Assembly: GCA_013003245.1 (NCBI GenBank)
Contig: JABDJX010000212.1
Coordinates: forward strand, 1 to 40,344
Direction: 5' to 3'
Origin: Silicimonas sp.
GTDB lineage: Bacteria > Pseudomonadota > Alphaproteobacteria > Rhodobacterales > Rhodobacteraceae
DNA: 40,344 nucleotides
Part shown: in pieces, positions 1 through 40,344 of the stretch
Numbering within the stretch: position 1 is the first letter of the stretch
Layout of the letters: every line of letters begins with the position of its first letter
The notes under the pieces: generated by a model
The model's database searches: none
Seen by the model: the letters and a program-made list of their open reading frames with translations, nothing else
Told to the model about the DNA's origin: nothing
Program-made: the position numbers and the translations under genes

Positions 1-2
1 AT

Positions 3-821
3 CACTGGGTGCTGCGCGGCGATCGGGGCATCACCTACGCGCTGGAGCCACCTGAGGGCACCAAGATCACCAGTGGCGCTTGGTGGGACGCTGACGACCA
101 AGGCGATCCCCAGATCAGCTTTGCCACCGAAGAAGGCGAAGAACTTGGCCTTACTCTTGGCGATCAGATCACCGTAAATATCCTTGGCCGAGATATCACG
201 GCGACCATTACCAGTTTCCGCGAGGTTGATTTTTCCACTGCTGGTATCGGGTTTATCATGACGATGAATCCCGCCGCTCTGGCGGGCGCGCCGCACAGCT
301 TTATCGCGACTGTTTATACGGAAGGTGCCGCAGAGGCTTCAATCCTGCGGGACATGTCCCAGACCTATCCCAACATCACATCGATCCGCGTCAAGGATGC
401 CATTGACCGCTTTTCCGAGATCTTGGCCGGTATAGCTGCCGCCGTGACCTATGGCGCCCTTGCGACGCTGATCACGGGCGGCATTGTCTTGATCGGAGCG
501 GCCGCCGCTGGCGTGCATGCACGCACCTATGAGGCGGCAGTGCTGAAAACGCTGGGTGCCTCGCGAAAAACGGTGCTGCAAAGCTTCGCCTTGCGCTCGG
601 CCATCCTTGGGGCTGCGGCCGGGCTTGTCGCAATCTTTGCAGGTGGTCTGGCAGGCTGGGGCGTGATGACCTTTGTGATGGAGACCGACTATACTTTTGA
701 GCCGGTGTCCGCGATTCTGATCGTCACAGGTGGGGTATTGGCGACGCTTCTGGCCGGCCTGGCCTTCGCCTGGGGTCCTTTGGCCGCACGTCCAGCGCGG
801 GTTTTACGCGCGCGTGAATGA
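3..821 (+). CDS. FtsX-like ABC transporter permease, C-terminal part
   Basis: The reading frame is open to the left edge, so the gene starts outside the window; about 272 C-terminal residues are visible. An extracytoplasmic segment of about 135 residues is followed by three hydrophobic spans. Between the first two lies the cytoplasmic stretch EAAVLKTLGASRKTVLQS, which is typical of FtsX/MacB-type permeases (YbbP family). Such proteins pair with a LolD/YbbA-type ATPase to move lipoproteins or export substrates rather than import nutrients; the ATPase would be expected upstream of the window. The C-terminus ends in the usual RPARVLRARE-type tail. The family call is firm, the substrate unknown. 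Confidence 0.85.
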   Translation, partial: HWVLRGDRGITYALEPPEGTKITSGAWWDADDQGDPQISFATEEGEELGLTLGDQITVNILGRDITATITSFREVDFSTAGIGFIMTMNPAALAGAPHSFIATVYTEGAAEASILRDMSQTYPNITSIRVKDAIDRFSEILAGIAAAVTYGALATLITGGIVLIGAAAAGVHARTYEAAVLKTLGASRKTVLQSFALRSAILGAAAGLVAIFAGGLAGWGVMTFVMETDYTFEPVSAILIVTGGVLATLLAGLAFAWGPLAARPARVLRARE

Positions 822-831
822 TGTGTTGCGA

Positions 832-873
832 CTTGGGCTGCGCCCAAGCCGCCCCGCCGGGGCTCTGCCCCGG
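832..873. repeat. paired GC-rich hairpins, repeat or terminator
   Basis: Two perfect hairpins stand back to back 11 bases after the permease stop: CTTGGGC/GCCCAAG around a TGC loop (832-848) and CCGGGGC/GCCCCGG around TCT (857-873), followed by a CCGG-rich stretch. There is no T-run. From general knowledge, this type of GCCCCGG-rich palindromic intergenic sequence recurs in alphaproteobacterial genomes. It may help end the permease transcript or stabilise its 3' end. Only one copy is visible here, so the repeat status is inferred. Confidence 0.5.
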
Positions 874-967
874 ACCCCGGGAAATTTATCAGCCGATAAT
901 ATCCGGGGGCTGGACAATCGGTGCCTGAGTGGGGAGCATTGTGGCAATCAATCTGGGAGTGATTGCT

Positions 968-1777
968 ATGAAACTACTGATGACATCCGCGCTCTTTCTG
1001 GCGACGACCGCCGGTGCCTTTGCACAGTGTGCCGAAGGTCTGACGATGGACGAAGGGACCCTCACCATTGCAACAGGCAATCCTGCGTATTTCCCTTGGG
1101 TGATCGATGATGCGCCTGAGACGAAACAAGGCTTTGAGGCGGCCGTTGCCTATGCCGTGGCTGCAAAGATGGGGTTTGCCGACGATCAGGTCACCTGGGT
1201 GCGCTCGTCTTTTGATCAGGCGATCCAGCCCGGTGCCAAGGATTTTGATCTCAACCTCCAGCAGTTTTCCATTACCGAAGAGCGCGATGAAATTGTGGAT
1301 TTTTCAGCGCCTTACTACTCTGCAGCGATGGCGGTTGTAACGCGCGAGCCGGTGGTTAACGATGGTGCAGAAGCAACGCTGGCCTCGCTGAAGGGCCTTG
1401 CCTGGGGCGCGCATGCTTCTACCACCGCGGTGCCGATGCTGGCCGAGGTGGTGCAGCCGGACGCAGACCCGCTGCTCTACGGCGACAACGCCGATGTGGT
1501 TGAAGCGATGAAGGCCAACCAGATCGATGCCGCCCTGATGGATTTGCCCACAGCGCTTTATACCGCTGCCGTGCTTATGGACGACGGGGTCGTGCTGGGC
1601 CAGTTTCCACCGGAGCGAAGCGAAAACCCCGACCAGTTCGGCATGATCCTCGAAGAGGGCAATCCGCTGAAGGCCTGCGTAGATGAAGCGATAGGCGCGC
1701 TTAAAGCAGACGGCACACTGGCCGCGATTGAAAATCAATGGCTTTCGGCGACAACGGGCGTTCCGGTCATCAAGTGA
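968..1777 (+). CDS. amino acid ABC transporter substrate-binding protein
   Basis: A 269-residue periplasmic solute-binding protein of the bacterial SBP family 3 (polar amino acids, His/Gln/Glu type). The ATG at 968 was chosen over an upstream in-frame start at 929 because it gives a classical signal peptide (MKLLMTS, hydrophobic core, AFA cleavage site) and has GGGAG just upstream. Family features are the N-terminal GNPAYFPWV-type strand, the QGFEAAVAYAVAAKMG ligand-pocket helix and the DFSAPYYSAAMAVVTR hinge segment. The stop overlaps the permease start by four bases (GTGA), so the three transporter genes form one operon. Its substrate is not shown by sequence; convergent 5-oxoprolinase genes make glutamate, glutamine or oxoproline plausible. 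Confidence 0.9.
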   Translation: MKLLMTSALFLATTAGAFAQCAEGLTMDEGTLTIATGNPAYFPWVIDDAPETKQGFEAAVAYAVAAKMGFADDQVTWVRSSFDQAIQPGAKDFDLNLQQFSITEERDEIVDFSAPYYSAAMAVVTREPVVNDGAEATLASLKGLAWGAHASTTAVPMLAEVVQPDADPLLYGDNADVVEAMKANQIDAALMDLPTALYTAAVLMDDGVVLGQFPPERSENPDQFGMILEEGNPLKACVDEAIGALKADGTLAAIENQWLSATTGVPVIK

Positions 1778-2598
1778 GCCAGAGCGCGCCCACGCGACGG
1801 CAACTTTACGAGGCCAAAGTCAGGCGGCGGTCCAATTCCATCGCCGCCGCTTCCACGTTTGGTGTTCTGCTTGCCCTGCTTGTCCTGATCCCGCTGGCGC
1901 CGGGTTGGCCTGCGGTGAAGAAAAGCTTTTTCAACGCTGAGGTTTTCGCCAAGACGTTTCCTGGCCTGCTCGACGCCTTTCTTTTAGATGTGGCGATTTT
2001 CCTCTGGTCGGCCCCGCTAATCTTTATCCTAGGCCTTTTGATCGCTTTATGCCGCGATGTGCGCGCGCCTGCGCTTTATCCGCTCCGGCTTTTTGGCATC
2101 GCCTACACGGATATTTTTCGCGGTGTGCCCGTGATCCTTGTGATCTATCTGATCGGCTTTGGCATTCCTGGCCTTGGTCTGCCGCGCCCGTGGAACTCAC
2201 CTTATATCTGGGGCACCGTAGCGTTGGTCTTAACCTATTCCGCCTATGTTGCCGAAGTCATCCGCACAGGCATCGAGTCCATCCATTCCAGTCAACGCGC
2301 GGCGGCGCAATCGTTGGGCCTGACCGAGGGTGATACGATGCGCTATGTGATCCTGCCGCAGGCCATTCGCCGCGTTGTGCCCGCTAACATGAACCTCTTT
2401 ATCGCGCTGCAAAAAGACGTGGCCTTGCTGTCGTTCATTGGCCCGGTTGAGATTTTCCGCCAGGCCGGTGTCTACAAATCCTTGATGGCGAATTTCACGC
2501 CTTACGTTGGTGCGGCTTTGATCTTTCTGGCCATTACCATACCTGCCACGCGCTATGCTGACTATCTGATGTCCCGGCAGAGACAGAAGCGCAGCTGA
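1774..2598 (+). CDS. amino acid ABC transporter permease
   Basis: A 274-residue inner-membrane permease of the HisM/GlnP type. The GTG at 1774 overlaps the binding-protein stop as GTGA, which indicates translational coupling; upstream in-frame starts would run deep into the previous gene. About five hydrophobic spans are visible, and the EAA loop that docks the ATPase lies at about residues 160-184 (AEVIRTGIESIHSSQRAAA, then QSLGL). The IALQKDVALLSFIGPVEI stretch is typical of polar amino acid permeases. Only one permease gene is present, so the transporter would have a homodimeric membrane part. It is followed directly by the ATPase with overlapping stop and start (TGATG). Confidence 0.9.
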   Translation: MSQSAPTRRQLYEAKVRRRSNSIAAASTFGVLLALLVLIPLAPGWPAVKKSFFNAEVFAKTFPGLLDAFLLDVAIFLWSAPLIFILGLLIALCRDVRAPALYPLRLFGIAYTDIFRGVPVILVIYLIGFGIPGLGLPRPWNSPYIWGTVALVLTYSAYVAEVIRTGIESIHSSQRAAAQSLGLTEGDTMRYVILPQAIRRVVPANMNLFIALQKDVALLSFIGPVEIFRQAGVYKSLMANFTPYVGAALIFLAITIPATRYADYLMSRQRQKRS

Positions 2599-3326
2599 TG
2601 GCGCGGCTGGTGGTCAAAGACCTGCGTAAGAGCTTTGGCGCAAATGAAGTGTGCCGCGGGATTAATCTGACGGTGGAGAGAGGTGAGATGGTATGCCTGA
2701 TTGGCGCGTCGGGCTCGGGCAAGTCAACGCTGCTACGCTGTCTGAACTTGCTGGAGCCGATCGACGATGGTGTTATCGCACTGGATGGCGTGGATATTTC
2801 GGAACCGGGCCTTGATCCACGTCCGGTGCGAGAACGGATTGGCATCGTCTTTCAAAGCTTTAACCTCTTTCCGCATATGACAGCGGCTGAAAACGTAATG
2901 CTCGCGCCGCGCCGGGTCCGTGGACAAACGCGCGAGGCTCTTTTGCCCGAAATAACGGCGATGTTTGATCGTTTCGGGCTGGGCGACCGCATGGATCACT
3001 ATCCTGATCAACTCTCGGGCGGACAACAGCAACGCGTTGCTATTGTGCGCGCTTTGGCGATGAAGCCTGAGATCATGCTCTTTGATGAGATAACCTCGGC
3101 GCTTGATCCTGAACTGGTGGGTGAGGTGCTTGATGTTCTCAGGCATCTGCGCGGCGAGGGGATGACCATGGTGCTGGCAACGCATGAGATGGGATTCGCG
3201 CGCGAGTTGGCGACCAAGGTTTGTTTTCTGGACGGTGGGGTCATTTTGGAAGAGGGGCCGCCTGACCAGGTTCTGGCGGCACCATCTCATCCTCGCACGC
3301 AAGCCTTCCTGTCGCGCGTACTCTGA
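2598..3326 (+). CDS. amino acid ABC transporter ATP-binding protein
   Basis: A 242-residue ATPase with every canonical motif: Walker A GASGSGKST (36-44), Q-loop VFQSFNLFPHMTAAENV (Q86), signature LSGGQQQR (139-146), Walker B IMLFDE (159-164), D-loop SALD and H-loop histidine in ATHEMGF (H196). The VFQSFNLFPHMT and ATHEMGFARE stretches are typical of the polar amino acid (GlnQ/HisP) subfamily. Its ATG overlaps the permease TGA. It is the last gene of the transporter operon; the next 144 bases to the convergent pxpC stop contain no gene. Confidence 0.93.
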   Translation: MARLVVKDLRKSFGANEVCRGINLTVERGEMVCLIGASGSGKSTLLRCLNLLEPIDDGVIALDGVDISEPGLDPRPVRERIGIVFQSFNLFPHMTAAENVMLAPRRVRGQTREALLPEITAMFDRFGLGDRMDHYPDQLSGGQQQRVAIVRALAMKPEIMLFDEITSALDPELVGEVLDVLRHLRGEGMTMVLATHEMGFARELATKVCFLDGGVILEEGPPDQVLAAPSHPRTQAFLSRVL

Positions 3327-3470
3327 CAAAACCACGAATCACTGCGCGCCTTAAAATCAAATACAATCACACTCTTTTATGCCGCTCTGATAGCCATTTG
3401 GCTCATCGTCCTTTCCGAGCGCGTCATTACCTTTCGCCGCAAAAAACCTTGTTGAACTTGGCGCAGGTGA

Positions 3471-4481
3471 TTAGCCAGCAACGTCCGGATCGGGACGGTC
3501 GATCAATTCATAAGACAGCAGATCAGTCATCTCACGCGGGTCGCGCACGCGTGGGGCCAAAGCGGCTTTGCGAGCCTTGAAATAGGCCGTCTCGCTTTGC
3601 CAAAGCGCTTCCGCTTCAGCCGTCGAGATAATGCGAAACACCAAAGCATCACCAGGCAAGGCCTGTGCAATGCGCGACAGATCAGTAGGGATCACTGTGC
3701 CAATCCGGGGATAACCGCCCATCGTCTGACACTCGGCAAGTAACACGTATGGTGTCCCGTCACCGGTCATCTGGATATCGCCTTCGGTGATGAAGTCCGA
3801 CACAAGTGTCAACTGACCCTTAGTCGCAAATGGCGCACCGTCGTGATCCAGTCGCACGCCTTGACGGTTTGCTCTTGGGCTGCGGACAAAGGTCGCCGCT
3901 TCAAATGCTGCTTGGGCGCCATCGCCGAACAAATCGCTCTGCGGTCCCGGCATCACACGGATCGGCCCTTTGCCGGGCAGCCTTTCGGCCAGCCGCATCG
4001 GTGCCGCATCCGCTTGCTTGTCCTGACCGATTGGCAAGATGTTCCCTGCAGCAAGAAGGCGGCCCAGCCCGGCAATTTTGTGATACCCACGGCCCCCAAG
4101 TTCCACTTCGGTATCCAGCCCGCCGCCCACATGCAGGTAACCGTAAACGCCGTTTTCCGCTGCCCCGATCTCAAGCCGCATTCCGGGCAGGGCAAGGTGG
4201 CTGGCGTTCCACTCGATTGGTGCCCGGTCGAGCGTCGCCCGCATTTTCGCGCCCGAAAGAGCAAAGCGCGTGGCTTGGGTGAACGCAAAACGCCCGCCCA
4301 TACCGGCCATTTCAAGTGCTGCAGTGTCAGGCGATTGTCCCAGCAACACCGCGCCATCGATGAACCCTAACCGATCTGCGGCACCACCGCGCGACAAGCC
4401 CTGCCCGAGACAGCCGGGGCGGCCAAGGTCCTGCACGCTGACCGCAGGTCCAACGCTTTCGATGATCAACTCGCGGCTCAC
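3471..4481 (-). CDS. pxpC: 5-oxoprolinase subunit C (biotin-dependent carboxylase-like)
   Basis: A 336-residue protein of the PxpC/KipA family (AHS2 domain), normally one subunit of the ATP-dependent 5-oxoprolinase PxpABC, which opens 5-oxoproline to glutamate. Diagnostic stretches are VQDLGRPGCLGQGLSRGGAAD near the N-terminus, RVMPGPQSDLF in the middle and ECQTMGGYPRIGTVIPTDLS in the C-terminal half. Its start overlaps the pxpB stop by four bases (ATGA). No pxpA (LamB/YcsF) gene lies downstream here; the genes run toward the ABC transporter operon and stop 144 bases from it. Without PxpA in sight, a regulatory KipI/KipA-like role cannot be excluded. Confidence 0.85.
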   Translation of the reverse strand: MSRELIIESVGPAVSVQDLGRPGCLGQGLSRGGAADRLGFIDGAVLLGQSPDTAALEMAGMGGRFAFTQATRFALSGAKMRATLDRAPIEWNASHLALPGMRLEIGAAENGVYGYLHVGGGLDTEVELGGRGYHKIAGLGRLLAAGNILPIGQDKQADAAPMRLAERLPGKGPIRVMPGPQSDLFGDGAQAAFEAATFVRSPRANRQGVRLDHDGAPFATKGQLTLVSDFITEGDIQMTGDGTPYVLLAECQTMGGYPRIGTVIPTDLSRIAQALPGDALVFRIISTAEAEALWQSETAYFKARKAALAPRVRDPREMTDLLSYELIDRPDPDVAG

Positions 4482-5206
4482 AGAGTCTCCACCTCCGCGC
4501 CGCCAAACGGTCGGTCGTCTGCAGCCGTCAATTCGGCCGGTGAGACAGGGAAAAACCCAACCTCGTCCCCGGGCCGAAGCGGCAAAGGGTCGTCGTGGTC
4601 CGGATTATAGCACCGAAACGCAGTGCGCCCGATCTGACGCCACCCGGTCGGTGCGGAACTGGCAAAGGGGATCACCTGACACACGGCCACCACAACCGCG
4701 CCCTGCGGCACTTGCGGGGTCACATCGCTTTGGCGCGGGATATCCCAATGCTTTGGCAGAAACCCGAGGTACGGCTGCCCCGGTGCAAAGCCTAACGCCA
4801 AAACGCGCAACGGATTGGCACAGATCTCATCAACAGCCGTATCGGTTGAAACACCCGCCAGCGTTGCCGCCTCTTCAAGTGCCGGACCATCGTCGCCACC
4901 AAAACTGGTCGGCAAGCGCCAAAGTTTGCGGCCGGATGGCAGGGGCGCGCCGAACCAATCAGTACCCTGAAGCTTGTCGCGAACGATATCTTCCAGCGCA
5001 GCGCGGTGGATGTCGTTTGGTCGAAACCGCAGGAAAACCGAGGTCAAGGACGTCGCCGTCTCGGTCACGCCATCCGGCATGGTTTCGGACATTGCCGCCC
5101 GAAACGCCAGGGCCGCACGATTCGCAGGCTCACTGAGCGTGTCGGCAAACCGGATCAAAATCCCGTCTGGTCCCAAGGGAAGAAATGTGGGTTTGCTTTC
5201 TGACAT
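4478..5206 (-). CDS. pxpB: 5-oxoprolinase subunit B (AHS1 / KipI-like)
   Basis: A 242-residue protein of the AHS1 (PxpB/KipI) family. The C-terminal half carries the family signature LGFAPGQPYLGFLP and the VAVCQVIPFASSAPTGWRQIG segment; the N-terminal part (FLPLGPDGILIRFADTLS) matches the family's opening strand. The ATG at 5206 was chosen over a GTG eight codons upstream because homologues open close to this strand. With the overlapping pxpC it forms a two-gene unit that would supply two of the three 5-oxoprolinase subunits. It reads toward the amino acid transporter; the tRNA-Met gene lies upstream on the other strand. Confidence 0.85.
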   Translation of the reverse strand: MSESKPTFLPLGPDGILIRFADTLSEPANRAALAFRAAMSETMPDGVTETATSLTSVFLRFRPNDIHRAALEDIVRDKLQGTDWFGAPLPSGRKLWRLPTSFGGDDGPALEEAATLAGVSTDTAVDEICANPLRVLALGFAPGQPYLGFLPKHWDIPRQSDVTPQVPQGAVVVAVCQVIPFASSAPTGWRQIGRTAFRCYNPDHDDPLPLRPGDEVGFFPVSPAELTAADDRPFGGAEVETL

Positions 5207-5320
5207 GCCGCCATGATGCTCACACCACACAGGGTTTGTGAACGGCTTTTAATGCATTGCTGCATTTACACCAAAACCTCTTGACGAGTTTCGCCCAAGT
5301 CACTAGGCAAGCCTCGGTTT

Positions 5321-5397
5321 GGCGGAGTAGCTCAGGTGGTTAGAGCAGCGGAATCATAATCCGCGTGTCGGGGGTTCAAGTCCCTCCTCCGCTACCA
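5321..5397 (+). tRNA. tRNA-Met (CAU), elongator type
   Basis: A 77-base cloverleaf: acceptor GGCGGAG paired with CTCCGCT, D-stem GCTC/GAGC, anticodon stem GCGGA/TCCGC with loop ATCATAA (anticodon CAT), T-arm GGGGG-TTCAAGT-CCCTC and an encoded ACCA end. The GGCGGAG acceptor and G1-U72 start resemble the alphaproteobacterial elongator tRNA-Met rather than initiator or the lysidine-modified tRNA-Ile, though CAU alone cannot separate these. A TTGACG at 5281-5286 followed 17 bases later by TAGGCA may be its promoter. Confidence 0.93.
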
Positions 5398-5641
5398 AAA
5401 TCTTTATATTATGAATTGAACTCCAGTGAATTCGCCTACTTGCCGTTAGATAAATCCACTCTTTTCAGGGAATCCGTCTTTCCAGTGATGGATTGGATGG
5501 GTTGTTTATTAAGACGCCTATCAAGGAATTAGTGAGTTGAAGGTCGGTTATGGGCAGGCGCGGCTTCGAGCTTCGGTGGTTTGGCTGCGTAGCTGACAGA
5601 CCCGGGCTGGGACGGTTGGGATCGCGGTTTATACCAAGGAC

Positions 5642-6220
5642 CTAACGCGGCCAGTGCTGTTCCAGCAGACGCTCGCCGCTTTTCCCGGCATCAAGGATCG
5701 ACTGTGCCTCCGCGCGCGACCCGGCAAGCCGAGCAAGTGTGACGGTTCCCAAAAGTAAGGCCATCGTGGCATATCCTAGTTCCCGTGCGGACGGATCATC
5801 TGCCACGAGCGTCTGGGCCATGCGTTCGACCGCGTTCCATGCCGCGTCGTTCGCGAGTCCGTCATGACGGGCCAGCTCGGTGCCGAGTGCAGCCAGCGGG
5901 CACCCCTGACCACGATCTTCGATATGCTCCGCAGACAAGTAACGCGTGATGTAGTCTGACCGTGCAGCGAGGTGCTGTGGCCCGCGCGGGGCGGACTCAA
6001 CGCTTTCCAGAACGTCATCTACCGCCGCCTTGAAGGCCGCAGAGACAAGCGCTTCCTTCGAATCGAAGTGGCGGTAGAAGCCGCCGTGGGTCAAACCTGC
6101 GGCCTTCATCACGTCCGAGACGCTGGTCGCCTCGATCCCCCTTTCGCGGAAAAGCTGTGATGCAGCATCCAGTATCCGTTTGTGGCTCTTCAGTTTTTCG
6201 GCTTCCGACACTCTTGGCAT
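5642..6220 (-). CDS. TetR family transcriptional regulator
   Basis: A 192-residue repressor. The N-terminal TetR DNA-binding domain has the helix-turn-helix at residues 31-52 (ATSVSDVMKAAGLTHGGFYR followed by HFDSKEAL), and the C-terminal ligand-binding half resembles the AcrR/NemR-like group that acts on small-molecule detoxification genes. The ATG at 6220 (MPRVSEAEKL) fits homologue length better than an upstream GTG at 6247. It is divergent from the NmrA-type oxidoreductase gene; the 86 bases between the starts hold a perfect 16-bp palindrome, so it probably represses that operon and itself. The inducer is unknown. Confidence 0.9.
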   Translation of the reverse strand: MPRVSEAEKLKSHKRILDAASQLFRERGIEATSVSDVMKAAGLTHGGFYRHFDSKEALVSAAFKAAVDDVLESVESAPRGPQHLAARSDYITRYLSAEHIEDRGQGCPLAALGTELARHDGLANDAAWNAVERMAQTLVADDPSARELGYATMALLLGTVTLARLAGSRAEAQSILDAGKSGERLLEQHWPR

Positions 6221-6264
6221 GAGGTTTTTATCCCAATGACTTGACACTTTAGAGTATGAATATC

Positions 6265-6280
6265 ATCTTAAATTTAAGAT
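6265..6280. promoter_or_regulatory. palindromic operator, probable TetR site
   Basis: ATCTTAAATTTAAGAT is a perfect 16-bp palindrome between the TetR start (6220) and the NmrA-family start (6307). The flanks add a direct repeat TATCATCT at 6261-6268 and 6287-6294. TetR repressors bind inverted repeats of about this size placed between divergent genes, so this is the obvious operator candidate. That the neighbouring TetR protein binds it is an inference. Confidence 0.65.
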
Positions 6281-6306
6281 TACAAATATCATCTAAAGGA
6301 ATCCCT

Positions 6307-7413
6307 ATGTCCGAAAAGCCAAAAACCCTCGTAACAAGTGCCAGTGGCAAAACTGGCCTGCACACGGCGCTGCAATTGCGCGAAAGGGAGTTTCCAGTGC
6401 GCGCCTTCGTGCGCCGACGCGATCATAGAAGTGAGATGCTCGAGCGTGCCGGTGCGGAGGTCTTTGTCGGCGACCAATACGCGCTGAGCGACATGCGTGC
6501 GGCGATGCAGGGCGTGCAAAGAGCCTACCAATGCGCGCCGACCGCGCCGAATGGCCTCCACTTCAATGCGGTGTTCACAGCCGCCGCCTACGAGGCGGGC
6601 ATTGAGCATGTAGTGACGCTGAGCCAATGGCTGTCGAGTGCGCATCATCCATCGCTGTTCACGCGCGAGGTCTACCTCAGCGATATTCTGATTGGCATGC
6701 GGCGCGAGATGTCCGTTACCACCGTCAACCCTGGCTGGTTCGCCGACAACTACCTGATGGTGCTCGATATGGCGGCGCATCTGGGCGTGTTCACCATGCC
6801 GCTTGGGGCCGGGGACGTGAAGAAGAACGCAGCACCCTCGAACGAGGATATCGCTCGCGTTGTCACTGCGGCGCTGATCGATCCAGCCACCCATGCGGGC
6901 CAGATCTACCGCCCGACAGGACCGGAGCTTCTGTCACCGAACGAAATCGCCGACGCGATGGGGCGTGCGCTGGGTCGCCGCGTGCGATACCTGAACATTT
7001 CCGAACGCATGATGGTCAAGGCGCTCAAGGCCTTGCCGCCGTCGAATTATTCGGTGGCAGCCGTGACACAACTCGCGCTTTATGCCGAGGAATACCGCCG
7101 ATGTACATTCGCGGTGAATGCGCCGACCGACCATGTGGCGCGCATCGGAGGGTGCCCCCCTCAAAGTTTCGAAGACATCGTGCGGGGCACGCGCGCCGCG
7201 CGCCCCGATCTGGCACGCAGTGCAGGTCGCAGCTTGCGTGCGATGGCGGGCTTCGCAAAGATCCTTGCGACCCCACACTTTGATCTCCGACGTGCCGAGA
7301 ACGCGCGCGACTATGTCCGTCTCAGCGATCCGACATTCTCGCAAGACGACCCGCGCTGGTCATCCACCCATGCACCGGCCCTCCCGGACATCGCGCCCGT
7401 ACACGCGGCGTGA
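6307..7413 (+). CDS. NmrA-family NAD(P)-binding protein
   Basis: A 368-residue atypical short-chain dehydrogenase/reductase. The N-terminal Rossmann motif reads LVTSASGKTGLHTALQLR, followed by VRAFVRR, the usual NADPH-contacting strand of NmrA/QOR2-like proteins, and GAEVFVGDQ. The ATG at 6307 has AAGGA seven bases upstream; an ATG at 6256 would place the start inside the operator. The C-terminal part, about 70 residues beyond the usual NmrA length, is basic and of no recognised domain. Role: probably NAD(P)H sensing or reduction of a quinone or aldehyde, under control of the divergent TetR protein. It is followed after 27 bases by a carbonic anhydrase gene. Confidence 0.8.
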   Translation: MSEKPKTLVTSASGKTGLHTALQLREREFPVRAFVRRRDHRSEMLERAGAEVFVGDQYALSDMRAAMQGVQRAYQCAPTAPNGLHFNAVFTAAAYEAGIEHVVTLSQWLSSAHHPSLFTREVYLSDILIGMRREMSVTTVNPGWFADNYLMVLDMAAHLGVFTMPLGAGDVKKNAAPSNEDIARVVTAALIDPATHAGQIYRPTGPELLSPNEIADAMGRALGRRVRYLNISERMMVKALKALPPSNYSVAAVTQLALYAEEYRRCTFAVNAPTDHVARIGGCPPQSFEDIVRGTRAARPDLARSAGRSLRAMAGFAKILATPHFDLRRAENARDYVRLSDPTFSQDDPRWSSTHAPALPDIAPVHAA

Positions 7414-7440
7414 CCAAATAACCAAAAAATGGAAAATGAA

Positions 7441-7998
7441 ATGAGCATTTTGAACGAATTTGCCGCCCGGAACCGCAGCTTTGCGACGTCATTCGACGGG
7501 GGCGAGATCCCGGCCCTTCCGAAACTCGGAACCATGATCCTCACTTGTGTCGACGCCCGGGTGGATCCGGCACATGTGCTGGGGCTGCAGCTTGGAGAGG
7601 CGGTTGTCTTTCGCAACAACGGCGGCCGGGTCACACAGGCTTTCATTGATGAAGTCGCCGCGCTTGCCATGCTGGTTGCGCACCGAACAGGCATGGACGA
7701 GGCGTCATTCGGTATTGTTCTGATGCAGCACACACAGTGTGGCGCTCAGGCCTTTGCCGATCCAAACTTTCGCGATCTGATCGAGGAGCGCATCGGCATT
7801 GATGTCTCCCCGTCGGCTGTCTTCGATCCGGCCCACGATCTTCTTGTCGACATCGAAAGGCTGCGGGATGCGCGGACGCTGCCGGGTAGCCTTCGGGTGG
7901 CCGCTTTGCTCTACGATGTGGAAACCGGCGTCGCGGGAGAGATCGCCCCGGAAAGACCGCTCGCGGATCTGCGAGGCGAAGGCGCGGGATTCGTTTGA
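7441..7998 (+). CDS. beta-class carbonic anhydrase
   Basis: A 185-residue protein with the beta-carbonic anhydrase zinc site: C36 with the D38-R40 pair in TCVDAR, and H97-x-x-C100 in MQHTQCG. The FRNNGGRVTQ segment replaces the more usual VIRNAGG of the family. It would hydrate CO2 to bicarbonate in the cytoplasm. The ATG at 7441 was preferred because GGAA lies seven bases before it; an in-frame ATG at 7429 has no such site. The stop overlaps the next start (TGATG). Being in one operon with an NmrA-type reductase and a membrane protein under a TetR regulator is not a usual setting for this enzyme. Confidence 0.85.
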   Translation: MSILNEFAARNRSFATSFDGGEIPALPKLGTMILTCVDARVDPAHVLGLQLGEAVVFRNNGGRVTQAFIDEVAALAMLVAHRTGMDEASFGIVLMQHTQCGAQAFADPNFRDLIEERIGIDVSPSAVFDPAHDLLVDIERLRDARTLPGSLRVAALLYDVETGVAGEIAPERPLADLRGEGAGFV

Positions 7999-8735
7999 TG
8001 GCTGAATTCTATGAAGTCTACGTGCGTGCGGCGTGCCTGCTCCTCGTTGTCCTAGCCGTCGGGATCGGGTGGGCCGGGGCCAGGCGCGCGCGGCTGAGCC
8101 CTCTTGGGTCCGGGCTGTTTCTGACAACGGCCGTGCTATTTTTCGGGGCGTGGTACGCAACGGCGATCCCACTTGCACAGGCGGGGCGCTTCAATGTCCC
8201 GACCACGCCGAGCGACCCGCCGATCGTTCTGATGTTTCTGTTTGGCGGAGCATTCCTGCTCTTCGGACTGGCGTGGTGGACACCACTTGGCCGAAGACTG
8301 ACCGAGGCAACACCGCTCGCCGCGATCGCGGCCTTTCAGATACCGCGGTTCGTGGGAGGCGTCTTTCTGGTCGGCTGGGTCGCGGGCGACATTCCGGCGC
8401 TGTTCGCCATTCCCGCGGGGCTGGGCGATATTCTGGCGGGCATGGCGGGGTGGCAGGCCAGCCGGGCGCTTGTGAAAAACCGGCCCGAAGCGCGGCGTCT
8501 TCTGATGCGGGCTACTTGGATCGGCATGGCTGACTTCGCAGTTGCCGTTGTGCTCGGGATCGTGACGTCGACGGGTTTCGCGCATCTCTTCGCGCGGGAG
8601 GCCCCGAACATCATCAACGAATATCCGCTGGCGATGTTTCCCGCCTATATCGTCCCGATCTTCCTCGGGTTTCATCTGATCGCAATCGCTCGTATTCGGC
8701 AGGAACATACGCGCAGGATGACCGCCGTGATCTGA
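7998..8735 (+). CDS. polytopic membrane protein of unknown function
   Basis: A 245-residue protein with about seven hydrophobic spans and short basic cytoplasmic loops (WAGARRARLS, KNRPEARRLL, RIRQEHTRR), so an inner-membrane location is clear. I do not recognise the family. A glycine-rich span (VAGDIPALFAIPAGLGDILAGMAGW) precedes a loop that begins with ASRALVKNRPEARR. The start codon overlaps the carbonic anhydrase stop, so it is translated from the same mRNA and is probably functionally tied to the two upstream genes. No catalytic motif is evident. Confidence 0.7.
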   Translation: MAEFYEVYVRAACLLLVVLAVGIGWAGARRARLSPLGSGLFLTTAVLFFGAWYATAIPLAQAGRFNVPTTPSDPPIVLMFLFGGAFLLFGLAWWTPLGRRLTEATPLAAIAAFQIPRFVGGVFLVGWVAGDIPALFAIPAGLGDILAGMAGWQASRALVKNRPEARRLLMRATWIGMADFAVAVVLGIVTSTGFAHLFAREAPNIINEYPLAMFPAYIVPIFLGFHLIAIARIRQEHTRRMTAVI

Positions 8736-8975
8736 TCCAGCCAATAGCCGAGCGCGATCCGTTCCGCGCCCAGTGCCATTATCCGGCAAATACCAACAGG
8801 CACGTGACGCTAGACGTAGCTGGACACAACCGCTCCTATCGCGCGCCCTTCCGCCAGTGATGTTCCGTTGCAGATCGGTGCGATGACGATGAACGTTTCT
8901 AACATGATTGCCGCTTTCCGGGCTTCCGGCATGTACGTTCGTTTTTCGGCGTTTTAGTTGCCCCCAAGAGCGCCC
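8736..8975. other. intergenic stretch, possible gene remnant
   Basis: With the promoter that follows, this forms a 303-base gap. The only thing seen is a 40-codon minus-strand frame at 8810-8932 (starting MPEARKAAIM) with a coding-like composition but no recognised family and no clear ribosome site. It may be the tail of a decayed gene. Nothing else is visible. Confidence 0.3.
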
Positions 8976-9003
8976 TTGACATGATACCCTATGGTTTCAT
9001 AAA
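8976..9003 (+). promoter_or_regulatory. sigma-70-type promoter of the cupin operon
   Basis: A perfect TTGACA (-35) at 8976-8981 is followed after 16 bases by CATAAA (-10) at 8998-9003. Transcription would start about 25 bases before the cupin ATG at 9039. The spacer contains one of two operator-like repeats and the second lies just downstream of the -10 box. Confidence 0.65.
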
Positions 9004-9022
9004 AAGAGATACCAAATGGTAT
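8984..9022. promoter_or_regulatory. tandem ATACC-N4-GGTAT operators
   Basis: Two imperfectly matching inverted repeats overlap the cupin promoter: ATACC-CTAT-GGTTT (8984-8997) and ATACC-AAAT-GGTAT (9009-9022). The second has perfect five-base arms; their starts are 25 bases apart. Their position suits repression by the ArsR-type regulator encoded two genes downstream, i.e. autoregulation of the operon. The binding protein is inferred. Confidence 0.6.
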
Positions 9023-9038
9023 TATTTATGGAGCAACA

Positions 9039-9464
9039 ATGGGCAATCTACTTTTTGTAACTGCGATGGCGCTCACGACCTTGGCGACGCACGTCCATGC
9101 CGAACAAATCCGGCTGCTAGGATCAGATGACTTTGAATGGCGAACGACCACCGAAGGCGTGGGATTCGCAGCGCTGCGGGGTGACAGATTCGTTGAATCC
9201 TACCAAGCGCTGGTCCGTCTTCCGGCAGGAACAGTCAGCCCGCCGCATGTGAAAACCGCCAACATGTTCGGTGTTATGCTGGAAGGCGAAATGATCCACT
9301 ATGCCATCGACGATGACCCTGAAGACGCTCGCAGAATGGGGCCAGGATCGTTTTACAGCATCGCAGCAGGAACAGAGCATATCTCTGCATGCGTGTCTGA
9401 GACACCTTGCGTCGCCTATCTGTATCAGGACGGTGCATTCGACTTTCTGCCGGTGACACAATGA
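9039..9464 (+). CDS. exported cupin-domain protein
   Basis: A 141-residue protein with a signal peptide (residues 1-21, ending HVHA) and a single cupin fold, hence probably periplasmic. The cupin metal region reads SPPHVKTANMFGVMLEGEMI and is followed by the second motif GPGSFYSIAAGTEHISACV; the histidines in these stretches are candidate metal ligands, though the usual first-motif HxH is not intact. GGAG lies six bases before the ATG. The stop overlaps the ArsR start (ATGA). Substrate and reaction are unknown. Confidence 0.75.
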   Translation: MGNLLFVTAMALTTLATHVHAEQIRLLGSDDFEWRTTTEGVGFAALRGDRFVESYQALVRLPAGTVSPPHVKTANMFGVMLEGEMIHYAIDDDPEDARRMGPGSFYSIAAGTEHISACVSETPCVAYLYQDGAFDFLPVTQ

Positions 9465-9781
9465 TAGGACCGGAGCAGATGGGCTTTCGCGCCCTCGCTG
9501 ATCCAACGCGTCGTGACATCCTTCGGTTGCTCACAGCCAAGGAGATGACAATTGCCGAGGTCGCCGAGAACTTCGAGATGACCCGGGCAGCGGTCAAGAA
9601 ACACCTTTTGATCCTGAGCGAAGGAGATCTGATCACGGTGCAAGTCAGTGGCAGGACACGGCTGAACGCACTCAACCCCGAAGGTCTGAGACGTGTGTTC
9701 GATTGGTTCCGCTACTTCGACGCGTTCTGGGAGGATCGCCTCAACACACTGAAATCCGAAATTGAGAAGGACATGCAATGA
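9461..9781 (+). CDS. ArsR family transcriptional regulator
   Basis: A 106-residue winged-helix repressor. The recognition region is MTIAEVAENFEMTRAAVKKH (about 29-48) after the family opening FRALADPTRRDILRLL. The C-terminal WFRYFDAFWEDRLNTLKSEIE helix is typical of the SdpR-like, non-metal ArsR group whose genes usually precede a START/AHSA1 gene, as here. No metal-binding cysteines are present. The ATG at 9461 overlaps the cupin stop and the gene's own stop overlaps the SRPBCC start, so all three are coupled. It probably represses the operon through the sites at 8984-9022. Confidence 0.9.
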   Translation: MIGPEQMGFRALADPTRRDILRLLTAKEMTIAEVAENFEMTRAAVKKHLLILSEGDLITVQVSGRTRLNALNPEGLRRVFDWFRYFDAFWEDRLNTLKSEIEKDMQ

Positions 9782-10191
9782 CTGATACTATTTTGAAGAA
9801 GACGATCTACCTGAAAGCGACTCCTGCCAGAGTCTGGGAATACCTCACCGACCCTGAAAAGTTGGCGATCTGGTTTCACAAACCAGGGGCTGCTCTGGCC
9901 GAAGGTGAATACGAAATGTTCGGAACGGAAAGCGGCGAGAGGCTTATGTGGGGAGAAGTGCTTCTCGCTGAACCGTACAAGCGCCTAGAATACACGTTTT
10001 CGATTGTCCCAATGGCAGGGCAAATAAGTACAGTGAAATGGACTTTGGTAGAGGTCGCTGGCGGCACGGAGCTTTCCCTGCGTCATGAAGGTCTTCGGCA
10101 AGGGGATGAAGCCTTCGGGCTCACGCTCGCGTTGGACAAGGGCTGGGACGACCATTTGAACAGAATGCGCGCGTCGCTTCACGAGAGCTAG
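9778..10191 (+). CDS. SRPBCC / AHSA1-like protein
   Basis: A 137-residue START-like helix-grip protein of the AHSA1 type. It opens with KTIYLKATPARVWEYLTDP and has the IWFHKP, LEYTFSI and TVKWTLVEV strands and the C-terminal GWDDHLNRMRASL helix of this family. Such proteins are thought to bind a small hydrophobic ligand in a deep pocket. It is the last gene of the cupin/ArsR operon; family pairs of ArsR and SRPBCC are common, and the ligand may be what the regulator responds to. A terminator follows 12 bases after the stop. Confidence 0.85.
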   Translation: MTDTILKKTIYLKATPARVWEYLTDPEKLAIWFHKPGAALAEGEYEMFGTESGERLMWGEVLLAEPYKRLEYTFSIVPMAGQISTVKWTLVEVAGGTELSLRHEGLRQGDEAFGLTLALDKGWDDHLNRMRASLHES

Positions 10192-10203
10192 CAGTGAACG
10201 AGG

Positions 10204-10238
10204 CGACCCCGACGGCCGTATGGTGGGGTCGGTTTTCT
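10204..10238 (+). terminator. rho-independent terminator of the cupin operon
   Basis: CGACCCC (10204-10210) pairs perfectly with GGGGTCG (10225-10231) over a 14-base loop, followed by GTTTTCT. It begins 12 bases past the SRPBCC stop. Confidence 0.65.
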
Positions 10239-10824
10239 ATCGGCACCGCAGTGCAGACATTCGTTACGAGCGCAGTGTTGGTCACATTGGGCTCAAAGCC
10301 AGGACATTGTTGCCGCATAGTATCACGGTCGGTGCAGGACCGGATTGAGACAGTAGCACAACGCAGGCTTTGCGGCCTTCGTAAATGGAGTAGGAACTCT
10401 AGTTGAGGTTGATCCCGTGGTGCGAGAGTTCGGCCCGGATCCCTTCGAGGTGTTCGGTTGTACGATCATTGTCTTTGGTCGAACCGCTGATTACCGCTAT
10501 ATTGCGATGCCTCGCCGTCGCTATACTTCCCCGGCGCGAGGGCCCTCACTTTCCCGGCTGATAGCTTGTTGAGCGGCATCCAATACCCTCCGTTCCATCC
10601 ACCCTTTTAGCTGGCTCGCAGAGATACATGGAGACACGTCAGGACGCAAAGAGAGACGTTTAGAGCGCGACCGCAGCGCATTGTCGGTCAGTCTTCTGCG
10701 ATGGGCCAAGCGATTTGATGCTGAGCGAATTGCAGAAAACAGAGGATCACTTTGACATAGGTCATATCGGAAGCGTGCAATCTATTGTGAACCTTGTTTT
10801 TTGGGGACAGAACCAGGGGGCATC
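10239..10824. other. long intergenic stretch with a possible broken gene
   Basis: No intact gene is visible in this stretch. On the minus strand, a frame from about 10545 down to a TAG at 10399-10401 encodes a coding-like tail (containing NIAVISGSTKDNDRTTEHLE), and a second frame at 10521-10709 runs into it one frame off. Together they could be the frameshifted remnant of one gene, but I do not recognise a family. The promoter region of the PiT gene occupies the right end. Confidence 0.3.
10752..10765 (+). promoter_or_regulatory. FNR/CRP-like site before the phosphate permease
   Basis: TTGACATAGGTCAT contains the perfect inverted repeat TGAC-N4-GTCA, close to the FNR/DNR-type consensus TTGAT-N4-ATCAA. 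Its first six bases also read as a -35 box (TTGACA), with TGCAAT 18 bases further on as a weak -10. It lies 60 bases before the PiT start. The regulator is not shown by sequence. Confidence 0.45.
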
Positions 10825-12390
10825 ATGCTGAGAACGGATCGGGTTGAATCTGCCATGCAGTTGAACCGGGACGAGTTGTTCCGGTTTGGTACAGCGCTGA
10901 TTTTCATAGTCGGTATCATGCTATTCACAATTGTCCGAACCGACGGGGGTGTTGACGGAATCCTGTTGGTAATCGCCGCGATGATCGGCGGCTACATGGC
11001 CATGAATATCGGTGCAAATGATGTGGCCAACAACGTCGGACCGGCGGTTGGCAGCCACGCGATTACGCTGACCGGGGCGATCATCATTGCGGCCAGCTTT
11101 GAAGCCGGGGGGGCTTTGATTGCCGGTGGCGACGTGGTGGGCACGATCAAGAAAGGGATCATTGATCCTGATTTGGTTGCCGATCGGGATACTTTTATCT
11201 GGCTGATGATTGCAGCCCTTTTGGCAGCGGCTGTGTGGCTCAACTTTGCCACCGCTGTCGGCGCGCCGGTGTCCACCACCCATTCGATTGTCGGCGGAGT
11301 ACTTGGTGCCGGGATCGCGGCTGCTGGATGGGACATCGCGAACTGGAATCAGGTTGGAATGATTGCGGCAAGTTGGGTCATCTCTCCGCTTTTGGGAGGG
11401 CTGATTGCGGCGCTTTTCCTTTATGTCATCAAGCGAAAGATAACCTACAAGTCCGACGTCTTGGCCGCTGCGAATACTATGGTGCCCTTGCTGGTGTCGC
11501 TGATGGCATGGGCCTTTGGCACCTACCTGATGCTCAAAGGGGTCAAACAGCTGATCAAGGTCGACTTCATTACCGCGGTCCTTATGGGTCTTGCCATCGC
11601 AGTTGTCGTCTATGTAATCATGCGTCCGTTCATTGCCCGCTCGACGCAAAAACTCGACAATCACAAATCCAGCGTGAACGATCTTTTCACGATCCCGCTG
11701 ATCTTCGCAGCAGCACTTCTTAGCTTTGCCCATGGAGCCAATGATGTCGCCAATGCCGTTGGGCCGCTTGCCGGCATCAATGAGGCGATCGTAGGAGGTG
11801 CTGTTACCTCCAAAGCCTCGATCCCGATCTGGGTCATGGCCGTTGGTGCCATAGGGATCGCCCTTGGGTTGGCTCTTTATGGGCCAAAACTGATCCGGAC
11901 GGTCGGAAGCGAAATCACCGAACTAGATAAAACGCGGGCGTTTTGCATTGCCATGGCAGCTGCCATCACCGTGATCGTCGCCTCACAACTTGGCCTGCCG
12001 GTCAGCTCGACCCATATTGCCGTGGGCGGCGTTTTTGGTGTCGGCTTTCTAAGAGAGTACATCAAATCCAGCTATGCGCGCACCTTGCAGGAAATACGCG
12101 ACCACCACGTCGAAAACGATCCTGCCGAAGTCGATGCATTCCTTGCCCGGTTCGAAGAGGCTGACGTGACGACCAAAGGCGAGATGCTGCGCGAGATGAA
12201 GCAACAGGCGGCAGGCACCAAACTGCTGGCCAAGCGCGAGCGGCGCGGGCTTGGACAAGTGCACAGAATTGAATTGGTCAAACGCACGCTGCTTTTGAAG
12301 ATCGCGGCAGCTTGGGTGATCACTGTGCCCTTGGCAGGTGGGCTGGCCGCCATGTTCTTCTTCATGATCCGGGGCATGATGCTGCCTTGA
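10825..12390 (+). CDS. PiT-family inorganic phosphate transporter
   Basis: A 521-residue inner-membrane carrier (PF01384 type) that imports phosphate driven by an ion gradient. Both halves of the duplicated PiT signature are present: GANDVANNVGPAVGSHAI with GAPVSTTHSIVGG, and GANDVANAVGPLAGI with GLPVSSTHIAVGG. About twelve hydrophobic spans surround a charged cytoplasmic region (roughly residues 420-480). The ATG at 10825 has AGGGGG four bases upstream. A second, unrelated phosphate carrier begins 10 bases after the stop, so the two genes form an operon. Confidence 0.93.
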   Translation: MLRTDRVESAMQLNRDELFRFGTALIFIVGIMLFTIVRTDGGVDGILLVIAAMIGGYMAMNIGANDVANNVGPAVGSHAITLTGAIIIAASFEAGGALIAGGDVVGTIKKGIIDPDLVADRDTFIWLMIAALLAAAVWLNFATAVGAPVSTTHSIVGGVLGAGIAAAGWDIANWNQVGMIAASWVISPLLGGLIAALFLYVIKRKITYKSDVLAAANTMVPLLVSLMAWAFGTYLMLKGVKQLIKVDFITAVLMGLAIAVVVYVIMRPFIARSTQKLDNHKSSVNDLFTIPLIFAAALLSFAHGANDVANAVGPLAGINEAIVGGAVTSKASIPIWVMAVGAIGIALGLALYGPKLIRTVGSEITELDKTRAFCIAMAAAITVIVASQLGLPVSSTHIAVGGVFGVGFLREYIKSSYARTLQEIRDHHVENDPAEVDAFLARFEEADVTTKGEMLREMKQQAAGTKLLAKRERRGLGQVHRIELVKRTLLLKIAAAWVITVPLAGGLAAMFFFMIRGMMLP

Positions 12391-12400
12391 TACAAATCCG

Positions 12401-14071
12401 ATGACAAGTGAACTGAACCAGCTTGAGTTGGGAACCGGCCTGATCGGTGGACTGGCTCTTTTTCTTTTTGGCATGGACATAATGACCCGCGCGCTCAAGC
12501 AGGTGGCCGGGGCATCGATGAAATCGATCCTTGCGCGGATGACAGGAAATCGCTTCACCGGGCTGATCGCGGGGGCTTCGGTCACGGCGATCATTCAATC
12601 GTCGTCAATCACGACGGTTCTGCTGGTGGGCTTCATCTCGGCAGGTCTGATGACCACGTCTCAAAGCGTGGCCGTTATCCTTGGCGCCAACATCGGCACG
12701 ACGATCACCGCACAGATACTTGCCTTCAAGGTCACGGCCTTGGCTCTTCCGGTCCTGTCATTGGGTTTCTTCGTGTCGTTTATCGCCAAGAACAAAGCCA
12801 CCCGTGAAAAAGGACGCATCATTCTGGGCCTTGGCATGGTGTTTTTCGGCATGTCGATTATGAGCGACGCAATGAAACCTTTGCGCAGCTATGAGCCGTT
12901 TCTCGACTTCATGCTGTCACTCGACAGTGTGCTTTTGGCCGCCCTTGTTGGCGCTGGCTTTACCGCACTGGTGCAATCATCCTCCGCGACGACAGGCATT
13001 CTGATTGTGATGGCGGGACAAGGCCTTATCGCATTGGAGCCTGCGGTGGCCCTGGCTTTGGGGGCAAACATCGGCACGTGCGTCACTGCGCTTTTAGCCT
13101 CAATCGGTGCCCCACGCGAGGCGGTGCGCGCCGCTCTGGTGCACACGGTTTTCAACGTCGCAGGTGTGCTGATCTGGATCGGGTTCGTTGACCAGCTTGC
13201 CGATTTGGCGCGCACCATTTCCCCTGACAGTTCAGAGGCTTCGGGTATTCCGCGCCAATTGGCCAATGTGCACACCTTTTTCAACATCGCCAACGCGTTG
13301 CTTTTCATCGGCTTCACATCTCAGCTGACGCGAATTGTGGAATGGCTCGCGCCCGACAAGGTCGAGGAAATTGAGCCGAAGTTCGCGGCAAAGCATCTTG
13401 ATGCAAAATTCCTTGACGTGCCTGCCTTCGCCATCGATGCCGTTCGGCTAGAGGTCGTGCATCTGGGCACCCTGCTACGCGAGATGCTGCAAAGCGCGGT
13501 ACCAGCAGTGGTGACCGGCAGCCCGCTTGATGTTGATAGATTGCATGTCATGGATCGCCCCGTCGACCTGCTGCACCGAGAGATCGTCGGCTACATTCGC
13601 CAGATCAGCCTCAGAAGCCTTGCTGCCGATCAATCACGCCTGCTTCTTGGCTTGGCCAAGATCGCAAACGACATGGAACACATTGGTGATCTGGTTGCCA
13701 CCGGGCTTGTCACTTCTGCACGTAAGCGGATGGAAGAAGACGTGGTCATCAGTCCGGCCACGGCTGGTGTCATCAAAGGCGTGCACGAACATGTGGTCGA
13801 TGCTTTGGATGGTGCGCTGCTGGCACTTGATGAACAGGACACAATCGCTGCTGCGGACGTCAGGCAAATGAAGGCGCGTTTCACAGCTTTGGTTGAAGAC
13901 GCCGCAAGCCATCAAGTTGCTCGGTTGCGGACTGATGATCCGAAACGGCTGCATACCTACAGCCGCGAGATTGAACTTACCGAAACGCTTGATGACATCT
14001 TCAAGATCATCCGGCGCATCGCGCGCACAGAGTTAGGATTGTTCGATTCCGCATTGCCCAAAGAGGCGTAA
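12401..14071 (+). CDS. Na/Pi cotransporter family protein with PhoU domain
   Basis: A 556-residue protein: an N-terminal Na/Pi symporter (PF02690 type) with two inverted repeats, each carrying the QSSS motif (66-69 in TAIIQSSSITT; 192-195 in TALVQSSSATT), then a C-terminal cytoplasmic PhoU-like helical domain (about 350-556) with the two-helix pattern ending in IARTELGLF. It imports phosphate with sodium; the PhoU part is thought to regulate transport. Co-transcribed with the PiT gene 10 bases upstream, which puts two phosphate carriers of different mechanism on one mRNA. Confidence 0.92.
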   Translation: MTSELNQLELGTGLIGGLALFLFGMDIMTRALKQVAGASMKSILARMTGNRFTGLIAGASVTAIIQSSSITTVLLVGFISAGLMTTSQSVAVILGANIGTTITAQILAFKVTALALPVLSLGFFVSFIAKNKATREKGRIILGLGMVFFGMSIMSDAMKPLRSYEPFLDFMLSLDSVLLAALVGAGFTALVQSSSATTGILIVMAGQGLIALEPAVALALGANIGTCVTALLASIGAPREAVRAALVHTVFNVAGVLIWIGFVDQLADLARTISPDSSEASGIPRQLANVHTFFNIANALLFIGFTSQLTRIVEWLAPDKVEEIEPKFAAKHLDAKFLDVPAFAIDAVRLEVVHLGTLLREMLQSAVPAVVTGSPLDVDRLHVMDRPVDLLHREIVGYIRQISLRSLAADQSRLLLGLAKIANDMEHIGDLVATGLVTSARKRMEEDVVISPATAGVIKGVHEHVVDALDGALLALDEQDTIAAADVRQMKARFTALVEDAASHQVARLRTDDPKRLHTYSREIELTETLDDIFKIIRRIARTELGLFDSALPKEA

Positions 14072-14233
14072 GCAGAAGGGGCCAATTGGGTCGTAGGCGC
14101 GCAGCTCAGGCCAATTCGGATCGCCATCTGGCTTGTTCAAGCAAGTCTTACTGTCTGTCAGAAAGCGCCACGTTCAGATCATACCAGACAAATGGGATTC
14201 CCGAGACCCCTGCGCTATCAAATCTCACAAATT

Positions 14234-14803
14234 TCAAATATCAAAAAAGACGGTTTCGTCGTCACCTTGAAGCCGTATGTCAAAGCGATAGCCGTCGTCT
14301 GTCGGTTCAGCAAAAAGCGTTGCGCGTCGGTCCGCGGGAATAAGCCCCAATACTGAGTCAGTTGCATTGGCGCGTTCTTCATCGCCGAAGTACATGCGGG
14401 TGCTCAGCCCAATATTGATCCCGCGAGAAACGAGCCAAAGGTTCAGGTGTGGCGCCATTCCGTCGACGGCTCCGGGCTTGATCGTCGTGAACGAGAATGT
14501 GCCCGTTTCAAAATCCGGGATCACGCGTCCAAAGCCAACAAATCCGTCTTCTACCGGACCGGCGCCGGGATAGATGCCGTCAGCGTTAGCTTGCCATATC
14601 TCAACCAAGACGTCTTTCAGAGGCGCACCTTCCGCGTCATAAACTACGCCCGTTACCGCGATCCGCGCGCCTTTGGCTTCAGGCCCAGCGATGTCGCGCC
14701 CCAGCTCAACGGTATAAATGTCAAATCCCGCGTCGCCCGGTGCGAGACCGATGTGCACATAAGGCCCGGCAGTCTGAGACGCGGACTCTTTAAGTGATCC
14801 CAT
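14234..14803 (-). CDS. pcaG: protocatechuate 3,4-dioxygenase alpha subunit
   Basis: A 189-residue intradiol dioxygenase subunit. It opens with the ASQTAGPYVHIGLAPG signature of PcaG and has VTGVVYDAEGAPLKDVLVEI, FGRVIPDFETGTFSFTTIKPG and the C-terminal YRFDIRLQGDDETVFFDI. With PcaH it forms the (alpha-beta)n enzyme that cleaves protocatechuate to beta-carboxy-cis,cis-muconate in the beta-ketoadipate pathway; the catalytic iron sits mainly in the beta subunit. GAGGGG precedes the ATG, and the gene starts three bases after the pcaH stop. Confidence 0.93.
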   Translation of the reverse strand: MGSLKESASQTAGPYVHIGLAPGDAGFDIYTVELGRDIAGPEAKGARIAVTGVVYDAEGAPLKDVLVEIWQANADGIYPGAGPVEDGFVGFGRVIPDFETGTFSFTTIKPGAVDGMAPHLNLWLVSRGINIGLSTRMYFGDEERANATDSVLGLIPADRRATLFAEPTDDGYRFDIRLQGDDETVFFDI

Positions 14804-14806
14804 TTC

Positions 14807-15529
14807 TCAGTTCCCCTCTGGCCGGTTTTCAAAATGCGTCGATTGGTGGCCACGCAAGACAATGTCGAATTTATAGGCAAGGCTGTCGAGGGGAATGGCT
14901 GCTTCTTGGTCGAGTCTGGCAACCAGCTGATCGATCGCACGCTGGTCGGGGATCGTATTGACTATCGGGCACAGGGCAATCAACGGATCCCCCTCAAAAT
15001 ACATCTGCGTAATTAAACGCTGTGCAAAGGCGGTGCCAAAGACCGAAAAGTGGATATGCGCAGGCCGCCAACTTGGCTCCCAGTTTGGCCACGGGTAGGC
15101 GCCAGGTTTCACCGTATGAAAAGAATAGCGGCCCTGGTCATCGGTCAAAGTTCGTCCGCACCCGCCAAAGTTGGGATCAACCGGCGCGAGGTAGGTATCA
15201 TTCTTGTGCCGATACCGTCCACCGGCATTGGCCTGCCAAACCTCAACCAGTGTATTTGGAACAGGCCTCGCATTTTCGTCCAGTACGCGTCCGTGCACGA
15301 TGATCCGCTCGCCAATAGGATCGCCGCCGTGCGCGTAGTTGCGGATCAGATCGCGGTCCATTGGGTCAATGCCGCTGTGCCCGAATGCCGGTCCTGTCAA
15401 CTCGCTTTGAGTGCTTGGTAACGACAACAGGGCTTGGCTTGGCGAACGTGTGATGCTGCTTTTGTACCCCTGCGCCAGGGCGGGGGGGTGCCAAGAGTGA
15501 TCTCTGGGCAAAAGGTCTTTGGGCACCAT
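14807..15529 (-). CDS. pcaH: protocatechuate 3,4-dioxygenase beta subunit
   Basis: A 240-residue intradiol dioxygenase subunit that carries the non-haem Fe(III). The iron ligands are visible: Tyr106 (RYRHKND), Tyr145 (GAYPW), His158 and His160 (RPAHIHFS), matching Tyr408/447 and His460/462 of the Pseudomonas enzyme. The C-terminus ends [19 protein letters not shown], as in the family. The ATG at 15529 has GGAGG six bases upstream; the ATG two codons before it would lie directly on that site. Only 20 bases separate it from the pqiC stop, so pcaHG may be read from the pqi mRNA. No pcaQ, pcaD, pcaC or pcaB is in the window. Confidence 0.94.
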
Positions 15530-15549
15530 TTCCATCCTCCTTGTGCTGC

Positions 15550-16161
15550 TCACCGTAAGCCTCTTTGCGCAATCTGTCGCGCCAAAGCTGCGATAACCCG
15601 AGAGCGCGCGTCAGCGATGGCGGGAAAGCCCAGTTCAGGGTCGAAGGGCTGGATGATGTTGAACGACCCTGCACGGTCAGCACGCTTGCTGTCAGCACTC
15701 TCATCGTCAGAACGATCATCTTCAGCATGCGCCACGTAAAACCGGCCTTGCGCAACGTAACGCCCCGCCTCTTCGGCGACGAACTCTTCCATCCGCACCT
15801 CGACAACAACCTCGGGCGTGCTGTCAAAGGGCCACGGGTCTGCGGCAACCGTGCGCCCGGTCACGTCAGCCAAAGCATTCGTCAGCCGCAATGTAACCGC
15901 GCGCGTGGGGTCATCCGCCCAGATGCTGCCGGGCGCTTCGCGAATCGCGCCGCTTTGATCGGCGATCGATATCCCCTCATCGGTGGCGTAGGCAGGAAGC
16001 GATACCTCGCGCAGTGCGATTGTCTGGTGTGGGATCGCGATGCGCGCGCCCGGCGAGTGTGCCGTAGTGGCATAGCGCACAGGCTCGGGCGTGCTGGCGC
16101 AGGCTGTCAGGACGAAAAGGCCAATCACGGCAAGATGAGGCAAGCGAAGTATCATGGTCAC
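15550..16161 (-). CDS. pqiC: PqiC-type lipoprotein
   Basis: A 203-residue outer-membrane-type lipoprotein with the lipobox LTAC at about residue 20, then the ABC-transporter auxiliary fold (PqiC, DUF330). In Escherichia coli PqiC partners PqiB and is proposed to receive the PqiB needle at the outer membrane for lipid transport. The GTG at 16161 overlaps the pqiB stop (GTGA); an ATG at 16155 is an equally possible start and changes only two residues. A stretch of acidic and Ser residues near position 150 ([13 protein letters not shown]) is unlike the compact E. coli protein. Confidence 0.85.
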
Positions 16162-18257
16162 CGTCCAAGAATGATGGAGTTGGGGCTGCGTTCCAGTGTG
16201 CGTGCAAGTTGCTCAACAGCGCGCGCGGCATCTTGTAACTCGCGCAAGGCGGCCCGCGCCGCCCGGTTCAGGTCTGAATCCTCGCTGAACCCCGCCAATG
16301 TGGATGTGGCTTGCGCCGCGACCGCTTCCAGACGCGCGATAACGTCTGGCAGGTTGGCCGATGCCTCTTTCACCGCGGCAGCAGCATCACTTGCAGAAGC
16401 CATCGTTTCGTTCAGGTTCTCAACCGCGCCGCCTTCGCGCAACTCTGCCAGCGCCGCCTCAAGCTCGCCAAGCGCGTCCCCCAACCGAGTCGGAAGTGCT
16501 TTGGTGCCTTCGTCGGCCAACAAGTCACGGGCTGTGCCAATGGTCACAGAAAGCTCGCTGACCAATTCCTGCAATTCAAGGGCTTCTGCTTTTGAGGCGA
16601 CGTCGGTCAGCTTGGCGACCAGATCGGGCACGCCATTCACGCTGCTGCTTACGTCGGTTGCCGCCAAGGCGGCGGCATCAACTGCGGCCACCACGCGGCC
16701 CACAGCCTCAGCGGTTTCAATGCTCTGTGTGATCTTTCGCAAATCACCTGAAAGCGCCTGTAAATCGCCCAGCAACTGCGATGCCTGCGCGGGCAATCCT
16801 TGTACGTCCTGAGAGCCTGCCAGAGCACGCGCTTCGGCGACCAGCCCTTTGACTTCGCCGGGGAGCGCCTTGATGTCTTCGTCGCTGGCAAGCGTTGTCG
16901 CGGCGGTCAGAAACTCTGTAGCCGCCTCCAAAAGCTCTTCGATCGGAAGGTTGTTGATCCGCTCCATCACGCCCTCGGCGGTGGCAGAGACATCCGAAAT
17001 CTCGGCACGCGAAACGGGCATTATGGGGAAAGGGTCACCACCTAAATCCAGCGTATCAGCGGGCACGCCAGGCAGGGTGACCAACTCGATTTTCAGCCCG
17101 CCCGTCAACAAACTCGCCGTTGCAAGCCGCGCGCGCAGACCGCCTTCGACCCGTTCCGCCAGAAACGCCAGTGCCGCCTCATCAGAGGCCTCAGAAAGCC
17201 CGAAACTAGACGTACGCAAGGACATCGAGGTCGTTAGCCGCACCTTACTGTCGCCAAAGCGCTCTTCGTCGACGATGCCGCTCAGGTTAGCGACCTCGCC
17301 GATGCGCACCCCATCAAGAAATACCGGCGCACCGGCAGTCAGGCCACTGAAATTTTCCTCAAAAATCGCCGTCAGATTGATGATTGGTCCGGCGTTCTCC
17401 TGAAAAAGACTTGCGCGCGCAGCCGCTTCATCAACATAGAGCGTGAAAATGGCACCATCTGTTGCAGGCGCACCACCCGAAACAACCGTGTCAAAGGCCA
17501 CACCGCCCGCGATCAACGTTGCCAGCGAGGAAAAGTCGATCTCGGCGCCATTGGCCCCAAGCGAAAAGGTAAAGCCGGAGGTATCCCAAAACCGGGTGTT
17601 TGACGAAATCAACCGATCATAGGGCTCAAAAATAATCCCTGCTGAACTTGCCACAGTGCCGTTCTCGTCCAGTTCGGGCTCGCCCAGCCGACCAACCTCG
17701 ATCCCGCGATGCAAAATGGGAGTACCACCGGTCAACTGCGTTCCGGGGCCTGCGCTCAGTCGAATGGCAAGCCCTTGCTGCCCTGTCCGGACCAGTGGGG
17801 GCGTGTCTGCACCTTGGTGCAGGACGACCAATCCGCTCGGCTCGGTGTCCCATGAGGCTTCGATGAAAACGCCTGACAGAACGGTATCCAGTCCGCTCAC
17901 ACCTTGCGTGGTCACCTCTGGCCGCACGATCCAGAAAGCTGCATCGTCATCCGCATAGGCCGCCACGCTTTTGTCCAATCGAACAGAAACCCGCACCGTG
18001 TCGAGCGTTGGGGAAAAACCGACGTCTTCAACAATACCAACCGTAACGTCGCGAAACCGCAAATCGGTCTCGCCAGCGCGAATGCCCGATGCTTCCTGAA
18101 AGGCGATCTCGATCAAAGGGCCGCGGTCTGCATACGACTGCCACGCGACCCAAAGACTGATCAGCAAAGCGGCAATCGGCACCAACCAGACGATGGAAAC
18201 CCGCTCGCTCAGGGTGCGGTGATTGCCCGTCGGTAACTCGGGAACCTGATGTGTCAT
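16158..18257 (-). CDS. pqiB: PqiB-type intermembrane MCE protein
   Basis: A 699-residue protein: cytoplasmic N-terminus, one membrane span (about 22-41, IVWLVPIAALLISLWVAW), then three MCE/MlaD domains in the periplasm (each with an AGTDLRFRDVTVG-like or GTPILHRGIEVG-like loop) and a long C-terminal alpha-helical part (about 420-699) rich in Ala, Glu, Leu. In E. coli, PqiB hexamers make a syringe-like tube that bridges the periplasm for lipid transport. At 699 residues it is clearly longer than the E. coli protein (about 546), with the extra length in the helical needle. Overlaps both neighbours by four bases. Confidence 0.9.
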   Translation of the reverse strand: MTHQVPELPTGNHRTLSERVSIVWLVPIAALLISLWVAWQSYADRGPLIEIAFQEASGIRAGETDLRFRDVTVGIVEDVGFSPTLDTVRVSVRLDKSVAAYADDDAAFWIVRPEVTTQGVSGLDTVLSGVFIEASWDTEPSGLVVLHQGADTPPLVRTGQQGLAIRLSAGPGTQLTGGTPILHRGIEVGRLGEPELDENGTVASSAGIIFEPYDRLISSNTRFWDTSGFTFSLGANGAEIDFSSLATLIAGGVAFDTVVSGGAPATDGAIFTLYVDEAAARASLFQENAGPIINLTAIFEENFSGLTAGAPVFLDGVRIGEVANLSGIVDEERFGDSKVRLTTSMSLRTSSFGLSEASDEAALAFLAERVEGGLRARLATASLLTGGLKIELVTLPGVPADTLDLGGDPFPIMPVSRAEISDVSATAEGVMERINNLPIEELLEAATEFLTAATTLASDEDIKALPGEVKGLVAEARALAGSQDVQGLPAQASQLLGDLQALSGDLRKITQSIETAEAVGRVVAAVDAAALAATDVSSSVNGVPDLVAKLTDVASKAEALELQELVSELSVTIGTARDLLADEGTKALPTRLGDALGELEAALAELREGGAVENLNETMASASDAAAAVKEASANLPDVIARLEAVAAQATSTLAGFSEDSDLNRAARAALRELQDAARAVEQLARTLERSPNSIILGR

Positions 18258-18895
18258 GCGGTTTGCCCTGCGTCGTCCAGACCATCCCAGATCCGACGTG
18301 AGTCAAAGCTTTGGGCCGAGATCATGGTAAAGATGACAGACAAGGCAAAGGCAAGGCTCGCCGGACCCGGTTTGACGGTTGCAACAGCGCTAAACTGCAC
18401 CAGCGACGACAAGATGGCCACGACGAAAACGTCGATCATTGACCAGCGTCCGATGTATTCGACGACGTGGTAAAGCCTGTGCCGAGACGCTGGCCTCATC
18501 GACGCCCGCCTGCGGATCGACAGCGCCAAAAACGCGATACTCAGAAACTTGGCGACCGGAATGCCGACGCTGGCAATCAGAATGACAACGGCGATCAAGG
18601 GCGAGCCATGGGTAAAAAGCTCAACAGCACCGCCGACAATGGTGGACGCGTCATCGTGCAACAGCGTCTCGGTCACCAGCATTGGCTCGGTATTGGCCGG
18701 AATGTAGCAGATAAGGCCCGCCGCCAACCACGCCCAGACACGCTGCAGGCTAAGCGGATCACGCGAAGCTAATCGCCCACCGCAGCGCCCGCACGTCTTT
18801 GTTCCCAAGGGCCACGCCTGTGCGCAATACCGGCACCCAACAAGGTCGGCTTCCAGCGCGGTCAGTGTTCCGGATGGGGTTTGAGGGCGTTCCAT
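18254..18895 (-). CDS. pqiA: PqiA-family membrane protein (downstream half)
   Basis: A 213-residue inner-membrane protein with one PqiA domain: two zinc-ribbon CxxC pairs (C21/C24 and C35/C38) followed by four hydrophobic spans and the IPANTEPMLVTE motif. E. coli PqiA is a single protein of about 417 residues with two such units; here the second is a separate gene. The ATG at 18895 lies inside the preceding PqiA gene, giving a 34-base out-of-frame overlap, and the stop overlaps pqiB (ATGA). It would act with its partner in the inner-membrane part of the Pqi lipid system. Confidence 0.85.
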   Translation of the reverse strand: MERPQTPSGTLTALEADLVGCRYCAQAWPLGTKTCGRCGGRLASRDPLSLQRVWAWLAAGLICYIPANTEPMLVTETLLHDDASTIVGGAVELFTHGSPLIAVVILIASVGIPVAKFLSIAFLALSIRRRASMRPASRHRLYHVVEYIGRWSMIDVFVVAILSSLVQFSAVATVKPGPASLAFALSVIFTMISAQSFDSRRIWDGLDDAGQTA

Positions 18896-19491
18896 ACAGA
18901 CCAACTACACAGGAATTTGTCCTGAATGACAACAAGCGCCACCAGCACCGCAAACATCCAGAACGCCTGCCCGAAAGCGACCTGTGCCAGATCGGTGATC
19001 TTGACCAGCGCCACGGCACATCCCAAGGCGAACACCTCTGCCATCGCCCAAGGTTTCAAGGCTTCAGCAAACCGAAATGCACGGGCAGAGTGGCGCACTG
19101 GCGGGCGGTCAAAAACCAGTGGTGCGATGACATAAATCAGCAAACCTGCGCGCATGGCGGGTATCGCCAGCACACAGGCCATCATCAGAAAGACAAGCAG
19201 CGACAAGCCCCCGCCCGAAAAGCTCAGCGCAATGTCCAAAAGTGATGAACTGCTGCGAAATCCCTGAATCTCCAGCGTCAAAAACGGAAAGAAAACAGCC
19301 GCGACGATCAGAATCAGGGTGGCGACAGCAAGCGAAATGATCAGCATGCCCGCTTTACGCCGTGGGGCTGCCAAAACGGTATGGCATCGCGCGCAGCTTG
19401 CAACCTCGCCCTTGGCAACATCGCGCACCCGGTAAAGCGCATCGCACTGCGGGCAGACCAGATACTGGTTTGAAGGGCCAAGTCGCGTCAT
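18862..19491 (-). CDS. pqiA: PqiA-family membrane protein (upstream half)
   Basis: A 209-residue inner-membrane protein and the first gene of the pqi operon. Two CxxC pairs (C13/C16 in LVCPQCDALY; C33/C36 in ASCARCHTVL) form a zinc ribbon, followed by four hydrophobic spans including FFPFLTLEI, the equivalent of the family's proline motif. The ATG at 19491 was chosen over an upstream start because the zinc ribbon normally follows within about 12 residues. It overlaps the next PqiA gene by 34 bases and is divergent from the ThDP-enzyme gene 83 bases away. Confidence 0.85.
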   Translation of the reverse strand: MTRLGPSNQYLVCPQCDALYRVRDVAKGEVASCARCHTVLAAPRRKAGMLIISLAVATLILIVAAVFFPFLTLEIQGFRSSSSLLDIALSFSGGGLSLLVFLMMACVLAIPAMRAGLLIYVIAPLVFDRPPVRHSARAFRFAEALKPWAMAEVFALGCAVALVKITDLAQVAFGQAFWMFAVLVALVVIQDKFLCSWSVWNALKPHPEH

Positions 19492-19574
19492 GGCCCATAG
19501 CAGACAGCAGTTGGGGGTTCCGCGCAAGCGCTGGAGTGCTTAAGCATAGACCAAAGCGCAAAGGAGCAAGACGG

Positions 19575-21227
19575 ATGAGCCACGGTGGGCGATTGCTGGT
19601 CGAATGCCTGCAGACCTATGGCGCACGCCACGGCTTTGGTGTGCCCGGCGAGTCGTATCTTTCGGTACTTGACGGACTGCACGACACCAAAGGTGCGCTT
19701 GATTTCATCCTGTGCCGCAACGAAGGCGGTGCTGGTTTCATGGCCGCTGCGTATGGGAAGTTGTCCGGCACGCCGGGGCTGGCGTTTGTCACACGGGGGC
19801 CGGGAGCCACGAACGCATCCATTGGTGTGCACACGGCGATGCAAGACAGCGCACCCATGATCCTGTTCGTCGGTCAGATTGATACGCGCACCCGTGACCG
19901 CGAGATGTTTCAAGAGGTTGATTATCGAGCCTTTTTCGGCCCCATTGCGAAATGGGTGACCGAGGTCGATCACGTGGAGCGTATTCCCGAGATCATCTCG
20001 CGCGCTTGGGTCACAGCCACGTCCGGACGCCCCGGACCCGTGGTTGTTGCTTTGCCCGAAAATGTGATCAGCGCGCCGACTGACTTGGCGGCCTTGTCGC
20101 AAACAGTGCGTATTCCCGAGCCGGAAGCCTCGGCAGAGGCCATGGCCGACGTACGCAAGTCACTCTCCAAGGCCAAGCAACCCGTGATCCTGATGGGTGG
20201 TGGTGGCTGGACCGAAACCGGTTGCCGCGACATGCAACGATTTGCCGAGACCTCTGACATTCCGGTTGTTGCCGCGTTCCGGTATCAGGACCGCTTCGAC
20301 AATCATTCGCCTGTCTACGCTGGTGAGGCGGGCGTGGGGATGTTGCCACAAGTACGTCAGACGCTAACCGACAGCGATCTGATCCTTGCGGTTGGCGTCC
20401 GCTTTGGCGAGATGACCACTGCGAACCACACGCTTTTCGACCTGCCCAAGATGCGCCAGACGCTGATCCACGCGCATATCTCTGCCGCCGAAATCGGGAA
20501 GATCTACCAGCCTGACATCGCTATCAATGCCGGTCCAAACGCCCTTGCCAAGGCGCTGATGGGATGTTCTGTTGACGGGAACTGGACCACTTGGCGCAAG
20601 GATGCGCGCGCCCGCTATGAGGCAACATTTGATTTGCCATCGCACCCAGGCCCGGTTGATATGCGCGCGGTCATGGCCCACCTTCAGCAGCACTTACCCA
20701 AAGATGCGATCCTAACCAACGGCGCGGGCAACTTTTCGATCTGGAATAACAAGTACTTCCGCTATGGTACCGACCAACGCCTTTTGGCTCCGCAATCGGG
20801 TGCAATGGGCTACGGTCTGCCGGCCGCTATCGCAGCTAAGGTGCATCACCCGGAACGCACGGTCCTGTGTTTCGCGGGCGACGGTGACTTCCAGATGAAC
20901 GCGGTTGAACTTGGCACAGCGATGCAAGCGAATGCGCAGCCGATTGTGATGATCCTCAACAACGGCAGCTATGGCACGATCCGCATGCATCAGGAAAAGC
21001 ACTACCCGCACCGCGTATCAGGCACCGAATTGCAGAACCCCGATTTCGTGGCGCTCGCGCGCGCCTACGGTTTCCACGGCGAACGCGTCGAGACGACCGA
21101 AGACTTCGTACCTGCTTTCGAGCGGGCAATGGCGTCTGAAACCGGCGCTGTGCTCGATATTGTCATGGACGAAAAAGCGCTGACACCGCGTCAATCTCTG
21201 GCCAATCTGCACGCCAGCAATAACTGA
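19575..21227 (+). CDS. ThDP-dependent enzyme, acetolactate synthase-like
   Basis: A 550-residue enzyme of the acetolactate synthase/pyruvate oxidase/benzoylformate decarboxylase superfamily. The N-terminal Pyr domain carries the catalytic glutamate E50 (LCRNEGGAGFMAAAYG) and TRGPGATNASIGVHTA; the C-terminal PP domain has the cofactor motif GDGDFQMNAVELG ending in MILNNGSYG at about 434-466. AAGGAG lies eight bases before the ATG at 19575. No small regulatory subunit is next to it, so a biosynthetic AHAS is unlikely; a 2-oxoacid decarboxylase or oxidase is equally possible. Confidence 0.88.
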   Translation: MSHGGRLLVECLQTYGARHGFGVPGESYLSVLDGLHDTKGALDFILCRNEGGAGFMAAAYGKLSGTPGLAFVTRGPGATNASIGVHTAMQDSAPMILFVGQIDTRTRDREMFQEVDYRAFFGPIAKWVTEVDHVERIPEIISRAWVTATSGRPGPVVVALPENVISAPTDLAALSQTVRIPEPEASAEAMADVRKSLSKAKQPVILMGGGGWTETGCRDMQRFAETSDIPVVAAFRYQDRFDNHSPVYAGEAGVGMLPQVRQTLTDSDLILAVGVRFGEMTTANHTLFDLPKMRQTLIHAHISAAEIGKIYQPDIAINAGPNALAKALMGCSVDGNWTTWRKDARARYEATFDLPSHPGPVDMRAVMAHLQQHLPKDAILTNGAGNFSIWNNKYFRYGTDQRLLAPQSGAMGYGLPAAIAAKVHHPERTVLCFAGDGDFQMNAVELGTAMQANAQPIVMILNNGSYGTIRMHQEKHYPHRVSGTELQNPDFVALARAYGFHGERVETTEDFVPAFERAMASETGAVLDIVMDEKALTPRQSLANLHASNN

Positions 21228-21230
21228 AAT

Positions 21231-21238
21231 TTAACCAT
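21231..21238 (+). promoter_or_regulatory. CtrA half-site
   Basis: TTAACCAT matches the alphaproteobacterial CtrA half-site exactly. It lies 70 bases before the RTX-protein start, where a promoter would be expected, and follows the upstream stop by three bases. In Rhodobacteraceae CtrA often controls motility and secreted proteins. Binding is inferred. Confidence 0.5.
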
Positions 21239-21307
21239 AACGACCGATGAAGACCGAAGCAGGGACGATCCGTCGTCTGGCGGCGTATGCGCATTGGAGA
21301 GACGGCA

Positions 21308-23098
21308 ATGGCCGTTTTGTTGGTTGAACAAGAACTTTCGCTTGATCCGGCGGGCCTGACATCGGGCCTCGCCGACCTGCTTGTTGTCGACATCGCTGGC
21401 CGTACGGTTCTTTATGCGCTTAGCCGGTCAGAGAATGTCTTGTTTGAACTTGATTTGAGCAGTGACGGCACGCTTTCAATTGCCAATTCCCTTGCCCTCA
21501 CAGGCACATTCACCGCAGGCAGCGACCCGATTTTGGCGTATGTCACACAAGCAAACGGCAGCACGCGACTTACACTTGCGGGCGTGGCGGAAGCTGACGG
21601 ACAAAGTGTGACCTTGGGCGCGGACGGATCGATAGGCACGCAATCAATGCTCGCGGGACTTGGCACACTGGCCGCACCCACAGTTTTGAGCGTCGGCGGC
21701 GCAACGGCTATGGTAAGCGGCGCTACTGGCGGAGGACTTAATCTCTTCACCGACACCAGTTCCGGGTTTGGCTGGACAGCCGCGCTTGGCGATAACAGTG
21801 ACCGATACCTCGGTGACGTCTCGGCGTTGGTGACGTTCACGCTCGGTGCGCAAACCTATGTGGGTACTGCATCGGCCAGCGAAAACGGCATTAATCTGGC
21901 CCACGTCACTAACGCAGATTTAACCCAAGCAGGCGCTCTGGGCGCGGCTGAATATCTGCCCGTCAGCACTCCTGAAGACATGGAAGTTGTCCAGCGCTTT
22001 GGGGAAACGCATCTTGTGGTTGCCTCATCCGGCTCCTCGTCACTCACCACCATTGCCGTTGGTTCCGGTGGCGTGCCGCTCCTGTCCGACCACATCCTTG
22101 ATTCCGAAGCGACCGCCATTGGCGGCGTACGGTCGGTTGAAACTATTCGTCATGGAGGCACCATTTACGTGGCCGCTGGCGGCGACGAAGGCGGCGTTTC
22201 GCTGTTTACAATGCTGCCGGGCGGACGCTTGGTACATCTCGACACAGTGGCCGATGACAGTGCGCTGTCTTTGGAGCGCATAACATCCGTTGAGCTCTCG
22301 ATCGTGGGCAGCGCCCTGCAGATTTTCGCAGGCACATCCAGCGCGGCTGATATCACGCGTCTGTCCTATGACCTGTCCACCCAAGGCATTGTCACTTTCG
22401 CAGATGGTCAAGGTGGAGGGGCTGTTGGGACAGCCCTGGATGATCAGGTGATCGGCTCGGACGTGGGCGAGTCTTTGTCAGGTGGTGGTGGCGACGACAT
22501 CCTTCTTGATGGTGCAGGCATCGATAGTCTGACAGGCGGGCCGGGTGAGGATTTGTTTGTGCTGGCTGCCGATGGACAATTGGATGTGATTACGGATTTC
22601 GAGCGTGGTGTCGACAAGCTTGACCTCTCGGCCTTTGATTTCCTTTATGGCGTAAACCAACTGACCCTGACGCCTGAAGCTGACGGCGCCACGATTACTC
22701 ACGGTGATGAAAGCTTGCGTATCTATACCGAAGATGCAGCACCCCTGACCATTGCCGAGTTGACCACCGACGACGTCCTTAACGTGGACCGTCCGCCGTA
22801 TCTTGCCACGGCGCAGGAGCTGATTGGCGGGTCTGGGCCTGATACGTTGAGCGGCGGCTTTGGAAACGACACCATCCTTGGAAGTGCGGGAGATGACATT
22901 CTGTTTGGCAACGGTGGAGATGACACCATCGAAGGGGGAGGGGGCGCGGATCAGATCGATGGTGGCAGTGGTGTCGACACCTTAAGAGGGCAGGCAGATG
23001 CCGACACCATCGTCGGTGGGTCAGGCAGCGACCTGATTTACGGCGATGCTGGAAATGACATCATCTATGGCGATGACTATGACTGGTCAGGTGCTTAG
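21308..23098 (+). CDS. RTX-repeat calcium-binding secreted protein
   Basis: A 596-residue protein. The first 380 residues look like a beta-propeller-type region of repeated blades with no recognised enzyme motif. RTX nonapeptide repeats follow in two clusters, at about 380-415 (GGGGDDILLDGAGIDSLTGG) and 505-590 (GGFGNDTILGSAGDDILFGN and further copies), separated by the FERGVDKLDLSAFDF linker. Calcium-bound RTX repeats and an uncleaved N-terminus point to type I secretion. The ATG at 21308 has GGAGAG six bases upstream. It is convergent with the protease gene; the two stop codons overlap. Confidence 0.8.
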   Translation: MAVLLVEQELSLDPAGLTSGLADLLVVDIAGRTVLYALSRSENVLFELDLSSDGTLSIANSLALTGTFTAGSDPILAYVTQANGSTRLTLAGVAEADGQSVTLGADGSIGTQSMLAGLGTLAAPTVLSVGGATAMVSGATGGGLNLFTDTSSGFGWTAALGDNSDRYLGDVSALVTFTLGAQTYVGTASASENGINLAHVTNADLTQAGALGAAEYLPVSTPEDMEVVQRFGETHLVVASSGSSSLTTIAVGSGGVPLLSDHILDSEATAIGGVRSVETIRHGGTIYVAAGGDEGGVSLFTMLPGGRLVHLDTVADDSALSLERITSVELSIVGSALQIFAGTSSAADITRLSYDLSTQGIVTFADGQGGGAVGTALDDQVIGSDVGESLSGGGGDDILLDGAGIDSLTGGPGEDLFVLAADGQLDVITDFERGVDKLDLSAFDFLYGVNQLTLTPEADGATITHGDESLRIYTEDAAPLTIAELTTDDVLNVDRPPYLATAQELIGGSGPDTLSGGFGNDTILGSAGDDILFGNGGDDTIEGGGGADQIDGGSGVDTLRGQADADTIVGGSGSDLIYGDAGNDIIYGDDYDWSGA

Positions 23099-24654
23099 GC
23101 CACCAACCCCAGATCGTCCTGAATAGCTGCCCAAAGTGCGCTGTAGTCCCCGTCGTCCAAAAGACTTTGTGCATCCGCAGGAGGCGCCCATGTCGGGTAG
23201 ATGAACGTCAGCATTGCCAGTGTCACGTCATCACCGATCAGCAGATCATGCCCGCTGCCCCCGTCGATGGAGTTGTTCCCCGTGCTTCCTTCGATGAAAT
23301 CGAACCCTACTTCGCCGCTCAGAATGTCATCACCTGACCCACCACGAATCGCGTCATTGCCTGCGCCGCCATCAATGACGTCGGCGCCAAACCCGGCGGA
23401 TAGCCCATTGTCGGCATCGTTGCCGATGATCGTGTCATTGCCCGTACCCGTCAGACCGTTTTCAATCACTGTGCCGCGTGCGATCCCGATATTGCCCGTT
23501 AAACCGGCAAGGTCCGAATGGCTCTCTGCCCGCAAATCCAGCCTTTGATGCGCTGAAAAGGACGAGAAATCAAAGGTGTCTATTCCGCCTGTATCAACGA
23601 TGGTGAACGTGACGGGGTTTGACAAAGAAAGAGCAGTGTCCAGATAGGTGCCGGTGTTGGAACCATTGCCATAGGTCGTGTTGCCTACATTGACCTCAGG
23701 CACACCATACAAGGTTTGAACCGCAAGAATGTCGGCAATCTGCGGTGTGATGGCGTACGCAAAGCTTGCATCAATCGCCGTGTTTTCGGTCTGGTGAAAA
23801 TACGACATGACAGACGCCTGCCAGCTGTCATTGTCATAGGAATTGTCAATGCCATACGTCGCATTGCCATTGTAATCCCCAGCGTGGCCAAGGCCAAGCG
23901 CGTGGCCAATCTCATGAATGTACGTCTGGAAATAATACCCGTCCGTGCGGGCCGAGCCTCCGGCCCATGAAGGCGAGACGTTGACAAAGGATGACTGAAT
24001 TTCGCCACCTGACACTGAGCTATTTGAGAACGCACCTGCGGTTTCATCGTCGAAGACGATGTCGGCGACCTGACCATCTTCGCGCACTGAAATCCGGTAA
24101 TCGCCCGGATTGGCATCGTTAAACGATCCGGCCTGAATGTAGTACGTTCCGGACGTACCTACCTGATAGGTGATCGCGCTGTTCAACCCAGCGGCGTCAT
24201 CGTTTTGCGCAACGACACTGCCCGAGCTGTCTTGCAGCCACAGGAAGGGGTCCGCTGTGCCACTACCGCCTTCGCCACTGAGCTGGATTGTGATTGTCTG
24301 CCCGGCTGTAAGGGCAATGCCGATGTTGTCTCGGTCTGAACCCGTCGCCAGAGTACCCAGGAAGTCATCCCCAACAGACATACTATACGGCGTTGATGTG
24401 TTGCCTGGCGCATCTCCAGCCTCACTAAACGTGCTGGCAGGCGGCGTGTCAGCATCAACCTGAACAAACGCAATGCCTGTAACCATCGTCCATGCATCAA
24501 GAGCCTGCAGCGCCATTGCCTGTCCGGCGGAGGTTAATCCGGTGATGTCCACATAAAGCGTGTTGTCAGGCCCGGTGTCGAAGGCGCGTGCCGAGCCGTT
24601 CCAATACCCGGTTGTCAGTTGGTCAGCAATCTGGTCGTACGTGAATACAGGCAT
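23095..24654 (-). CDS. serralysin-like M10 metalloprotease with inserted PPC domain
   Basis: A 519-residue secreted zinc protease. The catalytic motif HEIGHALGLGH (247-257) supplies three zinc ligands and the Met-turn is SVMSYF (281-286), as in serralysins. A domain resembling the bacterial pre-peptidase C-terminal (PPC) fold, about 83-192, sits between the N-terminal part (ALQALDAWTMVTGIAFVQVD) and the ADIVFDD strand that normally follow each other, so it is inserted into the catalytic domain. RTX repeats occupy about 400-470. No signal peptide is seen, fitting type I export. The final stop overlaps the RTX gene's stop. Confidence 0.9.
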   Translation of the reverse strand: MPVFTYDQIADQLTTGYWNGSARAFDTGPDNTLYVDITGLTSAGQAMALQALDAWTMVTGIAFVQVDADTPPASTFSEAGDAPGNTSTPYSMSVGDDFLGTLATGSDRDNIGIALTAGQTITIQLSGEGGSGTADPFLWLQDSSGSVVAQNDDAAGLNSAITYQVGTSGTYYIQAGSFNDANPGDYRISVREDGQVADIVFDDETAGAFSNSSVSGGEIQSSFVNVSPSWAGGSARTDGYYFQTYIHEIGHALGLGHAGDYNGNATYGIDNSYDNDSWQASVMSYFHQTENTAIDASFAYAITPQIADILAVQTLYGVPEVNVGNTTYGNGSNTGTYLDTALSLSNPVTFTIVDTGGIDTFDFSSFSAHQRLDLRAESHSDLAGLTGNIGIARGTVIENGLTGTGNDTIIGNDADNGLSAGFGADVIDGGAGNDAIRGGSGDDILSGEVGFDFIEGSTGNNSIDGGSGHDLLIGDDVTLAMLTFIYPTWAPPADAQSLLDDGDYSALWAAIQDDLGLVA

Positions 24655-24770
24655 CGCAGATCGTGCTCCGGCGTTTGCCCGGAACCTCCAGGTTCAGGTG
24701 ATGAATCAGAACGCAACTCGCAATCCATCTCAAACGCCCCCAACCAAGCGTGACCGTAAGAACAGAGTGC

Positions 24771-24783
24771 TAACGGATCGTTA
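24771..24783. promoter_or_regulatory. LacI-type operator candidate before the protease
   Basis: TAACGGATCGTTA is an inverted repeat with five-base arms. It lies 117 bases before the protease start and just past the LacI-family gene. Its seven-base half-sites CTAACGG and GTTACCG also occur in the site at 25927-25938, in the other order, so one regulator could bind both. Function is inferred. Confidence 0.4.
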
Positions 24784-24829
24784 CCGCCCACCCAGGTGAT
24801 AGGAGTAATCGGCGAAAACTCGCTGCAAA

Positions 24830-25891
24830 TTAGTGACGTTTCAGCGTTTCACCCAACTGGATTTTGGGAGAAAGCTCGATACGTTGACCCCGTTCTGTAA
24901 TGGACCCGTCGGTGCGGCCGGCGATGATGCGCGCCGCTTCACGCCCGATGGAAATGCGCTCGGCATCCATCGTCGCAAGCTTCTGCGGCAGCCCATCCAA
25001 AAGACGCACCCCGTTAAATCCGGCAAGGCCAATCTGGCCGGGCACATCAACACCCTGGTCACGCAGATACATCAGACCACCTGCGCCAATCATGTCATTC
25101 GAGTAATAGAGAAAGTCCAGATCGGGCGAGCGTTTCAGGATTTTCTCAGTTAACTCGCGGCCTTTCACCAAAGAAGAGCCGCCGTCATAGAACTCTTGAT
25201 CCATGATCTCGATGCCCTCTTTGGCCAAGGCCTCAGTGAACCCCTCAAACCGTTTTCGGGCCCGGTGGTCCAACGGCATCTTAGTGCCAAGGAATCCAAT
25301 GTTCTCATATCCATAGCGCACGATTTGTTTGGCCATCATTCGCCCAGCCCGTCGGTGGCTGATGCCGACCACTGCATCAATCGGGTCGCCATCGGTGTCC
25401 ATGATCTCGACCACGGGAATGCCTGCTGACGCCAACATCGCACGCGAAGCGTCGCTGTGTTCAAGCCCTGCGATGATTACGCCTGAAGGCCTCCACGACA
25501 GCATATCAAAAAGAACGTTCTCTTCTTTCTCGGGCAAATAATTTGTCACGCCCACCACAGCCTGAAGCGGCGAGTCGTCAAGTACTTCGGAGATACCTGT
25601 CAGCACTTCGGGAAACACCATGTTGGACAGTGACGGAATGATGACTGCAACCAAATTGACCCTGCTGGAGGCAAGCGCACCGGCGATCTTGTTCGGAACG
25701 TACCCCAAATCCTTCGCGGCACGCACCACCTTTTCGCGGGTAGCATCCGACACATCACCCCGATTGCGCAACACGCGGCTTACCGTCATTTCCGATACGC
25801 CAGAGGCGACGGAGACGTCCTTCAGCGTTAACGGCCTGCGTGGCACTTCAATATCCTCAGTTATTGGGATGACTTTCTTATCGTCGCTCAT
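24830..25891 (-). CDS. LacI family transcriptional regulator
   Basis: A 353-residue repressor. The helix-turn-helix is LTLKDVSVASGVSEMTVSRV (21-40) with the hinge-helix region NKIAGALASSRVNL (about 67-80); the rest is a periplasmic-binding-protein-like sugar domain. The hinge and the LSNMVFPEVLTGISEVL stretch resemble the GntR (gluconate) group. No sugar transporter or catabolic gene lies beside it, so the effector is unknown. AAGGG precedes the ATG, and a matching palindrome 35 bases before the start suggests autoregulation. Confidence 0.9.
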   Translation of the reverse strand: MSDDKKVIPITEDIEVPRRPLTLKDVSVASGVSEMTVSRVLRNRGDVSDATREKVVRAAKDLGYVPNKIAGALASSRVNLVAVIIPSLSNMVFPEVLTGISEVLDDSPLQAVVGVTNYLPEKEENVLFDMLSWRPSGVIIAGLEHSDASRAMLASAGIPVVEIMDTDGDPIDAVVGISHRRAGRMMAKQIVRYGYENIGFLGTKMPLDHRARKRFEGFTEALAKEGIEIMDQEFYDGGSSLVKGRELTEKILKRSPDLDFLYYSNDMIGAGGLMYLRDQGVDVPGQIGLAGFNGVRLLDGLPQKLATMDAERISIGREAARIIAGRTDGSITERGQRIELSPKIQLGETLKRH

Positions 25892-25926
25892 GCCGCTTTA
25901 AACCCTTACGCCTATCTATTACCCAA

Positions 25927-25938
25927 GTTACCGCTAAC
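25927..25938. promoter_or_regulatory. LacI-family operator candidate
   Basis: GTTACCGCTAAC has inverted four-base arms (GTTA/TAAC) around a CG centre, matching the general LacI-family pattern TGTTAnCGnTAACA. It sits 35 bases before the LacI-type gene, in its likely promoter, which supports autoregulation. Binding is inferred from position and pattern. Confidence 0.55.
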
Positions 25939-25995
25939 GGCTGCCGTTGCAAGCTGCTTGATCCGCAGCACAGAACGCGTGACAAAGGGCAAAGC

Positions 25996-26071
25996 GGCAC
26001 CTTAGCTCAGCGGATAGAGCAACCGCCTCCTAAGCGGTAGGTCATAGGTTCGACTCCTATCGGGGCCGCCA
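25996..26071 (+). tRNA. tRNA-Arg (CCU)
   Basis: A 76-base cloverleaf with D-stem GCTC/GAGC, anticodon stem ACCGC/GCGGT around CTCCTAA (anticodon CCT), variable AGGTC, T-arm ATAGG-TTCGACT-CCTAT and encoded GCCA end. The acceptor stem is not clean: GGCACCT pairs with CGGGGCC except at A4-G69 and U7-C66. Everything else is canonical, so this is called a functional tRNA with reservation; a partly recombined or decayed copy is the alternative. Confidence 0.8.
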
Positions 26072-26129
26072 ATTGAACTGGCCATTTTGCCTTGGCGCTC
26101 TAACTTACGACGCCAGAAGGGAAGCAATT

Positions 26130-26927
26130 ATGGCCAACGAAGATCGACTGGTGGAGGAGGCAGCCAGCCTTGCCCCAAAGCATATTTACGAAATTATCCG
26201 TCGCGAAGGTGATGAAGAATTGGCACGCCCAACCCGGTCGCTGATCTGGTCAGGCACCGCGGCTGGCGTGATGATCAGCTTTTCTGTGATTGGCGAGGCC
26301 ATTTTGCGCACGTATTTGCCAGAGAATTCGCTTCAGTACCTGATCGAGAACCTTGGTTATAGCCTTGGCTTCCTGTTGGTCATCCTCGGCCGCCTTCAGC
26401 TTTTTACCGAAAACACGATCACCACCATATTTCCCTTGGTCGGCGAACCGACCGGGCGCATGTTTGCACGTGTCGCCCGCCTTTGGGGCATTGTGTTGTC
26501 AGCGAACGTAGTAGGCGCTTTGGGTGCTGCCTTGGTTATCGCCTTTACGCCGGCGATCTCTCCCGAAGTCTTGCCTGCAATCACTGAACTTTCTGAGCAC
26601 GCACTGGGTTTTCCTGCAATGGAAGCCTTCGCACGGGGCATTCCCGCGGGCGTTCTTGTTGCCGCGATCGTGTGGATGCTGCCTCAGGCAGAAAGTGGAT
26701 CGTTTTGGGTCATCGTGTTCTTCACCTGGCTCATCGCGGCTGGCGACTTCACGCACATAATCGCCGGCTCTGTCGAGATGTGGTTTATGCTGGTGTCAGG
26801 CCTGACCTCTATACCAGATGCAATATTCGGGTTTTTCCTGCCTGTTCTGGCCGGAAATGTTGTCGGTGGCACTGTTATTTTCACGATGATGGCATGGGGT
26901 CAGGTGCAGGCCGAAGTTGAGGACTAA
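26130..26927 (+). CDS. formate/nitrite transporter (FNT) family channel
   Basis: A 265-residue protein with six hydrophobic spans. It begins with an acidic cytoplasmic stretch and the basic RSLIWSGTAAGVMISF entry to the first span; LQLFTENTITTIFP lies at the second half-helix, where FNT channels have their L(F)TG-type motif, and GDFTHIIAGSVEM matches the conserved family GxFxHxIAGSxE region near the central histidine. That histidine is present. It resembles the YfdC subgroup, whose substrate is uncertain. The ATG at 26130 is preceded by GGGAAG; the tRNA lies 58 bases upstream. Confidence 0.85.
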   Translation: MANEDRLVEEAASLAPKHIYEIIRREGDEELARPTRSLIWSGTAAGVMISFSVIGEAILRTYLPENSLQYLIENLGYSLGFLLVILGRLQLFTENTITTIFPLVGEPTGRMFARVARLWGIVLSANVVGALGAALVIAFTPAISPEVLPAITELSEHALGFPAMEAFARGIPAGVLVAAIVWMLPQAESGSFWVIVFFTWLIAAGDFTHIIAGSVEMWFMLVSGLTSIPDAIFGFFLPVLAGNVVGGTVIFTMMAWGQVQAEVED

Positions 26928-26935
26928 GGCGCGGC

Positions 26936-27343
26936 CTACAAGAGCCACAAGATGATGCCCGTCGCTATGGCGCCGATTGTAAGAATGGTGGCCAGTATGG
27001 TCATGTTCCGTGCTGGCTGTGCATCAACGTCATGATCGCTCATCCGCTTGTGTGTCTGGCGTGACTTTTGCACAGCGCTCCAAAATATCACGATGGCACA
27101 AACAATAAAAACTTCGGCTACTGACTTTGCCAAAAGCGGGTAATCGGTCTGGCGAAAGACGGCCTTCAACCCCAAAGCCACGCCGATACACGCCATTCCT
27201 GTGCGCATCCATCCCGCAAAGGTACGTTCGTTAGCCAGGACGGTCCTGTCCTCGGCCCAGTCAGTTCGCGTTTCTGCCAGGTCGTTGGAAGACTTTTCCT
27301 CTGATTTGGGCAAAAATCTGTTCCTTATCATAAGCAGGCGCAT
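26936..27343 (-). CDS. YidH-type DUF202 membrane protein
   Basis: A 135-residue inner-membrane protein of the DUF202 family. The signature NERTFAGWMRTGMACIG lies at about 38-55 just before the first of three hydrophobic spans; a charged loop (KSRQTHKRMSDHD) precedes the last span. Function is unknown in the family. It ends eight bases from the FNT stop on the other strand. GTG or ATG alternatives near 27331-27343 differ by four residues only; AAGG lies upstream of the chosen start. Confidence 0.8.
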   Translation of the reverse strand: MRLLMIRNRFLPKSEEKSSNDLAETRTDWAEDRTVLANERTFAGWMRTGMACIGVALGLKAVFRQTDYPLLAKSVAEVFIVCAIVIFWSAVQKSRQTHKRMSDHDVDAQPARNMTILATILTIGAIATGIILWLL

Positions 27344-27475
27344 TCGGCCTTAGATCAGGCAAGAACGCAACACGGTCCAATTGCGCAATGAAATCAATCT
27401 ATAGGCAAAACGCAATCTATCCGATATCAGCAAGTTTAGGGGTCGCTGAATTTTTAGGCGAAGGACATTACATCG

Positions 27476-27940
27476 ATGGCATTAGATCCGCGTGAGGCTC
27501 GCGGTGAGTACCTCAAGCGTCACACAGAATCTTTGATTAAGGATCTTGGTTACGCAAGAGCCTGCGAAGTGTCGGGCAAATCTAAAGCAACCTTGGGCCG
27601 CTACGCGTCACTTCAAGACGAGAACTCGGATCGATTTATGCCGGTCAATGTTCTGGTGGAACTTGAACTCGCCGCAAGCCTTCCTTTTGTCACCAAGGCA
27701 ATTGCCGAATTGCAGCAACTAAAGCTTGAATACGGTGATGATAGGAGCGCGGACTCGGACGGGCTGAACTCAGACGTCATTCGTTTGTCTCAGCGTTTTG
27801 CGACGTTGATGGCCGAGTATAACTACTCGATGGCTGATGGTGTGATTTCGATGAATGAGACCCGCAGGTTGCTTGATGAGACCAACGCTCTTCAAAAAGT
27901 TCTGATGGAGATGAAACTGCATTTGCAGGAACGCGATTAG
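27476..27940 (+). CDS. small helical protein with a possible DNA-binding motif
   Basis: A 154-residue soluble, acidic, mostly alpha-helical protein. Residues 22-50 (LIKDLGYARACEVSGKSKAT followed by LGRYASLQD) fit a helix-turn-helix of the kind seen in CII-like phage regulators; the C-terminal half (about 105-154) predicts as a coiled coil. AAGGAC lies ten bases before the ATG. The promoter region holds the direct repeat CAATCTAT at 27395-27402 and 27413-27420. I do not recognise a named family, so the regulatory role is only a suggestion. Confidence 0.6.
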   Translation: MALDPREARGEYLKRHTESLIKDLGYARACEVSGKSKATLGRYASLQDENSDRFMPVNVLVELELAASLPFVTKAIAELQQLKLEYGDDRSADSDGLNSDVIRLSQRFATLMAEYNYSMADGVISMNETRRLLDETNALQKVLMEMKLHLQERD

Positions 27941-27942
27941 CT

Positions 27943-28045
27943 TTAGGTTCTTGGAACCCCCGGCCGGGCGCTGGGGTCGCAGACGTCCCGACCAGGGGAC
28001 CGAGCCGCGCAGGGATGAACAGGCGACCCGGTACGATAACCTAAG
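27943..28045. other. strongly self-complementary block, possible structured RNA
   Basis: Three nested stems can be read just past the 27476-27940 gene: TTAGGTT (27943-27949) with AACCTAA (28038-28044), GGGTCGC (27974-27980) with GCGACCC (28023-28029), and GTCCC (27985-27989) with GGGAC (27996-28000). A further GC-rich hairpin (CCCGGCCGGG) sits between the first two 5' arms. It does not match tRNA, SRP RNA, RNase P or tmRNA as I know them. The order of the arms closes into one branched fold, so an sRNA or a structured 3' end is possible. Confidence 0.4.
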
Positions 28046-28151
28046 TCTTCATCCTGATGCTGATTAATGGGAAATTATCCGATCAGTTGTCATTTCTGCA
28101 CAGATGAAGAATTGACGTAGCGTAACCATGTTATGAAAAATAATGGGGCCG

Positions 28152-28184
28152 AAAATTATAAAAGGCTGGGAGGGGATCCCAGCC
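28152..28184 (-). terminator. rho-independent terminator of the winged-helix gene
   Basis: Read on the minus strand, GGCTGGGA pairs perfectly with TCCCAGCC over a five-base loop (28164-28184) and is followed by TTTTATAATTTT. It lies 210 bases beyond the minus-strand gene that ends at 28395. Between 28185 and 28394, and between 28046 and 28151, I see no gene. Confidence 0.7.
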
Positions 28185-28394
28185 CTAACATCAAGCAAAA
28201 CCGTCCCCACTCATACGATAGGCACACACCCCAAGCCCCTAGCAACATTCACCCAGCAAACTCGTGACTTCCCAGAAGACCGTTGAGGTCTCGATCCATT
28301 CTGGAAACGGGTCCAACTCCCCGCCTTGCTTCTAACACATATGGCATCGGCAGCCAATCGCCAACTGGGAAAAAATCTGTTGACACGTCATTAT

Positions 28395-29099
28395 TCAAGC
28401 CACGCGGATCGCATTCTGGTCGATCGACAGAACGTATCCCTGACGCGCGACTGTTTTGATCAGAAGTTCGGCCACCATCTGATTACCAAGTGCGTCTCGC
28501 AGTCGTTTGATTCGCGTAGCACCCGCGGCCTCTTCACAATCAGCAGCCGACTTGCCTGAAATCACTGCTTCGATCTCGGCGCCAGACAAAACGTCTCCGT
28601 CCATCCGTGCTTCCGCAAGAACAGAGATCGTTTCAATCGCAGCACCCGTCAGAGTGAAATCCATGTCGTTGATCGAAACGATTTTCTCCTCGCGGTTAAT
28701 CGCGAGTGATGAGACCTGAATGCCCTGTCGTTCAATCGCCGCCATCCGGCGATTCTGCAGCACCATGGTGACCACAAAAACCAGACATGCGATCAAAAGC
28801 CCTGTCGCGAAAAGCATCAACACAAAGATCACCAACCGGTAGCTGGCCAAAACCTCGGAAAACGCCGTGCCAGATTGTGCGAGTATCTCCAAAAGCTTGA
28901 TTTCGGCGGCAGAGGTCAAATCAGCGTTCTCGACAAACAACCGCTCGACCCGCGCGTTAAAGGCGTTGGCGTCGGGCAGCGCGAAAAGCAGAAAAGCACC
29001 GGCGGTGCCAAGGATCAGAACAACAGCAACGATGCCGATGACGACAACCCTGGCACCTGCCGCTTTAGCCTCAGAAGCGGAGGAAGTATTGGCCTGCAT
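28395..29099 (-). CDS. membrane-anchored winged-helix protein
   Basis: A 234-residue protein with two membrane spans (about 17-41 and 88-113) enclosing a periplasmic loop of about 45 residues, then a cytoplasmic C-terminal domain (about 136-234). That domain reads like an OmpR/ToxR-type winged helix: FTLTGAAIETISVLAEAR, a central SGAEIEAVISG helix, RIKRLRDALGN as recognition helix and a closing VARQGYVLSID wing. There is no receiver domain. ToxR- and CadC-like regulators carry the winged helix before the membrane span, so this order is reversed. Its start overlaps the small exported protein gene by 29 bases. Confidence 0.65.
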   Translation of the reverse strand: MQANTSSASEAKAAGARVVVIGIVAVVLILGTAGAFLLFALPDANAFNARVERLFVENADLTSAAEIKLLEILAQSGTAFSEVLASYRLVIFVLMLFATGLLIACLVFVVTMVLQNRRMAAIERQGIQVSSLAINREEKIVSINDMDFTLTGAAIETISVLAEARMDGDVLSGAEIEAVISGKSAADCEEAAGATRIKRLRDALGNQMVAELLIKTVARQGYVLSIDQNAIRVA

Positions 29100-29364
29100 C
29101 CCGTTTCCTCTTCTCTAGCCCAGCGTCATCAAAGACCGACTGGACTTGCAACAACTGCCAACCGGCGGATTTGAGCCGCCCGGCAACAGTGGATTGCACC
29201 TTGTTTGACATAGCACAAGGGCTGCTGTCGATCTGGATGACGCCATAGTGAAGTTGAAGCGGATTATCACGCTTGGCCTTATAATCAGCGTAACAGGCGG
29301 CATGCGCAGGGGCGGCAAACCAGGCGATGGCCACAAGGGCAAGAAGATATGGATGCTTTTTCAT
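29071..29364 (-). CDS. small exported protein
   Basis: A 97-residue protein with a clear signal peptide (MKKHPYLLALVAIAWFAAPAHA) and a mature part of about 75 residues with two cysteines (ACYADYK and SPCAMSN), so a disulfide in the periplasm is plausible. The ATG at 29364 has GAGG upstream. It overlaps the start of the membrane-bound winged-helix gene by 29 bases, so the two are translated from one mRNA, and it could supply or modify the periplasmic signal for that protein. No family is recognised. Confidence 0.65.
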   Translation of the reverse strand: MKKHPYLLALVAIAWFAAPAHAACYADYKAKRDNPLQLHYGVIQIDSSPCAMSNKVQSTVAGRLKSAGWQLLQVQSVFDDAGLEKRKRDAGQYFLRF

Positions 29365-29543
29365 GGGCTCAACCTCGCCTCGCATTGCTTGAAAATCAAT
29401 AACAAGAGCGCTCCCGCCCCCTGATATCTCATATCACCGCCCCGATATTGAGCGTCAGAGTGGTTCGGCCACAGTTTGGTGTCATCGACAACAAAGCGGG
29501 ATCGCCCCGCAGTAACCTTAACGAAAACCTTTGGGGGTAGATC

Positions 29544-30062
29544 ATGACCCGACTGACACCTTTCACACTCGCCATCGTTGCGGCCTTTGGTATCGCCGTG
29601 GCACCGGCACCTGCCGCTGCTGACAGCGACGATGTCGCCAAGATAATCGCGGGCCTTGCCGTGGCGGGTATCGTGGCCAAGGTCATTGATGACCGAAAAG
29701 ATCGCGATCGTGCAACCGTCCAACAAACGTCTGATTGGAGGCCTTATAACGACTCGTTCGATAATTCGCGCCGCAACCGGAGCATTGACGGTAATCTGCG
29801 CCGCCTTGACGACAATCGACGGTACAACCGCGGGTACAAGCGGTTCGCACTTCCTGACCAGTGCTTGCGCATTCTCGACACCGCCCGCGGTGACCGTCGC
29901 GTTTATGCCCGCCACTGCCTGAAGCGCAACTATGCCTTTGCCAACCGCTTGCCTCAGGCCTGTGAAATCAAGGTCCGCACAGATCGTGGTGTCCGCACAG
30001 TTTACGGACGTCGCTGCCTTGCGCGCGACGGATGGCAGGTTGCCGGCGGTCGCCGCTGGTAA
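29544..30062 (+). CDS. Arg-rich exported protein
   Basis: A 172-residue protein with a signal peptide (residues 1-26, ending APAAA) and a basic mature part rich in Arg, Asn, Asp and Tyr (about 60-100). Two pairs of cysteines follow: QCLRILDTARGDRRVYARHC and ACEIKVRTDRGVRTVYGRRC, an internal repeat of about 37 residues that could form two disulfides. GGGGG lies before the ATG. It is divergent from the 29364 gene. Family not recognised; a structural or surface role is possible. Confidence 0.7.
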   Translation: MTRLTPFTLAIVAAFGIAVAPAPAAADSDDVAKIIAGLAVAGIVAKVIDDRKDRDRATVQQTSDWRPYNDSFDNSRRNRSIDGNLRRLDDNRRYNRGYKRFALPDQCLRILDTARGDRRVYARHCLKRNYAFANRLPQACEIKVRTDRGVRTVYGRRCLARDGWQVAGGRRW

Positions 30063-30117
30063 AACCGAAGGGATCTGGCGCGCACGCATCCCGCACATCT
30101 CCAATGCGCGCCGGTGG

Positions 30118-30215
30118 GCGGGTCAGGGGTCCCCTTCTGACCCGCTCGTTTCAGGGAAGGTAACGAGTACCTTTGTGCTAGGCGGCGGTTCGCGAGGGGG
30201 CCGCCGCCCTTTTTC
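30118..30215 (+). terminator. two terminator hairpins after the Arg-rich protein
   Basis: GCGGGTCAG pairs perfectly with CTGACCCGC (30118-30145), and GGCGGCGG with CCGCCGCC over a 12-base loop (30181-30208), the latter followed by CTTTTTC (30209-30215). Only the second has a T-run, so it is the likelier terminator. It ends 36 bases before the rnhB start. Confidence 0.65.
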
Positions 30216-30250
30216 TTGCCATCACGCTGTAAGCCGTGTTCTTTGCAAGC

Positions 30251-30862
30251 ATGGCGACAGCACCCAGTTTTCGCGAAGAACGCAAATGCCTGAAAGCAGG
30301 CGCGCTGCTCATTGCGGGCGTCGACGAAGTAGGTCGGGGGCCGCTCGCGGGGCCTGTCACCGCAGCTGCAGTCGTTCTCAATCCCAAGCGCACTCCAAAA
30401 GGATTGAACGACAGCAAGAAGCTATCGGCCAAAGCGCGCGACAGGCTTTTTGACGAGATCATGAGCACGGCTGACGTGTCCGTCGCACATGCAAATGTCG
30501 ATGAGATTGATGATCTGAACATTCTTTATGCGTCGCACTTGGCGATGGAACGAGCTGTGCTCGGTTTGAAGACCGCCCCTTGTCACGCCCTGATCGATGG
30601 CAACATGATCCCCAAGGCGCTGTGTTGTCCGGCGACGGCGATCATCAAAGGTGATGCGCGGAGCCTGTCGATTGCAGCCGCTTCGATCATCGCCAAAGTG
30701 ATGCGCGATCGCATCATGGTGGATTTGGCGCAACAGCATCCCGGATACGGCTGGGAGAAAAACGCCGGTTATCCGACCAAAGCGCACAAACTGGCGCTCG
30801 AAAATCTTGGGGTGACCCCACACCATAGACGTTCGTTCAAGCCCGTCTACCAGATGTTGTGA
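30251..30862 (+). CDS. rnhB: ribonuclease HII
   Basis: A 203-residue RNase HII that cuts the RNA strand of RNA-DNA hybrids and removes single ribonucleotides from DNA. The catalytic acids are D25 and E26 ([15 protein letters not shown]), D116 (HALIDGN) and D135 ([20 protein letters not shown]), all present. The C-terminal [17 protein letters not shown] motif is typical. The ATG at 30251 has no strong ribosome site; a GTG five codons upstream is the alternative. ccrM follows on the same strand after 116 bases. Confidence 0.93.
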
Positions 30863-30884
30863 CAAGATAAAAACTTAACCTATT

Positions 30885-30923
30885 GATTCAAAAAAGAATT
30901 TGACGGCGAATCGCTCGTGACTC
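30885..30923 (+). promoter_or_regulatory. three GANTC sites before ccrM
   Basis: GATTC (30885-30889), GAATC (30908-30912) and GACTC (30919-30923) lie in a 39-base stretch 56-94 bases before the ccrM start. GANTC is the sequence that CcrM methylates, so methylation feedback on its own promoter is likely, as described for Caulobacter. TTAACCTA at 30876-30883 could be a degenerate CtrA half-site. Confidence 0.6.
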
Positions 30924-30936
30924 ATCTTAGGCCTAA

Positions 30937-32076
<1,140 letters not shown>

Positions 32077-32133
32077 TCACACATTCAAAGATACCGCCGG
32101 TGCCTGTGGCCGTCCCACACGCACTGACCTTGA

Positions 32134-32160
32134 CCCCGCCTTCGTGGCGGGGTTTTTTTT
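32134..32160 (+). terminator. ccrM terminator
   Basis: CCCCGCC (32134-32140) pairs with GGCGGGG (32146-32152) over the loop TTCGT, followed by eight T. It lies 57 bases after the ccrM stop and is a textbook intrinsic terminator. Confidence 0.93.
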
Positions 32161-32206
32161 GAGCCGGATCAATTTCAACCGGGCAAAGCCGGATTAAGAC
32201 ATACAT

Positions 32207-33511
32207 GTGAAACCGTTTTTCCTGATCGCCCTTTATCTGACTGCTGTCATTGTGCCGCTGCTTGCGTCGTGGCTGACGGGTGGGCCGCCGCGGACAGTTC
32301 TGCAGGAACTCGCCTCAGGGCTGGGCATCCTCGCCTTTGCGATGATCTTGGCAGAGTTTGTTCTGTCCGGCCGGTTCAAAAGCATCTCGAACGATGTCGG
32401 CATGGACGTGACCATGCGGTTTCACCAATTGATGGCGCGCGTCGCCCTGGCGTTCGCGATGTTGCATCCATTCCTTTACCAAGGGTCACCCACCGGTGGA
32501 GCCCGCCCCTGGGATGCAACGCGACAGCTTACTATCTCAACGGACCTCTACAGTCTTTCGTCCGGTATTGCCGCTTTCGTGCTCCTTCCAAGCCTTGTGG
32601 CCCTTGCCATTGGCCGCAAGCACTTTGACTACAAGTACGAAACATGGCGTCTGATGCACGGGATCGGCGCGCTCTTGATCGCGCTGCTTTTGCTCCATCA
32701 CACAGTCAACGCCGGGCGATATGGATCGCAACCGGTCATGACATGGCTTTGGCTGGCCTTGACTGGAGGTGCCGTCGGTTCACTTCTTTATGTCTATTTC
32801 GGTGTGCCGCTGCGCAAGAAGCTGAAGCCGTGGCATGTGACCTCGGTCACGCAGCTAACGCCCAAACAATGGGAAGTTACGCTTTCGCCAGAAGGTCATG
32901 GTGGTCTTGACTATCAGGCCGGGCAATTTGTTTGGCTAAATGTGGGGCACAGCGCGGTCGCTATCAAAGAGCACCCATTTTCAATAGCCTCGGCACCAGC
33001 TGCGGGCAGGGACGTGTCTTTCATGATCAAAGAGCTGGGCGACTTCACCCGACGCATTGGCCAGATTGAGCCCGGAACGAAAGCCTACCTCGATGGCCCC
33101 TATGGCAGTCTGTCTGTTGACGGTCGCAAAGAGCCGGGCGTGGCGCTGATTGCCGGTGGCGTTGGTTTGGCGCCATTACTGGGCATTGTAAGGCAAATGC
33201 GCCTGACAGACGATCCTAGACAACGGCGTATCATCTACGGAAACCGAACGCTCGAGCAGATTGCATATTGCGATGAACTAGACACAGAAGACGTCGTCCA
33301 TGTTCTGTCAGAGCCACCTGACGACTGGACCGGCGAGGTGGGGTTCGTCGACGCAACTCTGCTGGACCGCACTTTCAAAGCCAAAGAGTATAAGGAATGG
33401 GTCTTTGTCATGTGCGGCCCGGCCATCATGATGGAGAACATCGAAGATCACCTGATATCCAAGGGGACGCCGTCTGACCGCATCCTGTCAGAGCGTTTTG
33501 ACTATGATTGA
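32207..33511 (+). CDS. ferric reductase-like transmembrane flavoprotein
   Basis: A 434-residue protein. The N-terminal half has six membrane spans with paired histidines (MRFHQLMARVALAFAMLHP; WRLMHGIGALLIALLLLHHT), fitting a two-haem ferric-reductase/NOX-type domain. The C-terminal half is a ferredoxin-NADP reductase-like module: FAD stretch EHPFSIASAP, phosphate loop GGVGLAPLLGIVRQM and NAD(P) motif VMCGPAIMMENIEDHL. It would pass electrons from NAD(P)H across the membrane. Start is GTG at 32207, with weak ribosome site; the acceptor is not shown by sequence. Confidence 0.85.
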   Translation: MKPFFLIALYLTAVIVPLLASWLTGGPPRTVLQELASGLGILAFAMILAEFVLSGRFKSISNDVGMDVTMRFHQLMARVALAFAMLHPFLYQGSPTGGARPWDATRQLTISTDLYSLSSGIAAFVLLPSLVALAIGRKHFDYKYETWRLMHGIGALLIALLLLHHTVNAGRYGSQPVMTWLWLALTGGAVGSLLYVYFGVPLRKKLKPWHVTSVTQLTPKQWEVTLSPEGHGGLDYQAGQFVWLNVGHSAVAIKEHPFSIASAPAAGRDVSFMIKELGDFTRRIGQIEPGTKAYLDGPYGSLSVDGRKEPGVALIAGGVGLAPLLGIVRQMRLTDDPRQRRIIYGNRTLEQIAYCDELDTEDVVHVLSEPPDDWTGEVGFVDATLLDRTFKAKEYKEWVFVMCGPAIMMENIEDHLISKGTPSDRILSERFDYD

Positions 33512-33621
33512 GCCGCTGAAGAAATCCAGTTCAGGAAAGCGGATCGCACTCGCAATCCGCTTCACCACTTTCACGACTTGCCTTGCGCTGGCGGTTTTTG
33601 CATTGCGCTGAAGGCCGCCGG

Positions 33622-33993
33622 TTATTCGACCGGGCCGCCTGCCTCTTTCCAGGCTGAGAAGCCGCCAACGTTCGAGACCTTTTCAAAGCCCATGTCCTTT
33701 AAGGTTTTGCCTGCAAGGGCCGCTTGGCCACCTGCACCGCAAATCAGGACGATGTCGGCGTCTTTCGTCATCGCCGGATGATGAAGATCGTGACCCTCAG
33801 TAGCCATAAACTCGATCATGCCACGGGCAATACGTTTGGCTCCGGCGATGGTGCCGGTTTCATTGATGGACGAGCTGTCGCGGACATCAACAAAGACACA
33901 GCCACCGGCCGAGTGCTTGGAAATACCCTCCTCGGGACTGATCTTCGGCACGACGGCGTTTGCTTCTTCAAGATAGTCAGCTGCGGTTTTCAT
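33622..33993 (-). CDS. rhodanese-like sulfurtransferase domain protein
   Basis: A 123-residue single-domain rhodanese. The active-site loop is CGAGGQA with C85 as the persulfide cysteine, after the usual DADIVLI strand; the CH2-type end VSNVGGFSAWKEAGGPV is intact and FVDVRDSS supplies the CH1-type region. No signal peptide, so cytoplasmic. It could move sulfane sulfur to cyanide or a thiol. The loop GAGGQA is more hydrophobic than the usual CxxGxRS, so substrate choice may differ. Confidence 0.88.
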   Translation of the reverse strand: MKTAADYLEEANAVVPKISPEEGISKHSAGGCVFVDVRDSSSINETGTIAGAKRIARGMIEFMATEGHDLHHPAMTKDADIVLICGAGGQAALAGKTLKDMGFEKVSNVGGFSAWKEAGGPVE

Positions 33994-34399
33994 GAATTGT
34001 CTCCCTAGCGTGATTTACCGTCAAACTAGCGTGACGGACGCGAATCTCAATGCGGAAAGCACACCGAAATCTGTAACATTCGATCACGGGCAATGGCGAA
34101 TAGCGAGAGGCGCGGCGAGCCTTCGTGAAGGTGGCGTGACCGGCACGTTACCAACGGCATACCATTGGATACAATGTTACACGGTCTGACATCGCAGTGA
34201 CGATTGCGTGTGCCTTGCAAACCTTGGTTTGCCGGTGTTTTTCGACCCAAATTCCGGATGTTACAGCTGCTCTCGATCCTCTGTCGTGCACGTGATCAGA
34301 CCGCCGCTTAGCTCTGTGTCAGGCCCAAACGGCGCCAGATGCGGGGAAGGAAACCAAAACCTGCATCACACACCTGAAGCATTCTATAGGAGATACGAT
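33994..34399. other. intergenic stretch with a repeated octamer
   Basis: No gene is supported in these 406 bases. The octamer TGTAACAT occurs at 34072-34079 and, inverted as ATGTTACA, at 34174-34181 and 34258-34265; the first two form a 9-bp inverted repeat (TGTAACATT/AATGTTACA) 92 bases apart. They may be regulator sites for the EF-hand gene. AGGAG at 34388-34392 is its ribosome site. Confidence 0.4.
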
Positions 34400-35038
34400 A
34401 TGCGCAAGATTTTGACAGTGACTGCAGTTCTGATGGCAACCGCAACCGCAGCAAGTGCGATGAAAGCGACTGATCTGGACATCGACGGCGACGGATTTGC
34501 CTCGATCACCGAGGTCCGCCAGATATTCCCCGGATTCTCGTCCAACGACTTTCGCGACATTGACGTGAACCGCGACCGCCGCCTCAGCAATAAAGAGCTT
34601 AACGCAGCAGGCACACGCGCGGTCATCGGACGCTACGAAAGCACGATGTCCGTTGTACACGGCCTGAGCGATATCGATACGAACGGTGATCGCTTTGCAT
34701 CACGTGACGAGCTGAACGCTGTTTACAGCGGCCTCTTGGATGACGAGTTCCGCGAGATTGATGTGAACCGTGATGGACGTGTAAACTCAACCGAACTGTA
34801 CCGCCCGTTGGCGCAAGCCCTGCTGACGCGTTACGAAATGGGTGGCCGTGATGTTGTGACCATCATGCAGGTTGATGTGGACGATGACGCATTCGCGAGC
34901 TTTGCTGAACTTCAGGCAGTTTACACAAAGCTGTCGCCACAGGATTTCCACCTTATCGACAACAACGGCGACAACCGCGTGTCAGCAACCGAATACTACA
35001 GCTCAGAAAGCCAGGCGATCTTAGACCACAACAATTGA
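34400..35038 (+). CDS. exported six-EF-hand calcium-binding protein
   Basis: A 212-residue protein with a signal peptide (residues 1-20, ending ATAASA) and six canonical 12-residue EF-hand loops at 27-38, 55-66, 93-104, 121-132, 159-170 and 187-198, each with acidic residues at positions 1, 3 and 5 (or Asn) and Glu at 12. The pairs repeat with a period of exactly 66 residues, so the gene arose by two tandem duplications of an EF-hand pair. The ATG at 34400 was chosen because AGGAG lies seven bases upstream and the signal peptide follows. Probably a periplasmic calcium buffer or sensor. Confidence 0.85.
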   Translation: MRKILTVTAVLMATATAASAMKATDLDIDGDGFASITEVRQIFPGFSSNDFRDIDVNRDRRLSNKELNAAGTRAVIGRYESTMSVVHGLSDIDTNGDRFASRDELNAVYSGLLDDEFREIDVNRDGRVNSTELYRPLAQALLTRYEMGGRDVVTIMQVDVDDDAFASFAELQAVYTKLSPQDFHLIDNNGDNRVSATEYYSSESQAILDHNN

Positions 35039-35061
35039 TCGTTTTTCACATGATGATTAAG

Positions 35062-35087
35062 GACCCGGCCGTGCGGTCGGGTCTTTT
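35062..35087 (+). terminator. EF-hand gene terminator
   Basis: GACCCGGCC (35062-35070) pairs with GGTCGGGTC (35075-35083, one G-U pair) over GTGC, followed by TTTT. It starts 24 bases after the EF-hand stop and overlaps nothing on that strand. Confidence 0.8.
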
Positions 35088-35089
35088 CA

Positions 35090-36724
35090 TTAGTACCCGG
35101 ACTTCCGCAAGAGATAAACGGCGCGCGCCGGTCCTACGCGCTGCGGCACGGGTTTGGCAATCAGTACTTCATACCCCTCCAGGGGGGACTTTGCGATTGT
35201 GAAAGTCCGCTGGTGCGCTTCGATCCAATTGATCGTGTGGGCTTGGTTCTGATTGTCGAGAACATGTTCAAGATTGTTTGCTTCGAAACCGGCGTCCAAC
35301 ATTCCCGGGTCGATGCCATTGGTTGACACAGCGGTTTCCAATACCGAGGCGCGGGCACGCTGCCAGTCGAAATGGTCAGCCACCAAGAGCGCAGAGAACA
35401 CGATGCCAGCCAGCGCCAAGGCAAAGGCACCATAAGCTGTTGGTCCAATCCTTTCAGGCAAATCAAGTAAAGAGAATATGGCCAAACCAATCACTGCGCT
35501 TGGGAAAAGTGTGTAGCGGTCAAAAAGGATGAAGTACGCCGCCATGTGGGGCCCATAGCTGATCAGGCCTGCCAAAAAGACAGTTGCGGCGGCTGCGTTC
35601 GGGATCGAGCGTCTCCATTGAATGTTTCGAAACGCTGCTAAACAGGTGGTAAGGCTTATCCAAAACGCTAGTGCGGTCAAAACGATCGACATGACCAGTG
35701 GCACAGGCATCACGCCGGGAACGAGCCGGGGTCCGACGCCTTCCCAATTCAAAACGTCCGAGTCTGGCTCAAGCAAGAGGAGCTGATTTTGCCAAAGGGC
35801 CAGTCCTGTAAGTACAAGAGAGCATACTCCGGTTGCCAGGATCCACGAATAATGCAGCCGAAGAGCTGACAGAATTAAGGGTAGCGCCGGAAACAGGAAA
35901 AGGCCCATATATGACAATCCATGCAAACCGGCTTTCAATGGCGGTAAAAGAGCATGTGGCGACAACGAAATTAAGTCATTGAAATACCGAATAAGAGTTT
36001 CAGTCTGGAAAAAGTAGACACGGGGTAGCATCTGGTAAGCGCTTAGTATTTTGGGCACTGCTGCAATCAGCAGAACAGACGCAACCAAGAGCAACAGCGC
36101 TGCCAATATCTTGCCCCATGAGTGGTCAGGTCGTACGAACTGAGCCAAGAGAAACGCGATTGGGATACCAAGTCCTGTTTGACGTTGTGCCACAGCCAGA
36201 AGAACCAATGCAGCGCCGAATAACAGAACAAGGTTGTGCTGTTTGCCTTCATATTTAAACGACGCGACCAGTGCCCAAGTGGCTAATGTCGCCAAAGCGG
36301 CGAACGGCACGTCACTCATGAAGCTAAAAGTAAGTGTCGTGTAAATTGGCGATGCAAGTAACAAGCTGGCAAAAAACAGGGCGCCCCATCTGGGCACCGA
36401 AAGGGCCCGCGCCAATCCGTATGTGCCGATCAAGCCCAGCGCGGCGAAAAGCACCCCCAGTCTGCGCAAGGCTTCCTGCTCAAAACCAAAAACCGAGGTC
36501 CAAATTGCCCCGCCGACAAGTTGCGGAATAAGCGGCATCGATTGCCAATGGGTGAGTTGGAAAACATTGTCCTCGATCCACCAACGCACAGGGGTAGAGT
36601 AACCCCAGTCGTCGTTTAGCGCGAAGTCTCCGCTAAAATCGACATAACGAGCAATCGCAAACAAGAGCAAAAGCAAAACTGTTGCTGGAAAAACCTCTTT
36701 AAGTTTTTGAGATTTTGATGCCAT
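35090..36724 (-). CDS. GT-C type (ArnT/PMT-like) glycosyltransferase
   Basis: A 544-residue inner-membrane protein with about eleven hydrophobic spans. The first periplasmic loop carries the acidic pair D38-D39 (SGDFALNDDWGYS), the position of the catalytic DD/DE motif of GT39/GT83 enzymes that use polyprenyl-phosphate sugars. The C-terminal 90 residues (about 450-544) form a soluble domain. The ATG at 36724 gives MASKSQKLKEVFPA; an upstream ATG eight codons earlier is less likely. Neighbours give no hint of the acceptor, so the sugar and target are unknown. Confidence 0.7.
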   Translation of the reverse strand: MASKSQKLKEVFPATVLLLLLFAIARYVDFSGDFALNDDWGYSTPVRWWIEDNVFQLTHWQSMPLIPQLVGGAIWTSVFGFEQEALRRLGVLFAALGLIGTYGLARALSVPRWGALFFASLLLASPIYTTLTFSFMSDVPFAALATLATWALVASFKYEGKQHNLVLLFGAALVLLAVAQRQTGLGIPIAFLLAQFVRPDHSWGKILAALLLLVASVLLIAAVPKILSAYQMLPRVYFFQTETLIRYFNDLISLSPHALLPPLKAGLHGLSYMGLFLFPALPLILSALRLHYSWILATGVCSLVLTGLALWQNQLLLLEPDSDVLNWEGVGPRLVPGVMPVPLVMSIVLTALAFWISLTTCLAAFRNIQWRRSIPNAAAATVFLAGLISYGPHMAAYFILFDRYTLFPSAVIGLAIFSLLDLPERIGPTAYGAFALALAGIVFSALLVADHFDWQRARASVLETAVSTNGIDPGMLDAGFEANNLEHVLDNQNQAHTINWIEAHQRTFTIAKSPLEGYEVLIAKPVPQRVGPARAVYLLRKSGY

Positions 36725-36872
36725 GGGCTGAGGTCGCACATTTCTCAAATCGCATCAATTCAATTAATCCCACGCCAATTTCGACCAGAGCGGGAATTCC
36801 GAAAAATTTCGAAACTTTGCAGCTTGGCAGACCAGGTGACTCTGATCACAATTGGCCAATTTTCTCGGAATA

Positions 36873-36898
36873 GACCCAGTCACCGTCGTGGCCGGGTC
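36873..36898. terminator. terminator-like hairpin after the DsrE gene
   Basis: GACCCAGTCAC (36873-36883) pairs with GTGGCCGGGTC (36888-36898) over CGTC with one mismatch and one G-U. It lies 21 bases beyond the minus-strand DsrE stop. The T-rich tail (TTCTTTT) is on the plus-strand side, so the direction is unclear. Confidence 0.45.
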
Positions 36899-36919
36899 TT
36901 CTTTTGGCAGACCAAAAGG

Positions 36920-37381
36920 TCAGGGCTTTATATAGGTATAGCCCATTTGCTGGAGGCGCGAGAGTTCGGCCACACCGCTTGGCACGATATCCTCTTCAAA
37001 CACGTCGAATAGATCGTCTTCATAAGAGATCTTGCGACCGCGCAGCGTGTTGTTACACACGTGGATGCCTACATTCTGGCCTTTCAGTTCCAGAACCTGT
37101 CCCTGCAGCGCTTCGTTGTCCAATGCGCTGGCCAGCAGTCCCAGGCCGTTGCCATGCAGCACGACTTTGATCTCCATGTTTTCAGCACCCACAGCATTGA
37201 TGTGGTTTTGAATGTTGCGCATGGCGCCGCGGTACATACGGTCGTCTTCACCGCCATTATAATTGATGTGGTAGACCACTTTCTGTTTGCCATAGCGGTC
37301 CTCTGCTTCGGCGGCAGTCGAGACCATTAGCATTGTTGCAAGCAGGGTCACTGCTGCGCAAAGTGAAATGAGCTGTTTCAT
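36920..37381 (-). CDS. periplasmic DsrE-family protein
   Basis: A 153-residue protein with a signal peptide (residues 1-26, ending STAAEA) and a DsrE-like domain: VVYHINYNGGEDDRMYRGAM, the VVLHGNGLGLLAS strand-helix and GIHVCNNTLRG with C109 at the position of the DsrE active-site cysteine. The ATG at 37381 has GGGAGG seven bases upstream. It follows the LuxR-type regulator gene on the same strand; its 121-base upstream region holds three CCTAGGGAA repeats. DsrE proteins handle sulfane sulfur, so a role in periplasmic sulfur chemistry is inferred. Confidence 0.8.
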   Translation of the reverse strand: MKQLISLCAAVTLLATMLMVSTAAEAEDRYGKQKVVYHINYNGGEDDRMYRGAMRNIQNHINAVGAENMEIKVVLHGNGLGLLASALDNEALQGQVLELKGQNVGIHVCNNTLRGRKISYEDDLFDVFEEDIVPSGVAELSRLQQMGYTYIKP

Positions 37382-37454
37382 TTTTTCCTCCCTTGGATTT
37401 TTGCCAAACCTAGTCATGAAGTTGAAATCATGGCAGGGAATATGCGCTCTGACA

Positions 37455-37507
37455 CCTAGGGAAACCACGGTTTTTAGTTGTCATTTCGCCCTAGGGAATT
37501 CCCTAGG
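37455..37507. promoter_or_regulatory. CCTAGGGAA repeats with an 18-bp palindrome
   Basis: CCTAGGGAATTCCCTAGG (37490-37507) is a perfect palindrome, made of CCTAGGGAA and its inverse. A third copy, CCTAGGGAA, stands at 37455-37463. They lie 74-126 bases before the DsrE start; the palindrome overlaps the last codons and stop of the regulator gene. Dimeric LuxR-type regulators bind such inverted repeats, so the regulator itself is the natural candidate. Confidence 0.65.
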
Positions 37508-38714
37508 TTGCCATTGCAACAAGCTGGCTAGATGTGCGCGCGCCGAATTTCCGCAGCAGGTTTGCGCGGTGAAATTCAACCGTTTTGGGGCTGATGCCCA
37601 ACTCAACGGCCATCTCTTTTGTCGATAAACCGTGCGCAACCAGATCAAGTATCTGTCGCTCGCGGCTTGTCAGATTTGCGACCTCTGCATTTTCAGGATC
37701 CTGATCTTTCTTTGCCTGAGCGACAAGGGACCAGCGTCGCCAAGCTACTACGGCAAAGATCACCGCTCCCAAAATCCAACCCCACAAAGCCAGTGCCCAG
37801 CCGGTATGCTTATCGGCAGGGTGATCAAGGCGGCGCTGAAAGGCATCCGTCAATTCAACAGCGCCATGGTAGGGTATTGGCGCCGACCATCGGTCGGCCA
37901 TTCCGTTTGACGTGGCCGTGGCACTTTCACCCGCCTGCAGTAAGGCAATCGTCACACTGTTTTTTAAACCTGGTTCGGTCGACGCAAGCGCGGCAAACGG
38001 CCACTCCGGGTACAATCCCGTGCTGACCACGTCGGGATGGCTGTAGGTGACATTCGAATTCAAGACCGTCAGTGCGCCTGTTTCAATGCGCCCTTCTTTC
38101 GCCAGCGCTTCTATCAAGCCGCTGCGCACAATCCCAACATCCGCTTCATTCGAGAGGACCCGGGTCACGATCTGGTCCATAGGAAAGCCTACAAACTCCA
38201 GCTTCGTATCCCGAAACAAATCGACGCCCGCGCGCTCAAATTCATACCAAGCGAGTTGAAAACCGCCGAAAGCATTTTGATCAATCGCCACAACCGTCTT
38301 TCCGGCGACGTCTTTCAGGCTTTCGATCCCGCTCTCTTTGCGAGCGATGATCGCACTCCCGAATTCGCTGGAATAGGACCCATCGGATTTCTGTTGGGAT
38401 CGCGAGGCCACCACGCTCATCCGGTGGGTGCGATTCAGTGTCACGAAGTGGCCGGGGTTGGTGATAATGAAATCCAGCTGACCAGACTGAATCTGATCAC
38501 CGGCGGACGAAAGCGTCATTGGAACAATCTCAAACGACCATTCTGGAACGACTTCGTTTAAATAGTCCCTCAGACCAGACCAATTGCGCTGCACATTGTC
38601 CGAGCCTCGATAGGCAAGAACGCCGATACGCGCGTCGCTCTGGGTTGCCTGCGCAAAGGCTCCAAAAGATGCAACAACCCATGCCAAGCAACCGACAATC
38701 AGAAACCTAATCAT
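37503..38714 (-). CDS. one-component regulator: periplasmic PhnD/TtrS-like sensor, one TM, LuxR HTH
   Basis: A 403-residue protein. Signal-anchor (1-22), then a periplasmic phosphonate/TtrS-type binding domain of about 275 residues (RIGVLAYRGSDNV, LDFIITNPGHFV, IARKESGIESLKDVAGKTVV, AFGGFQLAWYEFERAGVDL), one membrane span (about 304-325), and a cytoplasmic LuxR helix-turn-helix at about 347-400 (NLTSRERQILDLVAHGLSTK, then ELGISPKTVEFHRANLLRKF). There is no kinase and no receiver, so binding outside would be relayed directly to DNA. The ATG at 38714 has GGGAGG upstream. The DsrE gene follows, with matching repeats between them. Confidence 0.82.
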   Translation of the reverse strand: MIRFLIVGCLAWVVASFGAFAQATQSDARIGVLAYRGSDNVQRNWSGLRDYLNEVVPEWSFEIVPMTLSSAGDQIQSGQLDFIITNPGHFVTLNRTHRMSVVASRSQQKSDGSYSSEFGSAIIARKESGIESLKDVAGKTVVAIDQNAFGGFQLAWYEFERAGVDLFRDTKLEFVGFPMDQIVTRVLSNEADVGIVRSGLIEALAKEGRIETGALTVLNSNVTYSHPDVVSTGLYPEWPFAALASTEPGLKNSVTIALLQAGESATATSNGMADRWSAPIPYHGAVELTDAFQRRLDHPADKHTGWALALWGWILGAVIFAVVAWRRWSLVAQAKKDQDPENAEVANLTSRERQILDLVAHGLSTKEMAVELGISPKTVEFHRANLLRKFGARTSSQLVAMAT

Positions 38715-38949
38715 GCCGACCTCCCCTTCAGGCTTATAGTGCCATGTCGGCCACTCGCGCAAATGGTGTCGTCTGACGCGGACAGCGTCTTTGGAACTTC
38801 TCTTCCTCTGGGGGCAACTTTTTTCTTCCCTTTCATCGCGACTCCGCCTAAAAGCCGCGCTGTTGACGGGAGACCGTTGGCAATCGTCCGAGACGGCGGG
38901 TGGGCATAGCCCATAAATCCTGCCTGAGACGGGAACAAAGGAATTCTCA

Positions 38950-39043
38950 CTTCAGATAACTCTGAAGCGTGTCCCACAGTACCCGTAAGGACCCGATTGT
39001 CGGGCCTATCAGCCCGGCAGACTTGAGCCGGAGGGAAACCTCC
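38950..39043 (+). promoter_or_regulatory. rplJ leader, likely L10 autoregulatory RNA
   Basis: The 346-base gap before rplJ (38715-39060) holds no gene I can support but several hairpins: CTTCAGA/TCTGAAG with loop TAAC (38950-38967), CCCGA/TCGGG (38992-39004) and GGAGG-GAAA-CCTCC (39030-39043), a GNRA-capped stem 17 bases before the start. In many bacteria the L10-L12 complex binds the leader of rplJ and represses translation. The fold seen here fits such a leader but the specific contacts are inferred. Confidence 0.5.
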
Positions 39044-39060
39044 TAAATTGGAGTGAAACT

Positions 39061-39579
39061 GTGGATAGAGCACAAAAAGAGAAAGTGGTCGAGGAACTCG
39101 GCCAGATCTTTGAAAGCTCTGGCGTTGTGGTCGTTGCCCACTACGCCGGTCTCACGGTTGCCGAGATGCAGGATCTGCGCGCGCAAATGCGCGAGCAAGA
39201 AGGGTCCGTCCGCGTCGCCAAGAACAGGCTCGCCAAGATCGCCCTTGAGGGAAAACCCAACGAGCATATCGCTGAGTTCCTGACGGGCATGACCGTGTTC
39301 GCCTATTCCGAAGACCCAACGGCTGCGGCCCGGGTCATGGATAAGTACGCCAAGGACAACAGCAAGTTGCAAATCCTTGGTGGTGCAATGGGCGAAACAC
39401 CTCTCGACGCTGCCGGAGTTAAGGCCGTTGCTGCTATGCCATCGCGCGAAGAGCTTATCTCTTCGATCGCTGGTTGTATCGGCGCACCTGCTTCGAACAT
39501 CGCCGGGGCCCTTGGCGCACCTGCTTCGAACATCGCGGGCATTCTCTCGACAATCGAGGAACGCGCGGAAGCTGCGTAA
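39061..39579 (+). CDS. rplJ: ribosomal protein L10
   Basis: A 172-residue L10, the stalk base that anchors L7/L12 dimers. The N-terminus [20 protein letters not shown] with [20 protein letters not shown] is typical. The start is GTG at 39061 with GGAG upstream. The C-terminal helix carries a perfect tandem repeat of GAPASNIAG (residues 141-149 and 152-160) before the L12-binding end [12 protein letters not shown]; this duplicated segment seems usual in this bacterial group. rplL follows after 66 bases. Confidence 0.96.
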
Positions 39580-39645
39580 CCAATTGAGACTGGCGTGGAG
39601 GATAGCCTCACACGTTGGAACACACCTTAGAACAGGAACAGTAGT

Positions 39646-40026
39646 ATGGCTGATCTGAAGAAACTTGCAGAAGAGATCGTGGGTCTGACCCTTCTCGAAG
39701 CACAAGAACTGAAAACCATCCTCAAGGACGAGTATGGTATCGAACCCGCAGCTGGCGGCGCTGTCATGATGGCAGGCCCTGGTGCTGACGCCGGTGGTGC
39801 AGCCGAGGAGGAAAAGGACGAATTCGACGTCATCCTCAAGTCGGCTGGTGCCTCCAAGATCAACGTGATCAAGGAAGTTCGCGCCATCACGGGTCTTGGC
39901 CTGAAAGAAGCCAAAGACCTGGTCGAAGCTGGTGGCAAAGCTGTAAAAGAAGCAGCGCCAAAAGCCGAAGCCGAAGAGATCAAAGCCAAGCTGGAAGCAG
40001 CTGGCGCAGAGGTCGAACTCAAGTAA
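39646..40026 (+). CDS. rplL: ribosomal protein L7/L12
   Basis: A 126-residue L7/L12. The N-terminal dimerisation helices ([20 protein letters not shown]), the Ala/Gly/Glu-rich hinge (about 45-60) and the C-terminal domain with [20 protein letters not shown] and [12 protein letters not shown] are all in place. It recruits translation factors to the ribosome. AGGAACAG lies before the ATG. A terminator comes 24 bases after the stop. Confidence 0.97.
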
Positions 40027-40049
40027 TCGATTTTGTCGGTTTGGAATGG

Positions 40050-40078
40050 GGCCGGGCAGTTTTGTCCGGCCTTTTTTT
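40050..40078 (+). terminator. rplL terminator
   Basis: GGCCGGGCA (40050-40058) pairs with TGTCCGGCC (40063-40071; one G-U) over GTTT, followed by seven T. A strong intrinsic terminator for rplJL. Confidence 0.9.
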
Positions 40079-40109
40079 GTGGGGCGTCTATTGACGGACG
40101 GCAGCTATG

Positions 40110-40344
40110 CGGGTGCGGTTTCAATGGGTCGTCGCAACACTTTAATCTTTTTGGAAAGATGGAGTGTTTATGATGAAGTACCGTACGCGGACGTTTTACA
40201 CGGCCAAACAGAAGTCGGAGATGTGGGATCGGTGGCAGCGCGGAGAGTCTATGAGCTCGATCGGGCGTCACTTTAATCGTGCGTCGTCATCGATCTTCCC
40301 GCATTTGGCGCAGTTTGGTGGGATACGGCCACCTGAGCGCAAGC
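40110..40344 (+). mobile_element. IS30-family element, left end
   Basis: The last 175 bases encode an IS30-type transposase start, so an insertion sequence runs off the right edge. The left boundary is not fixed: it lies between the rplL terminator (40078) and the start codon (40170). The stretch around 40118-40145 (TCAATGGGTCGTCGCAACAC) could belong to the terminal inverted repeat, but the partner end is outside the window. Confidence 0.5.
40170..40344 (+). CDS. IS30-family transposase, N-terminal part
   Basis: Fifty-eight codons are visible to the window edge. The start MMKYRTRTFYTAKQKSEMWD followed by RWQRGESMSSIGRHFNRASS and GGIRPPERK is the N-terminal helix-turn-helix of IS30 transposases, which binds the element's ends. 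GGAG lies six bases before the ATG at 40170; the ATG at 40173 is equally possible. The catalytic DDE domain would follow outside the window. Confidence 0.88.
   Translation, partial: MMKYRTRTFYTAKQKSEMWDRWQRGESMSSIGRHFNRASSSIFPHLAQFGGIRPPERK

Follow-up and report, generated by a model that had tools for sequence, protein, structure and literature searches.

A membrane-anchored protein with a C-terminal OmpR-type winged helix and a conserved promoter dyad: a predicted envelope regulator of Rhodobacteraceae

Introduction

Can a membrane-anchored transcription regulator carry an OmpR-type winged helix behind its membrane spans rather than ahead of them, and if so, what would it control? In ToxR, CadC and TcpP, the winged helix is N-terminal and is followed by one span and a periplasmic domain, with partners as in the pairs ToxRS and TcpPH. 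A locus in Silicimonas sp. (Rhodobacteraceae; assembly GCA_013003245.1, contig JABDJX010000212.1) appeared to present the opposite order. The whole stretch of DNA analyzed, called the window here, is 40,344 nucleotides long. An original prediction, made from the letters alone, placed two N-terminal spans and a C-terminal winged helix in one open reading frame of the window, and suggested sensing through a periplasmic loop with an overlapping small exported cysteine protein as candidate partner. Here, we describe a computational analysis of this protein (the regulator), of the small exported protein, and of their promoter.

Results

The regulator is a membrane protein with a C-terminal winged helix

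The reading frame exists, on the minus strand; the original prediction gave no strand. The plus-strand reading of the same interval is interrupted by stops. A chance reading frame is excluded by the 541 relatives found in one scan of GTDB genomes and by a mean column identity of 78% across genera. See Table 1 for the coordinates of all features.

Transmembrane transcription regulators (TTRs) are described in a survey (PMC10269533) as having a predicted transmembrane region, a DNA-binding domain, and control of transcription from the membrane. Hydropathy analysis found both expected N-terminal spans, with Kyte-Doolittle peaks of 2.65 and 2.99, which supplies the transmembrane region of that description. 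Hydropathy and AlphaFold agree on the order span, loop, span, winged helix. The loop is 44 residues long, of which 20 are at least 97% identical among 81 sequences. The positively charged flank of a membrane span is the cytoplasmic side (the positive-inside rule), and because the positive charges of an NRR sequence come after the second span, the C-terminus is placed in the cytoplasm.

The C-terminal part, at residues ~149–224, matched the Pfam family Trans_reg_C with an E value of 2.7e-5 and 24.6 bits, slightly under the curated cut-off of 26.2, and all 32 aligned homologues matched the same family (best E 8e-7). Together with the fold matches to CadC and ToxR given below, this provides a recognizable DNA-binding domain. 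NCBIfam response-regulator models align through their C-terminal (effector) half alone. Scans with Pfam and NCBIfam gave no match to a receiver domain with a phospho-accepting aspartate in the regulator, and Pfam scans gave none to a LytTR domain in it or its homologues. A profile search of PDB sequences returned nothing significant, the best being RstA at E 0.13.

The fold had been chosen beforehand as the test on which the winged-helix claim would stand or fall, and the AlphaFold model, built from 32 sequences with a mean pLDDT of 68, is a winged helix. Residues 130–234 have the OmpR-type order of elements at a pLDDT of ~75–83 over most of their length, lower at 200–220; there are three strands, helices at 152–166, 173–181 and 190–204, and a two-stranded wing. 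The membrane part is modeled with modest confidence. A Foldseek search against the PDB indicates the DNA-binding domain of CadC as the first match (E 3e-4), followed by RpaA, ToxR-DNA complexes, BaeR and CovR. The stretch RIKRLRDALGN, singled out as the recognition helix from sequence, is indeed that helix in the model. It is part of a near-invariant segment, GATR-[IV]-KRLRD-x-LGNQ, which is among the most conserved stretches of the homologue alignment and carries the basic residues R196, K198, R199 and R201. Conservation of this helix was the second test set beforehand, and the winged-helix claim passed it. Since Pfam, AlphaFold and Foldseek agree, we regard both the winged helix and the reversed domain order as real.

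Table 1. Features of the window and loci referred to in the text
Feature	Position	Strand	Details
Transmembrane winged-helix regulator	28395..29099	-	234 aa; ORF translation, Pfam, hydropathy, AlphaFold, Foldseek
Regulator parts (residues)			spans ~13-40 and ~87-115; periplasmic loop ~43-86; winged helix ~130-226; recognition helix 190-204
Small exported protein	29071..29364	-	97 aa; signal peptide and two conserved cysteines; first operon gene
Overlap of small-protein and regulator genes	29071..29099	-	29 bases; exact in 72/81 measurable loci
Dyad-like site A'	29391..29403	-	GTTATTGATTTTC; ~27 bases ahead of small-protein start codon
Dyad site B	29422..29436	-	TGATATGAGATATCA; presumed operator over -35 region; conserved in relatives, genome-wide pattern
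Half-site A (core)	29444..29450	-	CAATATC; site B follows after 7 bases
Divergent secreted-protein gene	29544-30062	+	
rnhB and ccrM-type methyltransferase genes	30236-32076		
Gene with CII-like product	27476-27940	+	
Loci with short form of small protein			L035, L042, L046, L052, L053, L055, L072, L074, L080
Loci with Zur-like boxes			L136, L141, L142, L147, L150-L152, L155, L157, L158, L161-L163

The regulator is near-universal in one family

From the 541-relative scan, we kept 80 loci at 66–86% identity, all with Rhodobacteraceae, Paracoccaceae or Roseobacter-group names or from unclassified Alphaproteobacteria. A profile search of 385 genomes of the class found the regulator confined to Rhodobacteraceae. 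One weak class-wide match (L085; 30% identity, one stop) was rejected, as only residues 123–227, the winged helix alone, could be aligned. Within the order, 261 of 296 genomes carry one copy of the gene; 20 of the 35 absences fall in one genus, and the remainder are scattered.

A small exported protein is encoded with the regulator

The small exported protein was found in 82 of 83 regulator-holding loci, and the sole exception ends at a contig edge. An exported protein encoded beside the regulator is a feature of ToxR-type systems, and its role as a partner is predicted here. The overlap between the two genes, whose conservation was to be checked, has exactly the same length in most loci (Table 1) and likely reflects translational coupling. 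Mean column identity is 55% for the small protein, compared with 78% for the regulator. Its alignment shows conserved Cys and His residues, and Pfam scans matched it to no family. The predicted structure (pLDDT 85) runs strand-strand-helix-strand-helix; a PDB fold search with this model gave nothing below E 0.4, and a DUF4177-like fold, which we considered, was unsupported by that search.

In nine loci, mostly Roseovarius (Table 1), the small protein has a short form that is missing the last ~20 residues and the overlap. Residue 75 of the regulator, which lies in the loop, is L (eight) or R (one) in these loci, and Q, G or E in 71 other sequences. Mapped onto a tree of ccrM and rnhB, the short form requires approximately four changes, although it may have arisen once. 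This covariation is suggestive of a contact between partner and loop. The proposal of loop sensing with the cysteine protein as putative partner is supported indirectly, by the conservation of the loop, of the gene pair and its overlap, and by the covariation at residue 75.

In most loci, the pair is flanked by ccrM, rnhB and a divergent secreted-protein gene. The last of these is fast-evolving, is found in 64 loci, matches DUF7269 only at E 0.003, and shares the dyad-holding intergenic region with the operon.

The operon promoter carries a conserved dyad

Counts of short words upstream of the operon showed a strong over-representation of A/T-rich words. Conserved copies in relatives define a dyad, TG[AT]TAT-N3-ATA[AT]CA (TGWTAT-N3-ATAWCA). 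The promoters of relatives are ordered as site A, ~7 bases, site B, a variable gap of usually ~18–30 bases, and site A'. Site A has the pattern GACAGGCAATA[TA]C, and site A', ~25 bases ahead of the start codon, has the pattern G[AT]TAT-TGA-ATA[TA]C, with a second half that is degenerate in the window's own clade. Sites A and A' can be read as variants of the B dyad.

None of the 82 operon promoters contained CtrA boxes (TTAA-N7-TTAA). GANTC occurs in only 11 of the 82; therefore, conserved control of the operon by CcrM methylation seems unlikely. The CenR site TGA-N8-TGA (PMC9275681) was also considered and fails to account for the dyad.

The dyad recurs ahead of envelope genes and tracks the regulator

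We sampled the putative regulon by sequence patterns across genomes. Exact B sites number three in the window's genome: one in the operon, one within tolQ, and one upstream of the gene for an OmpA/glycine-zipper lipoprotein (C228). With a 13-base version of the dyad, the promoter of a DUF5333 periplasmic protein is added. In relatives from several genera, the dyad is found ahead of the DUF5333 gene (two further genomes), the same lipoprotein gene, a DUF3108 protein gene, and genes for small lipoproteins. Matches in the window's genome, exact or nearly so, also fall within the coding sequences of tolQ and a ribonucleotide-reductase gene; these were taken as chance.

Over 296 genomes, the dyad pattern gave 537 matches versus 13 for a reversed control. 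Genomes with the regulator have a mean of 2.01 sites and those without it 0.37 (p 2e-11, ancestry ignored); with one site removed per regulator-bearing genome, p was 1.5e-4, ancestry again ignored. Because the regulator's absences are clustered, independent losses are few, both in this comparison and in the promoter test below. Genus g244 contains a recent natural loss of the regulator, genome G360, which has zero dyad sites; its seven sisters with the regulator have 2–6.

Every sampled genome has the lipoprotein gene, which allows a comparison of its promoter across them. An earlier comparison gave 7/15 against 0/15, in genomes that had been selected for high motif counts, and given this biased choice the test was redone on an unbiased sample. 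The matrix was made from operon sites only, and one genome was picked per regulator-bearing genus regardless of motif. A strong site 65–150 bases upstream of the gene was found in 13 of 30 regulator-bearing genomes and in none of 15 that lack the regulator (Fisher 0.0016), or 13/30 and 0/12 when counted per genus (p=0.005). Shuffled promoters exceeded the matrix threshold in 0.3% of cases. Visual inspection of the lipoprotein promoters shows a -10-like element (TATATG, CATAAG, TATGAT) ~12–15 bases after the dyad, a spacing that places the dyad over the -35 region.

A second set of sites, at znuA/zur, ZinT-like and cobW genes (genes recognized by eye; loci in Table 1), shares the 6-3-6 arrangement of the operon dyad; many have A/T-rich centers, and the set is evidently Zur. 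Such Zur-like boxes would contaminate naive motif scans. Sites left over in regulator-lacking genomes are at zur/znuA and cobW, within other reading frames, or near unrelated genes. As the lipoprotein-promoter sites track the regulator while Zur-type sites persist without it, the dyad at those promoters goes with the regulator and not with Zur.

Discussion

We propose, at a probability of roughly 0.6, that the regulator is a one-component TTR of a Rhodobacteraceae envelope regulon and that the small protein is its periplasmic co-factor, in a ToxR-ToxS-like arrangement with inverted order. The proposal is built on the fold, the architecture, the operon, conservation, the motif, and the co-occurrence of motif and gene; from these we infer that the regulator binds the dyad as a dimer, and likewise the signal, the partner contact and the direction of control. 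The two N-terminal spans would anchor the regulator in the inner membrane with the conserved loop in the periplasm. The cytoplasmic winged helix, as a dimer, would bind TGWTAT-N3-ATAWCA before its own operon, where -35 and -10 would lie beneath B and A', and before envelope genes, with the OmpA/glycine-zipper lipoprotein, DUF5333, DUF3108 and small lipoproteins as predicted targets. The two-cysteine exported protein, made from the same mRNA, may act on the loop and set the activity of the regulator, as ToxS does for ToxR. Periplasmic input via the loop, possibly through this protein, would then change the dimerization or tethering of the winged helix. With the dyad positioned over -35 in lipoprotein promoters, and two to three sites over the presumed operon promoter, repression with negative autoregulation would be the likelier direction; activation is a possible alternative.

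Several points count against this explanation. OmpR-type winged helices mostly bind direct repeats, whereas the motif is a dyad. The clustering of the regulator's absences leaves few independent losses, and the membrane part of the AlphaFold model has modest confidence. The lipoprotein-gene site is present in just 13 of the 30 regulator-bearing genomes, so the regulon varies between genomes. Furthermore, the case for partner contact consists of co-conservation and a single residue that covaries, for which ancestry might be the explanation. A broader version, which we hold only tentatively, is a Rhodobacteraceae-specific co-component envelope-sensing circuit, formed by the inverted membrane regulator and the periplasmic cysteine protein with their own dyad regulon, in a role like that of ToxR-ToxS or Cpx. 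It may be tied to the cell cycle, because the operon adjoins ccrM.

The regulator could be membrane-tethered as described while the dyad belongs to another, soluble factor, one that controls both the operon and the envelope genes and has disappeared from the lineages that lost the regulator. Two 6-base arms with a 3-base spacer do resemble what soluble dimeric regulators bind, and where several genes were lost together, co-occurrence does not reveal which of them is the binder. However, besides ccrM, the regulator is the only gene in the conserved neighborhood for a sequence-specific DNA-binding domain, and the densest set of sites is at its own promoter; we consider a soluble factor unlikely. 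In another alternative, the dyad would be a Zur (zinc) box and the operon part of a zinc response. The equal 6-3-6 layout of the znuA/zur and cobW sites in the same genomes and the conserved Cys and His of the small protein fit this idea. Yet regulator-lacking genomes retain the znuA/zur and cobW dyads while none of 15 has one at the lipoprotein gene. The operon matrix also nearly excludes A at position 7 (0.02) and favors G/C at the center (0.86), where zinc-gene sites often have A/T, and the targets are lipoproteins rather than zinc genes. All of this makes a Zur box very improbable.

It is also conceivable that the winged helix has lost DNA binding and acts in protein interaction within an envelope-linked membrane protein, as the sub-threshold Pfam score of the window's member and the lack of a significant PDB sequence in the profile search (best RstA, E 0.13) might suggest. 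A recognition helix whose basic residues sit in one of the most conserved stretches, and a regulon-like motif that tracks the regulator gene, leave this with very little probability.

Like ToxR-ToxS, and also CadC and TcpP-TcpH, the regulator is a membrane-anchored OmpR-type winged-helix protein with envelope targets (predicted here) and an exported partner encoded alongside, and the DNA-binding domains of CadC and ToxR are its top structural matches. Unlike in ToxR, CadC and TcpP, its winged helix is C-terminal after two spans instead of N-terminal before one, as originally proposed. It further differs from ToxR-ToxS in being without a large periplasmic domain, in a partner gene that is upstream and overlapping, and in a predicted site that is a short dyad. 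Response regulators of the OmpR/PhoB family (RstA, ArlR, VicR) have a homologous C-terminal effector domain, but the regulator has membrane spans in place of the receiver domain and, this domain being missing, would be without phosphorylation input.

The membrane-first order has precedents among membrane transcription regulators. HigX of Caulobacter crescentus, with four N-terminal spans, a C-terminal LytTR domain, envelope-linked targets and an inverted-repeat site (PMC13384398), resembles the regulator in being alphaproteobacterial and in its N-terminal spans, C-terminal DNA-binding domain, targets and type of site. It differs in the number of spans, in a DNA-binding domain that is non-homologous, and in having no periplasmic domain and no exported partner described. 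Rsp of Neisseria gonorrhoeae, presented in PMC10269533 as a fusion of the PilS receptor part with the DNA-binding domain of PilR, likewise has its membrane part N-terminal and its DNA-binding domain C-terminal, the latter of another family. As HigX and Rsp are already known, the novelty lies in a two-span hairpin followed by a winged helix of the OmpR type, together with the exported candidate partner and the predicted regulon; also new is the conserved operon-promoter dyad that recurs ahead of unlinked envelope genes. The regulator fits the TTR definition given in PMC10269533, control of transcription itself being predicted from motif co-occurrence. We found no paper on the regulator gene, which may be an unnamed entry in the supplementary lists of the TTR survey.

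These comparisons suggest that an OmpR-type winged helix may work whether its membrane anchor is N- or C-terminal to it, a point relevant to the way tethered regulators reach DNA. The regulator is single-copy and near-universal in a family of major ecological importance, and its predicted site, targets and partner are specific enough for immediate testing. In the annotations examined, those of the two copies in a plasmid collection (both from Parasedimentitalea), it is a "hypothetical protein." The 110 kb plasmid pW43D of Parasedimentitalea marina (L230) carries the whole block, including ccrM. Elsewhere in the window, the product of a plus-strand gene (Table 1) weakly matches CP76, the CII family of phage regulatory proteins (E 3.5e-4), and is found in seven related loci.
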